NCBI RefSeq assembly: GCF_003590835.1
Contig: NZ_QYUQ01000002.1
Coordinates: 620,001 to 684,000, forward strand
Length of the DNA stretch: 64,000 nucleotides
Direction: 5' to 3'
Source of the DNA: Noviherbaspirillum sedimenti
Lineage (GTDB): Bacteria; Pseudomonadota; Gammaproteobacteria; Burkholderiales; Burkholderiaceae_D
Position numbers and translations under genes: made by a program. Below the pieces are notes generated by a model. It was not told where the DNA came from. It ran no database searches and saw only the letters and a list, made by a program, of their open reading frames with translations. Positions 1 to 64,000 of this stretch are shown here, one piece after another; the stretch's first letter is position 1; each line of letters starts with the position of its first letter.

Positions 1-53
1 AGGATTGCCGTAATCGTCAAGCTGCATCCGGTATTGCCTGAATTTTTACATTC

Positions 54-1064
54 CTACATACGCAGGGCGGCTTTTTGACGATAGTCGCCAGGCGTGTCTC
101 CCGTCCATTGCCGGAAAGCTCTGGTAAAGCTCTTGTCGCTGGAAAAGCCGACGGATAAAGCGATTTGTTTGATTGGTTTATTAGTGCTGCACAGCAGCTT
201 GATTGCACGCTCGCGGCGCACCTCATCCTTGATGTTTTGGAGTGAAGTGCCTTCTTCACGCAGTTGCCGGTACATGGTTCTGGATGAAACATGAAGCAGT
301 CGCGCAACGGCGTCAGCATCATCGCTATCTATTGTGGTGTCGCTCATTAATTTGCGTACCCGTTGCACCAGCAGGCGATCACGGCGGTATGGCAGGATGG
401 AAAGCGGAAGGGGGCGCTGCAGCATCACGCGCAGTGCGTTCTCATCTCGCTGATGTGCCAAGGTTAAATACTTGGCATCGAAGCTGAAGCAGGCGCGCGG
501 CGCATTGAACTGGACCGGCCCTGCGAATAATAACGGATAAATATCGCCATGAAGCGGTCGGTCGAATGGCATGCTTGTCTGTAGCAACGGCATGCGCGAA
601 TCGATGGCCCAGCAGGCATAGCCATGAACGAATCGCAGGTAAGAAAGCAGGCAAAGTTCGCGCATGTCGCCAAAGTCCTGATTTTCAAGCACCGAAACAG
701 TCGCGACCCGATCCGAAGACACAATTAATGTCATTTCGATATCTTCGGTGATCAATAAGTGATGGCGAAACCAACGCCGAAGGGCAACGCCCAGATTGGG
801 GGAAGACAAGGATGCACGGCAAAGCATTCCGTAGGTTCCCCAAGGAAGTTTGCGGGCAAACCAGCCAAGCGTTTCGTCGTTCAACTGCCGCATGGCACCT
901 TCGGTGAAAATTTCCAGCTGCCTTGCAGTTATTCTGCCATTCCGCTCGCCTAGCAGTTCTGGCTGAATTTGTGCATGTTTCAGCATCTCGTCTGGGTCGA
1001 CGCCATACTTTTTATAGGCAAGAAGAATGGCATTAACAAAGGCTATGGGACTGGTCGCTGTCAT
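54..1064 (-). CDS. AraC-family transcriptional regulator
   Basis: The C-terminal ~100 residues form a typical AraC double helix-turn-helix (VARLLHVSSRTMYRQLREEG, then IKQIALSVGFSSDKSFTRAFRQWTG). The N-terminal ~220 residues resemble the ligand-sensing arabinose-binding-type domain of OruR/ArgR-like regulators. I chose ATG at 1064 because GAAGG and GAGG lie just upstream; a GTG at 1097 would add 11 residues. The gene is divergent from the SDR-thiolase pair across about 170 bp, so it probably controls that pair. The effector cannot be read from the sequence. Family assignment is firm, target assignment is inference. Confidence 0.9.
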   Translation of the reverse strand: MTATSPIAFVNAILLAYKKYGVDPDEMLKHAQIQPELLGERNGRITARQLEIFTEGAMRQLNDETLGWFARKLPWGTYGMLCRASLSSPNLGVALRRWFRHHLLITEDIEMTLIVSSDRVATVSVLENQDFGDMRELCLLSYLRFVHGYACWAIDSRMPLLQTSMPFDRPLHGDIYPLLFAGPVQFNAPRACFSFDAKYLTLAHQRDENALRVMLQRPLPLSILPYRRDRLLVQRVRKLMSDTTIDSDDADAVARLLHVSSRTMYRQLREEGTSLQNIKDEVRRERAIKLLCSTNKPIKQIALSVGFSSDKSFTRAFRQWTGDTPGDYRQKAALRM

Positions 1065-1238
1065 GCCTCGAACCTTCGCTAGTTTCTTTTGCGTCACGAT
1101 GACTGAATATTTTAATGGCAGGATTTGTCACCATTATGGCGGCAAATGCGCCTCTTGGACAATTATTCTCTTACCTAGGAAAACACATGTGGTCAGTCGC
1201 AGCCATGGGGCTGCTGCCGGTAGCATTGGGAGGATATT

Positions 1239-2063
1239 GTGCAAGTCAATTTTGATTTCAAGGGTCAGCATATTTTCGTATTCGGCGGCACCACCGGCAT
1301 TAACTTTGGTATCGCACAAGCCTTTGCACGGCAAGGGGCGGATGTAACCGTCGCCAGTCGTAAGCCAGAGAATGTTGATGCAGCGTGTACTGAACTGGCG
1401 AAATTTGGCGGCCGTGTGCATGGTGTGTGTGCCGACGTGCGCGATTTCGATGCGGTGGGTTGGGCGTTTGCGGATGCTGTTGATCGATTCGGTCCAATCG
1501 ACGCGCTGGTCTCCGGCGCTGCGGGCAACTTCCTTTGCGAAGCAAAGGATATGTCCTCCAATGGCTTTAAAGTCGTGATTGACATCGATCTGATTGGGAC
1601 CTTTCATGTGCTGCGCCAGGCTTATGCGCATCTGCGCAAGCCTGGTGCGTCCGTGATTAACATTACTGCACCCCAGTCTTTTGTTCCCATGCGATTTCAA
1701 GCGCATGCTGGCGCTGCCAAGGCGGGTGTCGACCAATTGACGCGCATTCTGGCCCTCGAATGGGGCAGCGAAGGTATCCGTATCAATTCGATTTCGCCCG
1801 GTCCGATTGATGGTACCGAAGGTTTTCGGCGGCTCATGTCGCGCAATCCAGAAGAGCGCGCCGCGGCATTGGCAGCTGTGCCGGTCCAGCGTTTCGGTAC
1901 GCTGGATGATATTGCCAATCTCGCCCTTTTTCTTGCATCGCCCTACGCCAGCTTTGTTTCTGGCGCACTGATTCCATGCGATGGCGGTGGCGCGCTTGAA
2001 AGCGTCAAGCCAGCGCTCGAGGCGGCTGGCTATGCCGCCGTTGCTGAACAGCAAAAAGCTTAG
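1239..2063 (+). CDS. SDR oxidoreductase, peroxisomal-type 2,4-dienoyl-CoA reductase-like
   Basis: A 274-residue short-chain dehydrogenase with the N-terminal nucleotide loop GGTTGINFGIA and the SPGPIDGTEG segment. The usual YxxxK catalytic tyrosine is replaced: the segment reads QAHAGAAKAG, with Ala four residues before the conserved Lys. The same Tyr-less pattern is known in peroxisomal 2,4-dienoyl-CoA reductase, whose flanking HAG.AKA and GPI.GTEG.RRL motifs it also shares. The expected role is NADPH-dependent reduction of 2,4-dienoyl-CoA during oxidation of unsaturated fatty acids. The start is GTG, preceded by GGGAGGA at 1228-1234. A thiolase follows after 57 bp, probably in the same operon. 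Another enoyl or ketoacyl reductase activity is possible. Confidence 0.82.
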   Translation: MQVNFDFKGQHIFVFGGTTGINFGIAQAFARQGADVTVASRKPENVDAACTELAKFGGRVHGVCADVRDFDAVGWAFADAVDRFGPIDALVSGAAGNFLCEAKDMSSNGFKVVIDIDLIGTFHVLRQAYAHLRKPGASVINITAPQSFVPMRFQAHAGAAKAGVDQLTRILALEWGSEGIRINSISPGPIDGTEGFRRLMSRNPEERAAALAAVPVQRFGTLDDIANLALFLASPYASFVSGALIPCDGGGALESVKPALEAAGYAAVAEQQKA

Positions 2064-2120
2064 GCCGTTCAACGGCCCTTTGGGTGAAAAACTTAACCTG
2101 TCTGTTACTGGAGCACCATC

Positions 2121-3305
2121 GTGAAAGAAGCTGTCATTGTCTCTACTGCGCGTACGCCGATTGGCAAGGCGTTTCGTGGGGCGCTTAACAACACAAAATC
2201 GCCGACGCTGATGGCGCATGCGATGAAGCATGCTGTGTCGCGCTCAGGCATTGAGCCTGACCGGATTGATGATGTCATTATTGGCACCGTCCTGACCGCT
2301 GGAACTGCCGGTTCAAATATTGCGCGCAATGCCGTCTTAGCCGCCGGTTTTCCCGGCAGTGTCAGTGGCCAGACTGTCGACCGGCAATGCGCTTCCGGCT
2401 TGATGGCGATTGCGACCGCTGCCAAACAGATTTTGGTCGATGGTATGGAAGTGGTCGTTGCCGGTGGTCAGGAAAACATTTCGGCGGTTCAGCAGCGCTA
2501 CGCCGAATGGGTCAATGCAGAAGCGGACCAGAACGTCGCCCTGAAGCATCCCCATGCTTACATGTCCATGCTTGATACGGCAGAGTATGTATCAGACAAG
2601 TATCAAATTTCACGTGAGGCGCAGGACCGTTACGCGCTTTTGTCGCAGCAACGCACTGCCCAAGCACAAGCTGCAGGCCGGTTTGACGCTGAAATTGTGC
2701 CGTTGACGACGACGATGCTGGTCAAAGACAAGCAAAGTGGCGCAGTCGCTTATCGAGAAGTGACGTTGCAGAGCGATGAAGGCAACCGACCTGACACGAC
2801 CTTGGCATCGCTGGCTGCACTTTCCCCTGTGATCGCGGGGGGAGTAGTTACTGCAGGTAATGCAAGCCAGCTTTCTGATGGTGCGAGCGCCTGTGTGCTC
2901 ATGAGTTCAACATTGGCTGAGAAAACTGGCTTAGCGCCCTTGGGGATTTACCGTGGCATGGCAGTAGCTGGTTGTCCGCCGGAAGAGATGGGACTTGGGC
3001 CACTCTATGCGATTCCAAAATTATTAAAGCTTCATGGCTTAAAAGTTCAAGATATTGGACTTTGGGAGCTCAACGAAGCGTTTGCGTGCCAGGCACTGTA
3101 TTGCCGTGACAAGCTTGAGATTGATCCTGCAATCTACAACGTCAATGGCGGTGGCATTTCCATTGGCCATCCCTATGGCATGAGCGGATCACGGCTTACT
3201 GGTCATGCCTTAATCGAAGGTAAGCGACGCGGTGTTCGTTATGTTGTCGTCACGATGTGTGTGGGGGGCGGCATGGGCGCCGCTGCACTGTTCGAAGTCG
3301 CTTAG
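2121..3305 (+). CDS. Acetyl-CoA C-acyltransferase (thiolase)
   Basis: A full-length 394-residue thiolase. Residues expected for catalysis are present: nucleophile Cys90 in DRQCASG, His350 in SIGHPYG and Cys380 in MCVGGGMG. These positions match the classical Cys/His/Cys triad. It cleaves 3-ketoacyl-CoA with CoA to acetyl-CoA and a shortened acyl-CoA, or condenses two acetyl-CoA; chain-length preference cannot be read. The start is GTG with CTGGAG about 10 bases upstream. Its place behind the dienoyl-CoA-reductase-like SDR suggests a degradative beta-oxidation role. Confidence 0.93.
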
Positions 3306-3321
3306 GCGCGGATGAGATGGT

Positions 3322-3370
3322 GCCAATTCATGTGGCAACACAGAAGTTGTTAGCAACAATAAGAATTGGC
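3322..3370. repeat. Inverted repeat in thiolase-pntAA gap
   Basis: Eight-base arms GCCAATTC (3322-3329) and GAATTGGC (3363-3370) enclose a smaller GTTG/CAAC hairpin. No T-run follows on the plus strand, so this is at best a Rho-type or weak terminator, or an operator. It lies between the thiolase stop and the transhydrogenase operon. Confidence 0.4.
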
Positions 3371-3470
3371 TTGCCGGCTTTGGTTAGTTAATTAGTGCAC
3401 GGCTTGGGTATTTGAATCCAGATAAACCTTTCGTTGCCATCGAAATTATTAAGTTAATAAAGAGATCGAC

Positions 3471-4589
3471 ATGAGAATTGGCATACCCGCCGAGACGCGG
3501 CCCGGGGAAACCCGGGTTGCGGCCACGCCCGAGACCGTCAAGAAACTGGCGGCCAGCCACGCCGTCATCGTGCAATCCGGCGCCGGCATTGCGGCCAGCA
3601 TCCCCGATGCCGCCTACCTTGCCGCCGGCGCCACGATCGGCACGGCAATAGAGGCCTTCGCCTGCGACCTGGTATTGAAAGTGCGCGCCCCGTCGGCTGA
3701 CGAGCGCGCGCAGATTCGGCCTGGCACGGTCGTCATCGGCATGCTCAACCCGTTCGATGCCGACAACACCGCCGCCATGGCCGCACAAGGACTCACCGCC
3801 TTTGCCCTGGAAGCCGCGCCGCGCATCACCCGGGCGCAATCGCTCGACGTGCTGTCCTCGCAAGCCAATATCGCCGGCTACAAGGCCGTCATGCTGGCTG
3901 CCAACACTTACCAGCGCTTCATGCCCATGCTGATGACCGCCGCCGGCACCGTGAAAGCGGCGCGCGTGCTGATCATGGGCGTGGGCGTGGCCGGCCTGCA
4001 AGCCATTGCCACCGCCAAGCGCCTGGGGGCGGTCATCGAAGCTTCCGACGTGCGTCCGCCCGTGAAGGAACAGGTCGAGTCGCTCGGCGCCAAATTCATC
4101 GACGTGCCCTATCTCACCGACGAAGAGCGCGAAATCGCCCAGGGCGTGGGCGGCTATGCCCGGCCCATGCCGGCTGCCTGGCTGGCGCGCCAGGCCGAAC
4201 TGGTCCATGCGCGCGCCGCCCAGGCCGACATCATCATCACCACGGCGCTCATTCCCGGCCGCCGCGCCCCCGTCCTGATCAGCGAAGACACGGTCAAGGC
4301 CATGAAGCCGGGCTCGGTCATCGTCGACATGGCGGTGGAGCAGGGCGGCAATTGCCCCCTGTCGGAACTGGGCAAGACCGTCACCAAACATGGCGTGCAT
4401 ATCATCGGCGAAGCCAACCTGGCTTGCCTGGTGGCCGCCGATGCCTCGGCCCTGTATGCCCGCAATGTGCTCGATTTCCTCAAACTGATCATCGACCCGG
4501 CAGGCCAACTGGCCATTCCCGCCGACGATGAAATCATTGCCGCCACGCTCTTGTGCCATGGCGGCGCCACCTTGCGCAAGGCCGCCTGA
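3471..4589 (+). CDS. pntAA: NAD(P) transhydrogenase subunit alpha, part 1
   Basis: A 372-residue soluble NAD(H)-binding domain I of proton-translocating transhydrogenase. It begins with the family hallmark [17 protein letters not shown] and carries the Rossmann segment [22 protein letters not shown] around residues 163-184. It exchanges hydride with the NADP domain of PntB on the cytoplasmic face of the inner membrane. The alpha subunit is split here, as in many alpha- and betaproteobacteria, with the membrane part encoded by the next gene 11 bp downstream. Role: NADPH from NADH at the expense of the proton gradient. Confidence 0.96.
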
Positions 4590-4600
4590 AGGAGAAGCTC

Positions 4601-4957
4601 ATGGAAGTCAGTCACACCCTCATCAACCTGATCATTTTCGTGCTGGCCATCTACGTCGGCTACCACGTGGTCTGGACCGTCACCCCGGCACTGCATACGC
4701 CCTTGATGGCGGTGACCAATGCCATTTCCGCCATCATCATCGTCGGCGCCATGCTGGCGGCAGGCCTGACCGAAGGCATCGTCGGCCAGGCCATGGGCAC
4801 GCTCGCCGTGGCCCTGGCGGCTGTCAATGTCTTTGGCGGCTTCCTGGTGACCCAGCGCATGCTGGAAATGTTCCGCAAGAAAGAACCGAAAGTCGCCGCC
4901 AAGGCGGCAAATGCAGCTGGTACGCCAGCCCTGGCCAAGCAAGGGAGTGCAGCATGA
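4601..4957 (+). CDS. pntAB: NAD(P) transhydrogenase subunit alpha, part 2 (membrane)
   Basis: A 118-residue hydrophobic protein with three or four transmembrane helices (about residues 8-28, 35-58 and 60-82) and a charged Ala/Lys-rich C-terminal tail. It is the membrane part of the split alpha subunit. ATG at 4601 is preceded by AAGGAG at 4589-4594. Its end overlaps the pntB start in an ATGA, implying translational coupling. Confidence 0.95.
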
Positions 4958-6417
4958 ACATGGCCTTTGTCAGCATGAACCTGGTGACGCTGTTTTACCT
5001 GGTCGCCTCAGTCTGTTTCATCCAGGCCCTCAAGGGCTTGTCGCACCCGGCCACAGCCCGGCGCGGCAACGCCTTCGGCATGAGCGGCATGGCCATTGCC
5101 ACCCTGACCACGCTGGCCCTGATCGTCAAGCTGCAGGGCGAAGCCAGTAATGGCAGCCTGGGCTTTGGCCTGGTGCTGGCCGGGGTGATTGTCGGCGGCG
5201 GCATTGGCGCGCTCCTGGCAAAACGGGTCGAGATGACCAAGATGCCTGAACTCGTCGCCGCCATGCATTCCCTGATTGGTCTGGCCGCGGTGTGCATTGC
5301 GGTGGCCGTGGTGGCCGAGCCCTGGGTCTTCAACATCACCACACGCGAAGCCCCCATTCCCTTCGGTAACCGCCTGGAACTGTTCATCGGCACCTTCGTC
5401 GGCGCGGTGACCTTCTCGGGGTCGGTGATTGCCTTCGGCAAGCTCTCGGGCAAGTACAAGTTCCGCCTGTTCCAGGGCGCGCCGGTCAGCTTCAGGGGCC
5501 AGCACATCCTCAATCTGCTCCTGGCGCTGGCGATGGTGATCCTGGGCCTGGCGTTCTGTTTCGCCCCGGGCACCGAACCGGCCTGGACGCCGTTCCTGAT
5601 CATGGCGGCGATTGCCTTCGTGCTGGGCGTGCTGATCATCATTCCCATTGGCGGCGCCGACATGCCGGTGGTGGTGTCGATGCTGAACAGCTATTCGGGC
5701 TGGGCGGCGGCGGGCATCGGCTTTTCGTTGAACAATGCCATGCTGATCATTGCCGGCTCACTCGTGGGGTCAAGCGGTGCGATCCTGTCGTACATCATGT
5801 GCAAGGCGATGAACCGCTCGTTCTTCAATGTGATTCTCGGCGGCTTTGGCGGCGAGGCGGCCGCCGCGACTGCCGGTGGCGCGCAGGCGCAGCGTCCGGT
5901 GAAGTCCGGTTCGGCTGACGATGCGGCCTTCCTGATGGGCAATGCGGAAACCGTCATCATCGTCCCGGGCTATGGCTTGGCGGTGGCGCGGGCCCAGCAT
6001 GCCCTGAAGGAATTGACCGAGAAGCTCAGCCACAAGGGCGTCACGGTGAAATATGCGATCCATCCGGTGGCCGGGCGCATGCCGGGGCACATGAATGTGC
6101 TGCTGGCCGAAGCCGAAGTGCCGTATGACCAGGTCTTCGAGATGGAAGACATCAACAGCGAATTCGGCCAGGCCGATGTGGTGCTGGTCTTGGGCGCCAA
6201 TGACGTGGTCAATCCGGCGGCGAAAGATCCGAAGTCACCCATTGCCGGCATGCCGATCCTGGAAGCGTTCAAGGCCAAGACCGTGATCGTCAACAAGCGT
6301 TCGATGGCGGCGGGGTATGCGGGGCTGGACAATGAACTGTTTTACATGGACAAGACCATGATGGTGTTCGGCGATGCCAAGAAAGTCATCGAAGACATGG
6401 TCAAGGCGGTGGAGTAA
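4954..6417 (+). CDS. pntB: NAD(P) transhydrogenase subunit beta
   Basis: A 487-residue subunit with about eight or nine transmembrane helices in residues 1-270, then the NADP-binding domain III. That domain shows the family motifs [28 protein letters not shown] and [10 protein letters not shown]. It completes the PntAA-PntAB-PntB proton channel and hydride-transfer complex in the inner membrane. The start ATG overlaps the pntAB stop. An open frame continues further upstream, but it lies over pntAB and is not coding. Confidence 0.96.
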
Positions 6418-6430
6418 TCCGCCCCTTTTT
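6405..6430 (+). terminator. Intrinsic terminator of the pnt operon
   Basis: GGCGG (6405-6409) pairs with CCGCC (6419-6423) and is followed by a T-run. The pntB stop codon lies inside the loop, so the terminator overlaps the 3' end of the gene. Confidence 0.65.
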
Positions 6431-6573
6431 ATTTACGGCAGTAATACAGAATTATTGACAGATAAATATCGCCAAATTGGTGTTTGTAAATATAGATTTT
6501 TGCTTTATTTGCAAGCGCCGAAAAGAGTACGGAAAACTTTACATCATCAATTCATACGACAGCAATAAAAATC

Positions 6574-7770
6574 ATGACGAATCCAATTATTAATTTTCCG
6601 TCCCTGACTTTCGATCATGGCGAAGACATCGCCGCACTGCGTGAAGCCGTGCAGCAATTCGCGCAAGCCGAAATCGCCCCGCGTGCAGCGGAAATCGACC
6701 GCAGCGACCAGTTCCCCATGGACCTGTGGAAGAAATTCGGCGACCTCGGTGTGCTGGGCATCACGGTGGAAGAGGAATATGGCGGCAGCGCCATGGGTTA
6801 CCTTACCCATATCGTCGCCATGGAAGAAATTTCGCGGGCCTCGGCCTCGGTCGGCCTGTCCTATGGCGCGCATTCGAACCTGTGCGTGAACCAGATCCGC
6901 CGCAATGGCACGCATGCGCAGAAACTGAAATATCTGCCGAAATTGATTTCCGGCGATTTCATTGGTGCGCTGGCCATGTCGGAGCCCAATGCCGGTTCGG
7001 ATGTGGTCAGCATGAAGCTGCGCGCCGATAAAAAAGGCGACCGTTATGTCTTGAACGGCAACAAGATGTGGATCACCAACGGTCCCGATGCCGATGTCCT
7101 GGTGGTCTATGCCAAGACCGATCCGGAAGCCGGTCCACGCGGCATCACTGCTTTCCTGATTGAAAAGGGATTCAAGGGCTTTTCGATCGCGCAAAAGCTC
7201 GACAAGCTGGGCATGCGCGGCTCGCATACGGGCGAGCTGGTATTCCAGGATTGCGAAGTGCCAGAGGAAAACATCATCGGTGGCCTGGGCAAGGGCGTCA
7301 ATGTGCTGATGTCCGGGCTCGATTCCGAGCGTGCCGTGCTGTCGGGCGGGCCGCTAGGCATCATGGCCGCCTGCATGGATGTGGTGATTCCCTACATTCA
7401 CGACCGTAAGCAGTTCGGCCAGTCGATCGGCGAGTTCCAGCTCATGCAAGGCAAGATCGCCGACATGTATTCGACCATGATGGCCTGTAAGGCGTACGTC
7501 TATGCGGTCGGCCAGGCGTGCGACCGCGCCAGGACGCCGGAAGCCGTGCGCGCGCTGCGCAAGGATGCTGCCGGCGCGATTCTGTACAGCGCCGAGAAGG
7601 CGACCTGGATGGCGGGAGAAACCATTCAGGCGCTGGGTGGCAATGGCTATATCAATGAATACCCGGCCGGACGCCTGTGGCGCGACGCCAAGCTATATGA
7701 GATCGGCGCGGGCACCAGCGAAATCCGCCGCATGCTGATCGGCCGCGAATTGTTCGGCGAAACAGCGTAA
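6574..7770 (+). CDS. ivd: Acyl-CoA dehydrogenase, isovaleryl-CoA dehydrogenase-like
   Basis: A 398-residue flavin acyl-CoA dehydrogenase. The block [18 protein letters not shown] and the position of the catalytic base point to isovaleryl-CoA dehydrogenase: Glu252 in [12 protein letters not shown] sits where human IVD has Glu254, not on the later loop used by short- and medium-chain enzymes. It carries [11 protein letters not shown] and ends with the usual [17 protein letters not shown]. Electrons leave through ETF to the ETF-ubiquinone oxidoreductase encoded next. No leucine-pathway carboxylase or hydratase genes adjoin it, so substrate is assigned from motifs only. No strong ribosome binding site is visible before ATG 6574. 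Confidence 0.88.
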
Positions 7771-7803
7771 TTCAGTTTCTCCACCACTTCCAATGTGGTT
7801 TTG

Positions 7804-7834
7804 GCTCGTGTTCCTCGGGACACGAGCATTTTTT
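7804..7834 (+). terminator. Intrinsic terminator after acyl-CoA dehydrogenase gene
   Basis: GCTCGTGT (7804-7811) pairs with ACACGAGC (7820-7827), and T6 follows. It separates the dehydrogenase from the ETF-QO gene, which therefore needs its own promoter. Confidence 0.85.
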
Positions 7835-7882
7835 GTGTTGCGACCTGCGACGAACCCTTCTTACCATACCTAAGTTAGCGTG

Positions 7883-9556
7883 ATGAATTCCCAAAATATC
7901 CTGGCACAGTACGGTCCGCGCGAAGCGATGGAATACGATGTGGTAGTGGTCGGCGGGGGACCTGCCGGCCTGTCGGCGGCCATCCGCCTCAAACAGCGCG
8001 CCGCGGAAAAAGGCCAGGAGGTCTCGGTCTGCGTGCTGGAAAAAGGCGGCGAACTGGGCGCCCACATCCTCTCCGGCGCCGTCATGGACCCCATCGCGAT
8101 CAGCGAACTTTTCCCCGACTGGAAAGAACGCGGCGCCCCCCTTGCCACCCCCGTCACCGAAGACCGCTTCCTCTTCCTGTCGGAAAACAAGGCCTTCAAG
8201 ACGCCCAACTGGCTCTTGCCCGCCTGCTTCCAGAACCACGGCAATTACGTCATCTCGCTCGCCAACGTGGTGCGCTGGCTGGGCCAGCAAGCCGAAAGCC
8301 TGGGCGTGGAAATCTTCCCCGGCTTTCCCGCCGCCGAAGTGCTCTACAACGACGATGGGCAGGTCTTGGGGGTTGCCACCGGCAACATGGGCGTGGATAA
8401 GGAGGGCAATCCCACCGACGCCTTCCAGCTGGGCATGGAATTGCATGCCAAGTACACCCTGTTTGCCGAAGGATCCCGCGGGCACCTGGGCAAGCAATTG
8501 ATGTCCAGGTATGACCTGAACGCCGGGTGCGATCCGCAAACCTATGGCATCGGCATCAAGGAATTGTGGGAAATCGACCCCAAGCGGCACCAGCCTGGCC
8601 TGGTGATCCATACCGCCGGCTGGCCACTGGACAATGCCACCTATGGCGGCTCCTTCCTTTACCACCTGGAAAACAACCAGGTCGCGGTGGGCTACGTGGT
8701 GGGCCTGGCCTATACCAACCCCTATCTGTCGCCCTTCGAGGAATTCCAGCGCTACAAGACCCACCCGGCCATCCGCGCCTTCTTCGAGGGGGGCAAGCGC
8801 CTGTCCTATGGCGCCCGGGCGATTACCGCCGGCGGCCTGCAATCGCTGCCCAAGCTGGTGTTCCCGGGCGGCGCCCTGATCGGCTGCGATGCCGGCTTCC
8901 TCAATGCTTCGCGCATCAAGGGCAGCCATGCCGCCATGAAGACCGGCATGCTGGCCGCCGACGCCGCCTTCGACGCGCTGGGCGAAGCCCGCCAGCACGA
9001 CGAACTGACGGCCTATCCGCAGGCGTTCGAGGGCTCGTGGCTGCACGAAGAATTGCACAAGGCGCGCAACTTCAAGCCGGCCATGGGCAAGGGCCTGGTC
9101 ACCGGTACGCTGCTGGTGGGCATCGATCAAGTCGTGTTTGGCGGCAAGGCCCCCTGGACCTTGCATCAAACCCACGCCGACCATGAATGTCTCAAGCCGG
9201 CAGCAGAATGCCAGCCCATTGCGTACCCGAAGCCCGATGGCAAGCTGACCTTTGACCGCCTGTCGTCGGTGTTCATTTCCAACACCAACCATGCCGAAGA
9301 CCAGCCGGTACATTTGACGTTGAAAGATGCGAGCGTGCCGGTCTACCTCAACCTGCTGAAATACGCGGGTCCGGAGTCGCGATTCTGTCCAGCCGGCGTG
9401 TATGAATTCGTCAAGAGCGATATTGGCGAAGCACGCTTGCAGATCAATGCGCAGAATTGCGTGCACTGCAAAACCTGTGACATCAAGGACCCGACCCAGA
9501 ATATCGTCTGGGTGACACCGGAAGGCGGTGGCGGACCGAATTATCCCAATATGTAG
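7883..9556 (+). CDS. Electron transfer flavoprotein-ubiquinone oxidoreductase
   Basis: A 557-residue monotopic FAD/iron-sulfur protein. It has an N-terminal FAD fold (VVVVGGGPAGLSAAIRL), a central GCDAGFLNASRIKGSH block and a C-terminal 4Fe-4S site (CPAGVYEF, then NCVHCKTCDIKDP). It collects electrons from ETF reduced by acyl-CoA dehydrogenases and reduces ubiquinone at the inner membrane. ATG 7883 directly follows a GTG at 7880, and either could start translation. No etfAB pair is in the window. Confidence 0.95.
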   Translation: MNSQNILAQYGPREAMEYDVVVVGGGPAGLSAAIRLKQRAAEKGQEVSVCVLEKGGELGAHILSGAVMDPIAISELFPDWKERGAPLATPVTEDRFLFLSENKAFKTPNWLLPACFQNHGNYVISLANVVRWLGQQAESLGVEIFPGFPAAEVLYNDDGQVLGVATGNMGVDKEGNPTDAFQLGMELHAKYTLFAEGSRGHLGKQLMSRYDLNAGCDPQTYGIGIKELWEIDPKRHQPGLVIHTAGWPLDNATYGGSFLYHLENNQVAVGYVVGLAYTNPYLSPFEEFQRYKTHPAIRAFFEGGKRLSYGARAITAGGLQSLPKLVFPGGALIGCDAGFLNASRIKGSHAAMKTGMLAADAAFDALGEARQHDELTAYPQAFEGSWLHEELHKARNFKPAMGKGLVTGTLLVGIDQVVFGGKAPWTLHQTHADHECLKPAAECQPIAYPKPDGKLTFDRLSSVFISNTNHAEDQPVHLTLKDASVPVYLNLLKYAGPESRFCPAGVYEFVKSDIGEARLQINAQNCVHCKTCDIKDPTQNIVWVTPEGGGGPNYPNM

Positions 9557-9562
9557 CATTGA

Positions 9563-9589
9563 TTGCACTCAGCAAAAGGCTGAGTGCAA
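9563..9589. repeat. Perfect 11-bp inverted repeat downstream of ETF-QO
   Basis: TTGCACTCAGC (9563-9573) and GCTGAGTGCAA (9579-9589) form an 11-bp stem with a 5-base loop just after the ETF-QO stop. No T-run follows; it could be a Rho-associated terminator or a stabilising 3' hairpin. Confidence 0.55.
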
Positions 9590-9794
9590 AAGATAGTGCG
9601 TATTCGAACTAACAGTAATTGGTCATATCTAGAGGCACGGTGTTTGCATCCCGTATCCGGCCGCATATACCATGTCAAGACTAGCTCGCCATGACGAGGC
9701 TTATGATCTAGCTATGCAGATATGATTAATTCCAGACGTAATGCCAAAACGGAGCTGAATCTGACATTTCTGTATCAGGTCTGACGAAGAATCT

Positions 9795-12371
9795 ATGCTC
9801 AGCAAATCCCTTAAATATTCTCAAGATTTCCTTGCACGTCTGAAGTGGTATTACCTGGATTCTCTTAAAGGTCGTCTGATCGTACTGTCGCTGGGATTAT
9901 CTCTTACCCTTCTTTGGACACTGGTATTTTTCTCAACGGCTGTGCAACAGCAGAAATTCAGTGAAGTGCTGTTTGACCAGCAGTTAGCAACGGCACGGCG
10001 TCTTGCTGCCGATATGGATTACAAACTTCAGGTACGCATTAATGTGCTTACCGTTGCAGCCAAAAGTTTGCCTGACACTCTCACATCGTCCATCTTTGAG
10101 GCGCATATGGCGCAAGAAACTAGCTTGCATCGTACCTTTCCTGAGGCCATCGGCTTGATCGGCCTGGATGGCAGAGTTATAGCCAATTATCCAGCCGCGC
10201 CGGGGCGCCATGGCACGTACGCGGGCGATCACGACTTTTTCAAAGCCGTGGTGGAAACACGCCAACCATATATCGGCAAGCCATTCATGGCAAGGACGTT
10301 GGAATTTCCGGTACTGGTGATTGCCGTGCCTGTCTTTGACCGTGCCGGCAAGGTTCGGGCAGTGATGACTGGCGTCACCAACCTGATCTCGCCGAGTTTT
10401 CTCGGCGCCTTTTTCGACAAGTCGATCGTGGATAAACAACAGTTTCTTGTTGTCTCGCCGCGCGATAACCTCATCCTGGCGTCGACCGATCCTGCTCGCG
10501 TCATGACCGCTCCACCGTCGCGGGGCGTCGACCACTTGTATGACCGCTTGGTGAGTGGTGTTAAAAGAGTAGGTATTGACACCCATTCCAACGGCACAAA
10601 AATGCTCGCTTCTGCCAGCTACGTGCACACAACAGGTTGGTTGGCGATTGCATTTATGCCGGCTGACGTTGCCTTCCGGTCGGTGACTATCATGCGCTAT
10701 TATCTGATCGGTATGGCAGCCATCATGACGCTGGCTGCGGTTTTCCTTGTCCACTGGATCACCCTGCACATGCTGGTTCCTTTCGATGAGGCGAGACAAG
10801 CCATACAGCGCATGACGCAGGGCGAGATCCCGCTTGCGCCCTTGACAGTAAAGGCCAAAGACGAGGTCGGTGGCATCATTGATAATTTCAATGTCCTGGT
10901 AGAGGACCGCCGTCGCGGTGAAGTCGAGCTGAGGCGCAGCGAGCAGCGCCTCCTGGCATTGCTCGAGCATGCACCGGACGCCATGTTTGTCCACACGTGG
11001 GATTGCTTTGCTTATGTAAACAACGCCACCTTGCACCTGTTCGGCGCCGAATCACCGGGCCAGTTGCTGGGCCAGTCAATCCTGAAGCGCATCCAGACGA
11101 GCTTGCATGCGGTGGTCAAACAACGCATCCGTTCAGTCAGCGAGGCCAAGGAAAATTTCTTGCCCATGGAGTTGAAGTTGCTGCGCATGGATGGCTCGGT
11201 GGTGTATGCGCGGGTTTCTGCCATGCCGTTTAACTATCATGGCCACGATGGCTTATTGGTCTTTGCACGGGATATCACGAAGCGCAAGCGGGCCGAAAAA
11301 GCGCTCCGGGCAAGCGAGGAACGCTTCCGCCGCCTGGTTGCGCTTTCGTCGGAATGGTACTGGGAGCACAACGAGAATTTCGTGGTGACCACCGTTGCAG
11401 GATGGAGGGAAATCAAAGGCGGCATGATCCCCGAATACAGTATTGGAGAGAATCCCTGGAAAATGGGCGGCATTGGGAGTGACGAGGCGTCCTGGAAGGC
11501 GCATCGCGCCACGGTGGAAGCCCGGCTTCCCTTCACGGATTTTGAATACGCGCGGCAGCAATACGACGGCAATGTCGTGTGGTACAGCACTAGCGGCGAA
11601 CCCATGTTCGATGAACATGGTGATTACAAAGGCTATCGCGGCACGGGAAAAGACATCACAGAACGCAAGCTGGCTGAAGAAGCGCTGCGCCAGTCGCAAC
11701 TGCGTATCCGCGAGCTTGCCGAACATCAAGAAGCCATCAAGGAAAAAGAGCGCAAGCGCATCGCCCGCGACTTGCATGACGAACTGGGCCAGACGCTGCT
11801 GGCGATCCGACTGGATGCCACCACGTTGGCCGAAAAAACCATCGAGTCGCGTCCCGACCATCACAAGGCGGCCCGTCTCATTCTCAATCACATCGATACT
11901 GCAATGACGAGCGTGAAGACGATTATCAACGACCTGCGGCCTTTCGTGCTGGACCTGGGACTGCTGGCCGCCATGGAATGGCAAGTCCATGAATTCGAGA
12001 GCATGAGCGGCATTCCCTGCGACCTGGAGGTGGACGACGAGGATTGCTATCTCCACCTCGACGCAAGCCATTCCACCGCATTGTTCCGCATCCTGCAGGA
12101 GTCCCTGACCAACATCACCCGGCACGCCAAGGCACGGCAGGTAAGCATTGCGATCCGCACGCAAGATGGCCAGCTTGTAATGACGATTGCCGACGATGGG
12201 ATTGGCATTGGCCCCGATCATCGCGATAAAAAAAGTACGTTCGGTCTGATTGGCATCGAAGAACGTATCAACGCATTAGGCGGAAAATTTAGCGTAAGCA
12301 GTAATCACGGAAAAGGCACGACGCTGCGAATAGCGATGCCGGTCTCGGTGCAGATTGACGCGCGATGTTGA
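9795..12371 (+). CDS. Membrane sensor histidine kinase (Cache-HAMP-PAS-PAS-HisKA_3)
   Basis: 858 residues. Transmembrane helices at about 28-49 and 301-323 enclose a periplasmic double-Cache sensor. HAMP follows (~320-370), then PAS at ~385-500 and ~510-635 with DITKRKRAEKAL and [12 protein letters not shown] linkers. The HisKA_3 dimerisation domain has phospho-acceptor His661 in [12 protein letters not shown]. The HATPase domain carries [12 protein letters not shown] and ADDGIGIG. HisKA_3 kinases normally phosphorylate NarL/LuxR-type response regulators, but none is adjacent, so it is an orphan here. A close paralog lies at 16282-18870. The ligand is unknown. Confidence 0.92.
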   Translation: MLSKSLKYSQDFLARLKWYYLDSLKGRLIVLSLGLSLTLLWTLVFFSTAVQQQKFSEVLFDQQLATARRLAADMDYKLQVRINVLTVAAKSLPDTLTSSIFEAHMAQETSLHRTFPEAIGLIGLDGRVIANYPAAPGRHGTYAGDHDFFKAVVETRQPYIGKPFMARTLEFPVLVIAVPVFDRAGKVRAVMTGVTNLISPSFLGAFFDKSIVDKQQFLVVSPRDNLILASTDPARVMTAPPSRGVDHLYDRLVSGVKRVGIDTHSNGTKMLASASYVHTTGWLAIAFMPADVAFRSVTIMRYYLIGMAAIMTLAAVFLVHWITLHMLVPFDEARQAIQRMTQGEIPLAPLTVKAKDEVGGIIDNFNVLVEDRRRGEVELRRSEQRLLALLEHAPDAMFVHTWDCFAYVNNATLHLFGAESPGQLLGQSILKRIQTSLHAVVKQRIRSVSEAKENFLPMELKLLRMDGSVVYARVSAMPFNYHGHDGLLVFARDITKRKRAEKALRASEERFRRLVALSSEWYWEHNENFVVTTVAGWREIKGGMIPEYSIGENPWKMGGIGSDEASWKAHRATVEARLPFTDFEYARQQYDGNVVWYSTSGEPMFDEHGDYKGYRGTGKDITERKLAEEALRQSQLRIRELAEHQEAIKEKERKRIARDLHDELGQTLLAIRLDATTLAEKTIESRPDHHKAARLILNHIDTAMTSVKTIINDLRPFVLDLGLLAAMEWQVHEFESMSGIPCDLEVDDEDCYLHLDASHSTALFRILQESLTNITRHAKARQVSIAIRTQDGQLVMTIADDGIGIGPDHRDKKSTFGLIGIEERINALGGKFSVSSNHGKGTTLRIAMPVSVQIDARC

Positions 12372-13114
12372 ATGAATTGTGACCATCGGCACCTCGGAGA
12401 GACATCAGATTATGCGACAGCTTCTTCCCCTTGATGCCACCGACGTCGTATTCCTATATGCCTTATTGTTTTTATTGTAATAATTTCTGCGGGGTTTTTC
12501 ATGCCGTTTTGTGGCAAAAATTGTGGCATTTGCGTAAGTCATTGATTTTCAATGTGCCAATAGGGCCTGCAAAGCCGTTTACGCCGGTTACTGCTCCCGC
12601 CTCCATAATTAAAAACTTGGCTCATCTGAGTCGTGCTATAAAAAGAGCCAACTGAAATCCCTCCGTTTCAGAAACGATTTCGCTATTTTAAGTGGCGGCA
12701 TCTGTTGCGATAGTTGAATCTGATCTCTGTCTGATTTATTGTTTCAGCAGTTTGCGCCACGTCGCGGCTTTGGGCCCGGTAGCGCGAAATCCGCCGTATG
12801 AGGTTAAAGTGCGGCGGCGTCGCAGCCGATAACTGCCCTTACTTTTTGCTTTCAATCCTACTGTGTTTGCACAGTGGGGATTGTGAGCGAGTGCAGATAC
12901 ATCCTCTTGATAGATCGCGTTACTGGTTCAGTATTTGCTTCTGCATGTACTTTTAAGTTAATGCATTTCCCAATCCATACCAAAATGGCCGGGACTGCCT
13001 TGGTATGTCGCAGAGTTTTAAGTTCCCTAGCGACCATGTCTCCCTGGCCACGCATGGTTGCGACAGAGCGGGTCACTTCCTTGTCCGGCGAGCATGCCGA
13101 TGAAAGGGCTGATC
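12372..13114. other. Long intergenic region before the AlpA-like gene
   Basis: 743 bp that I cannot assign to any gene. Short open frames here show no recognisable motif or ribosome binding site. A small hairpin CTGAAA/TTTCAG lies at 12652-12671. Base composition is more AT-rich than the flanking kinase genes. Together with the neighbouring AlpA-like gene and tRNA-like fragment this looks like eroded mobile-element DNA. Confidence 0.4.
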
Positions 13115-13330
13115 ATGTCAACATCGCATTCACACAATGCAACTCTCCCTGAAACGGGTTTTTTGCGGCAATCGACAGTCTTGACTATTATTCCGATATC
13201 CAAGTCAACCCTGTGGCAACGCGTACTGGCTGGAACATTTCCAGCACCGATAAAGTTGTCCGCCCGGGTTACGGTGTGGCGAGTTGAAGAGATTCGACGT
13301 TGGATCAGTGAACAGGGGCCGCGGACGTGA
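13115..13330 (+). CDS. AlpA-family phage/island regulator
   Basis: A 71-residue MerR-like winged helix-turn-helix protein of the AlpA type. Key segments are GFLRQSTVLTIIPISKSTLW, then FPAPIKLSARVTVWRVEEIRRWI. AlpA proteins regulate excision and expression of integrated prophages and genomic islands. ATG 13115 was chosen because homology begins there; an upstream extension to 13058 has no family match. No integrase follows, only about 550 bp of apparently non-coding DNA, so it is probably a remnant. Confidence 0.78.
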   Translation: MSTSHSHNATLPETGFLRQSTVLTIIPISKSTLWQRVLAGTFPAPIKLSARVTVWRVEEIRRWISEQGPRT

Positions 13331-13547
13331 CAGGAAAGTTCTGGAGCGAATTTCTTTCCACTTCAGAAGTGGCGTTTGCCGCATGTCCGTTTTCCGACGG
13401 AAGGCGCGTTGGATGGCGTTATTCCAGCGGATGCATCGCTGTAAGTGCCCCGAGCACTGTGCAAGTGCGTGTCATGGTGCTTGCTGTGTCGCCACTGGGC
13501 GACCAGTGATGCCGGGAATTCTGGAAAGCGCATGCACAGAAAACAAT

Positions 13548-13569
13548 TTGGGGGCATAATTGGGGGCAT
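13548..13569. repeat. Tandem TTGGGGGCAT repeat
   Basis: Two copies of TTGGGGGCAT at 13548-13557 and 13560-13569, separated by two bases, lie between the AlpA-like gene and the tRNA-like fragment. Short direct repeats like these can be integrase arm sites; that role is speculative. Confidence 0.35.
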
Positions 13570-13623
13570 CCGTGTTATTCATATTTTTTTGTTCCTTTAT
13601 ATACGGGCTACGGAAGGAATAAT

Positions 13624-13644
13624 GTGAATCCCACCCTCCCGCCA
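13624..13644 (+). other. tRNA-Ser-like 3' end, possible attachment-site remnant
   Basis: The segment contains AATCCCACCCTCCCGCCA, which resembles the T-arm/acceptor end of a bacterial tRNA-Ser and includes a genomic CCA. No tRNA body lies upstream. Such orphan 3' ends are left as attR when an island integrates into a tRNA gene. A terminator follows directly, as after a real tRNA. Confidence 0.4.
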
Positions 13645-13650
13645 AAACAC

Positions 13651-13680
13651 AAAGCCCCGCATTGCGGGGCTTTTTGTTTT
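13651..13680 (+). terminator. Strong intrinsic terminator
   Basis: AGCCCCGC (13653-13660) and GCGGGGCT (13664-13671) form a GC-rich stem with a 3-base loop followed by TTTTTGTTTT. It follows the tRNA-Ser-like fragment. Confidence 0.85.
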
Positions 13681-13717
13681 CGGAGAGGAGCGCGCATGCG
13701 CGCGCGTGGGCTTCGAA

Positions 13718-13741
13718 GCTTTGCGCTTGCAAGCGCAAAGC
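13718..13741. repeat. 24-bp perfect palindrome
   Basis: Left arm GCTTTGCGCTT (13718-13728) and right arm AAGCGCAAAGC (13731-13741) meet at a central GC, making 24 bp of perfect dyad symmetry. It sits about 140 bp upstream of the LRR-kinase start, so it could be an operator, a resolution site or a cruciform. Confidence 0.6.
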
Positions 13742-13881
13742 CGGGAGAATCTGCGGGGCGGTGTGACGCGCAGCGGCGCGCCGGGCCGCAGTGGTTGCGG
13801 TAATACGTCCGCATGAAAAGCGACGAACCCGCGAAGCGGGGAGTACGGATATTTATTTTCGGTTATTTGGGGTTATCTGAA

Positions 13882-15237
13882 ATGCACACCTTGGAACAGC
13901 TACGCACCGGAAAACTGACCGGTACCCAACGCCTGAAACTGGCTTGTAATCTCACCGAATTCCCAAAAGAGATTTTCAACCTCGCCGACACCCTGGAAAT
14001 CCTCGATTTGTCGGGCAATGCCCTGTCTTCGCTACCCGATGACCTGCCACGTTTGCGCAAACTGCGCATCATCTTTTGCTCGGACAACCAGTTCACCGAG
14101 CTCCCCGAAGTCCTGGGTCAGTGTCCGCAGCTGAGCATGATTGGTTTCAAGGCCAACCATATCCAAAAGGTGTCCGCCAAATCGCTACCGGCACAACTGC
14201 GCTGGCTGATCCTGACCGATAACCGGATCGAAGCGCTGCCCGCCGAGATCGGAAACTGCAAGCAACTTCAGAAGCTGATGCTGGCTGGGAATAATTTGCG
14301 GGAATTGCCCGGGGAGTTGTCCGCCTGTTCCCGCCTTGAATTGCTGCGCATCGCTGCAAACCGGCTGACTGAACTTCCCGACTGGCTGCTCTTGCTGCCG
14401 CGTTTGTCATGGCTGGCATATGCAGGCAATCCATTCTGTGAAGAGCGCGAGCTTGCTGCGCTCGCAGATACGCCAATCACGAGTATCTCCTGGGAGGAAT
14501 TGCAGATTCACGACCAGCTGGGAGAGGGCGCATCCGGCGTAATCCACGGCGCGGAACATCGAAATGGTAACGCCACCAGACCTGTCGCCGTCAAGCTGTT
14601 CAAGGGCGAGGTGACCAGCGATGGCTTGCCCCGCTGCGAGATGGCGGCCTGGTTCGCCGCTGGCGAACATCCGAACCTGGTTCCGGTTCAGGGCAAGGTA
14701 CAGGATCACCCGACGGACGTTCATGGCCTGGTCATGCCTTTGATCGATCCTGAATTTCGTAACCTTGCCGGGCCGCCCAGTCTTGAATCCTGCACGCGCG
14801 ATATTTACGCCGCAGGGACGTCTTTCGATCTGGCCTCGGCCCTGAGTATTGCCCAAGGAATTGCCTCAGCGGCAAAGCACCTGCACCGTCGCGGCATCAT
14901 GCACGGCGACTTGTACGGCCACAATATCCTGCATGGCAGCCGGGGACGCGCCTTGCTGGGCGACTTTGGTGCAGCTTCATTATTCGCGCCTGAAACGTTA
15001 CATGCGGATGCGCTGCAGCGGCTAGAAGTGCGCGCTTTCGGTTATCTGCTGGAAGAACTGACCGAGCGATGCGATGGGCCGGCTGCATCCCAGCGCATTC
15101 TGGCGCGCCTGGCAGGCCTGACGGCAGCCTGTCTGAATGAGGAAAACGCATGCCGGCCACTGTTTGAGGATGTCGAGCGAGTTCTGTCCGAACTCGCGGG
15201 ATTGCATCACAATCGCGTGCCTGGCCTCGTCGTTTGA
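13882..15237 (+). CDS. Leucine-rich repeat protein kinase
   Basis: 451 residues joining about seven leucine-rich repeats (~25-190, spaced L..LPxxL..L..L units) to a C-terminal eukaryote-like protein kinase domain. Kinase motifs are intact: glycine loop LGEGASG (213-219), ATP-binding Lys238 in VAVKLF, catalytic loop HGDLYGHN with Asp343 and Asn348, and Asp361 in GDFGAA. The catalytic His-Arg-Asp is His-Gly-Asp, so it is a non-RD kinase. No signal peptide or transmembrane segment is seen, so it is probably cytoplasmic. I chose ATG 13882, where family homology begins; an upstream ATG at 13813 would add 23 unrelated residues. Substrate unknown. Confidence 0.88.
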   Translation: MHTLEQLRTGKLTGTQRLKLACNLTEFPKEIFNLADTLEILDLSGNALSSLPDDLPRLRKLRIIFCSDNQFTELPEVLGQCPQLSMIGFKANHIQKVSAKSLPAQLRWLILTDNRIEALPAEIGNCKQLQKLMLAGNNLRELPGELSACSRLELLRIAANRLTELPDWLLLLPRLSWLAYAGNPFCEERELAALADTPITSISWEELQIHDQLGEGASGVIHGAEHRNGNATRPVAVKLFKGEVTSDGLPRCEMAAWFAAGEHPNLVPVQGKVQDHPTDVHGLVMPLIDPEFRNLAGPPSLESCTRDIYAAGTSFDLASALSIAQGIASAAKHLHRRGIMHGDLYGHNILHGSRGRALLGDFGAASLFAPETLHADALQRLEVRAFGYLLEELTERCDGPAASQRILARLAGLTAACLNEENACRPLFEDVERVLSELAGLHHNRVPGLVV

Positions 15238-15316
15238 CGCAGTCACGGCGCAGCACTCGGCCAGGCGATGACCCGACTTCCCGGATCTTGCGAAAGCCGA
15301 TATGCGAGGCTGGCAA

Positions 15317-15805
15317 TTAGCCGGCGCAGCCTTGCGGGTTTGCGGGCATCTGCTTCATCGCCTCCTGCGCTTCTTCCATGCTCACATCGCGCACATGGGT
15401 GGCAACCGACCAGCTATGGCCGAACGGATCTTCGAGAACGCCATAGCGGTCGCCCCAGAACATGTCCGCGAGCGGCATGATGACCTTCGCCCCGGCGGCG
15501 ACGGCCTGCGCGACTTGCGCATCGACATCCTGGACATAAAGGTGGATGGTGACCGGCGTGCCCTTGAGCGATTTCGGCCCGAACGCCCTCCATTCGGGAT
15601 TTTCGTCCACCAGCATGAGCGCCGAATCGCCGATGCGCAGCAAGGCGTGCATGATTTTTCCATCCGGGCCCGGCAGACGCGCCTCTTCTTTCGCGCCGAA
15701 GGCTTTTTTATAGAATTCGATGGCATCCGCTGCGCCGGCGCATACCAGGTGGGGCGTCAGGGAATGCATGCCATCGGGGACCGGCTTTACTGTCGAATTG
15801 ACCAT
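15317..15805 (-). CDS. VOC-family (PhnB/glyoxalase-like) protein
   Basis: 162 residues with the vicinal-oxygen-chelate fold seen in PhnB-like proteins: HLVCAGAADAIEFYKKAFGA at the start, HALLRIGDSALMLVDENPE in the middle and MFWGDRYGVLEDPFGHSWSVATH at the end. Such proteins are often called bleomycin-resistance or 3-demethylubiquinone-methyltransferase-like, with no proven reaction. ATG at 15805 is preceded by GAAGGAG; the frame is open further upstream but has no better start. It stands alone, convergent with the LRR-kinase gene. Confidence 0.85.
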   Translation of the reverse strand: MVNSTVKPVPDGMHSLTPHLVCAGAADAIEFYKKAFGAKEEARLPGPDGKIMHALLRIGDSALMLVDENPEWRAFGPKSLKGTPVTIHLYVQDVDAQVAQAVAAGAKVIMPLADMFWGDRYGVLEDPFGHSWSVATHVRDVSMEEAQEAMKQMPANPQGCAG

Positions 15806-16281
15806 GGTCGCTGCTCCTTCATTTGAATTTTCGTGGTTGGTCGAAATGTACATCCAGGGGGTACTACAACTGCGCAAGCAATCGTCAAAGTCGTGCCCGG
15901 ACGCAGCGCCGGCTTTTGCTGTCATTCTCTCTTCAATGCCATCGGATTGGCTTGGAGATTGGATAAGACTGATTGCCGCTTCAATTGCATATTTTTTACA
16001 TCCATGTGTAACAAATATGAACACGAACTGTTATTAAAACGGCTTTTGATTGTGGCTTCTGCGGTTCGACATAGAAAATATGGACAATGATCTGCTTAAT
16101 AAGAAAACAAGGTTTTCCGCCTCTTTTTTGCTTAATATTGCGCTGCGTCAATTAATGCACTCAGGCATAGCTTTCATAACGAAAATATTTTTATTCCATC
16201 AGTTAAAATCGGCGTTGAATTAATTCTCGAGTCTCTTCTATGTTGTGCCGTCACAAGGCGCGCGGCGGGCAACGACAATCC
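15806..16281. other. Intergenic region between VOC gene and second kinase
   Basis: 476 bp, divergent promoter space for the VOC gene (minus) and the second sensor kinase (plus). AT-rich. I see no RNA gene, clear operator or repeat, and no resemblance to the region before the first kinase gene. Confidence 0.5.
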
Positions 16282-18870
16282 ATGTTTAGCAATTTCCCGA
16301 ACCGTCTCCCCGGCCTCCTTGCGCAACTGAAGTTGCACTACGTCAGTTCGCTGAAAGGCCGTCTGATCGGATTGTCGCTTTGTTTGTCGCTTACCCTGCT
16401 TTGGGGGCTGGTATTTTTCTCTACCGCTATTCAGCGGCAGAAATTCAGTGAAGTGCTGTTTGACCAGCAGTACGCTTCTGCACGACGCCTTGCAGCCGAT
16501 CTGGATGCCAAACTGGAGGGACGCATCAACCTGCTCACTGTTGCTGCCAGAGGCCTGCCTGACCATCTCACGCCGCCCATCCTCGATACCCGTCTATCAC
16601 AAGCAACTGTCTTGCAGCGTATCTTTCCAGCCGGAATCGCCGTGATCGGACTGGACGGCCGGGCCATTGCTGCTTACCCGGACATGCCGGGGCGCCGGGG
16701 CATTTACGTGGGGGATCGCGACCATTTCATTAAAGTGCTGGAAACAGGCAAACCCGTTATCGCCAGGCCGCTCATGGGAAGGACGTTGAAACAGCCGCTA
16801 CTGATTATCGCCGTGCCTGTTTTTGACCATGTCGGCAAGGTGCGTGCCGTGATGACCGGCACGACCGACTTGAGCGCGCCCAATTTTCTCGGTCCTTTTT
16901 TCGATAAGGAATTGGCGGGACAACAGCGGTTTTCTGTCATTTCGCCGCACGACAATCTCATCCTCGCCGCCACCGATACCGATACCGCACGCGCCCTGAC
17001 TGCGGCCCCCGCGCGAGGAATGAACGCCTTGTATGACCGCTTTGTCGACGGCTTCAAGGGTTCGGGCATTACCACGAATTCCCGCGGTATGGTGGTCCTG
17101 GCGTCCGCCAGTTACGTGCCCACGACACAATGGCTGGTCATCGTGTCATTGCCAGCCGAGATCGCTTTCCAGCCTGTGACCGCAATGCGCAATTATCTGA
17201 TTGCCATCGCCGTCATCATGACGCTGCTGGCGGTTTTCCTTGCCCACTGGATCACGCGGCGCATGCTGGTGCCGCTGGATGAGGCTGGCCAGGCGATGCA
17301 GCGGATGACGCAAGGTGCTGTCCCGCTTGGCCCATTGGCCGTGAAAAGCAAGGACGAGGTCGGCGGGATAGTTAACAATTTCAATCTCCTGGTTGAGAAT
17401 CACCATCGTAGTGAAGCAGCGCTGGTCGGGAGTCATCAGCGTTTCCGCGCGCTTTTCGAAAATGCGCCGGATGCGATTTACGTGTGCAACCGTGGTTGCT
17501 TTGCCTATGCGAACGCAGCCACGTTGGACCTGTTTGGCGCCCATTCGCAGGACCAGTTGTTGGGCCAGTCCATTCTTGGCCGGGTCCATCCTGATTTGCA
17601 TGGGGTTGCCGAAACCAGCCTCCAGTCGGTTATCGAGGCCAAGGAATCCGTTGCGCTAATGGAAGTGAAGTTGCAGAGAATGGATGGCACGGTGGTGTAT
17701 GCACGGATTTCCGCCATTCCGTTCCACTACGAGAATGAGCCTGCCGCACTCGTTTTTGCCCGGGACATTACCCAGCGCATACATGCTGAAAAAGCGCTGC
17801 GGGAAAGCGAGGATCGGTTCCGCCGCCTGGTCGCGCTCTCGTCGGAATGGTACTGGGAGCATGACGAGAACTTCGTGGTGACCAGTGTTGCAGGCTGGAA
17901 GGCAACCAAAGGTGGCAAGATTCCGGAATACGGCATTGGCAAGAATGGCTGGGAACTAGGGTTCAGAGGTGACGATGCAACCTGGACCGCGCAACACACT
18001 ACCATCAAAGCCCGTCTTCCCTTTACGGATTTTGAATACGTGATGCCGGAACGGGACGGCAGTATCGTGTGGTGCAGCATCAGCGGCGAGCCCATGTTTG
18101 ATGAAAACGGGGATTACAAAGGCTACCGCGGCACAGGAAAAGACATCACCGAGCGCAAGCTTGCCGAAGAGGCTTTGCATCAGTCGCAAGCGCGCATCCG
18201 CGAGCTTGCCGAACATCAGATAACCATCAAGGAAAAGGAACGCAAGCGGATTGCACGCGACCTCCATGACGAGTTGGGCCAGACGCTGCTGGCGATCCGG
18301 CTGGATGCTTCGACGTTGGTAGAACACACGGCGGCCTCGCATCCAAATCTCCACGGCACGGCGCGTCTCATGCTCGATCACATCGATACGGCGATGACGA
18401 GCGTGAAGGCGGTGATCAACGACCTGCGGCCTTTTGTGCTTGACCTGGGGCTCATGGCTGCCATGGAGTGGTTGGTCCATGAATTCGAAAGCAGGAATGG
18501 CATCGCATGCGACCTGGAAGTGGACGACGAAAATTTCGATCGCCACCTCGACGCAAACCGTTCCACGACATTGTTCCGCGCCTTGCAGGAATCACTGACC
18601 AACATTACCCGGCACGCCAAGGCAAGCCATGTGCATATTGTGATCCGTACCGAAATCGACCAGCTTGACCTGACCATCGCTGACAATGGCATTGGCATTT
18701 CCCCCGGTCACCGGAATAAAAAAAAGGCGTTCGGACTTGTCGGCATCGAGGAGCGCATTAACGCGCTCGCAGGCACGTTCGCCATCGACAGCGCTCCCGG
18801 CAAAGGTACGACGCTGCGCTTGTCCGTGCCGATCTCGGCGCGAGAGAATGCTGGCGGAAAATTGGCGTAA
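16282..18870 (+). CDS. Membrane sensor histidine kinase, paralog of the 9795 kinase
   Basis: 862 residues with the same architecture as the kinase at 9795-12371: two transmembrane helices enclosing a Cache sensor, HAMP, two PAS domains, HisKA_3 ([21 protein letters not shown] identical to the paralog) and HATPase ([20 protein letters not shown]). Similarity runs end to end and is strongest in the second PAS and catalytic core. The Cache domain has diverged more, suggesting a related but different ligand. I chose ATG 16282, which aligns with the paralog's start; an in-frame ATG at 16240 adds 14 residues. No response regulator is adjacent. Confidence 0.92.
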
Positions 18871-18924
18871 CACAGTCAATTTTTTGCATAAAACTTTACT
18901 CTGACGCTATTTCATGGGCAACGC

Positions 18925-18969
18925 TTGTTTGTCCAGAAGGCTTCAACTATACTATCCCCCAGTATAGTT
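18925..18969 (+). promoter_or_regulatory. frm promoter with FrmR operator
   Basis: -35 TTGTTT (18925-18930), a 17-bp spacer and -10 TATACT (18948-18953). A perfect 9-bp inverted repeat, AACTATACT (18945-18953) and AGTATAGTT (18961-18969), flanks a C-rich centre ATCCCCC. This matches the known style of CsoR/FrmR operators (AT-rich arms around a C tract). The left arm covers the -10, so bound FrmR should block transcription. Confidence 0.85.
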
Positions 18970-18983
18970 ATCCTGGAACGCTC

Positions 18984-20424
<1,441 letters not shown>

Positions 20425-20440
20425 GTCGGCGCAGGCAATC

Positions 20441-21271
20441 ATGGAACGACTCGAACATCGCGCCTGTTGCGGCGGCTGGCAGGATGTGTACCGGCATGAT
20501 TCATCCGTGCTGAATTGCACGATGAATTTTGCCGTCTACCTGCCGCCGCAGGCAGCGCAGCAAAAATTGCCGGTGCTGTACTGGCTCTCCGGCCTGACCT
20601 GCAGCGAGCAGAATTTCATCACCAAGGCCGGCGCGCAGCGTTATGCCGCCGAGCACGGCGTGATCCTGGTGGTGCCGGACACCAGTCCGCGCGGCGATGC
20701 GGTGGCCGATGCCGACGCCTATGACCTCGGCAAGGGCGCGGGCTTTTACCTCAATGCCACGCAGGCGCCGTGGGACCGGCATTACCGCATGTACGATTAT
20801 GTGGTGGAGGAATTGCCGGCGCTGGTCGAGGCGCATTTTCCTGTCACGGCGGCGCGCGCCATCAGCGGCCATTCGATGGGCGGTCATGGCGCGCTGGTGA
20901 TTGCGCTGAAAAACCCCGGCCGCTATCGCAGCGTGTCGGCGTTTGCGCCCATCGTCGCGCCGTCGCGGGTGCCGTGGGGCGAGAAGGCTTTCACCGCGTA
21001 CCTGGGTGAGGACCGCGCGGCATGGCAGGCTTATGATGCCAGCGAACTCATCGGCGCAGCGCAGGAACGCCTGCCGCTGCTGATCGACCAGGGCGATGCC
21101 GATGAATTTCTCGACGACCAGCTCAAGCCGCAGCTGTTGCAGGCCGCCGCCGACGCGGCAGTCTATCCGTTGACCCTGCGCCTGCAGCGCGGCTACGACC
21201 ACAGCTATTACTTCATCGCCAGCTTCATCGGCGAGCACATCGCCCATCACGCCAGGGCCTTGCATACCTGA
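20441..21271 (+). CDS. frmB: S-formylglutathione hydrolase
   Basis: A 276-residue alpha/beta hydrolase of the esterase D family. Nucleophile Ser145 lies in GHSMGGHG, the acid is in the [11 protein letters not shown] segment (Asp219 or Asp221) and His254 is in GYDHSYYF. It splits S-formylglutathione into formate and glutathione and completes the pathway started by FrmA. ATG 20441 gives the usual family length; an open upstream extension overlaps frmA. Also called fghA. Confidence 0.95.
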
Positions 21272-21322
21272 GCGCCGGAGTGCCTGAGTGCCTGAGTGCT
21301 TGAGCATGTCAGGTGCCTGCCT

Positions 21323-21367
21323 CCCGGTTTACCCACATTAACCGTGGACAATACTGTGGATAAGTCC
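21323..21367. repeat. 45-bp intergenic repeat with DnaA-box motifs, copy A
   Basis: Near-identical (43 of 45 bases) to 28506-28550, same orientation. It contains TTACCCACA (21329-21337), CGTGGACAA (21343-21351) and TGTGGATAA (21355-21363); the last is the complement of a perfect DnaA box TTATCCACA, the others are one- or two-mismatch versions. Weaker similarity between the two copies continues about 70 bp further. Confidence 0.8.
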
Positions 21368-21570
21368 GGGGTGTTTGGTCCAAGTCCTTGTTTTTGCAGG
21401 TTTCTTTTCGGCTGATAAAAAATGCGTCACGCATGCCGCCGGCGCCGTTCTCGCGCACCTGAAAATGGTGGCTTCATGCTCGACAGTGAGGTGATGATGT
21501 GCGGCATTCCGCCAGAGCTCTGAATCGTCAAGTCCGGCAATCGCAATGCGATTGAATGGATGCGCGATTT

Positions 21571-21603
21571 ATAGTTGACTGGTCGTCTATAATGACCTAT
21601 ATT
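21571..21603 (+). promoter_or_regulatory. Promoter and TetR-type operator of the CoA-ligase operon
   Basis: -35 TTGACT (21575-21580), a 17-bp spacer and -10 TATATT (21598-21603). The 20-bp imperfect palindrome at 21571-21590 (ATAGTTGACT then GGTCGTCTAT) covers the -35. It shares ATAGTTGAC-Y-GGTC with the perfect palindrome before the acuI-like gene, so both are probably bound by the AcuR-like protein encoded in this operon. The region from 21368 to 21570 holds nothing else I can name. Confidence 0.72.
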
Positions 21604-21701
21604 GGTTTCTAAGCAAGGCGGAACAATGCATGGCGGATCGACCTCAGCAGTTGCTTGATATCGCCATCGGTAGTGATTGACAACCTTTTCCGGAGACAAT
21701 A

Positions 21702-23186
21702 GTGCCAGGTAAACTAGGTGTCGCTCTGACTGAAGCGTGCGATAAATTCGCTAATCAAGAGGCAATCTGCGGCGGCCTCGATCCGTTGACCTACTCGGGA
21801 CTTGCCAAGCGGGCGCGAAGAATTGCTGATTTACTGAAGGCTGGAGGGCTTGCTGCAAACGAGCCGGTGCATGTCGCTGTGTCGAACGCATCCCTGGATG
21901 TGGCTGCTTTTCTGGGAGTGTGGCAAGCCGGCGGCGTGGTAGTTCCGCTGCACAGGACTACGCCGGCCGCAGCCGCAGCTAAAATCCAGGCAAAGACACA
22001 GGCTCGCTACCTGGTGGATATGCGCGCAACGGCGTCCGGGGCAGCATCGGAGTTGTCCGAGATCGATTCGGCGCCGCCACCTTTCCGCGAGCAGATGCGG
22101 GATGCCGCATTCGTTATTTTCACTTCCGGATCAACCGGTTCGCCTAAAGGGGTGGTGGTTTCACATAACGCGTTTCATGGCAAGATCGAACAGATCGATC
22201 GCCTGCTCAAATTCCAGGCCGGCGATTCCACCTTGCTGGTACTGAACATCACCTTCAGTTTCGGTATCTGGATCAGTTTGTTGACATTGCTGCGCGGCGG
22301 CAAGCTGGTCATGCTGGAAAAATACGAGCCTGCGCTTTTCCTGCAAACGCTCATCGATCGCCGGATTAAACGTGTCGGCATGGTGCCGACGATGATGCGG
22401 GTGCTGTTTTCCCAGCCGCAGCTTGCGCCGCTAATGGACCAGCTTGTCCACCAGGACAGCTTGCGCCAGGTCTTGATCGGTGGAGAGTCGCTCGGTCATT
22501 CGCTCGCTTCTGCCATTCGACAGCGCTTTTGCGGCACGCAACTGATCGATATCTACGGCTTGACCGAAACCTCTACATGCGACTTCTTTTCCTTTCCCGA
22601 AGATTACGCCAGATATCCCGGCTGTATCGGGCGTCCATCGCCGCAGGTCGCATTTCGCATCGTTGATGGCGATGACACTGAAGTCGATGGCGATGACGTT
22701 GGCGAGTTGCAGATCTCGAGTCCGTACCTGATGAATGGCTATCTCGACGAGCCGGAGTTGAGCGCTGCTGCTTTCTCGGGGCCATGGTTTAAAACCGGCG
22801 ATCTGGCCAGGAGGGTGGCGGGCTCGGTGGTGGAAATCATGGGCCGCAAGAAGGAGTTGATCAGCCGCGGCGGCAACAAGGTGACGCCGGTGGAAATCGA
22901 GCAATTGCTCTGCTCCCATCCTGCTGTCGCAGCAGCCATGGCAATCGGTCTTCCCGATGCCGTATTGGGGGAGCGTATCCATGTCCTGGTGGTGCCGCGC
23001 AATGGTGCTGCTTTCGAGATCAAAGGAATGGAACAATTCCTGAAAGACAAGCTTGAAAAGTTCAAACAGCCTGATGTTTATTATGTCAGAGAAGAATTGC
23101 CGTTAGGCCGCACCGGCAAGGCAGATCGCGGACAACTCAAGTTCATGATCGAATCCGGGCAGGTCACTCCCATCATCACCATCTAA
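21702..23186 (+). CDS. AMP-forming acyl-CoA ligase
   Basis: 494 residues of the ANL adenylating superfamily. Motifs in order: P-loop FTSGSTGSPKGVVVSH, YGLTETST, the TGDLA block, hinge GRKKELISRGGNKVTPVEIE and C-terminal catalytic Lys473 in LGRTGKADR. It should activate a carboxylic acid with ATP and CoA. The substrate is not readable. The setting with enoyl-CoA hydratase, AcuR and AcuI homologs suggests acrylate or another short alpha,beta-unsaturated acid. GTG start with CGGAG 6-10 bases upstream. First gene of a four-gene operon. Confidence 0.88.
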   Translation: MPGKLGVALTEACDKFANQEAICGGLDPLTYSGLAKRARRIADLLKAGGLAANEPVHVAVSNASLDVAAFLGVWQAGGVVVPLHRTTPAAAAAKIQAKTQARYLVDMRATASGAASELSEIDSAPPPFREQMRDAAFVIFTSGSTGSPKGVVVSHNAFHGKIEQIDRLLKFQAGDSTLLVLNITFSFGIWISLLTLLRGGKLVMLEKYEPALFLQTLIDRRIKRVGMVPTMMRVLFSQPQLAPLMDQLVHQDSLRQVLIGGESLGHSLASAIRQRFCGTQLIDIYGLTETSTCDFFSFPEDYARYPGCIGRPSPQVAFRIVDGDDTEVDGDDVGELQISSPYLMNGYLDEPELSAAAFSGPWFKTGDLARRVAGSVVEIMGRKKELISRGGNKVTPVEIEQLLCSHPAVAAAMAIGLPDAVLGERIHVLVVPRNGAAFEIKGMEQFLKDKLEKFKQPDVYYVREELPLGRTGKADRGQLKFMIESGQVTPIITI

Positions 23187-23200
23187 TTGGAACGCATGCC

Positions 23201-24025
23201 ATGAGCGAATTCTCTGCCATCCTGTTCGAGCGCAAAGACAATATTGCACATATCATTCTCAACCGTCCGGAGCGCCTGAATGCTTTGGCGAAGCAAACGC
23301 TGCTTGAGATTAACCAGGCAATGGACAGCGCCGAAGCCGATGAGTCGGTGCGCGTGATCGTCGTCAGTGGCGCCGGGCGGGCATTTTCTTCAGGTTTCGA
23401 TCTCAAGGCGCAAATGGATGCGCGCCCGGAAGGCGCCAAGATATGGCGTGAAATACTCGATCTGGATTTCGATACCACGATGCGCTTCTGGAACAGTCCC
23501 AAGCCGACCATTGCCGCCGTCCATGGCGCGTGTCTGGCCGGCGCATTCGAACTGGCGCTTTCCTGCGATATCACCATTGCTGCCGAAGATGCCCTGTTCG
23601 GCGAGCCTGAGTTGAAGTTCGGCGCCGGTATCGTGACCATGTTATTGCCCTGGATGACAGGGCCGAAACATGCGAAGGACATCATCTTCACCGGCAACGA
23701 CAGAATCAGCGCCGAGGATGCGTTGCGCATGGGTCTGGTCAGCCGCATCGTACCGCAGGGCACCCACGTCGACGCCGCATTCAGGATCGCCCGCGGCATT
23801 GCGCTGATGGATCCGGTGCTGGTTGCCGAGACCAAGAAGGCGCTGAACCAGACCTATGAAATCCAGGGGATGCAAACCGCGCTGAAAATGGCGCTGGATG
23901 TTGACCATACGATCGAATCGCACGGTTCACCGGACAAGCAGGCATTCATGGAAGTGGCACGCGCGCAGGGAATGCGCGCGGCAATCGCCTGGCGTGATGC
24001 CCGCTTCGCACAAGCGCAATCCTGA
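23201..24025 (+). CDS. Enoyl-CoA hydratase/isomerase family protein
   Basis: 274 residues of the crotonase fold. Both catalytic glutamates of true hydratases are kept: Glu117 in GAFELALS and Glu137 in FGEPELKFG. The oxyanion-hole segment [10 protein letters not shown] is present. The likely reaction is hydration of the enoyl-CoA made by the preceding ligase; with acryloyl-CoA this gives 3-hydroxypropionyl-CoA, as AcuH/AcuK-type hydratases do. The gene follows the ligase by 14 bp and overlaps the MFS gene by one base. Confidence 0.88.
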
Positions 24026-25272
24026 TGAAAAGACCGATCGCCATCATTGTCCTGGCGCAGTTGTTCGGCACCTCCTTGTGGTTCAGTGCCAATAGCGCCG
24101 CAGACGACCTGAACCGCTTGTGGGGCTTGTCGTCAACCGACATTGGCTGGCTGACCAATGCCGTGCAGATCGGCTTCATTGCCGGCACGCTGCTATTCGC
24201 TTTCAGCGGTTTGGCTGACCGTTTTGCGGCAAGCAGGATCTTTGTGGTGTGCAGTGTGCTGGGTGCGCTCTTCAACGCGTTGTTTGCCTTGGTCAGCAGC
24301 GGGCTGGAAAGCGCCTTGTGGTTTCGTTTCATGGTGGGGCTCGCGCTGGCAGGAATATATCCACTGGGTATGAAGTTGATCGTCAGCTGGAATCCGGAAA
24401 GCGCCGGTCGCAGCCTCGGGCTGTTGGTTGGTATGCTGACGCTCGGCACCGCGCTGCCGCACGGCATCCGCATGCTGGGCGCCACGCTTTCCTGGCAGTT
24501 CGTAATCCTGATCTCTTCGGCATTGGCCTTGCTGGGGGCCGCGCTCGTCGCCTGGCTCGGCGACGGTCCGCATCTGCGCGCCGGCACCGCGCATGCGGCG
24601 CACCCGAGGATGAATGTCCTCAATGCCTTTCGCGTTCCTGAATTTCGTGCTTCAGCCTTCGGTTATTTCGGCCATATGTGGGAACTGTATGCCTTCTGGA
24701 CGCTGGTGCCCTTGCTCCTGGTGACGGTGGTTGCGGCATCCGGCACATCGTCTTCTCATGCGCTGTCAGGGTGGGCATTTGTCGTTATCGGTGTCGGCGC
24801 CATCGGCTGTATCGGCGGCGGCATCATCAGCCAGCGTATCGGCAGTGCCAGGGTCGCCTGGTGGGCGCTGGCCACGTCCGGCCTTGTTTGCCTGGTCTAT
24901 CCATTGGTGGATGCGCTTTCCGGGGACTGGAAGCTTTTTCTGCTGCTAATCTGGGGCATTGCCGTGGTGGCCGATTCGCCGCAGTTTTCCGCTATGTCGG
25001 TGAAAGCATGTCCGCCCCAACTGATCGGCAGCGCGCTGGCGATCCAGAACAGTATCGGCTTTTTGCTGACCACTTTCTCGATATTGATTGCGACGACAGC
25101 GTATCCGACGATCGGCAGCAAGGTCGCCTGGATATTGCTGCCGGGGCCGATATTGGGGTTGCTGGCGATGCGCCGGCTCCTGCGGCAATCCGCTGCCGCT
25201 ACAATTACGGTACGAAACGGCGTGCCTCGCTCGGATGCGCCGCCTTCGCGGATAACTACTTCGAAAAAATGA
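24025..25272 (+). CDS. MFS transporter
   Basis: 415 residues with about 12 hydrophobic helices, typical of the major facilitator superfamily. The loop after helix 2 reads [10 protein letters not shown], a variant of the MFS G-x-x-x-D-R motif. It starts in the ATGA overlap with the hydratase stop and ends in an ATGA overlap with the regulator, so it is translationally coupled. It probably imports the acid that the ligase activates, although efflux cannot be excluded. Confidence 0.85.
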
Positions 25273-25916
25273 CGGATATGGCCACCAAACCTCCAGCCAA
25301 AACACAGTCGCCGCGTGGCCGGGTCGACAAGCGTGCATTGCTGATTGAAATCGGTACGGCGATTTTTACGCAAAAAGGATTCAGCAGCACCGGCCTTGAC
25401 GAAATCGTGCAGGCAGCTGAAGTGCCAAAGGGATCGTTTTATTACTATTTCCCCAGCAAGGACGAATATGCAATCGAGGTCATCAGGAACTATGCCCAAT
25501 ACTTTGCCAGGAAACTTGAACGCACGCTGGAAGACGACAGCCTGACGCCACTCGAGCGCCTCAAGGCCTTTACCCGCGATGCGGCGTCTGGGGTGCAGCG
25601 CTTCGAGTTCAAGCGCGGATGCCTGATCGGCAATCTTGGCCAGGAAATGGCAAGTATCGAGGAAGAGTTTCGCGTTGTCCTGCTGGAAGTGCTCAGCGAC
25701 TGGCGTAATCGCTTCCGGATTTGCCTCGATGAAGCCAAGGCCATCAAGGAAATCACGACGCAGGTCGATTCTGCAGAGCTGGCCCGTTTTTTCTGGAGCG
25801 CCTGGGAAGGTGCGGTCCTTTGCGCAAAGCTGGAACGTTCGACCGCGCCGCTGGAAAATGTAAGCCGGCTGTTTTTCGAGCAAATGCTGCAGCCTGCAGC
25901 GAAAAATAAAACATAA
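25269..25916 (+). CDS. acuR: TetR-family regulator, AcuR-like
   Basis: 215 residues. The N-terminal TetR helix-turn-helix covers ~20-65 ([29 protein letters not shown] across two stretches), and the C-terminal ligand domain contains [15 protein letters not shown]. This C-terminal signature is shared with regulators annotated AcuR, which control acrylate-metabolism genes next to acuI. ATG 25269 overlaps the MFS stop. Two matching palindromes, at 21571 and 25964, are the likely targets, giving autorepression and control of acuI. Confidence 0.75.
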
Positions 25917-25963
25917 GCGGTAAAACATGCCAGTGCGGTTTTTATTCAGTCGTTTTTTATTCA

Positions 25964-25983
25964 ATAGTTGACCGGTCAACTGA
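25964..25983 (+). promoter_or_regulatory. AcuR-type operator before the acuI-like gene
   Basis: A perfect 16-bp palindrome, AGTTGACC (25966-25973) and GGTCAACT (25974-25981), in the 86-bp gap between regulator and reductase. It matches the operator at 21571-21590. AAAGGA at 25992-25997 serves as ribosome binding site for ATG 26003. The exact -10 is not obvious. Confidence 0.75.
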
Positions 25984-26002
25984 TACCAAGAAAGGAAATA
26001 AC

Positions 26003-26998
26003 ATGTTTCGCGCCATCTACCTGAACAAAACTCCCGAGAACACTACCAGTGCCGAGATCCGGGAAATGCACGACAGCGATCTGCCGCAATTCGAGCGCGG
26101 CGCAGTGACAGTCGCTATCGATTATTCAACCATTAATTACAAGGATGGGCTCGCCATCACGGGCCGTTCGCCTGTAGTGAGGAAGTTTCCCATGGTGCCA
26201 GGCATCGATTTTTGCGGCACCGTGACGGCCAGTGAACACGCCAGCTGGAAGACCGGTGACAAGGTCATTCTGAACGGTTGGGGCGTCGGTGAAGCCCACT
26301 GGGGCGGACTTGCGCAACGCGCCCGGGTCTCGGGCGACTGGCTGGTGCCGCTGCCCGAAGGCTTGTCGTCCCACGATGCCATGGCAATCGGCACTGCCGG
26401 CTATACCGCCATGCTGTCCGTGATGGGCCTGCAAGCCCAGGGTGTGACACCCGGGCATGGCGAAATCCTGGTGACCGGCGCGACCGGCGGCGTCGGTTCG
26501 TTCGCGGTCTCCCTGCTGGCATCGCTCGGTTACCAGGTGGTCGCGTCCACCGGTAAAAAGGACGAAGCAGCGTTCCTGCAAAGCCTTGGCGCTGCCGACA
26601 TCGTCGATCGCGCATCCTTGTCGTCCGCCGGAAAACCATTGCAAAAGGAACGCTGGGCCGGCGTGATCGATACAGTCGGTTCGCACACACTGGCGAATGC
26701 CTGCGCGAGCACGCGTTACGGCGGCGTTGTCACCGCTTGCGGTCTGGCGCAGGGCATGGACCTGCCAATGACGGTGGCCCCGTTCATTTTGCGCGCAGTG
26801 CGCCTGGTCGGTATCGACAGTGTGATGGCGCCGCTCGAAGTGCGGCGCCAGGCATGGGCACGACTGGCGAAGGAATTGCGCCGTGGCGCAATCGAATCGA
26901 TCTCGAAAACCGTGACGCTCGCTGAAGCGCTGCCGGTGGCGCAGCAGATTCTGTCCGGTGCAGTGCGCGGGCGAGTCGTTGTGGACGTCCAGCGCTAG
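26003..26998 (+). CDS. acuI: Acryloyl-CoA reductase (AcuI/YhdH-type MDR)
   Basis: 331 residues, zinc-free medium-chain reductase of the YhdH/AcuI family. Family landmarks include STINYKDGLAITGRSPVVRKF, VPGIDFCGTV, GWGVGEAHWGGLAQRAR and the NADPH loop VTGATGGVGSFAVSLLA. Characterised AcuI enzymes reduce toxic acryloyl-CoA to propionyl-CoA with NADPH. The gene has its own AcuR-type operator and follows the regulator gene directly. YhdH homologs also occur as general defence against acryloyl-CoA, so the enzyme alone does not prove an acrylate growth pathway. Confidence 0.87.
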   Translation: MFRAIYLNKTPENTTSAEIREMHDSDLPQFERGAVTVAIDYSTINYKDGLAITGRSPVVRKFPMVPGIDFCGTVTASEHASWKTGDKVILNGWGVGEAHWGGLAQRARVSGDWLVPLPEGLSSHDAMAIGTAGYTAMLSVMGLQAQGVTPGHGEILVTGATGGVGSFAVSLLASLGYQVVASTGKKDEAAFLQSLGAADIVDRASLSSAGKPLQKERWAGVIDTVGSHTLANACASTRYGGVVTACGLAQGMDLPMTVAPFILRAVRLVGIDSVMAPLEVRRQAWARLAKELRRGAIESISKTVTLAEALPVAQQILSGAVRGRVVVDVQR

Positions 26999-27135
26999 TA
27001 ATTCAAGAAATTTCGCGGCGGGCCCGGACCCGGGGGCCGTCGCGCATTTACGGGATGCACGGCTATATGCATCCACCGGGGCCCTGAAGCAGCTGTTACC
27101 TACCAAGACATACCAAGCCATCAATGGAGACGACA

Positions 27136-28350
27136 ATGCGAACACACATGAAAAAAACGGCGCTGGCAATTTCAACCCTCATGACGCTGGGCTTGGCCAA
27201 TTCGGCGTCGGCACAAATATCTGGAGATGTAGTCAGGATCGGTTTCATCACCGACATTTCCGGGTTTTATTCAGATATGGATGGACAAGGAGGAGTAGAG
27301 GCAATCAAAATGGCCATTGCCGACTTCGGCGGAACGGTCAATGGCAAGAAAATTGAATTCATCTTCGCCGACCATCATAACAAGGCGGATATCGCGGCGA
27401 GCAAGGCCCGCGAATGGATTGATCAGAACGGTGTGGATTTGCTCATCGGCGGTACCAATTCCGGCGCAGTTCTGGCCATGACAAAGGTGGCGGCGGAAAA
27501 GAAGAAACCCATCATCGTCATATCGGCTGGCGCCTCGCGGTTCACGAACGAGGACTGCACACCGTATTCCATTCACTATTCCTACGATACGGTAGCGCTT
27601 GCGAAAGTGGCCGGTTCCGCGATCGTCAAGCAAGGCGGGGATTCATGGTATTTCCTGACTGCCGACTATGCCTTTGGCGCTTCGCTGGAAAAAGATACCT
27701 CCGAAGTGGTCAAGGCAAACGGCGGCATCTCCAAGGGCCAGGTCAAGCACCCGCTGAACGCTTCGGACTTCTCGTCCTTCCTGCTGCAGGCGCAAAACTC
27801 CAAAGCCAAGATCCTGGGCTTGGCCAATTCTGGCGGGGATACCGTCAATGCTGTGAAAGCGGCCAATGAATTCGGTATTACCAAGGGCATGAAACTGGCG
27901 GGATTACTCATGTTCATCACGGACGTACATGCGCTGGGACTCAATCTTACCCAGGACATGTATATCGCCGATCCATGGTACTGGGATATGAATGAAGAAA
28001 GCCGAGCCTGGGCCAAACGTTATTTCGAAAAGACCAAAAAAATGCCGTCATCGACACAGGCCGCCGATTATTCGGCCGTCATGAATTACTTAAATGCGGT
28101 AAAAGCAATCAACACGGATGATGCGGATAAAGTGATGGCACGCATGAAAGAGACCAGAATAAATGACATGTTCGCCAAGGATGGATACATACGTCCCGAT
28201 GGACGCATGGTTCATGAAATGTATCTGATGCAAGTGAAGAAGCCATCAGAGTCGAAATACCCGTGGGATTACTACAAAGTGGTCGCCAAGGTACCTGGTG
28301 AGCAATCGTTCACCACAAAAGCAGAATCCAAATGCCCATTATGGAAATGA
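27136..28350 (+). CDS. Periplasmic substrate-binding protein (Leu/Ile/Val-type ABC transporter)
   Basis: 404 residues. A signal peptide is visible (MRTHMKK, hydrophobic core, cleavage near NSASA|Q), followed by a Peripla_BP_6-type fold starting VVRIGFITDISGFYSDMDGQGG. ATG 27136 has GGAGA at 27126-27130; an ATG at 27124 is less likely. No permease or ATPase genes adjoin, so it is an orphan receptor. It is a paralog of the protein at 59966-61192 (both end in MVH.MYL.QVKKPSESK then SKCPL). The position after acuI suggests a carboxylate ligand, but the two may be unrelated. Confidence 0.88.
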   Translation: MRTHMKKTALAISTLMTLGLANSASAQISGDVVRIGFITDISGFYSDMDGQGGVEAIKMAIADFGGTVNGKKIEFIFADHHNKADIAASKAREWIDQNGVDLLIGGTNSGAVLAMTKVAAEKKKPIIVISAGASRFTNEDCTPYSIHYSYDTVALAKVAGSAIVKQGGDSWYFLTADYAFGASLEKDTSEVVKANGGISKGQVKHPLNASDFSSFLLQAQNSKAKILGLANSGGDTVNAVKAANEFGITKGMKLAGLLMFITDVHALGLNLTQDMYIADPWYWDMNEESRAWAKRYFEKTKKMPSSTQAADYSAVMNYLNAVKAINTDDADKVMARMKETRINDMFAKDGYIRPDGRMVHEMYLMQVKKPSESKYPWDYYKVVAKVPGEQSFTTKAESKCPLWK

Positions 28351-28386
28351 TAATAGGATAGCTTGAGTGTTTCTACGGGGAATCCA

Positions 28387-28420
28387 ACGGGTTACGTGTT
28401 TTACGTAACCCGTTTTGTTT
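28387..28420 (+). terminator. Intrinsic terminator after the binding-protein gene
   Basis: ACGGGTTACGT (28387-28397) pairs with ACGTAACCCGT (28403-28413) as an 11-bp perfect stem with a 5-base loop, followed by TTTGTTT. It closes the unit that begins at the acuI-like gene or at 27136. Confidence 0.88.
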
Positions 28421-28505
28421 GTCTCGGATCAATAATACAGTCGAATACATCGCAGGAAAAAATGCGGCCTGGCATGCGTCCCATCCGCGGCCAAGCTGAG
28501 GTGCA

Positions 28506-28550
28506 CCCGGTTTACCCACATTAAACGTGGACAATTCTGTGGATAAGTCC
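28506..28550. repeat. 45-bp intergenic repeat with DnaA-box motifs, copy B
   Basis: Second copy of the repeat at 21323-21367, same strand, two mismatches. The three DnaA-box-like 9-mers recur with identical spacing: TTACCCACA (28512-28520), CGTGGACAA (28526-28534) and TGTGGATAA (28538-28546). It lies just past the terminator of the binding-protein gene. Confidence 0.8.
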
Positions 28551-28644
28551 TTGTTTGACGAGTTATCTCCTTGTTTTGCAAGGCATTTTTGACGCTGATG
28601 CAAAATCGGTCAGATGCCCGGCGCGCTGGTTCGGGTACGTGCCT

Positions 28645-29427
28645 TCAGCCGCGTGGCGCCTTCAGCAGCCCCAGTTCATGCGCCTTGGCCACCGCGTTGA
28701 CGCGGCTGCGCACGTCCAGCTTCGAAAAAATCTGGTCGATGTGGTATTTGACGTTGAGCTCGGTCAGGTTGAGGATCTTGGCGATTTCCCAGTTGGTCTT
28801 GCCTTCATGCATCCAGTACAGGATTTCGCTTTGCCGCTCGCTCAAGGGCTTGCCGGTCTTGCCGACGAAGGCCTGGAATTCCTGCACGTCGACGATGGCG
28901 CGCGCCAGCGCCAGGTGCAGGTGGGGGGTGATGATTTTCAGCAGGAAGGCGTGTTCCGGCCCAACCTCGCCATCGAGCCGCGAAAAAATGAAATAGCTCG
29001 ATTGTGAGCCGGTCAGATCGATCACGCCATGGCCGATAATGTTACGCATCTTGTACTTGTTGAACAATTCCACCCAGTCGGCGGGAAATTGCTCGTCGTC
29101 GCGTCCGCTCTGGAAAAATACCGGCTCCTGGGCCTCGCGCCATTTCTGCATCAGCGGACTGTTGACGCGGCCATCCGAATTGAGCATTTCGGCGTAATAC
29201 TCGTAGCATTCGAAAGGGCAGTTGAACTGCAGGAACTTGCGTACGAAATTGCCTTGCGGGCTGACGCCGCCGATCCCGCACACCAGCATTTCATGCGGCA
29301 GCACTTCGCGCAGCGGGCCGTTCACCAGGCGCGTGAGGTCGGCTTCATTCCTCACATCCGCACTTTCCAGAATGACGGCGAGGATGCGCTTGTCGAGATC
29401 GCCGCTCAACATCGTGGCTTGTTTCAT
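28645..29427 (-). CDS. LuxR-family regulator, EpsA-like
   Basis: 260 residues. The C-terminal LuxR-type helix-turn-helix (PLSERQSEILYWMHEGKTNW, LNVKYHIDQIFSKLDVRSRVNA) follows an N-terminal ~185-residue domain that resembles EpsA-type regulators linked to exopolysaccharide production in betaproteobacteria. It has no receiver domain and no acyl-homoserine-lactone signature that I can recognise. The start codon overlaps the stop of the upstream HEAT-like gene by four bases, so the two are co-translated. No polysaccharide genes other than galE (32783) are close. Confidence 0.8.
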   Translation of the reverse strand: MKQATMLSGDLDKRILAVILESADVRNEADLTRLVNGPLREVLPHEMLVCGIGGVSPQGNFVRKFLQFNCPFECYEYYAEMLNSDGRVNSPLMQKWREAQEPVFFQSGRDDEQFPADWVELFNKYKMRNIIGHGVIDLTGSQSSYFIFSRLDGEVGPEHAFLLKIITPHLHLALARAIVDVQEFQAFVGKTGKPLSERQSEILYWMHEGKTNWEIAKILNLTELNVKYHIDQIFSKLDVRSRVNAVAKAHELGLLKAPRG

Positions 29428-30356
29428 AGGCCAGCCTGCGCGCGCGCCTGCGTGTAGCGGGCGTACTCGTCCTTGCTTAACGGAAAGCGCTCCAGCACCT
29501 GCAGGGCGCTACCCTTGAGCGCCTTGCTTTCGGCGCCGTTGCTGATGATGCCCATCAGGGCGGATTTCAAGGCATCGCTGCGGGCGCCGGACTGGGCCAC
29601 GGCGAAGATGGCGGCCTGGCGCACCTCGGCCGCGGGGTCGCCCAGCGCCTGCGCCAAGCGGCCCTGGCTGGCGCCGGTCTTGTCCCATTGCGCCAGTTGC
29701 AGCACGCTCTGGCTGCGTACGGCCGGGTCGGCATGTTGCGCCAGTGTCCCCAGTTGCGCCAGGACTGCCTCGAACTCGGCCGGGTCGACCGCCCCCGGTC
29801 GCAGCGCGGCCACCGCCTGCGCCAGCAGTTCCGGCGATTGTTCGCTGGCCAGCGCCTGCCTCAGGAGCGTGCGCATCTCGGGTGAATCGGGCGCCATTTG
29901 CTGCAGCATCGCGTACCCTTCCTTGCGCTGCGCCGCATCGCCGCTGTTGGCCAGGCGGGCAAAAAACGCCAGGGCTTCCGGCTTTTGCACGGTGGCCAGC
30001 ACCGACTTGATGATTTCCCGCATTTCCGCTTTGGGCTCGGTTTCATAACGCTGGATCAGGCTGCGCAAGAAGACCGGATCGGCTTCGGCGCGCTCGCGCA
30101 ATTTCTGTTCTTCGTCGCCTGCCGTAGCGTTACGCGCAGGCGTCAAGGCGGGAAGCTGGGTTGTCGCATCCGGCGCGCCACGGCCGTTCCACAGATCGGC
30201 AAGCTGGTTGGCGCCGGCGCCGCTCGCCGGCGCCGAGGCCGCCTGGGTTGCGGGCGCAGAGGCGGTGCTGCCTGGCAGGGTTTGCCAGGCCAGGAAAAAA
30301 CCGAAGGCAAAGCTGATGCCGCTACAGCCAAACAAGACCGGGATGGAAATTTTCAC
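29424..30356 (-). CDS. Membrane-anchored HEAT-repeat-like protein
   Basis: 310 residues from a GTG at 30356 (GGAGAGC upstream); a TTG at 30389 is an alternative. The N-terminal hydrophobic helix VLFGCSGISFAFGFFLAW acts as anchor or uncleaved signal. An Ala/Pro-rich linker follows, then alpha-helical repeats from ~90 onward (PEALAFFARLANSGDAAQRK, DPAVRSQSVLQLAQWD, DPAAEVRQAAIFAVAQSG) resembling HEAT units. It is probably a periplasmic scaffold. The four-base overlap with the EpsA-like regulator suggests a joint function. Function unknown. Confidence 0.72.
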   Translation of the reverse strand: MKISIPVLFGCSGISFAFGFFLAWQTLPGSTASAPATQAASAPASGAGANQLADLWNGRGAPDATTQLPALTPARNATAGDEEQKLRERAEADPVFLRSLIQRYETEPKAEMREIIKSVLATVQKPEALAFFARLANSGDAAQRKEGYAMLQQMAPDSPEMRTLLRQALASEQSPELLAQAVAALRPGAVDPAEFEAVLAQLGTLAQHADPAVRSQSVLQLAQWDKTGASQGRLAQALGDPAAEVRQAAIFAVAQSGARSDALKSALMGIISNGAESKALKGSALQVLERFPLSKDEYARYTQARAQAGL

Positions 30357-30646
30357 GGGTGGTGCTCTCCGATAATGCCGGCAGGCCAAGAACGCATCCA
30401 GTGTCGCACCGGTGCTGCGAAGCTTGCCAGCGGGTTAATTCAGGACACTCAGGGCACTCAGGACGGATAGACGCGCTGCGGCGCTTTGCCGCAAAAATAG
30501 GTGGCAGGCATGCTTGTCTCCAGTTTTGTTTTTATGCAATCGTTCTGGCGCGCTTTTGCTTGCGCCAATTTATACAGGCAATACTACTGGAATTAGCCTG
30601 TCATGAAAACTATTTGCATTTTTGCAGCGCACTGCGCATTGTTGGC

Positions 30647-31540
30647 CTAGCCGTGGATTGCCGAGAGGATCGCATCGACCGCGGGGTGCTTGATCTTGCG
30701 TTCGTTCGAAATGGCATAGAATTGTTCGTGCACATTCTGCAATTCCCCTACCGGCAGGGCGCCGAATTGCGCTTCCACATCCGCGATCAGCGCCGATGGC
30801 GCCGGAAACAGGCCCATGCCATTGCGGCCGAAGGTGTTGAGCAGGGCATTGTCGTCGAATTCACCGACGATGTCCGGACGCAGGTTCTGGGTTTCGAACC
30901 AGTGGTCGATGCGCCCGCGGATGGCGTTGTTGCGGGTAGGCAGCAAGAGCGGTGCGCCATTCAGGCTGGCGGGAAAACCCGGTCGATATTTTTTCGCCAG
31001 TGCCGGCAGGCCGAACAACATGATGTCGCTTTCCCCCAGTAAATGGCTGAACACGCGCAACGTGGTGCCGGATTGCACCGGGCGATCCGCCAGGACCACG
31101 TCGAGCTTGTGCACCGAAAGGTCGCCCAGCAAGGTTTCAAAGCGGTCTTCGTAACAGACCAGCTTGATTTTTTCCGGCAATTGCAAGGCCGCCTGCAAGA
31201 CGCGCGAGGCGATCAGCTTCGGCAGCGAATCGGACAGGCCGACCGTCAGGCGCATGGTGCGGCCGACATCCGAATCGGCCAGGGCGTCCTGCATCTGCTC
31301 GCCCAGCAGGAAGATCTGATCGGCGTAGCGCAGCGCGATACGGCCAGCTTCGGTCAAGACCAGGCGCCGGCCTTGCGGGGCGAACAGCGATTTGCCGATG
31401 GATTGCTCCAGCAAGCCAAGCTGGGTACTGATGGTCTGGATCGCCAGCCCCAGGCGTTCAGCGGCTTGGGTGATGCTGCCTTCCTTGGCAACAACCCAGA
31501 AAAAATACAGATGACGATAGTTCAAGCCAGTCAATTTCAT
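30647..31540 (-). CDS. nhaR: LysR-family regulator, NhaR-like
   Basis: 297 residues. The winged helix at the N-terminus (LNYRHLYFFWVVAKEGSITQ, AAERLGLAIQTISTQLGLLE) and GEFDDNALLNTFGRNGMGLF in the co-inducer domain match E. coli NhaR closely. NhaR responds to sodium and activates nhaA and, in E. coli, pgaABCD. There is no nhaA nearby; the divergent neighbour is terC, 107 bp away, so terC is a plausible target. The gap downstream, to 30357, shows only a short CACTCAGG tandem repeat. Confidence 0.85.
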   Translation of the reverse strand: MKLTGLNYRHLYFFWVVAKEGSITQAAERLGLAIQTISTQLGLLEQSIGKSLFAPQGRRLVLTEAGRIALRYADQIFLLGEQMQDALADSDVGRTMRLTVGLSDSLPKLIASRVLQAALQLPEKIKLVCYEDRFETLLGDLSVHKLDVVLADRPVQSGTTLRVFSHLLGESDIMLFGLPALAKKYRPGFPASLNGAPLLLPTRNNAIRGRIDHWFETQNLRPDIVGEFDDNALLNTFGRNGMGLFPAPSALIADVEAQFGALPVGELQNVHEQFYAISNERKIKHPAVDAILSAIHG

Positions 31541-31647
31541 CGCTTGTCTTCTATTTTTCAGAAGGAAAGATTCTATTATCTTCGCTTATTTGTGAATTGC
31601 AAGTGGCTTAGGATAGCGCCTTTCCAAAAAAACTATTTACTCCCATC

Positions 31648-32415
31648 ATGCTCGAACTTCTCGCCGACCCGCAAATCTGGATCGCATTTGCCACGCTGAC
31701 CGCCCTGGAACTGGTTCTCGGCATCGACAACATCATTTTTATCGCCATCCTGGTGGACAAGCTGCCGCCGGAAAAGCGCGAGTTCGCGCGCAAGATCGGC
31801 TTGTTTGCCGCCATGTTCATGCGTATCGGCCTGCTGCTGGTCCTGTCGTGGATCATCGGCATGACCGCGCCGTTATTTACCGTACTCGGCAACGAGATTT
31901 CCGGGCGTGACCTGGTCCTGATCGCCGGCGGCCTGTTCCTGTTGTGGAAGAGCGTCGGTGAAATCCACCAGTCGATGGAAGGCGAGGAAGGCCACGCTTC
32001 GAGCGCCGTCAAAGCGACCATGGCCGCGGTGATCGCGCAAATCATGGTGGTTGACCTGGTGTTTTCGCTGGATTCGATCATTACCGCAGTGGGCATGGTC
32101 GACCAGGTTGCGGTGATGATTGCCGCAGTGGTGGCTTCGGTAGGCCTGATGATGTTGTTTGCCGGCCCGATCGGCCGTTTTGTCTCGGCCCACCCGACCA
32201 TCAAGATGCTGGCCTTGTCCTTCCTGGTCGTGGTGGCGGTGGTGCTGATCGCCGAAGGCTTCGACACTCATGTGCCCAAGGGTTATGTTTATAGCGCGAT
32301 GGCGTTTTCGGTGGTGGTGGAAATGCTGAATATCCGCATGCGCAAGCGTTCCGCCAAGCCGGTGCATTTGCATGCGCCGTATGCCAGCGGCGGTGTGCAG
32401 GACAATCAAGGCTAA
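31648..32415 (+). CDS. TerC-family membrane protein
   Basis: 255 residues, about seven transmembrane helices. Conserved acidic membrane motifs of the TerC family are present: LELVLGIDNIIFIAI near residue 22 and VDLVFSLDSIITAVGM near 134. Members export manganese or other metals and are linked to metal loading of secreted proteins. I saw no yybP-ykoY riboswitch in the 107-bp leader. Divergent from nhaR. Confidence 0.9.
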   Translation: MLELLADPQIWIAFATLTALELVLGIDNIIFIAILVDKLPPEKREFARKIGLFAAMFMRIGLLLVLSWIIGMTAPLFTVLGNEISGRDLVLIAGGLFLLWKSVGEIHQSMEGEEGHASSAVKATMAAVIAQIMVVDLVFSLDSIITAVGMVDQVAVMIAAVVASVGLMMLFAGPIGRFVSAHPTIKMLALSFLVVVAVVLIAEGFDTHVPKGYVYSAMAFSVVVEMLNIRMRKRSAKPVHLHAPYASGGVQDNQG

Positions 32416-32643
32416 TATTGCATAAACTGCATGCAGTTCATGGGATTGTTTCAAAAAAACCGTTGGCAGAACGGGCGCTGCTGGATCAGAATATGGTTCC
32501 GCAGAAATGACGCGGCGCGCCGACGGTTTTGCCCGGCGCGCCAGCCCGTAACCCGTACCGCCCCACAGCCTTGTTTGTTTGGCAGCGTACGGAAATTTCC
32601 TGGCGCCGGCTTAACTGGGCCGGCCCTCGTACTGGATTGATTT

Positions 32644-32799
32644 ATGAAAAGAATCATGGCGCTGCTGGTTTTGGCCAGCAGCTTTTTAACTGCCTGTGCA
32701 ACGCAAGAGGGACCCTCCCTGCATCCCTACGGCGTCAAGTCGAAACCGGACGGGGAAGGGTATTGCCCGCCCACCCAGGCGATCAAGGGACTTTGTTGA
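32644..32799 (+). CDS. Small lipoprotein
   Basis: 51 residues beginning MKRIMALLVLASSFLTACAT, a signal peptide with a lipobox LTAC, so the mature lipoprotein is only about 34 residues. The tail is proline- and glycine-rich with Cys41 and a terminal Cys51 (GEGYCPPTQ, IKGLC). The stop lies 17 bases inside the 3' end of convergent galE. Similar tiny entericidin-like or unnamed lipoproteins exist, but I do not recognise a family. Confidence 0.65.
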   Translation: MKRIMALLVLASSFLTACATQEGPSLHPYGVKSKPDGEGYCPPTQAIKGLC

Positions 32800-33814
32800 A
32801 GCCCTGGGGATTCATGCTTTGCCAGCGCCAGTGATCGGCGCACATCTGTTCCAGGCCTTTCTGCGCCTGCCAGCCCAGCACTTCACGCGCGCTCACCGGA
32901 TTGGCAAAACACACTGCAATATCGCCTGGACGGCGCGCCACGATCTCATACGGGACCGCGCGCCCGCTGGCGATTTCGAAGGCGCGCACGATTTCCAGCA
33001 CGCTATAGCCCTGGCCGGTGCCGAGGTTGACGGTAAAGCCCTGGCCGGCGGCAAACAGGCGGTCCAGCGCGGCGACATGGCCGCGCGCCAGATCCACCAC
33101 ATGAATATAGTCGCGCACGCCGGTGCCATCCGGGGTCGGATAATCGTTGCCGAACACCGACAGACGCGGGCGGCGGCCGACCGCCACCTGGGCGACGAAG
33201 GGCATCAGGTTGTTGGGAATGCCTGACGGATCTTCGCCGATCAGGCCGCTCGGATGGGCGCCAACCGGGTTAAAGTAACGCAGCACGCCGATGGCCCAGG
33301 ACGGGTCGCTGTGCGCCAGGTCGCCGAGAATTTGCTCGACCATCAGCTTGGAGCGGCCATAAGGATTGGTGACCGAGAGGCGGGCGGTTTCGGCGATCGG
33401 CACGCTGTCCGGGTCGCCATACACAGTGGCCGAGGAACTGAAGACGAAACGCCGCACGCCGGCTTGTTGCAGCGCTTGCAGCAATACCATGCTGCCGTTG
33501 ACGTTGTTGTCGAAATAGGCCAGCGGCTTTTCCACCGATTCGCCGACGGCCTTCAAGCCGGCGAAATGGATCACCGCATCGACCGCTTGCGTTGCCAGAA
33601 TCGTATCCAGCGCCTGGCGGTCGCGCACATCGGCGCAATGGAAGGGCAGGGGCGCGCCGGTGAGCTGTTCGATGCGTGCCAGCGATGCGCGCGAGCTGTT
33701 GGCAAGGTTATCCAGTCCGATGACCGTATAGCCGGCTTCAATCAATTCAACGCAGGTGTGTGAGCCGATGTACCCGGAGGCACCCGTGACAAGAATGGTT
33801 TTAGGGGAAGTCAT
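32783..33814 (-). CDS. galE: UDP-glucose 4-epimerase
   Basis: 343 residues of the extended SDR family. NAD loop TGASGYIGSHTCVEL, FSSSATVYGDP, catalytic Tyr152 and Lys156 in NPYGRSK, and GTGVRDYIHVVDLARGH. It interconverts UDP-glucose and UDP-galactose for surface polysaccharide or galactose use. It stands alone, convergent with a small lipoprotein gene whose 3' end it overlaps. Confidence 0.96.
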   Translation of the reverse strand: MTSPKTILVTGASGYIGSHTCVELIEAGYTVIGLDNLANSSRASLARIEQLTGAPLPFHCADVRDRQALDTILATQAVDAVIHFAGLKAVGESVEKPLAYFDNNVNGSMVLLQALQQAGVRRFVFSSSATVYGDPDSVPIAETARLSVTNPYGRSKLMVEQILGDLAHSDPSWAIGVLRYFNPVGAHPSGLIGEDPSGIPNNLMPFVAQVAVGRRPRLSVFGNDYPTPDGTGVRDYIHVVDLARGHVAALDRLFAAGQGFTVNLGTGQGYSVLEIVRAFEIASGRAVPYEIVARRPGDIAVCFANPVSAREVLGWQAQKGLEQMCADHWRWQSMNPQGFNKVP

Positions 33815-33952
33815 TGATGAAATTCTAGAAATTTAAGCAAGTGTGGCAATTATTTATTGTGCAGTATCAAGCAAGATAATTTCATCTGCAAATTTTATGT
33901 GGATTTATACGGAAAATTGACAATTGTTAATCAACAAGCGCTAGAATCAGAC

Positions 33953-36619
33953 ATGGTTTCGATCCAGCAACAACTCCCTGCGGCAGATGAGTTTCCGGGC
34001 GACGATCGCTATGAAATGCTGGTGCAATTGTCGCCCGACGCCTTGTATGTGTTGCAGAATAATCAACTGGTCTACAGCAATGTGGCCGGTTTTCGGCTGT
34101 TATGTGCGGATGCGCCCGAGGACTTGATCGGCTTGCCGGTGGCCAAACTGCTTCATCCCGCTTATCTGGCCAAGGCCGAGGCGCGCATCGCATACATGCT
34201 CAAGTCGGGCCAGGCGGCACCCTCGGTGGAGCAGAAATACGTACGGCGCGATGGTCATGTCATCGATGTCGAGGTGCGTTCGGCGCCTTTCATGTATGCC
34301 GCTAAACCGGCGATCCAGGTGCTGGCGCGCGATATCACCGCGCGCAAGGCCGCCGAAGAAGCGCTGCATTTCAGTGAGGAGCGGCACCGCCTGGCAGCGC
34401 AGGAAGCCACCCGCGCCAAGGATTCTTTACATCACGAAAAAATCATCCTGGAAATGATCGCGCTCGACGAGCCGATCAAGGATATCCTGCGTGAAGTCTG
34501 CCTCGGTATCGAGTGGATCGTCGGCCAGATTTGCTGTTCGATATCCTTGCTTGATGCTGATGGTGAACACATCCAGGTCGTGGCCGCACCGTCGCTGCCG
34601 GAGGCCTATGTGAGTGCCATGCAGGGCATGGCAATCGGGCCGCAGGCGGCTTGCTGCGGCACGGCGATTTACCTGAACCAGCCGGTGATTTCCGGCGACA
34701 TTGCCAGCGATCCATTGTGGGAGACATTGCGCGAGACGGCGCTGGCGCAGGGCTTGCGCGCCTGCTGGTCGGTGCCGGTGCGCGCGGCTTCCGGCACCGT
34801 GCTGGGCGCGCTCGACGTCTACTTTACCGAGACGCAGTTGCCGAGCAAGGATGACTTGAACTTCGTCAGCAATATTACCCACCTGGTCGGGGTGGCCGTG
34901 CAAAAGGATCGCGTCGAACGCAGCCTGCATGAAAGCGAGGAGCGTTACCGGTCGGTGGTCAATTGTCTGGCCGAAGGCATCATGGTGCAAGCCCGCGACG
35001 GCACCATCGTGGCGTGCAATCCGAGCGCTGAACGGATCCTGCGTGTGCCGCCCGGCAGTGCGGTGGGATCGAAGGGCATGAATTTGCGCCGTATGTTTAC
35101 CGAAGACGGCAGCGAAATCCTGCCAGAACAATTACCCAGCCTGGTGGCGCTGCGCACCGGCGAAGCCATCCTCAACCTGACAATGGGCCTGGAAACCGCC
35201 GATGGCGCCACCGTCTGGGTGTCGCAAAACGTCCTGCCGATCCGCCAGGCGGGCGTGCAGGAAGTCAGTTCGGTGCTGGTGTCGTTTACTGACGTGAGCG
35301 CGGTCAAGGAAGCGCAGCAGCGCTTGCAATTCCTGGCATCGCACGATTCGCTGACCGGTTTGCCCAACCGCGCCTTCCTGGTCGAGCGGCTGGCCCATGC
35401 GCTGTCGCTGGCGCAGCGTCAAACGCACCGGATCGCGCTGCTGTTTCTCGACCTGGATCGCTTCAAGCACGTCAACGATACCATTGGCCACGAAGCCGGC
35501 GATCAGTTATTGCAAACCGTGGCCACCCGGCTATCCGCCTGTATCCGCGAAACCGATACCCTGGCCCGGTTGGGCGGCGATGAATTCGTGGTGCTGGCCG
35601 AATCCTTCGACGACGCCAGTTACCTGACCGGTCTGGCCGAACGCATGCTGGGCACCATTTCGGAACCATTTCGCCTGCGCGGCTACGAGTATTATCTTGG
35701 CGTGTCGATCGGCATCAGCGTGCACCCGGACGATGGCGAGGACGGCAATACCCTGCTGCGCTGCGCCGATTCGGCGATGTATGCGGCCAAGGAAGACGGA
35801 CGCAACAATTACCGTTTTTATACGCAGGAAATGAATGCCCGTAGCCAGCGCCGCTACCACCTTGAAAAGAACCTGCGGCACGCCTTGGCCAACGACCAAT
35901 TCGTGTTGTATTACCAGGCAAAAACCGACCTGCAAAGCGGCCGCATCGTCGGTGCCGAGGCGCTGTTGCGCTGGCGGCACCCGGAAAATGGCCTGGTGTC
36001 GCCGGTCGATTTCATTCCGGTAGCGGAAGAAACCGGCCTGATCGTGCCGATCGGCAGCTGGGTGCTGGAACAGGCTTGCCGCCAGGCTGCCGACTGGCGC
36101 GCGCGCCTGGCGCCGCACTTGCGTATCGCGGTCAACCTGTCGCCGCGTCAGTTCCAGGATAATAGCCTGGTCGAGGCGGTCAGCCTCGCCTTGCAATCCA
36201 GCGGCTTGCCGGCATCTGCGCTGGAACTGGAAATCACCGAAAACCTTCTGATGGGAGAGTCCGACACACTCATGCCCCTGTTCGATGCCCTGACCGGACT
36301 GGGCGTGGGGTTTTCCCTGGATGATTTCGGCACAGGATATTCCTCGCTGTCCTACCTGCAGCGCTTTCCGATTTCCAACTTGAAAATCGATCGCTCCTTC
36401 ATCAACGGCATTCCCGCCAACCGCGATTCGGTGGCCCTGACCCAGACCATCATTGCCATGGCCAAGGCGCTGGCCCTGACAGTCACGGCGGAGGGCGTCG
36501 AGGATGCGCAACAGATGCGCTTTCTGCAAGAGGCGGGCTGCGGTGAAATGCAGGGGAATTATTTCAGTGAACCGATTGCCGCCGCCGACTTCGAACGTCT
36601 GCTGGCGACCGGCAGGTAA
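33953..36619 (+). CDS. PAS-GAF-PAS-GGDEF-EAL cyclic-di-GMP protein
   Basis: 888 residues, soluble. PAS ~20-140, GAF ~160-320, second PAS ~325-450, GGDEF ~455-620, EAL ~635-885. GGDEF motif at 541-545 is intact with an inhibitory RxxD site (RETD) five residues before it. EAL at 669-671, ITENLLM and DDFGTGYSSLSYL at ~790 are intact, so both synthesis and hydrolysis of c-di-GMP look possible. ATG 33953 was chosen; earlier TTG/GTG starts in frame lack a ribosome binding site. The PAS/GAF domains probably sense a small ligand or redox state. Confidence 0.9.
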   Translation: MVSIQQQLPAADEFPGDDRYEMLVQLSPDALYVLQNNQLVYSNVAGFRLLCADAPEDLIGLPVAKLLHPAYLAKAEARIAYMLKSGQAAPSVEQKYVRRDGHVIDVEVRSAPFMYAAKPAIQVLARDITARKAAEEALHFSEERHRLAAQEATRAKDSLHHEKIILEMIALDEPIKDILREVCLGIEWIVGQICCSISLLDADGEHIQVVAAPSLPEAYVSAMQGMAIGPQAACCGTAIYLNQPVISGDIASDPLWETLRETALAQGLRACWSVPVRAASGTVLGALDVYFTETQLPSKDDLNFVSNITHLVGVAVQKDRVERSLHESEERYRSVVNCLAEGIMVQARDGTIVACNPSAERILRVPPGSAVGSKGMNLRRMFTEDGSEILPEQLPSLVALRTGEAILNLTMGLETADGATVWVSQNVLPIRQAGVQEVSSVLVSFTDVSAVKEAQQRLQFLASHDSLTGLPNRAFLVERLAHALSLAQRQTHRIALLFLDLDRFKHVNDTIGHEAGDQLLQTVATRLSACIRETDTLARLGGDEFVVLAESFDDASYLTGLAERMLGTISEPFRLRGYEYYLGVSIGISVHPDDGEDGNTLLRCADSAMYAAKEDGRNNYRFYTQEMNARSQRRYHLEKNLRHALANDQFVLYYQAKTDLQSGRIVGAEALLRWRHPENGLVSPVDFIPVAEETGLIVPIGSWVLEQACRQAADWRARLAPHLRIAVNLSPRQFQDNSLVEAVSLALQSSGLPASALELEITENLLMGESDTLMPLFDALTGLGVGFSLDDFGTGYSSLSYLQRFPISNLKIDRSFINGIPANRDSVALTQTIIAMAKALALTVTAEGVEDAQQMRFLQEAGCGEMQGNYFSEPIAAADFERLLATGR

Positions 36620-36723
36620 TCCGGCGACTGCGCGGCTGGCCGCATTGATCCAGCGCCGAAACCGGCTGGAGAGGCGGGTGCTTGTGCCGCTGCCAGTTTA
36701 TGCTGTGGGAGGCGCTACCCATC

Positions 36724-37980
36724 ATGAATATGGATCCCATTTCCCTCCTTGAGCAGGAACAACTCGCGCAGTTGGCGAAGTTCCGCCGTATTGCCACAGG
36801 CTTGTTGCTGTTAATGGCAATCGTGTTTGTCGTCACCAGGCGCTTCGAGCTGGCGTATCCCTGGCTGGCCCTGGTGCGGGCCTTTGCCGAAGCCGCCATG
36901 GTCGGCGCACTGGCAGACTGGTTTGCCGTGACAGCCCTGTTCAAGCATCCGTTGGGCTTGCCCATTCCGCATACGGCAATCATCCGCAGGAACAAGGACC
37001 GCATCGGCGTCAGCATTGCCAATTTCCTCGAACACAATTTCATGACGCGCGAGGTCATCAGCGAAGAATTGCGCGAGGTCGATTTCGCCGCCGCGCTGGC
37101 ATCCTGGCTGGAATCGCCCGGCAACGGCCGGCGGCTTGCGCAGCAGCTGGCGGGCACCGTTCCCGCCTTGTTGCGCATGGTGGAGGATAAGGACGTCGGA
37201 CATTTTCTGCAGCAACGCGCTGCTGCCGCCCTGCAGGATGTGCGTTTCGCACCGCTGCTGGGGGAGCTCTTGGCGCTCCTGAAGGCGGGCGGACAACATC
37301 AACGGGTGTTCGATCATGTGATCGAGCTGGCCGCCGATGCGCTGGAGCGCAACCGCCCCTATATTCGCCAGAAGATCCATGACAAGTCGCCACGCTGGCT
37401 GCCCAAGTCGATCGATGAAAAGTTTTTCGAGCGATTGCTGGAAGAATTGAACAATATCCTCGATGAAATGCGGGAAGAAGATAGCGAATGGCGCGGCCGC
37501 TTTGAATTTGCCGCAGAAAATTTTATTGATAACCTGAAAACTTCTCCCGAATACGAAGCCCGGCTTGCGCGCATGATCCACAACACAATGGCGCAAGAAG
37601 AATTTCGCGGCTATGTCACGCAAGTGTGGCGGGACATCAAGGCGCGGCTGCTGCGGGATGTGCGGGCGGAAGATTCAAAGGCTGTTGGCCGGCTGGAGCA
37701 GGCACTTGTTGCCCTGGCGCGCGCACTGGAACAGGATCGGGCAGTGAGCGCCAAACTGAACCAGTGGCTGCGGGGTTTCGCGACTGAAACCATCGTGCAT
37801 CGGCGCGGGGAAATTGCGCAACTGGTCGAACGGGTGATCCGCAAGTGGGATGGAGAAACAATTGCGCGCAAAATCGAACTGCACGTCGGCAAGGATTTGC
37901 AATATATCCGCATCAACGGCACCCTGGTCGGCGGCATGGTCGGACTGCTGTTGCACCTGGCTGCGCAGGCACTCACCTGA
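36724..37980 (+). CDS. DUF445 family membrane protein
   Basis: 418 residues. The start, with QLAKFRRIATGLLLLMAIVFVVTRRFE, then VRAFAEAAMVGALADWFAVTALF and HPLGLPIPHTAIIRRNKDRIG, is diagnostic of DUF445 (YjiN-like). The middle is a long charged helical region, and a hydrophobic helix closes the C-terminus (GTLVGGMVGLLLHLAAQAL). It is inner-membrane anchored with unknown role. GGGAGG lies 11 bases before ATG 36724. Confidence 0.85.
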   Translation: MNMDPISLLEQEQLAQLAKFRRIATGLLLLMAIVFVVTRRFELAYPWLALVRAFAEAAMVGALADWFAVTALFKHPLGLPIPHTAIIRRNKDRIGVSIANFLEHNFMTREVISEELREVDFAAALASWLESPGNGRRLAQQLAGTVPALLRMVEDKDVGHFLQQRAAAALQDVRFAPLLGELLALLKAGGQHQRVFDHVIELAADALERNRPYIRQKIHDKSPRWLPKSIDEKFFERLLEELNNILDEMREEDSEWRGRFEFAAENFIDNLKTSPEYEARLARMIHNTMAQEEFRGYVTQVWRDIKARLLRDVRAEDSKAVGRLEQALVALARALEQDRAVSAKLNQWLRGFATETIVHRRGEIAQLVERVIRKWDGETIARKIELHVGKDLQYIRINGTLVGGMVGLLLHLAAQALT

Positions 37981-38129
37981 AAGCGGGTGTTAAAAGAATC
38001 TTAATTTCAATCCGGCGCTGACTGCCATATTGTCCAGTGGGTCGAATGGCCCTTGCTGGCGGCGCGACTGCGCGCCATCCCACGCTATCCCGCGCCAAAT
38101 ATGACAATAAAATGACGGCTGGGCGACCT

Positions 38130-38177
38130 TTGTCATTTTTTGCGTCAGCTTGAACGGGAATGTCATCAACTCGTCAT
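38130..38177 (+). promoter_or_regulatory. Pho boxes upstream of pstS
   Basis: ATGTCAT-CAAC-TCGTCAT (38160-38177) fits the PhoB box pattern of two 7-mers spaced by four bases. TTGTCAT-TTTT-TGCGTCA (38130-38147) looks like a second, weaker box, and an opposite-strand TGTCAT-type pair lies around 38101-38118. PhoB, encoded downstream, should activate the operon from here under phosphate limitation. Confidence 0.75.
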
Positions 38178-38229
38178 AATTGCCATTTAGAGTGCGTCCT
38201 GTCAAAAACCATCTTTTCGAGGAGTTCCC

Positions 38230-39276
38230 ATGCGACTCGCTTTTTATTGCAAATCCCTGGCATTGGCGGCAGTTGCTGCTGCCAGCCTGATGGGTGCAGC
38301 CCAAGCCGCAAATATTACTGGCGCCGGCGCGACCTTCCCCTATCCGATCTATTCCAAATGGGCCGAGGCCTATAAGGCAGCCACCGGCACCGGCCTGAAT
38401 TACCAGTCGATCGGTTCCGGCGGCGGCATCAAGCAAATCAAGGCCAAGACCGTGGAATTCGGCGCCTCCGACATGCCGCTCAAGCAGGAAGAGCTGGAAA
38501 AAGAAGGCCTGATGCAATTCCCTGCCATCATGGGCGGCGTGGTGCCAGTGATTAATGTCGACGGCATCGCCCCCGGCCAGCTGAAGCTGTCCAATGCGGC
38601 ATTTGCCGGCATTTACCTGGGCAAGATCACCAAATGGAATGCGCCGGAAATCGCTGCCGACAATCCTGGCGTGAAGCTGCCGGCCGAAGACATCACCGTG
38701 GTGCATCGCGCCGACGGTTCCGGCACCACCTTCCTGTTCACCGATTACCTTTCCAAGGTCAACGCAGACTTCAAGGCGACGATTGGTGCCGGCACCGCCG
38801 TCAAATGGCCCACGGGCGTGGGCGGCAAGGGCAACGAAGGCGTCGCCGCCAACGTGCAGCGCATCAAGAATTCGATTGGCTACGTGGAATACGTGTATGC
38901 CAAGAAAAACAAGATGACCCATACCCAGCTGAAAAACCGTGATGGCCAATGGGTGCAGCCGGACGATGCTACCTTCAAGGCGGCTGCCGCCGGCGCGCAA
39001 TGGGACAAGACGCCGGGCTTTGCCGTGGTGCTGACCGACCAGGCCGGCAAGCAAAGCTGGCCGATTACCGGCGCTTCCTTCATCATCATGCACAAGGTGC
39101 AGGCCGATGCCGCCAAGGGCAAGGAAGTGTTGAAATTCTTTGACTGGGCCTACAAGAACGGCGGCGCCATGGCCACTGAGCTGGATTACGTCGCCATGCC
39201 GCCCGCCGTCATCAAGCTGGTGGAGGATGCCTGGAAAACCCAGCTCAAAGATAGCGCCGGCAAGGCTGTCTGGTAA
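38230..39276 (+). CDS. pstS: Phosphate ABC transporter substrate-binding protein
   Basis: 348 residues with a signal peptide cleaved near GAAQA|A. Mature start ITGAGATFPYPIYSKWAEAYK, then GSGGGIKQIKAKTVEFGASDMPL and HRADGSGTTFLFTDYLSKV, the phosphate-contacting loops of PstS. It captures phosphate in the periplasm for PstCAB. GAGGAG precedes the ATG. First gene of pstSCAB-phoU-phoBR. Confidence 0.97.
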   Translation: MRLAFYCKSLALAAVAAASLMGAAQAANITGAGATFPYPIYSKWAEAYKAATGTGLNYQSIGSGGGIKQIKAKTVEFGASDMPLKQEELEKEGLMQFPAIMGGVVPVINVDGIAPGQLKLSNAAFAGIYLGKITKWNAPEIAADNPGVKLPAEDITVVHRADGSGTTFLFTDYLSKVNADFKATIGAGTAVKWPTGVGGKGNEGVAANVQRIKNSIGYVEYVYAKKNKMTHTQLKNRDGQWVQPDDATFKAAAAGAQWDKTPGFAVVLTDQAGKQSWPITGASFIIMHKVQADAAKGKEVLKFFDWAYKNGGAMATELDYVAMPPAVIKLVEDAWKTQLKDSAGKAVW

Positions 39277-39315
39277 TTTCGCCGCCAGCCGATTCGACAT
39301 TCACGACCAGTATCC

Positions 39316-40338
39316 ATGACCGCACCGTCATCCCCGTTCGCCATGCCCGCCACCGAGGCCGCAGGCGCCGTCCGCAGCAGTGCCGACAATCTCGCGCTTG
39401 CCGGCACCATGCGCCGCCAGCGCTGGCAGGATTTCCTGTTCCATAAAGTCACCCTGGGCTTTGCCCTGTTCGTCCTGCTGGTGCTGCTCGGCATTCTGGT
39501 CTCGCTGGTAATCGGCGCCTGGCCGGCCTTCCACGAGTTCGGCTGGGCTTTCATTACGACCGTCGAATGGGACCCGGTCAACGACAAATATGGTGCGCTG
39601 ATTGCCATCGCCGGTACCCTGGCGACTTCGTTCATCGCGCTGCTGATCGCGTTCCCTTTAAGCTTCGGCATTGCGCTGTTCCTGACCGAGATTTGCCCGG
39701 CCTGGCTCAAGCGCCCGCTCGGCACCGCGGTCGAACTGCTGGCCGGCGTGCCCAGTATCATCTACGGCATGTGGGGTCTGTTCGTGTTCGCGCCGCTGTT
39801 CGCCGACTATGTGCAACCCTTTCTGAAGCAAACTCTGGGGCAGATGCCAGGGATCGGCGTATTGTTCAACGGCCCCATGATGGGCATGGGCATCCTGACC
39901 GCCGGCCTGATCCTGGCTGTCATGATCATTCCCTTCATTTCCTCGGTGATGCGCGACGTCTTTGAAATCGTCCCGCCAATACTGAAGGAATCCGCCTACG
40001 GGTTGGGCTGCACCAAGTGGGAAGTGGTGCGCAAGGTGGTCTTGCCTTATACAAAAAATGGCGTAGTGGGTGGCGTCATGCTCGGGCTCGGGCGGGCGCT
40101 GGGGGAAACCATGGCGGTTACTTTCGTGATCGGCAACGCGCACAAACTGTCGTGGTCGCTGTTTGCGCCCGGTAACAGCATTGCCTCGACCCTGGCCAAT
40201 GAATTTGCCGAGGCCGAATCGGTACTGCATGTCTCATCGCTGTATGCGCTCGGTCTGATCCTGTTCGTGATCACGTTTATCGTCCTGTCGGCGGCAAAAC
40301 TGATGTTGCGCGGCATGTCGCGCAAGGAGGGAGTTTGA
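39316..40338 (+). CDS. pstC: Phosphate ABC transporter permease PstC
   Basis: 340 residues, six or seven transmembrane helices. It carries the PstC signature [23 protein letters not shown] and the EAA-type loop [29 protein letters not shown] split across the cytoplasmic coupling helix. It forms the membrane channel with PstA. Only 39 bp separate it from pstS. Confidence 0.96.
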
Positions 40339-40340
40339 GC

Positions 40341-41213
40341 ATGAATAAAGCCATCAACCCGCAAGCCGTTAACCCGGTTTATCGGCGGAGGCTCTGGGTC
40401 CATCGCATCGGCATTGCCCTGTCTTTCCTGGCGATGACGGTCGGCCTGGCCTTCCTCCTGTGGATCCTGGCGACCCTGCTGATCAAGGGCTTCGGCGCGA
40501 TCAGCCTCGACATGTTCCGCCAGACCACGCCTTCGCCCGACAGCGACGGCGGCGGCCTGCTGAATGCCATCGTCGGCAGCCTCATGATGGTGGGCGCCGC
40601 CACCCTGATCAGCACGCCGATCGGTATCCTGGCCGGCCTCTACCTGGCCGAATACGGTGAGGAAAGCTGGTTCGCCCAGGTCACGCGTTTCGTCACCGAT
40701 ATCATGCTGTCGGCGCCGTCGATCGTGATTGGCCTGTTCGTCTATGCAATCTACGTCGCCAACGTCAAGCATTTTTCCGGCTGGGCCGGCACCTTCGCGA
40801 TTTCGTTGATCGCCATTCCGGTGGTGGTGCGCACCACCGACAACATGTTGAAACTGGTGCCAAGCAGCCTGCGCGAAGCAGCTTTCGCGCTGGGCGCACC
40901 GCGCTGGAAGGTGGCCACGCTGGTGCGCCTGCGCGCCGTCAAGGCTGGCGTGGTGACCGGCGTCTTGCTGGCGGTGGCGCGCATTTCCGGCGAAACCGCG
41001 CCCCTGCTGTTTACCGCGCTGAACAACCAGTTCTTCAGCGCCGACATGAATAGTCCGATGGCCAACTTGCCGGTGGTGATCTACCAGTTCGCCATGAGCC
41101 CGTATGAAAACTGGCGTTCGCTGGCCTGGGGCGGCGCCTTGCTGGTGACCTTCAGCGTGCTGGCCCTGAATATCCTCTCGCGAACCTTGTTCAGCCAGAA
41201 AGCGCAACGATGA
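40341..41213 (+). CDS. pstA: Phosphate ABC transporter permease PstA
   Basis: 290 residues from ATG 40341, with AGGAGG at 40326-40331; a TTG six bases earlier is less likely. Six transmembrane helices, [16 protein letters not shown], and coupling loop [19 protein letters not shown]. It pairs with PstC. The stop overlaps the pstB start in ATGA. Confidence 0.96.
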
Positions 41214-42016
41214 ACCGACAAACTATCGAAATGAACGATTCCACCAACATGTCCGCCGCTCAAGCCAAGACACTCGAGATATCGAACCTGAATTTTTTCT
41301 ATGGCAGTTTCCAGGGGCTGAAAAACGTCAACCTCGATATCCATGAAAAGCAGGTGACCGCGTTCATCGGCCCGTCCGGTTGCGGCAAGTCGACCTTGCT
41401 GCGCACCCTGAACCGGATGTACGATCTGTATCCGGGGCAGCGCGCCGAGGGCAGTATTACGTATCATGGTCGCAATATTCTCGACCCCGGACAGGACGTC
41501 AACATGCTGCGCGCCAAAATCGGCATGGTGTTCCAGAAGCCGACGCCATTCCCGATGTCGGTGTATGAAAACATCGCCTTCGGCGTGCGTCTTTATGAAA
41601 ATCTGTCGAAAGGGGAAATGGACGAGCGGGTCGAGTGGGCGCTGAAAAAGGCAGCCATTTGGGGCGAGGTCAAGGACAAGCTGAACCAGAGCGGCCTTTC
41701 CCTGTCGGGTGGCCAGCAACAGCGCCTGTGCATCGCGCGCTGCGTGGCAGTCAAACCCGAGGTGCTGCTGCTGGACGAGCCGACCTCGGCGCTGGACCCG
41801 ATCTCGACGGCCAAGATCGAGGAATTGATCACCGAACTGAAGCAGGATTACACCATCACCATCGTCACCCACAACATGCAGCAGGCGGCGCGCTGTTCGG
41901 ACTATACCGCCTACATGTACCTGGGCGAACTGGTGGAGTTCGGCGACACGGACCAGATTTTCATGAATCCGGCCAGGAAGGAAACGCAGGATTACATTAC
42001 CGGCCGCTTCGGCTGA
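41210..42016 (+). CDS. pstB: Phosphate ABC transporter ATPase PstB
   Basis: 268 residues. Walker [10 protein letters not shown] (54-62), Q-loop [21 protein letters not shown] signature LSGGQQQR and Walker [12 protein letters not shown] are all present. It powers phosphate uptake through PstCA and, with PhoU, transmits phosphate status to PhoR. The start overlaps the pstA stop. Confidence 0.97.
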
Positions 42017-42047
42017 TGTCCTCAATCACCTTGCAAGGAGTATCCCG

Positions 42048-42743
42048 ATGACGGGCGAGCATTCTTCAAAACAATATGACATGGACCTGGAAACCATCCG
42101 CTCCAGGGTCTTGCAAATGGGCGGGCTGGTGGAAAACCAGTTTCAGGATGCCATCAAGAGTTTCCGGATTGGCGACGTCGAGCTGGCGCAGCAGGTCATC
42201 AAGGGCGACGAGCAGGTCAATCGCCTGGAAGTGGTGCTGGACGATACCTGCAATCACCTGATCGTCAAGCGCCAGCCGGCGGCCAACGATTTGCGCATGG
42301 TCATGTCAACCGTCAAGGTGATTACCGACCTCGAGCGCATCGGCGACGAAGCGGTGAAGATCGCCCGCGTGGCGGCCAGTGCGCATGAGCGCGCCAGCGG
42401 CCTCAACCAGTTCGAATTCGTGCGGGTGATCTCCGAGCGCGCGCGCGACCTGCTGCACGAAGCGCTGGACGCTTTCGCCCGCAAGGATGAAAAGCAGGCG
42501 CTGAAGCTGATCGCCCAGGATGCCATCATCGACCATGAATACAGCATCATCCTGCGCAGCCTGATCACCTTCATGATGGAAGATCCGCGTACCATTTCCG
42601 TGGCGCTCGACACCATGTGGGTGGCCAAGGCCATCGAGCGCATCGGCGACCATGCCAAGAATATTGCCGAGTATGTCGTCTACGTGGTGGAAGGCAAGGA
42701 TATCCGCCACAGCGACTACGTTGCCACCAAACTTGAACTATGA
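42048..42743 (+). CDS. phoU: Phosphate signalling protein PhoU
   Basis: 231 residues of paired PhoU helical domains with the metal-binding repeats ERIGDEAVKIA and ERIGDHAKNIAEYVVYV. PhoU links PstSCAB to PhoR and restrains both kinase activity and phosphate uptake when phosphate is plentiful. It lies between pstB and phoB, so the full sensory chain is in one operon. Confidence 0.96.
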   Translation: MTGEHSSKQYDMDLETIRSRVLQMGGLVENQFQDAIKSFRIGDVELAQQVIKGDEQVNRLEVVLDDTCNHLIVKRQPAANDLRMVMSTVKVITDLERIGDEAVKIARVAASAHERASGLNQFEFVRVISERARDLLHEALDAFARKDEKQALKLIAQDAIIDHEYSIILRSLITFMMEDPRTISVALDTMWVAKAIERIGDHAKNIAEYVVYVVEGKDIRHSDYVATKLEL

Positions 42744-42752
42744 CCGGAATCC

Positions 42753-43442
42753 ATGTCGGCCGATAAGACCACGATACTGATTGTCGAAGACGAACCTGCG
42801 ATCGTCGAACTGGTAAGTTATTCGCTGAAGGAGGCGGGCTGGCAGGCGCTGGCGGTCAATACCGTCGGCGAAGCCTGGGAATTCCTGCAGCGGCGCACCC
42901 CGCACCTGGTCCTGCTGGACTGGATGCTGCCGGATCAGGCCGGCCTGCGCCTCTTGGCGCGCATTCGTGCCGACCGCCAGTTGCAGGCGCTGCCGGTGAT
43001 CATGCTGACGGCGAAGAGCATGGAAGAGGACAAGATCGCCGGCCTCGACCAGGGTGCCGACGACTACATCACCAAGCCGTTCTCGCCGCGCGAGCTGACC
43101 GCGCGCATCAAGGCACTGTTGCGGCGCAAGAGCCCGGAGCATGCGCAAAACGTCATGAGCGTCGGCGCTGTCACGCTCGATCCGGTCAGTTGCAGCGTCA
43201 GCCTGGGCGGCGACAAGATCGATATCGGCCACGCCGAATACCGCCTGCTGAAATTCTTCATGGCCCATCCGGAACGGGTGTTTTCGCGAAATCAGCTGCT
43301 CGACAAGGTTTGGGGCGATCATGTCGTCATCGAGGAGCGCACGGTCGACGTGCACGTGCTGCGCCTGCGCAAGGCATTGAAAGAGGCGGAGACCCTGATC
43401 AAGACTGTGCGCAGCGTCGGTTACATGCTGTCTGAAAAATGA
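42753..43442 (+). CDS. phoB: Phosphate regulon response regulator PhoB
   Basis: 229 residues. Receiver domain with phospho-acceptor Asp56 (LVLLDWMLPD) and Lys in ITKPFSPREL. The OmpR-type winged helix has EYRLLKFFMAHPERVFSRNQLLDKVWG and ERTVDVHVLRLRKAL. It activates pho genes at Pho boxes such as those at 38130-38177. The stop overlaps the phoR start. Confidence 0.96.
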   Translation: MSADKTTILIVEDEPAIVELVSYSLKEAGWQALAVNTVGEAWEFLQRRTPHLVLLDWMLPDQAGLRLLARIRADRQLQALPVIMLTAKSMEEDKIAGLDQGADDYITKPFSPRELTARIKALLRRKSPEHAQNVMSVGAVTLDPVSCSVSLGGDKIDIGHAEYRLLKFFMAHPERVFSRNQLLDKVWGDHVVIEERTVDVHVLRLRKALKEAETLIKTVRSVGYMLSEK

Positions 43443-44746
43443 ACCCGCAATTGCTGTTCTGGATACCTGCCGCGTTGCGGCTGCTGATTATTCTGGTCTG
43501 CGCCGGCGTCGTCTGGGCGTTTTTTGGCCCGCTCGCCGGACTCAGCGTCGCTTTCCTGGCTGTGACCGCGCTGAGCTTTCTGCAATTGTTTTACCTGAAT
43601 CGCCTGGATAACTGGCTTGACAGTCCTGAAAGCGAAAAGATGCCCGATGGCTGGGGCGCCTGGACCGATGTCTTTTCGCGGCTGTACAAGATGCGCCGCG
43701 ACGACGAGCGCAACCAGGCCGAGCTGACTGAATGGCTGGCGCGCTTCCGCCAAGCCATGAGCCGTCTGCCGGATGGCGTGGTGCTCATGGATGACGTGCT
43801 GTTCCTGGAATGGTGCAATCCGACCGCGCAAAGCCACCTCGGACTGGACCTGGAGCGCGACAAGGGCATGCGGGTCACCAACCTGATCCGTCACCCGGAA
43901 TTCATGGATTACATCATCCTCGGGCGCTTCGAGCAGCCGCTCACGCTCTCCCTGCGCGGGCGCAAGCTGGTCGTGCATCTCATTCCCTTTGAAAACCGCC
44001 GCCAGATCCTGGTGACCCACGATGCCACCGAATCCGAGCGCATCGACATGATGCGGCGCGACTTCATCGCCAATGCCTCGCATGAACTGCGGACGCCGCT
44101 GACCGTCATCAACGGCTTCCTCGAGATCGCCTGCAACCAGCCCAGCCTCGACTCGGCCACGCGGAAGGCCCACCTCAAGTTGATGAGCGAGCAGGGCCAG
44201 CGCATGCAAAACCTGGTGGACGACATGCTGACACTGAGCCGGCTGGAATCGACCGACTTGCCGCTGCGTGCGGAAAAAGTGAATGTCAGGGCGCTGCTGG
44301 AGCAGATCGTGCGGGAAGCCAATGCACTATCGGCGGGCAAGCACACCATCAGCCTGACGGTGGCAGGACCGGATGTCAAGGGCAATACCGAAGAGCTGCG
44401 CAGTGCCTTCACCAACCTGGTGACCAATGCCATCCGCTATACGCCGGCGCAGGGCAAAATCGATTTGACGTGGCAAGATACCGACGAGGGGCCGCAATTC
44501 ATCGTGCGCGATTCCGGCATCGGCATCAGCCAGGAGCACCTCGCCCGCCTTACCGAGCGTTTCTACCGGGTTGACAAGAGCCGCTCGCGCGAGACCCAGG
44601 GCACGGGTCTGGGACTGGCCATTGTCAAACATATCTTGCTGCGCCACCAAGGCAAGCTGGTCATCGAATCGGTGGTCGACCAGGGCAGCCGCTTCATGGC
44701 GCGGTTCCCGAAAAGCAGCGTTTATTATGAAAATGGCCAGCTCTGA
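43439..44746 (+). CDS. phoR: Phosphate regulon sensor kinase PhoR
   Basis: 435 residues. Two N-terminal transmembrane helices (~12-30, 32-52), a cytoplasmic PAS domain (~95-200), HisKA with His215 in NASHELRTPLTVINGF, and HATPase with LVTNAIRYTP, RDSGIGIS and GTGLGLAIVKHIL. It has almost no periplasmic loop, typical of PhoR, which reads phosphate through PstSCAB/PhoU and phosphorylates PhoB. Confidence 0.96.
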   Translation: MNPQLLFWIPAALRLLIILVCAGVVWAFFGPLAGLSVAFLAVTALSFLQLFYLNRLDNWLDSPESEKMPDGWGAWTDVFSRLYKMRRDDERNQAELTEWLARFRQAMSRLPDGVVLMDDVLFLEWCNPTAQSHLGLDLERDKGMRVTNLIRHPEFMDYIILGRFEQPLTLSLRGRKLVVHLIPFENRRQILVTHDATESERIDMMRRDFIANASHELRTPLTVINGFLEIACNQPSLDSATRKAHLKLMSEQGQRMQNLVDDMLTLSRLESTDLPLRAEKVNVRALLEQIVREANALSAGKHTISLTVAGPDVKGNTEELRSAFTNLVTNAIRYTPAQGKIDLTWQDTDEGPQFIVRDSGIGISQEHLARLTERFYRVDKSRSRETQGTGLGLAIVKHILLRHQGKLVIESVVDQGSRFMARFPKSSVYYENGQL

Positions 44747-44852
44747 GCGTTGATCGCCTGAAAGCAGGCATTGCGCAAACGCTTGCTTCGCAGGACAATT
44801 CCCCTTGTTCTGTTTTTCTGTCCTGCATGTCCATGTGGGCGCTTGCCGCTTT

Positions 44853-45773
44853 ATGCCAAATTTCCGTTTGCAGTTTCCCCTTTTCTCGATTGTCCTGGCT
44901 GCGGTTCTGAGCGGCTGTGCCGCGCCGACGCCGCCCGTTCCGCCGTCGCCGCCGGTGGCAGGCGTGCATCCCAAACCGCCACGCACCCTCAAGATCGGCC
45001 TGGCGCTGGGCGGCGGTGCGGCGCGCGGCTTTGCCCACATTGGCGTAATCAAGGTGCTGGAAGCACAGGGCATCGTGCCTGACATTGTGGTCGGCACCAG
45101 CGCCGGCAGCCTGGTCGGCGCACTGTATGCCGCCGGTAATAACGGTTTTGCCTTGCACAAGCTGGCGCTGGAAATGGAGGAGGGCGCAATTTCAGACTGG
45201 TCGGTGCCGCTGTTCGCCAGATCGAGCGGCGTGCTGAAGGGCGAGGCGCTGCAAGGCTACGTCAACAAGGCGGTGCATAACATCCCGCTGGAAAAGCTGA
45301 AAATTCCTTTCGGTGCAGTTGCCACCGATTTGCGTACCGGTGCACCGGTGGTTTTCCGCAAGGGTAATACCGGACTGGCCGTGCGCGCTTCCTCCGCCGT
45401 ACCCAGCGTCTTTCAGCCGGTCCAGGTGGGTGGGCATACGTATGTCGATGGCGGCCTGGTGTCGCCGGTGCCGGTGCGCTTTGCGCGGGAAATGGGTGCC
45501 GATTTTGTCATCGCCGTCAATATTTCAGCGCAGCCCGACGCCCAGCAGGCTTCTTCTTCCGTGGAGGTCTTGTTGCAAACCTTCGCCATCATGGGGCAAA
45601 GCATCAATCAGTACGAATTGAAGGAGGCTGACGTGGTGATCAAGCCGGGCCTGGGCAACATGAAGGGCGGCGATTTCGCCGGCCGCAACCTGGCGATCCT
45701 GGCGGGCGAGCAAGCGGCGTTGAGTCAGCTGGCTGAAATCCGGCAAAAATTGCAAGCCATGCGCCAGCAATAA
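44853..45773 (+). CDS. Patatin-like phospholipase lipoprotein
   Basis: 306 residues. The signal peptide ends in a lipobox VLSGC with Cys22, so it is a predicted lipoprotein. The patatin/RssA-type domain has oxyanion loop GGGAARGFAHIG, nucleophile Ser83 in GTSAG and Asp199 in VDGG, forming the Ser-Asp dyad. It probably hydrolyses phospholipids in the envelope. ATG 44853 was chosen since the signal peptide begins there; an earlier ATG at 44805 is open but would hide the signal sequence. Confidence 0.88.
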   Translation: MPNFRLQFPLFSIVLAAVLSGCAAPTPPVPPSPPVAGVHPKPPRTLKIGLALGGGAARGFAHIGVIKVLEAQGIVPDIVVGTSAGSLVGALYAAGNNGFALHKLALEMEEGAISDWSVPLFARSSGVLKGEALQGYVNKAVHNIPLEKLKIPFGAVATDLRTGAPVVFRKGNTGLAVRASSAVPSVFQPVQVGGHTYVDGGLVSPVPVRFAREMGADFVIAVNISAQPDAQQASSSVEVLLQTFAIMGQSINQYELKEADVVIKPGLGNMKGGDFAGRNLAILAGEQAALSQLAEIRQKLQAMRQQ

Positions 45774-45776
45774 AAA

Positions 45777-46334
45777 TTAACGGCCCGTAGCCGGGTCATT
45801 GATGCGGCGCGCGCCGTTGAAGCGGTTTTTCCAGTACGCCAGATCCATGCTTTCAATGCGCACCTTGCCGCCAGCGGAAGGCGAGTGGATGAACTTGTTG
45901 TCGCCCAGGTAAATGCCGACATGGGAAAAAGTGCGGCGCAAGGTATTGAAAAACACCAGGTCGCCGGGACGCAAGTCATGGTTTTCGACGTGTTCGCCGA
46001 CCCGGCTGATTTCTTCGGCAGTGCGCGGCAGCGCAGTTCCCCAAGTTTGCTGGAAGACAAGGCGCACCAGACCGCTGCAATCCAGGCCGCTCTCCGGCGT
46101 ATTTCCCCCCATCTTGTAGCGTATGCCCAACAAGCTCATGGCGTGCAAGGCAACTTCGGAGGCGCGGTTGGTAAATTCCCTGAACTTGCTGATCGTACTC
46201 GTGGGCGGCGCAAAATCCTCAGGCAGGCCGAAGCCTTCGATCGCGGCCGCCGGCTGACTGGCGAGCAAAACCGCCAGCAGTGCCGGACACAACAGATAAT
46301 TCCGCAGACGGAAGGCAGGGGAAAAAATTATCAT
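45777..46334 (-). CDS. NlpC/P60-family endopeptidase
   Basis: 185 residues with an N-terminal signal sequence (cleavage near QPAAA|I). Catalytic Cys86 in ESGLDCSGLV, then His in SHVGIYLGD and HSPSAGGKVR, make up the usual Cys-His-His site. NlpC/P60 enzymes cut peptidoglycan stem peptides. It is convergent with the patatin gene, with only three bases between them. Confidence 0.9.
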   Translation of the reverse strand: MIIFSPAFRLRNYLLCPALLAVLLASQPAAAIEGFGLPEDFAPPTSTISKFREFTNRASEVALHAMSLLGIRYKMGGNTPESGLDCSGLVRLVFQQTWGTALPRTAEEISRVGEHVENHDLRPGDLVFFNTLRRTFSHVGIYLGDNKFIHSPSAGGKVRIESMDLAYWKNRFNGARRINDPATGR

Positions 46335-46456
46335 TTTGATAATTTTGGGAAATAGACACAGTCAATGTAAGCGAAAGTGGAATTACTGTCAAAAATTGTT
46401 GCCTCTGAATATGCTTTCAAGATAGAGTGAAGTCATGGATAAAGTTTCCCTGAAGC

Positions 46457-47701
46457 ATGCTCACACCAAGCTCCCATGACATACCGGTCAAGCCGCGCGT
46501 CCTGATCGCCGACGATTCCAGGATAGTGCGGGCGACCCTGATCAAGCATATCCAGGGCATGTTTGACTTCCGGGAAGCCATGAACGGTGAAGAGGCGTGG
46601 GAAACCCTGCTGATCGATCCCACTATTCGCGTGGTGATTACCGATTTGTCCATGCCCAGGCTGGATGGTTATGGCTTGCTCAAGCGCATCCGCTCGTCCG
46701 AAATCAGCCGCATCCGCACCCTGCCGGTGGTGGTGGTGTCGGGCAGCGACGAGCAATCCGAGCGCGACCGCGCCAAGGCGGCCGGCGCCAACGACCTGAT
46801 TACCAAGGGCATCGAGACTGCCCAATTGCTCTCCCGCCTGGATGTGCTGGCCAAGCTGGTCAATACCCAGCGCGAGTTCGAGCGCAGCCTGGAGGTCCTG
46901 GCAAAAAACGTGACTGCTGCTTCGCACCTGCAACTGGCGACCCCGGCGGCGCTGGATTCGCATGCGCACAAGGCGCTCACCATCGCCTTGGGCAACCGCA
47001 AGAATTTCGTCATCCTGAATGTGATGGTCGGCCTGCGCCATGCTGAACTCGATGGCCAGGCGATGTTGCCGCCGGCATCGGTGGTGCATGCCGTCGGCCA
47101 GTTGCTGCAACGCACGATCAGGCAATCCGATCGGGTGGCGCAGACCGGCGAAGCGGAATTCATCCTGGTTACAGGGAGCATTCATTTCGATTCGGCGCGC
47201 AATTTCGCCCAGCGCATCTGCCGCGCCATTTCCAATGCCAATATGGTCAGAGATGAGCACATGTCCTTCATCGCCAGTTGCGGCCTGATTTCGCTGTCGG
47301 AGAAATATGGGCAAGGCGAGGCGCGGCCCAGCCTGGCTGAATTGAAGGAAATTGCCAGGCGCCGCGCGCAACTCGGGTTGAATCTGGCGACCACCGGTGT
47401 GGTCGGTCTGGAGGAGGAACTGGCGTTCGGCCAGGATGGCCGCCTGCCGTCGTTGCCGGCAGGCGAGGCGCCTGCAGCAGGCGCAGTGGCGCAGGCAGAA
47501 TCTATCGCTGGCACGGAATCGTCCAGCCTGTCGTTTTATCAGCCCCGCGCTGGCCAGGATGGCCAGCCGGAGCCGGTCGAGCTATCCACGCTGGTGCGCT
47601 GGATCAGCGAAGGCAAGCAAGAAAAGGTGCTGCAGCATATGCAGGAGCTGTCGCAAGAGTTGAAGCCGCTGGTCGAATTGCTGATCCAGCAACGGCACTA
47701 A
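46457..47701 (+). CDS. Response regulator with degenerate GGDEF domain
   Basis: 414 residues. The N-terminal receiver has Asp63 in VVITDLSMPRLDG and Lys117. A GGDEF-like fold follows (~165-345), in which the active-site motif reads GEAEF (231-235) after RQSDRVAQT, so cyclase activity is unlikely. A low-complexity Ala/Gly linker and a ~50-residue helical tail close it. It probably acts by protein contact or by binding c-di-GMP or GTP without turnover. No kinase gene is adjacent. The ribosome binding site before ATG 46457 is weak. Confidence 0.82.
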   Translation: MLTPSSHDIPVKPRVLIADDSRIVRATLIKHIQGMFDFREAMNGEEAWETLLIDPTIRVVITDLSMPRLDGYGLLKRIRSSEISRIRTLPVVVVSGSDEQSERDRAKAAGANDLITKGIETAQLLSRLDVLAKLVNTQREFERSLEVLAKNVTAASHLQLATPAALDSHAHKALTIALGNRKNFVILNVMVGLRHAELDGQAMLPPASVVHAVGQLLQRTIRQSDRVAQTGEAEFILVTGSIHFDSARNFAQRICRAISNANMVRDEHMSFIASCGLISLSEKYGQGEARPSLAELKEIARRRAQLGLNLATTGVVGLEEELAFGQDGRLPSLPAGEAPAAGAVAQAESIAGTESSSLSFYQPRAGQDGQPEPVELSTLVRWISEGKQEKVLQHMQELSQELKPLVELLIQQRH

Positions 47702-47760
47702 AGGGCAGGGCGCTTGCTGCCCCGGCGCCGGTGCACGGCATACGCAAGCGCACTCGCCTG

Positions 47761-47812
47761 TTGCCAGGCATGTCTTGCCAGCTTTGCCTGGCAAGACCTT
47801 TTGCGCTATAAT
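47761..47812 (+). promoter_or_regulatory. Overlapping terminator and carAB promoter
   Basis: GTCTTGCCAG (47772-47781) pairs with CTGGCAAGAC (47788-47797) and is followed by CTTTT, an intrinsic terminator for the upstream response-regulator gene. An alternative pairing, TTGCCAGGCA (47761-47770) with TGCCTGGCAA (47785-47794), excludes it. Within the same DNA lie -35 TTGCCT (47784-47789), a 17-bp spacer and -10 TATAAT (47807-47812), a likely carAB promoter with a leader of about 140 bases. Confidence 0.65.
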
Positions 47813-47958
47813 CATGCGTTAACCAATTTCATTCCGTCGTAGCGCATACCCCCTCCCATTCGTCCCGAAACGGCCAACATTCGCCAGCGCGCCTACGCGC
47901 GCGGGTGACGGGTCGAGCAGGCACGGCGCAGCGACGGTAACAATTTCAGGAGTTACCC

Positions 47959-49141
47959 TTGCTGCCTTTTTTTTCTGGCCAAACAGTACCGGCCATCCTG
48001 GCTCTCGCGGACGGGTCGATTTTTCAGGGTTTTTCCATCGGCGCTCCCGGCCAGACCATCGGTGAAGTGGTGTTCAACACCGCCATGACCGGTTATCAGG
48101 AAATCCTGACCGACCCCAGCTACAGCCGTCAGATCGTCACCCTGACTTACCCGCATATCGGCAATGTCGGCATCAATCCGGAAGATATCGAAGCGGCCAA
48201 GGTTCACGCGGCCGGTCTGATCATCAAGGATCTGCCGCTGCTGGCCTCGAATTTCCGTTCGCGCCAGACCCTGCCGGAATACCTCAAGGCCGAAGGCATC
48301 GTCGCCATCGCCGGCATCGATACCCGCAAGCTGACCCGCATCCTGCGCGAGAAGGGCGCGCAAAGCGGCGCCATCATCGCCGGCCATGACATCGTCGCCA
48401 GCCATGCCGTCGACTTGGCGCATTCCTTTTCCGGCCTGGCCGGTCTGGATCTGGCCAAGGTGGTGACCACCGACAAGCCGTATGTCTGGAACGAGACGGA
48501 ATGGAAACTCGGCGAGGGCTACGGCAAGCAGATTGCGCCGAAGTTCCACGTCGTCGCCTATGACTTTGGCGTCAAGTACAACATTCTGCGCATGCTGGCT
48601 GAACGCGGCTGCAAGATCACCGTGCTGCCGGCGCAAGCCAGTGCGGCCGAGGCGCTGGCGCTGAACCCGGACGGCATCTTCCTGTCCAATGGCCCTGGCG
48701 ATCCGGAGCCCTGCGACTACGCAGTGACGGCAACGCGCGAGCTGATCGAGCGCGGCATCCCGACCTTCGGCATCTGCCTTGGTCACCAGATCATGGCCCT
48801 GGCCTGCGGCGCCAGGACCGTCAAGATGAAATGCGGCCACCACGGCGCCAACCACCCGGTGCAGGACCTCGACACCAGGCAGGTGATGATCACCTCGCAA
48901 AACCACGGCTTCGCCGCCGATGCCGAAAGCCTGCCAGCCAACTGCCGTGTTACCCACGTGTCGCTGTTCGATGGCACCCTGCAGGGTTTCGAGCGCACCG
49001 ACCGCCCGGCGTTCTGTTTCCAGGGCCACCCGGAAGCCTCGCCCGGCCCGCACGACATCGCCCCCTTGTTCGATCGCTTCATTGCGCTCATGGAACGCAC
49101 CAATACGCAAAATACGCAGGCAAAGATGGAGAAACAGAAAA

Positions 49142-49149
<8 letters not shown>
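47959..49149 (+). CDS. carA: Carbamoyl-phosphate synthase small subunit
   Basis: 396 residues. The glutamine amidotransferase domain has nucleophile Cys273 in FGICLGHQ with His357 and Glu359 in [11 protein letters not shown]. It releases ammonia from glutamine and passes it to CarB for arginine and pyrimidine synthesis. The start is TTG, supported by CAGGAG at 47947-47952. The end overlaps carB by eight bases. Confidence 0.96.
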
Positions 49150-52372
<3,223 letters not shown>

Positions 52373-52390
52373 TCTGATCTGCAATTCCCT

Positions 52391-52444
52391 CACAGAGGTC
52401 ACAGAAAGTGCCTTACGGCACTATTTGTGACCTCTGTGTTTTCT
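52391..52444 (+). terminator. Nested hairpin between carB and greA
   Basis: Perfect 13-bp arms CACAGAGGTCACA (52391-52403) and TGTGACCTCTGTG (52426-52438) enclose an inner hairpin AGTGCC (52407-52412) / GGCACT (52417-52422). TTTTCTTTT follows. It is probably the carAB terminator, placed just before the greA start. Confidence 0.75.
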
Positions 52445-52459
52445 TTTGAGTATAAAAAC

Positions 52460-52936
52460 ATGAATACAGTACCGATTACCAAATACGGCGCCGAATTGCT
52501 GAAGGAAGAATTGCAGCGTCTGAAATCCAAGGAGCGTCCGGCTGTCATCAATGCCATCTCCGAGGCGCGTGCCCAGGGCGATTTGTCGGAAAACGCCGAG
52601 TACGACGCCGCCAAGGAAAAGCAGAGCTTCATCGAAGGCCGCATCGCCGACCTCGAAGGCAAGCTTGGCGCCGCGCAGATTATCGACCCGGCCTTGCTGG
52701 ACGCCGAAGGGCGGGTGGTGTTCGCTTCGACCGTGGATCTGGAAGACCTGGAATCCGGCCAGAAGGTGACCTACCAGATCGTCGGTGAAGACGAGGCTGA
52801 CCTCAAGGAATTGAAAATATCGGTGACTTCGCCGATCTCCCGCGCGCTCATCGGCAAGTATGCCGGCGACGTGGTCGAGGTGAATGCCCCTTCCGGTCCG
52901 CGCGAGTACGAAATCCTCGAAGTGCGCTATATCTGA
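52460..52936 (+). CDS. greA: Transcription elongation factor GreA
   Basis: 158 residues, usual GreA length. N-terminal coiled coil with [24 protein letters not shown], including the acidic tip that enters the RNA polymerase secondary channel. The C-terminal FKBP-like domain has [21 protein letters not shown]. It rescues backtracked polymerase by stimulating RNA cleavage. ATG 52460 gives the family length. It overlaps the DUF4149 gene by one base. Confidence 0.96.
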
Positions 52937-53394
52937 TGGTGGCAATCCGCATGCGCGCAGTGCTGGCCACCCTGTGGGTGGGCAGCCTGTGGACCATCGG
53001 CTACATGGTCGCGCCGACCCTGTTTGCCACACTGGAAGACCGCGCCTTGGCAGGCACCATTGCCGGGCGTCTGTTCGCCATCGAAGCCTGGGTCACCGTG
53101 GTTTGCGCCGTGCTGCTGGCGTTGCTGGTGGCGCGCGCCGGCGCGGCATTCGATCAGCGGCAGCGCAAGCAGGTATTGATCGTGATCGGCGTGATGCTGC
53201 TGTGCACCCTGGTCAGCCATTTTGGCATCCAGCCTTACATGGCGGAGTTGCGGGCTGCGGTTGCGCCCGGGGCCAGCATGGCAGGGGAGATTCAGGCGCG
53301 CTTCGGCCGTTTGCACGGCGTTTCGAGCGCGATTTACATGGTGCAGAGCGTGCTGGGGCTGGTGCTGGTGTTGAAGTTGTACCAGGCGAAATAG
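52936..53394 (+). CDS. DUF4149 membrane protein
   Basis: 152 residues with four predicted transmembrane helices. The start VRMRAVLATLWVGSLWTIGYMVAPTLF-like segment (here AVLATLWVGSLWTIGYMVAP) and the HFGIQPYMAELR loop match DUF4149. It is coupled to greA through a TGATG overlap, a conserved arrangement in Burkholderiales. Function unknown. Confidence 0.85.
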   Translation: MVAIRMRAVLATLWVGSLWTIGYMVAPTLFATLEDRALAGTIAGRLFAIEAWVTVVCAVLLALLVARAGAAFDQRQRKQVLIVIGVMLLCTLVSHFGIQPYMAELRAAVAPGASMAGEIQARFGRLHGVSSAIYMVQSVLGLVLVLKLYQAK

Positions 53395-53461
53395 CCCGGG
53401 GTGCCAGGCGATCAAGACCGGCGGGCAGGGCGGCCCGATGCCGCGCCGTGTGCCCCGCGCA

Positions 53462-53935
53462 TCATCCGCGGCTGGAGAGGGTTTTCTTGGTGCTGGTCTG
53501 GCGTGGCTTGGCGCGCTTGATGCTGCCGCCGGCAGTGACCCGCTCATTACCTTTGAGCATGACCTTGGATACGGAAGGTTTCTTTGTGCCGCTGCGGCTG
53601 GGCTTGACGATGGTGACTTCGCGCAAGCCCTTGCCGCGTTTTTCGCTGGCTTCCTTTTCCGCTTCTTTTTGCGGACGATAAATCACCAGCAGCTTGCCGA
53701 TATGCTGCACTGGCGCGGCGTCCAGTTCTGCACAGATCGTCTCGTAAATGGCCACGCGCGCTTCGCGATCGTCGCCGAACACGCGCACCTTGATGAGGCC
53801 GTGCGAGTTCAGGCTGGCATCGATTTCCTTCATGACTGCGGGCGTGAGGCCGGCTTCGCCGATGATGACGACAGGGTTCAGGCCATGGGCTTCGGCGCGC
53901 AAGGCGCTGCGTTCGGCGGGAGTGAGCTTCAGCAT
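53462..53935 (-). CDS. yhbY: YhbY-family RNA-binding protein
   Basis: 157 residues. The first ~95 form a CRS1-YhbY (CRM) domain: LTPAERSALRAEAHGLNPVV, IGEAGLTPAVMKEIDASLNSHGLIKVRVFGDDR, with the GxxG-type loop. A basic Lys/Arg/Ser-rich tail follows, longer than in E. coli YhbY. It associates with pre-50S ribosomal subunits. Divergent from rlmE over a 37-bp gap, another ribosome-assembly gene. Confidence 0.92.
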   Translation of the reverse strand: MLKLTPAERSALRAEAHGLNPVVIIGEAGLTPAVMKEIDASLNSHGLIKVRVFGDDREARVAIYETICAELDAAPVQHIGKLLVIYRPQKEAEKEASEKRGKGLREVTIVKPSRSGTKKPSVSKVMLKGNERVTAGGSIKRAKPRQTSTKKTLSSRG

Positions 53936-53972
53936 AACTATAAATATCCTTTAAAAGCAGTATTCTACGCGA

Positions 53973-54617
53973 ATGGCAAAAAACAAATTCAACAAAAACT
54001 GGGTGCATGACCACCTCAACGATCCTTTCGTCAAGCAGGCGCAGAAAGAAGGATACCGGGCGCGGGCGGTGTACAAGCTCAAGGAAATCGACGAGGCCGA
54101 AAAGCTGGTGCGGCCCGGGCAGGTGATCGTCGACCTCGGCTGCACGCCGGGCAGCTGGTCGCAGTATGTGCGCAACAAGCTGGCCGGCCAGGCCGGCGGC
54201 GGCATCAGCGGCACCATCATCGGCCTGGACCTGCTGCCCATGGAGCCGATCGCCGATGTCCACTTCATCCAGGGCGATTTTCGCGAAGAGGTCGTGCTGG
54301 CGCAGCTGGAGGCGATCGTCGCCGGGCGCCAGGTCGACCTGGTACTGTCCGACATGGCGCCCAATCTGTCGGGCGTGGCGATCGTCGATGCCGCCCGGGT
54401 CGAGCATATTGTCGACCTGGCGCTCGATTTTGCCCGCGCCCATCTGAAACCTTCCGGCGCCTTGCTCGTCAAATGTTTCAATGGTCCGGGGTATAACGAG
54501 ATTCTTGCCAAGTTCCGCGCGGAGTTCAAGACGGTAGCCTCGAAAAAGCCCAAAGCCAGCAAGGACAAGTCGTCCGAAATCTTCCTGCTTGGGAAAACCC
54601 TCAAAAATCCTGCCTGA
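53973..54617 (+). CDS. rlmE: 23S rRNA (uridine-2552 2'-O)-methyltransferase
   Basis: 214 residues of the RrmJ/FtsJ family. The SAM motif [13 protein letters not shown] and the catalytic tetrad Lys35, Asp127 ([10 protein letters not shown]), Lys167 (LVKCFNG) and Glu202 (SEIFLLG) are complete. It methylates U2552 in the A-loop of 23S rRNA at a late 50S assembly step. It is followed by ftsH, as in many proteobacteria. Confidence 0.96.
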
Positions 54618-54795
54618 GTCGTACCGTTATGGATCGTTTCCAATAAATTTACCGAAAAGTGCGTCAAATTTGCCATTTGTGCCTTGTTTTTTCGGGGATT
54701 CGGCCATACATCCTGCCTAGCAAGCGCCTGTTATTACGAGTAGAATCGTAAAAAATGCTATGAAAGGGGCGCAATCCTGCGCCGAAGGAGTCCTA

Positions 54796-56679
<1,884 letters not shown>

Positions 56680-56718
56680 TCGCTACGCCATGGTCTAATT
56701 TCACGTCTTTCAAGCCAA

Positions 56719-56750
56719 GGGTGAGGATATTTCCTCACCCTTTTTCTTTT
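56719..56750 (+). terminator. Intrinsic terminator after ftsH
   Basis: GGGTGAGG (56719-56726) pairs with CCTCACCC (56733-56740), followed by TTTTTCTTTT. It ends 16 bases before the folP start codon, so folP is expressed by read-through or from a promoter inside this gap. Confidence 0.85.
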
Positions 56751-56765
56751 CCTGGAAAAATTCAC

Positions 56766-57638
56766 ATGCAAGAATTTCTGCAATGCGGGCGTTTTCGGCT
56801 GGCGCTGGGCCAGGCCGACCGTCCGCTGGTCATGGGCATCCTCAACATTACGCCGGATTCGTTTTCCGACAGCGGCCAGTTCATGCCGCTGGAAGCGGCG
56901 CTCGATCACGCCGAGCAAATGATCGCCGAAGGCGCCGACATGATCGACATCGGCGGCGAATCGACCCGTCCGGGCGCACCCGTGGTGCCATTGGAAGAAG
57001 AGTTGCGGCGTATCATGCCCATCCTGTATGCGCTGCGCGATTGCGGCAAGCCGCTTTCGGTGGATACCTACAAGCCCGAGGTCATGAAAGAAGCCCTGGT
57101 CGCGGGCGCCGACATGATCAATGACATCAATGGCTTCAATGCGCCGGGAGCATTGAGTGCAGTCAAGGATAGCGATTGTGGCTTGTGCATCATGCATATG
57201 CAGCGTGACCCGCAAACCATGCAAGCCGATCCGCATTACAGCGATGTCCTGGGCGAAGTCAGCCGTTACCTGCGCCAGCGCGTTGATGAAATCGGCGCAG
57301 CCGGCATTGCCCGCGCACGCATGTGCATCGACCCCGGTTTCGGCTTTGGTAAAACCCTTGCGCATAACATTGAATTGCTGAAAAATCTCGAACTTGTCTT
57401 GCGGGAAGTGCAATTGCCACTGCTGGCCGGGATGTCGCGCAAGACCATGATCGGCGCGATCACCGGCAAGCCGGTCGAGCAGCGCATGGCCGGCAGTGTG
57501 GCCGCCGCGCTGGTCGCGGTGGCGCATGGCGTGCGCATCGTGCGGGTGCATGACGTTGCGGCCACGGTCGATGCAATCAAGGTCTGGCAAGCCACGCGGC
57601 CGGATGCCGCAGCGGCATCCGCTGCCGCTTCGATGTAA
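56766..57638 (+). CDS. folP: Dihydropteroate synthase
   Basis: 290 residues. TIM barrel with pterin-site motifs [14 protein letters not shown] and [11 protein letters not shown], then DINGF and GFGFGKT. It condenses dihydropterin pyrophosphate with p-aminobenzoate in folate synthesis, and is the sulfonamide target. ATG 56766 gives family length. It precedes glmM by 31 bp, the conserved folP-glmM pair. Confidence 0.96.
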
Positions 57639-57669
57639 ACCATTTCAAATAACGGGAGACGGAAAAATC

Positions 57670-59004
57670 ATGTCACGTAAATATTTTGGTACCGATGGCG
57701 TGCGCGGCCGTGTCGGCGAGTTGCCGATCACGCCGGGCTTCGTCATGCGCCTGGGTTATGCCGCCGGCCGTGTGCTGGCGCAGGGCGAGGCCGGCAAGAA
57801 AACTGTCCTGATCGGCAAGGACACGCGCATCTCGGGTTACATGCTGGAAGCCGCATTGGAAGCTGGATTTTCCGCCGCCGGCGTGGATGTCATGCTGGCC
57901 GGGCCGGTGCCGACCCCGGCAGTGGCTTATCTCACGCGGGCCTTGCGCCTGTCGGCCGGGGTGGTGATCTCGGCATCGCACAATCCCTACCATGACAATG
58001 GCATCAAGTTTTTTTCCGCGCAGGGCAACAAGCTGCCGGACGCCGTCGAGTCGGCCATCGAAGCAGCGCTCGAGATGCCGATCGACTGCGTGCCCTCGGA
58101 GAAGCTGGGCAAGGCCAAGCGCCTGGATGACGCGCAGGGGCGTTATATCGAGTTCTGCAAGAGCACCTTCCCCAACGAACTCGATTTGCGCGGCCTGAAA
58201 ATCGTGGTCGATTGCGCTCACGGCGCGGCGTACAACATCGCCCCGCACGTGTTCCACGAACTGGGTGCGGAAGTGGTCGCCATTGGCAACCAGCCCAACG
58301 GCTTGAACATCAATGACGGCTTCGGCGCCACGGCGCCGCGGGCGCTGGCGGCGGCGGTGCAGGCGCAGCAGGCCGACCTCGGCATCGCGCTGGATGGCGA
58401 TGCCGACCGCCTGATCATGGTCGATAGCGAAGGCCGCATCTACAATGGCGACGAATTGCTGTACGTGATGGTCAAGGATAGGCTTGCCAGCGGCGGCATT
58501 CAGGGCGCTGTCGGCACCCTGATGACCAACATGGCGCTGGAAGTGGCGTTTCGCGAATTGGGCGTCGGCTTTGCGCGCGCCAAGGTCGGCGACCGCTACG
58601 TGCTGGAAGTGCTGCAGGAGCGCGGCTGGCAAGTGGGCGGGGAGGGCTCGGGCCATCTGCTGTTCCTCGACAAGCACACCACTGGTGACGGCATCGTCTC
58701 GGCGCTGCAAGTGCTGTCGGCCTTGCGCCGCAGCGGCAAGACGCTGCAGCAAGCCACGGCGGATATTTTGATGTACCCGCAAACCCTGATCAACGTGAAA
58801 GTGACGCCCGGCTTCGACTGGCAAAAGAACGCCGCGGTGGTGGAGGAAAAGCGCCTGGTCGAGCGCGAACTCGGCGACACCGGGCGGGTGCTGATCCGCG
58901 CTTCCGGTACCGAGCCGCTGCTGCGGGTGATGGTGGAAGCCAAGCGCGCCAATGTGGCCGAAAGCCTGGCGCGCCGGCTGGCCGACAAGGTGCAGGCGGC
59001 ATAG
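57670..59004 (+). CDS. glmM: Phosphoglucosamine mutase
   Basis: 444 residues, standard GlmM length. FGTDGVRG at the N-terminus, phosphoserine Ser103 in [11 protein letters not shown], metal loop DGDADR and C-terminal [12 protein letters not shown]. It converts glucosamine-6-phosphate to glucosamine-1-phosphate for UDP-GlcNAc. ATG 57670 follows CGGGAGACGG. Confidence 0.97.
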
Positions 59005-59016
59005 CAATTATCTTAT

Positions 59017-59045
59017 TTGACCCAGGCAAGAGGGTCGAGTATAAT
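59017..59045 (+). promoter_or_regulatory. Sigma70 promoter of the tRNA-Pro gene
   Basis: -35 TTGACC (59017-59022), 17-bp spacer, consensus -10 TATAAT (59040-59045). The predicted transcription start falls a few bases before the mature tRNA 5' end at 59056. Confidence 0.82.
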
Positions 59046-59055
59046 TGATGTTCTT

Positions 59056-59132
59056 CGGAGTGTAGCGCAGCCCGGTAGCGCACCTGGTTTGGGACCAGGG
59101 GGTCCAAGGTTCGAATCCTTGTACTCCGACCA
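59056..59132 (+). tRNA. tRNA-Pro (TGG)
   Basis: 77 nt cloverleaf. Acceptor CGGAGTG pairs with TACTCCG (one G-T pair), anticodon arm CCTGG-TTTGGGA-CCAGG carries TGG, T-arm contains GGTTCGAATCC and the CCA end is encoded. Confidence 0.95.
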
Positions 59133-59143
59133 GTAATACCCTG

Positions 59144-59172
59144 ACGGGCTGTCTTTTGACAGCCCGTTTTTA
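59144..59172 (+). terminator. Terminator after tRNA-Pro
   Basis: ACGGGCTGTC (59144-59153) pairs with GACAGCCCGT (59158-59167), then TTTTTATTT. It lies between the two tRNA genes, so tRNA-Arg probably has its own weak promoter or relies on read-through. Confidence 0.85.
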
Positions 59173-59194
59173 TTTCCGTCTTTCAGTCTCGCGA

Positions 59195-59271
59195 CTGCCC
59201 ATAGCTCAGTTGGATAGAGCAACGGCCTTCTAAGCCGTAGGTCGCAGGTTCGACTCCTGCTGGGCAGGCCA
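59195..59271 (+). tRNA. tRNA-Arg (TCT)
   Basis: 77 nt. Acceptor CTGCCCA pairs with TGGGCAG, anticodon arm ACGGC-CTTCTAA-GCCGT carries TCT, T-arm CAGGTTCGACTCCTG, encoded CCA. It closely resembles E. coli argU through the D- and anticodon arms. Confidence 0.93.
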
Positions 59272-59570
59272 ATTCTTCTACCTCTCAGCGATAGTGCGCA
59301 CGAATCAGATTTATCTGCTCCACGCTGTGCTCAAATTGTCCCCATTCGTTTTTAATTGGTTTTGAGCACGATCGCTTTTTGGCGCTCGGTCTATCTTGAG
59401 CGCAATAGGTTAAAGCCGGTCGGTCGCGCCGCAACTCTGAAGCAGCGATGGATTCCTTTCTCCCATATTCATGGGATGGCGCATGTTACGGATACAGCGA
59501 TACCATCTTGCCTAATAGACATAAGTCACTTCTTTCCGTATGTTAACGTGATTGTCACGAATGCAACGTT

Positions 59571-59780
59571 TTGGCTGATCGAGTAGCTTGGGTATTTGGA
59601 TTTGCACGGGAGCCGGCAATACAGGATGTGGCCCAATCACTGGACATCCATCCCTTCATGCTGTCACGATGGCGCAAAGAAGCCAGGGACGGAATCATTG
59701 TGACCAAAGGGATCAAGCTCAATGTCAATGAAGTGTGCGAACTCAGGCGCCTGAGGCAACTCGAAAAAGAACACGCCTAG
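59571..59780 (+). pseudogene. IS3-family transposase OrfA fragment
   Basis: The frame reads DRVAWVFGFAREPAIQDVAQ, SLDIHPFMLSRWRKEARDG and VCELRRLRQLEKEHA, the helix-turn-helix and leucine-zipper part of IS3-type OrfA. The usual N-terminal dozen residues are missing. A TAG stops the frame where the family continues, and LKVEHDLF resumes directly after it before homology ends. There is no OrfB. The rest of 59272-59570 shows nothing recognisable. Confidence 0.75.
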
Positions 59781-59869
59781 CTCAAGGTGGAGCATGATCT
59801 ATTCAGAGCGCGGCCTCGGCCTTGGGGAGATGGATCAGCCAACCTGAAATCAACAATACGCATAAAACA

Positions 59870-59911
59870 ACCAGCTTGGCCCAAGGAGACCGTCTTGGAC
59901 CAAAAGCTGGT
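59870..59911. terminator. Hairpin downstream of the minus-strand operon
   Basis: ACCAGCTT (59870-59877) pairs with AAGCTGGT (59904-59911), and CCAAG (59881-59885) with CTTGG (59894-59898) inside. It lies 55 bp past the stop of the minus-strand binding-protein gene and could be its terminator, or a leftover end of the IS3 remnant. Confidence 0.45.
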
Positions 59912-59965
59912 GTTTAACCTTCTTTATCTATAACAAAGTGAACTAGGTTGGCGTGACCGAACCGC

Positions 59966-61192
59966 TTATTTTTTGACCAGGGGGCACTTGCTCGTTGCGA
60001 GCGGCTGAAAAGCCTGTTCGCCTGGAATGACTGCCTTGACGTGGAAATAGTCCCACGGCGTTTTGGACTCGGACGGCTTCTTCACCTGAACCAGGTACAT
60101 GTCATGGACCATCCGTCCATCCTCGCGAATCTTGCCGTTCTTCGCAAAGAAGTCGTTGATTGGCGTATCTCGCATTTGCTTCATGACCGCGCCGGCTTCA
60201 TCGGTGCCCGTAGCCTGGATCGCCTTCAAATAGTGCATCGTGGAAGAATAAACGCCGGCGTGAATCATGTTCGGCATTTTTTTCATCTTGCCGAAGAAAC
60301 GCTTTGACCATTTTCGCGTTTCGTCATCCAGGTCCCAATAAAAAGCATCGGTCGCGTATAGGCCTTGCGCTGTTTCAAGGCCAAGGCTGTGGACGTCATT
60401 GACGGTGAACAGCAACGAGGCGAGGGACTGCTTTCCCGATTTTGTAAGGCCGAACTCTTTTGCGGCCTTGATTGAATTGACGGCATCAGGCCCGGCATTG
60501 GCAAAGGCAATGACTTGCGCACCGGATGCTTGCGCTTGCAGCATGAAGGATGAGAAATCCGCAGCGGCGAGCGGATGTCTCGAGCCGCCTACAATCTTGC
60601 CGCCTTTCGATTTGATCACGTCGGACGCATCTTTTTCCAGCGAATGGCCGAATGCATAATCGGCTGCTAAAAAATACCAGGAGCTGCCGCCCTGTTTGAG
60701 GATCGCGTTGGCGGTGCCGTTGGCGAGCGCATACGTGTCCCAGGCATAGTGAATGCTGTTAGGCGTGCATGCCTCGTTGGTCAGGCGGCTGCTGCCGGCG
60801 CCGTTGACGATGGCGATGCGATTCTTCTGTTTGGCGATGTCGACGACGGCCAGCGCGGTACTCGAAGTGACCAGGTCGGCAATCATGTCGACTTTTTGCG
60901 AGTCGTACCATTCCCGCGCTTTGGCCGATGCGATATCTGCCTTGTTCTGGTGGTCCGCAAAAATCATTTCGATCGGGCGGCCCAGGACTTTGCCGCCGAA
61001 ATCCTCGATCGCCATCCTGACCGCGGTGACCGAACCTTCGCCGCTCAAGTCGGAATACAGACCGCCCATATCGGTCAATACGCCGATTTTGACCGTGTCG
61101 TCGGAAATCTTGGACGATTGCGCCATCGCCGGCGTCAGCGCGAAGGATTGGATTGCTGCACAAATTGCGGCAGCTAGTTTTTTGGATTTCAT
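59966..61192 (-). CDS. Periplasmic substrate-binding protein (Leu/Ile/Val-type ABC transporter)
   Basis: 408 residues with a signal peptide (MKSKKLAAAICA, cleavage near PAMA|Q) and a Peripla_BP_6 fold starting VKIGVLTDMGGLYSDLSGEG. Paralog of 27136-28350 along its whole length. No permease or ATPase gene adjoins. It lies 58 bp behind the beta-keto acid cleavage gene on the same strand and is probably the third gene of that operon, feeding it a substrate such as a beta-hydroxy or beta-keto acid. Ligand unknown. Confidence 0.88.
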   Translation of the reverse strand: MKSKKLAAAICAAIQSFALTPAMAQSSKISDDTVKIGVLTDMGGLYSDLSGEGSVTAVRMAIEDFGGKVLGRPIEMIFADHQNKADIASAKAREWYDSQKVDMIADLVTSSTALAVVDIAKQKNRIAIVNGAGSSRLTNEACTPNSIHYAWDTYALANGTANAILKQGGSSWYFLAADYAFGHSLEKDASDVIKSKGGKIVGGSRHPLAAADFSSFMLQAQASGAQVIAFANAGPDAVNSIKAAKEFGLTKSGKQSLASLLFTVNDVHSLGLETAQGLYATDAFYWDLDDETRKWSKRFFGKMKKMPNMIHAGVYSSTMHYLKAIQATGTDEAGAVMKQMRDTPINDFFAKNGKIREDGRMVHDMYLVQVKKPSESKTPWDYFHVKAVIPGEQAFQPLATSKCPLVKK

Positions 61193-61250
61193 AATTTTCT
61201 CCGTGTTATTAATTGATTGTGTAAGAAATTAAGGTTTGGCGCACTTGAAT

Positions 61251-62183
61251 TTAAAATCCGACTTCGTTGGCGCCCTTTAAGCCCAGGATTGCCCTTGCTT
61301 CGTCGGGTGTTGCGATCTCGAGTGAAAGTGCTTCCAGGATGCGCCTGATGCGGCGTACCTGATCGGCGTTTTGCCGCGATAAAGTGCCGGGTCCTTCCCA
61401 TAAATTGTCTTCCAGGCCAACGCGCACATTGCCGCCTTGGGCGGCCGCGACCGCGGCAAGCTTCATTTGCGAACGTCCCGCGCCCAATACAGACCAAACA
61501 TAATCGGCGCCGAACAAACGATCTGCGGTACGTTTCATGTGTGCGACGTCGTCTGCATGCGTACCGATCCCACCCAGGATGCCAAACACGGTTTGAATAA
61601 AGAGCGGCCCCTTGACAAGGCCTCGATCGACAAAGTGCGCAAGGTTATAGAGATGGGCGGTGTCATAACATTCGAATTCAAAGCGCGTGCCGTTGCCAGA
61701 GCAAGCTTGCAAGACATATTCGATATCCTTGAAGGTATTGCGAAAGACGACGTCGCGAGTCCCTTCGAGAAATTTGCGCTCCCAGTCGTGCTTGAATTCT
61801 TTGAAGCGGTTCAACATGGGGTACAACCCGAAGTTCATCGAGCCCATGTTGAGCGATGCTAATTCTGGTTTCAACTGCAAGGCCGGTTGCAGACGCTCTT
61901 CGACGGTCATGCCTGGCGCGCCGCCGGTGGTGATGTTGATGATGCCGTCCGTGCGCAGCTTGATATTGCCGACAAATGCGCGAAACAGTTCAGGCGCCTG
62001 CGACGGCTTGCCATTTTCGGGATCGCGGGCGTGCAAATGCACGATCGCGGCGCCGGCCTCGACCGCTTCTACCGCCGCTTGCTCAATTTGCGGTCCTGTG
62101 ACGGGAAGATAAGGCGACATTGACGGCGTATGAATACCGCCGGTCACAGCGCAAGAGATGATGACTTTATTTGGTTTGCTCAT
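61251..62183 (-). CDS. Beta-keto acid cleavage enzyme (BKACE, DUF849)
   Basis: 310 residues, TIM-barrel BKACE family (first member Kce, 3-keto-5-aminohexanoate cleavage). Zinc ligands His49 and His51 in VHLHARD, plus the ITTGGAPGMTVEER and GLEDNLWEGPG blocks. These enzymes take a beta-keto acid and acetyl-CoA and give acetoacetate and a shorter acyl-CoA. Substrate varies (keto-aminohexanoate, dehydrocarnitine, beta-ketoadipate and others) and cannot be read here. The gene lies 15 bp behind a 3-hydroxybutyrate-dehydrogenase-like gene. Confidence 0.9.
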   Translation of the reverse strand: MSKPNKVIISCAVTGGIHTPSMSPYLPVTGPQIEQAAVEAVEAGAAIVHLHARDPENGKPSQAPELFRAFVGNIKLRTDGIINITTGGAPGMTVEERLQPALQLKPELASLNMGSMNFGLYPMLNRFKEFKHDWERKFLEGTRDVVFRNTFKDIEYVLQACSGNGTRFEFECYDTAHLYNLAHFVDRGLVKGPLFIQTVFGILGGIGTHADDVAHMKRTADRLFGADYVWSVLGAGRSQMKLAAVAAAQGGNVRVGLEDNLWEGPGTLSRQNADQVRRIRRILEALSLEIATPDEARAILGLKGANEVGF

Positions 62184-62198
62184 ATTGGTTCACCTTTC

Positions 62199-62993
62199 TT
62201 ATTGCGCGACGATGCCGCCGTCGACAGGGAGTGAAATTCCGCGAATCTGGTCGGCCGCGGCGCTGCATAAAAAGGCGACCGTTTCGCCGATTTGTTCCGT
62301 GCTGACAAATTCGCCGGAAGGCTGCTTTTCGGACAGCATGCGTTTTTTGATTTCGACGTCCGACAGTCCTTCCTGCTGTGCACGCATATCGACTTGCGTC
62401 TGGACCAGCGGCGTCAGTACCCAGCCGGGGCAAATTGCATTGCAGGTCACGCTGTGCGCTGCCGTCTCAAGCGCCGTTGCCTTGGTCAACCCAAGCAGCC
62501 CATGTTTGGCGGCGATGTAGGCGGATTTGTTGGCGGACGCGATCAGGCCGTGGGCGGACGAAATGTTGACGATACGGCCCCAGTTTTTCGATAGCATGTG
62601 TGGCAAGGCCAGGCGTGTCGTGTGAAATGCAGCGGTTAGATTGATCGCCAGTACCGCGTTCCATTTCTCCGGTGGAAATTCCACAATGCTCGAGACGAAT
62701 TGAATGCCGGCGTTGTTTACGAGGATATCGACGCCGCCGAATTTTTCGTGCGCAAAACGGATCATCGATTCGATCTCGTCGGCTTTCTCGATATCGGCGC
62801 CATGGTAAGTACAATGCACATCGCCGCTTTCGGCAAGCGCATTGCGCACCGCTTCGATCGCCTGTGGTTCGCCAAAGCCATTCAAGATGATGTTTGCGCC
62901 TTGCCTGGCGAGCGAGCGTGCGATGCCCAGGCCGATGCCGGAAGTCGACCCGGTGACCAAGGCTGTTTTGCCTCTGAGGGGTTGAATTTTCAT
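62199..62993 (-). CDS. 3-hydroxybutyrate dehydrogenase-like SDR
   Basis: 264 residues. NAD loop TGSTSGIGLGIA, NNAGIQFV, catalytic Ser146, Tyr159 and Lys163 (SAYIAAKHG), and the ICPGWVLTPLVQTQ segment typical of bacterial D-3-hydroxybutyrate dehydrogenase. It may oxidise a 3-hydroxy acid to the beta-keto acid used by the BKACE enzyme, or reduce the acetoacetate that enzyme releases. First gene of the minus-strand operon, about 130 bp from a -24/-12 promoter. Confidence 0.88.
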   Translation of the reverse strand: MKIQPLRGKTALVTGSTSGIGLGIARSLARQGANIILNGFGEPQAIEAVRNALAESGDVHCTYHGADIEKADEIESMIRFAHEKFGGVDILVNNAGIQFVSSIVEFPPEKWNAVLAINLTAAFHTTRLALPHMLSKNWGRIVNISSAHGLIASANKSAYIAAKHGLLGLTKATALETAAHSVTCNAICPGWVLTPLVQTQVDMRAQQEGLSDVEIKKRMLSEKQPSGEFVSTEQIGETVAFLCSAAADQIRGISLPVDGGIVAQ

Positions 62994-63121
62994 GATGTTA
63001 AAAATTTAAAAGATGGTCGGGTTATGTTTAGCGCGTCGAGATGTTCTTGTCGGTCAGCGTGGCATCGAATATCAAAGCCCGCGCCTTACCTGCGTTTGCA
63101 ATATCGAACGCAATGGCTATC

Positions 63122-63136
63122 GCAAAAACGATGCCA
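63122..63136 (-). promoter_or_regulatory. Sigma54 (-24/-12) promoter
   Basis: On the minus strand TGGCATCGTTTTTGC, with GG and GC exactly 10 bases apart, matches the RpoN pattern TGGCAC-N5-TTGC with one mismatch. It points toward the dehydrogenase-BKACE-binding-protein operon; transcription should begin near 63110, leaving a leader of about 115 bases. Confidence 0.8.
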
Positions 63137-63219
63137 GTCCGTTATCTAATTGATTTTGTGGGAATTTTTACGCTATCCGACCGAGGGGCAGCGAAATGCG
63201 AGGAAAATGCGGGGAAAGT

Positions 63220-63319
63220 TGTTCAATGTGAGAACAACTCCAGCGTAATAGTTTTTAAGGCTTTGATTATTATGGATAATTCCTGTTCAACTAATGAACA
63301 ATTGATCATTTATTGAACA
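63220..63319 (-). promoter_or_regulatory. Upstream activator sites TGTTC-N7-GAACA
   Basis: Three dyad sites: TGTTC/GAACA at 63220-63236 (arms extend to 8 bp, AGTTGTTC/GAACAACT), TGTTC/GAACA at 63284-63300, and a weaker TGATC/GAACA at 63303-63319 that enters the 3' end of the regulator gene. The first two centres are 64 bp apart, about six helical turns, and lie upstream of the -24/-12 promoter, as expected for binding of a sigma54 activator. Confidence 0.7.
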
Positions 63320-64000
63320 AAATGTCGAATTGCTCGATCTTTTGGTAGAGCTTGCCGCGCGAGATGCCGAGCGTGCGCGCGGCTAGTGACTTATTGCCGC
63401 GGCTGTCGCGCAATGCGGCCTCGATCAGATTCTTTTCAGTTTCGGATATAACCTTGTCGAGCCGGGGTTGAGATGATGCTACCGATCTTCGCAGTCCGTT
63501 CCGCCGCTCGGCCGCGATGTCTTTGAAGCTTGGTTTCGCAATCGGCAAGATCGGCAGAAAATTGGACGCATCGAGAACATGGGCATCGGATAGCATGCAA
63601 GCCTGTTCGAGAATATTTCCCAACTCCCGTACATTTCCGGGCCAGTCGTAATGTGCTAATAAGTCTCGCGCCGCCACGCTTAATTCCCGTTGCGCCATGC
63701 CGGATTGGGCTGCAATTTGTTCAAGAAGATGCTCGCATAGGGCATCGATATCAGCTACCCGTTCGCGCAGCGGCGGCAACGCAATCGGCAATACATTCAG
63801 TCGGTAATAGAGGTCTGAACGGAATTGTCCGGCGCTGATTAATTCGGTCAGGTTTCGGCTCGTTGCAGCGATGATCCTCACATTGATCTTCAACACCTTA
63901 TTCGCGCCTAGCGGTTCGATCTCACGCTCCTGCAGTGCGCGCAGCAGCTTCGCTTGAATCTGCATCGGCATATCCCCGATTTCATCGAGAAATAAGGTCC
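63306..64000 (-). CDS. Sigma54-dependent Fis-family transcriptional activator (N-terminal part beyond window)
   Basis: The C-terminal ~230 residues are visible; the gene runs off the window edge. AAA+ domain: Walker B TLFLDEIGDMP, the LLRALQEREIEPLG block, sensor region NVRIIAATSRNL, FRSDLYYRLNVLPIALPPLRER and YDWPGNVRELGN. A Fis-type helix-turn-helix closes it (IEAALRDSRGNKSLAARTLG, ISRGKLYQKIEQF). It activates RpoN promoters by ATP hydrolysis. It sits directly upstream of, and on the same strand as, the -24/-12-promoted operon, its probable target. The sensory domain is not visible. Confidence 0.93.
   Translation of the reverse strand, partial: TLFLDEIGDMPMQIQAKLLRALQEREIEPLGANKVLKINVRIIAATSRNLTELISAGQFRSDLYYRLNVLPIALPPLRERVADIDALCEHLLEQIAAQSGMAQRELSVAARDLLAHYDWPGNVRELGNILEQACMLSDAHVLDASNFLPILPIAKPSFKDIAAERRNGLRRSVASSQPRLDKVISETEKNLIEAALRDSRGNKSLAARTLGISRGKLYQKIEQFDILFNK

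Follow-up and report, generated by a model that had tools for sequence, protein, structure and literature searches.

On balance, we favour reading a gene cluster of Noviherbaspirillum sedimenti as a substrate-inducible module that would convert acrylate and/or 3-hydroxypropionate (3-HP) to acryloyl-CoA and then to propionyl-CoA. The cluster lies in a 64,000-nt stretch of DNA (assembly GCF_003590835.1, contig NZ_QYUQ01000002.1, positions 620,001–684,000 of the forward strand), which is hereafter called the window and to which all coordinates refer. A sequence-only reading of this DNA had proposed five genes, coding for a CoA ligase, a hydratase, an MFS carrier, AcuR, and AcuI. Analysis of open reading frames, together with domain and NCBIfam profile searches, confirmed all five in their places (Table 1).

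Table 1. Genes and predicted regulatory sites of the cluster.
Feature	Position	Strand	Remarks
LIG, AMP-forming acyl-CoA ligase, 494 aa	21702..23186	+	GTG start; PF00501 and PF13193
ECH, crotonase-fold hydratase/dehydratase, 274 aa	23201..24025	+	PF00378
MFS carrier, 415 aa	24025..25272	+	PF07690
AcuR, TetR-family repressor, 215 aa	25269..25916	+	NF051457; alternative start ATG 25278
AcuI/YhdH, NADPH acryloyl-CoA reductase	26003..26998	+	NF051456
SBP, HAAT-type (Peripla_BP_6) substrate-binding protein	27124..28350	+	PF13458
AcuR-type operator 1, TAGTTGACTGGTCGTCTA	21572..21589	.	Covers -35 of ligase operon; predicted
AcuR-type operator 2, TAGTTGACCGGTCAACTG	25965..25982	.	Upstream of acuI; 1 mismatch; predicted
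Sigma-70-like promoter TTGACT-17-TATATT	21575..21603	+	10/12 matches; predicted
Terminator-like hairpin after SBP, 13 pairs	28386..28414	+	Hairpin scan

The first four genes had been described as an overlapping operon. ECH and MFS do overlap by 1 nt (TGATG), as do MFS and the TetR gene by 4 nt (ATGA), provided that the latter starts at 25269, but LIG and ECH are separated by 14 bp. The acuI gene begins 86 bp beyond the TetR gene and has its own operator-like site, and the SBP gene follows 125 bp downstream of acuI. Terminator-like hairpins outnumbered those in shuffled sequences in a scan of the region (16 vs a mean of 8.3). Sigma-70-like sites were no commoner than in shuffles of this region (3 vs a mean of 3.7), and the promoter call is thus argued from position. 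As the sequence-only reading had noted, no DMSP lyase gene is visible: a scan of 18 proteins of the cluster and its surroundings (9.8–36.6 kb of the window) found no DMSP-lyase-type domain.

AcuI and AcuR, as named in that reading, both passed equivalog models. AcuI scored 517.8 bits on NF051456 (cut-off 440), and the AcuI structures 5gxe/5gxf matched it at 349 bits. AcuR exceeded the cut-off of NF051457 narrowly, by 3.6 bits (250.6 vs 247), and three of the eight cluster AcuRs (L091, L007, and L101) fell slightly under it. Judged by spacing, 11 of the 13 effector-pocket residues published for AcuR of Halomonas D47 match; Y78, K82, R116, and W179 are the counterparts, at a constant offset of 4, of Y82, K86, R120, and W183, where alanine changes weakened acrylate binding in the Halomonas protein (PMC13104084). 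The latter protein bound DMSP more tightly than acrylate and showed no binding of 3-HP (PMC13104084), and 3-HP gave no induction in R. sphaeroides (PMC3017554). Neither acrylate nor DMSP evoked a response from an AcuR-like protein of the betaproteobacterium Burkholderia ambifaria that was assayed in R. sphaeroides (PMC3017554).

The R. sphaeroides operator, TAATAGAC-N6-GTCTATTA (spacer 6), gave no match at the cluster site when used as a search pattern, and a palindrome derived from relatives was used instead. This 18-bp palindrome, TAG-N2-GACYRGTC-N2-CTA, has half-sites like those of R. sphaeroides with the centre 2 bp wider. Allowing up to two mismatches, it occurs twice in the 5.04-Mb host genome, both times in the cluster, and its reversed-pattern control does not occur there. 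Similar palindromes were found at the clusters of relatives. The control gave 1–9 matches per genome in five of the seven genomes searched (the exceptions being G000 and G664), so that outside these two only in-cluster sites were counted. Because the palindrome is found only over the promoter of the ligase operon and before acuI, the AcuR regulon may consist of this cluster alone.

LIG and ECH were related to named enzymes by profile and phmmer scores. Among the best 25 of its 105 NCBIfam families, LIG matched none above the cut-off, and we rejected its identification as a fatty-acid ligase. PrpE was likewise rejected, as TIGR02316 (628 positions) is absent from these 25 families and LIG has 494 residues, and so was AcuN, a class III CoA-transferase, since PF02515 is absent and only PF00501 and PF13193 were found. 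The host genome has three PrpE-like places, all outside the cluster and all below the PrpE cut-off. Homologs of LIG are 55–80% identical among the 120 matches listed. The nearest solved relative of ECH is 4k29 (354 bits), and its two catalytic crotonase glutamates, already seen in the sequence-only reading, align with those of 4k29 and 5zai. ECH is neither AcuH, as RdAcuH (5xzd) reached only 113 bits, nor the Metallosphaera 3-HP-CoA dehydratase, which is about as distant (118 bits). Characterised AcuH and AcuK members are close to each other (55–79% identical; PMC5651017, PMC4029986); ECH is not close to them by sequence scores, though it shares the catalytic glutamate pair. Grouping with aromatic or long-chain enzymes, which the sequence-only reading had regarded as evidence against its proposal, was not clear for either protein: the top NCBIfam match of LIG is a 'long-chain' subfamily at 293 bits, against a cut-off of 476, and that of ECH scored 210, against 280.

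Conservation was examined in 23 loci, including the host window, that were opened via a LIG or ECH match. L104 was counted; L120 (from the L007 genome), L096 (the same place as L119), L107–L110 (SBP only), and L125 (AcuI of a genus-mate) were left out, as were L001–L006, L092–L095, L100, and L111–L117, which duplicate longer counted stretches. Plasmid records H5–H9, H14, and H16–H18 are outside the locus count. ECH was present in 22 loci, LIG in 21, AcuI in 15, and AcuR in 8, while ECH, AcuI, and AcuR were each found in 0/78 control AMP-ligase loci. The controls are 78 of the 80 loci of the ligase alignment (ligases 26–33% identical), the other two being relatives L007 and L008; their median length was 17.3 kb (vs 18.0 kb), with 15 of the 78 shorter than 12 kb, and other phyla contribute many of them, making the control fair but not matched for kinship. 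The identities of LIG correlated with those of ECH across 15 loci (r 0.93; 0/2000 permutations as high), and the LIG-ECH pair is the most constant part of the set. Other Burkholderiales, and Alphaproteobacteria as well, keep much of the set; the sequence-only reading had asked about such wider conservation. LIG was found in 6 of 195 sampled genomes of the family and is missing from five genus-mates.

Some loci keep only part of the set. Six carry LIG and ECH but lack AcuI over the stretch read (L098, L099, L118, L119, L122, and L124). Two of them, L118 and L124, instead encode a TRAP transporter and an MR_MLE protein, and L122 is alike by gene layout; the substrates of LIG and ECH may thus vary. 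At the cut-off used, the L118 MR_MLE protein matched a single PDB entry, 3bjs, and the name of this entry gives no substrate. A Streptomyces plasmid ligase (L104) is 39% identical to LIG, as close to it as that of L105, but none of the other cluster genes lies in its 15.5 kb; five further Streptomyces records carry a similar ligase. LIG is replaced by an ADP-forming ligase in Paracoccus denitrificans PD1222 (L106); MFS, ECH, and AcuI are kept, and the SBP of that locus differs (25% identical to the host SBP).

The transporters vary as well. Pairwise identities of the MFS carrier track those of LIG and ECH (r 0.85–0.87). No ABC permease or ATPase gene was found among the scanned neighbours of the SBP gene. 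A similar SBP recurs in 7 of the 23 loci (window included), which makes it less likely that SBP is unrelated to the cluster; in L123, it lies within an ABC-type gene run together with ECH and LIG. Against this, SBP relatives occur in 320 plasmid records, and the four opened showed other settings. A short-chain fatty acid transporter (PF02667) is present in 6 of the 23 loci. Either it or an SBP is often part of the set.

In the pathway that we propose, the MFS carrier, with SBP here and the short-chain fatty acid transporter in relatives, would import acrylate and/or 3-HP, and LIG would spend ATP to form the CoA ester of the acid. ECH would interconvert acryloyl-CoA and 3-HP-CoA, the equilibrium between which favours 3-HP-CoA by more than 50:1 (PMC5663086). 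Given 3-HP, it would dehydrate 3-HP-CoA; given acrylate, it would hold the bulk of the reactive acryloyl-CoA in the form of 3-HP-CoA. AcuI would draw the equilibrium by NADPH-dependent reduction to propionyl-CoA, which could pass into the methylcitrate cycle; the host carries PrpF of this cycle, and prpF lies at most 2 kb from the cluster in L007. AcuR, bound to the two operators, would silence both transcription units until its effector, acrylate by homology, arrives. The sequence itself establishes the families of the gene products, the pair of operator-like sites, and the conservation of the set, whereas the identity of the acid, what LIG produces, which way ECH runs, uptake through the carriers, AcuR repression at the two sites, and its effector are inferences. 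The sequence-only reading had proposed an acrylate-type cluster with hydration as an optional branch. The former part is supported by the AcuI and AcuR scores; the latter changes, since the constancy of the LIG-ECH pair indicates that interconversion by ECH is probably a main step and puts 3-HP roughly on a par with acrylate as a likely input. Several findings weigh against the proposed pathway: the six loci without AcuI, the Streptomyces ligase that stands alone, the narrow AcuR score, the lack of response to 3-HP in R. sphaeroides and of 3-HP binding by Halomonas AcuR, and the unresponsive Burkholderia protein. So does a report that another betaproteobacterium, Cupriavidus necator H16, breaks 3-HP down mainly by an oxidative, not this reductive, route (PMC6572756).

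The substrate might instead be a 2-enoic or 3-hydroxy acid with a longer chain (crotonate, 3-hydroxybutyrate, methacrylate, or 3-hydroxyisobutyrate), with a reductase and ECH broader than the AcuI label implies and butyryl-CoA or isobutyryl-CoA as the product. Enoyl-CoA hydratases often accept substrates of C4 and longer (PMC5651017; PMC7845616), the PF02667 short-chain fatty acid carrier is present in six of the loci, and an SBP homolog lies near a 3-hydroxybutyrate dehydrogenase gene in Cupriavidus taiwanensis. In addition, the cluster AcuIs of G054, G096, G112, G442, and G664 (49–51% identical to that of the host) scored 428–439 bits, just below the AcuI cut-off, and that of L008 scored 408. 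The host AcuI, however, is far above this cut-off, and the pocket residues of the host AcuR agree with those of an acrylate-binding AcuR; we regard a longer acid as unlikely, though worth keeping in view. Less probable still is a role mainly in detoxification, in which MFS would export acrylate while LIG, ECH, and AcuI clear the remainder without growth on the substrate. AcuI homologs shielded an E. coli mutant from acrylate (PMC3338564), and the MFS carrier may work in either direction, but LIG would itself make a toxic CoA ester, and this, together with the genes for SBP, TRAP, and short-chain fatty acid transporters in relatives, suggests that the acid serves as a carbon source.

The constancy of ECH also bears on other 3-substituted propionates such as DMSP, from which LIG would form DMSP-CoA, ECH would eliminate dimethyl sulfide, and AcuI would reduce the resulting acryloyl-CoA. 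AcuI could use a ligase product derived from acrylate directly, yet ECH is almost always retained; D294 of LIG is kept in 16/16 aligned LIGs and in 0/10 outgroup ligases, and DMSP is the tighter ligand of Halomonas AcuR. On the other side, relatives carry transporters of the fatty-acid or organic-acid type, and we know of no crotonase-type DMSP-CoA lyase. The best PDB sequence match of the substitute ligase of Paracoccus is a 3-hydroxypropionate--CoA ligase (293 bits), ahead of the DMSP lyase 7cm9 (173 bits), although it scores 318.9 on the 3-HP--CoA ligase model (cut-off 1300), less than the 327.9 that it reaches for acetate--CoA ligase. We consider the DMSP route very improbable. Hardly more credible is a general version, in which LIG and ECH would form a portable pair: LIG would activate propionates substituted at position 3 (3-HP, and perhaps others such as DMSP), and loss of the substituent through ECH would leave acryloyl-CoA. 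On DMSP, the pair would amount to a novel type of CoA-dependent lyase. Its transporters (MFS, SBP/ABC, TRAP, or short-chain fatty acid carrier) and regulators (AcuR or GntR) would be exchangeable.

Returning to acrylate and 3-HP, the patchily distributed set probably imports one of these three-carbon acids, attaches CoA, and reduces the toxic intermediate to propionyl-CoA. The ligase forming acryloyl-CoA was 'as yet unidentified' in 2012 (PMC3338564), and PrpE has since been proposed for this step (PMC5651017, PMC13104084); for the reductive 3-HP route of R. sphaeroides, the genes of the first two steps are not named in passages on that organism (PMC12632250). The cluster supplies a candidate ligase and a candidate hydratase under the predicted repressor of AcuI, lacks any visible DMSP lyase gene in its vicinity, and thereby makes both questions testable. 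If our reading is correct, acrylate or 3-HP is a carbon source that merits a dedicated, exchangeable gene set beyond the known DMSP clusters.

The cluster resembles the acu system of R. sphaeroides in the linkage of the AcuR repressor with AcuI and in the palindromic operator, built of GTCTA half-sites, that covers the promoter. The transcript of R. sphaeroides is leaderless at acuR (PMC3017554), whereas a purine-rich stretch (aaagga) precedes the ATG of acuI here. Unlike ddd/acu DMSP clusters, the present one combines the lack of a DMSP-lyase-type domain in the proteins scanned with its own ligase, hydratase, and carrier. This combination had been thought to differ from known acu-ddd layouts; AMP-ligase (PF00501) genes adjoining acuI were, however, in print in 2014 for metagenomic clones, with acrylate or a similar substrate suggested, while the hydratase, carrier, operator, and wider conservation are not described in section 7 of that paper (PMC4029986). 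As in the AcuN-AcuK and PrpE-AcuI pathways, acrylate would be activated with CoA and then hydrated or reduced, but by a 494-aa PF00501 ligase in place of the CoA-transferase AcuN or the longer PrpE. The reductive route of R. sphaeroides (Cereibacter) likewise leads from 3-HP via 3-HP-CoA and acryloyl-CoA to propionyl-CoA with AcuI (PMC12632250); in the present case, a ligase is clustered with a putative dehydratase, AcuR, and AcuI. The propionyl-CoA synthase of Chloroflexus joins the same three activities in one multifunctional enzyme, whereas LIG, ECH, and AcuI would together provide them, in the same sequence, as separate proteins encoded by three genes.

The five genes that the sequence-only reading had grouped as a candidate acrylate utilisation cluster are all present and placed as it claimed: an AMP-forming acyl-CoA ligase (LIG), a crotonase-fold hydratase/dehydratase (ECH), an MFS carrier, the TetR-family repressor AcuR and the acryloyl-CoA reductase AcuI. 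Its AcuI and AcuR calls are likewise upheld by the NCBI equivalog models, with 517.8 bits for AcuI (cut-off 440) and, by a narrow margin, 250.6 bits for AcuR (cut-off 247). LIG and ECH are separated by 14 bp, ECH and MFS overlap by 1 nt and MFS and AcuR by 4 nt, and 86 bp then lead to acuI. The interval between acuI and the next gene, for an orphan HAAT-type substrate-binding protein (SBP), showed no terminator-like site, and the two genes may therefore share a transcript.

Features of the cluster in the window
Feature	Position	Remarks
Operator-like palindrome 1	21572-21589	0 mismatches; lies over the -35 element of a sigma-70-like promoter
LIG (ligase)	21702-23186	
ECH (hydratase)	23201-24025	
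MFS	24025-25272	
TetR/AcuR	25269-25916	
Operator-like palindrome 2	25965-25982	1 mismatch; ends 20 bp before acuI
AcuI	26003-26998	
SBP	27124-28350	behind acuI
Terminator-like hairpin	28386-28414	13 pairs; after SBP

Ten further window proteins (9.8-36.6 kb) contain no DMSP-lyase-type domain, in agreement with the earlier remark that no DMSP lyase was visible; additional CoA-ligase or crotonase domains are likewise absent from them. Directly upstream of the cluster (19315-21271) lie zinc alcohol dehydrogenase and esterase genes, presumably akin to those of glutathione-dependent formaldehyde oxidation; they have no match at E <= 1e-20 in 21 other loci, except a partial one (37%) in locus L099. 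Elsewhere, 13813-15237 encodes a protein of 474 aa in which a protein-kinase domain comes after leucine-rich repeats, an arrangement recalling plant receptor kinases, and 28645-29427 on the opposite strand encodes a LuxR-type regulator that resembles EpsA of exosortase systems but scores slightly below the cut-off (165.5 vs 170).

LIG passes no family cut-off among the best 25 of 105 NCBIfam families (top score 293 vs 476), nor does ECH among the best 25 of 72 (210 vs 280). Both crotonase glutamates, read earlier as catalytic, are found in ECH, whose nearest PDB entry is 4k29 (354 bits) and which is about equally far from the Metallosphaera 3-hydroxypropionyl-CoA (3-HP-CoA) dehydratase 5zai (118 bits) and from AcuH 5xzd (113 bits). 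The latter is RdAcuH, according to an excerpt of PMC5651017. In an alignment of 16 LIGs, which leaves out L104 and the LIGs of L118 and L121-L124, the motif TF[SI]FGxW is kept in 15 (L105 has QFSFGQW), and D294 is present in all 16 vs 0 of 10 outgroup ligases.

Allowing up to two mismatches, the palindrome TAGWYGACYRGTCRWCTA has two sites in the entire 5.04 Mb genome, where the reversed control pattern has no occurrence. At least one site lies inside the cluster in 7/7 cluster-bearing genomes searched, five of which (G008, G054, G096, G112 and G442) gave 1 to 9 matches to the reversed control. The pattern was derived from sites in these same clusters, so a match there is no independent evidence; its genome-wide rarity in the window's genome is. 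The effector pocket of Halomonas D47 AcuR is described in a section of PMC13104084, which reports binding of DMSP and acrylate but not 3-HP; by spacing, the window AcuR matches 11 of the 13 residues of this pocket, M113 and H116 being replaced by V and F. In part of PMC3017554, 3-HP gave no induction in R. sphaeroides, and an AcuR-like protein of Burkholderia ambifaria responded to neither acrylate nor DMSP. Taken together, these analogies make acrylate the likely, though unproved, effector.

Across 23 loci reached via LIG or ECH, including the window, ECH was found in 22, LIG in 21 (a contig end cuts L121, and an ADP-forming ligase substitutes in L106), AcuI in 15, MFS in 14, AcuR in 8, an SBP-like gene in 7, a short-chain fatty acid transporter in 6 and a FadR-type GntR regulator in 5, whereas each was found in 0 of 78 control loci holding other AMP-ligases. 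ECH adjoins the ligase in all ligase loci opened except L104. AcuI was absent from the stretches read in L098, L099, L118, L119, L122 and L124, and also in L090, where the contig ends beside ECH, and L104; three hosts of AcuI-less loci (G203, G232 and G293) carry an AcuI-like gene elsewhere, and among 11 ligase-bearing genomes searched, 10 possess one at E <= 1e-60. With host kinship still contained in the figures, comparison of the identity matrices gives r 0.85-0.93 among LIG, ECH and MFS and lower values for AcuI against these three (0.49-0.58); AcuR is intermediate (0.62-0.68, 8 loci), and the AcuI-AcuR pair reaches 0.81 (8 loci). A fair reading is that ligase and hydratase, often with the carrier, form a core, and that this core has acquired AcuI paired with either AcuR or a GntR regulator.

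Several loci differ in composition. On the Streptomyces goshikiensis plasmid (L104:6929-8551), the neighbours of a ligase 39% identical to LIG include aminotransferase and sugar-phosphate isomerase genes; neither ECH nor AcuI has a match there, nor does any other cluster gene within the 15.5 kb, so the ligase family serves elsewhere too. In L118:9978-14316 and L124, ECH and LIG adjoin TRAP-transporter and enolase-superfamily (MR_MLE) genes without AcuI, and L122 has the same layout judged by gene sizes; this setting, from one genus of the host's phylum, hints at a different hydroxy-acid substrate. In L099:7826-11892, LIG and ECH are accompanied by genes for an acyl-CoA dehydrogenase and a class III CoA-transferase, a gene content presumably resembling the carnitine (cai) operon. 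On the Leisingera thetidis plasmid (L105:10475-11456), the AcuI match falls into two unannotated tblastn pieces and may be a broken gene. In the Cupriavidus P-10 cluster (L101:2920-6420), AcuI is separated from the main set by another hydratase (37% to ECH) and a distant ligase match. In Skermanella (L102 and L103), an SBP-type gene just precedes the MFS gene with no ABC permease annotated alongside, a curious pairing of binding protein and secondary carrier.

The distribution is patchy. Counting the host's own genome, LIG (E <= 1e-70) was found in 6/195 genomes sampled from the family, 5/399 from the order and 1/369 from the class, the last being the host itself, and ECH (E <= 1e-68) in 3/398 from the phylum; LIG was found in 2/249 genomes from the family of G442, and ECH (E <= 1e-68) in 5/18 from that of genome G1263. 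LIG is missing from all five genus-mates listed (one genome only 87% complete), and just one of the five yields an AcuI homolog (E <= 1e-60), with 47% identity. Plasmid copies occur in Cupriavidus, Skermanella and Leisingera, and in Paracoccus with another ligase. Such patchiness would fit horizontal transfer.

An acrylate ligase would not need ECH, since AcuI takes acryloyl-CoA, yet the two genes stay together outside L104. ECH might dehydrate 3-HP-CoA, making 3-HP usable as substrate, or might park acryloyl-CoA as 3-HP-CoA, which an excerpt of PMC5663086 gives as favoured over acryloyl-CoA by >50:1 at equilibrium. Both options would finish at propionyl-CoA, and the host carries PrpF of the methylcitrate cycle. 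The ADP-forming ligase replacing LIG on the Paracoccus plasmid has as its best PDB match a 3-HP--CoA ligase (293 bits), followed by 4-hydroxybutyrate--CoA ligase (261) and the DMSP lyase 7cm9, DddX (173). This favours 3-HP, but weakly: with the NCBIfam model for 3-HP--CoA ligase it scores 318.9 vs a cut-off of 1300, and with an acetate--CoA ligase model more (327.9). Acrylate and 3-HP are thus the main candidate acids, and C4 acids and DMSP rank below them.

Parts of this arrangement have precedents: PMC4029986 describes AMP-ligase genes adjoining acuI in three metagenomic clones and suggests acrylate, and the Figure 1 legend of PMC3017554 places a LivK-type gene next to some acuR-acuI pairs. 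The ligase-hydratase-carrier-AcuR-AcuI set itself was not found described in literature searched by title and abstract opening, with subscription journals largely outside. In Cupriavidus necator H16, 3-HP breakdown is mainly oxidative, according to part of PMC6572756, so betaproteobacteria do not generally depend on the cluster's route. The cluster is real and coherent, and its interest is moderate because it is easy to test. Compared with acu and reductive 3-HP systems it is of the same kind, but with a ligase and a hydratase that reach no named family's cut-off.
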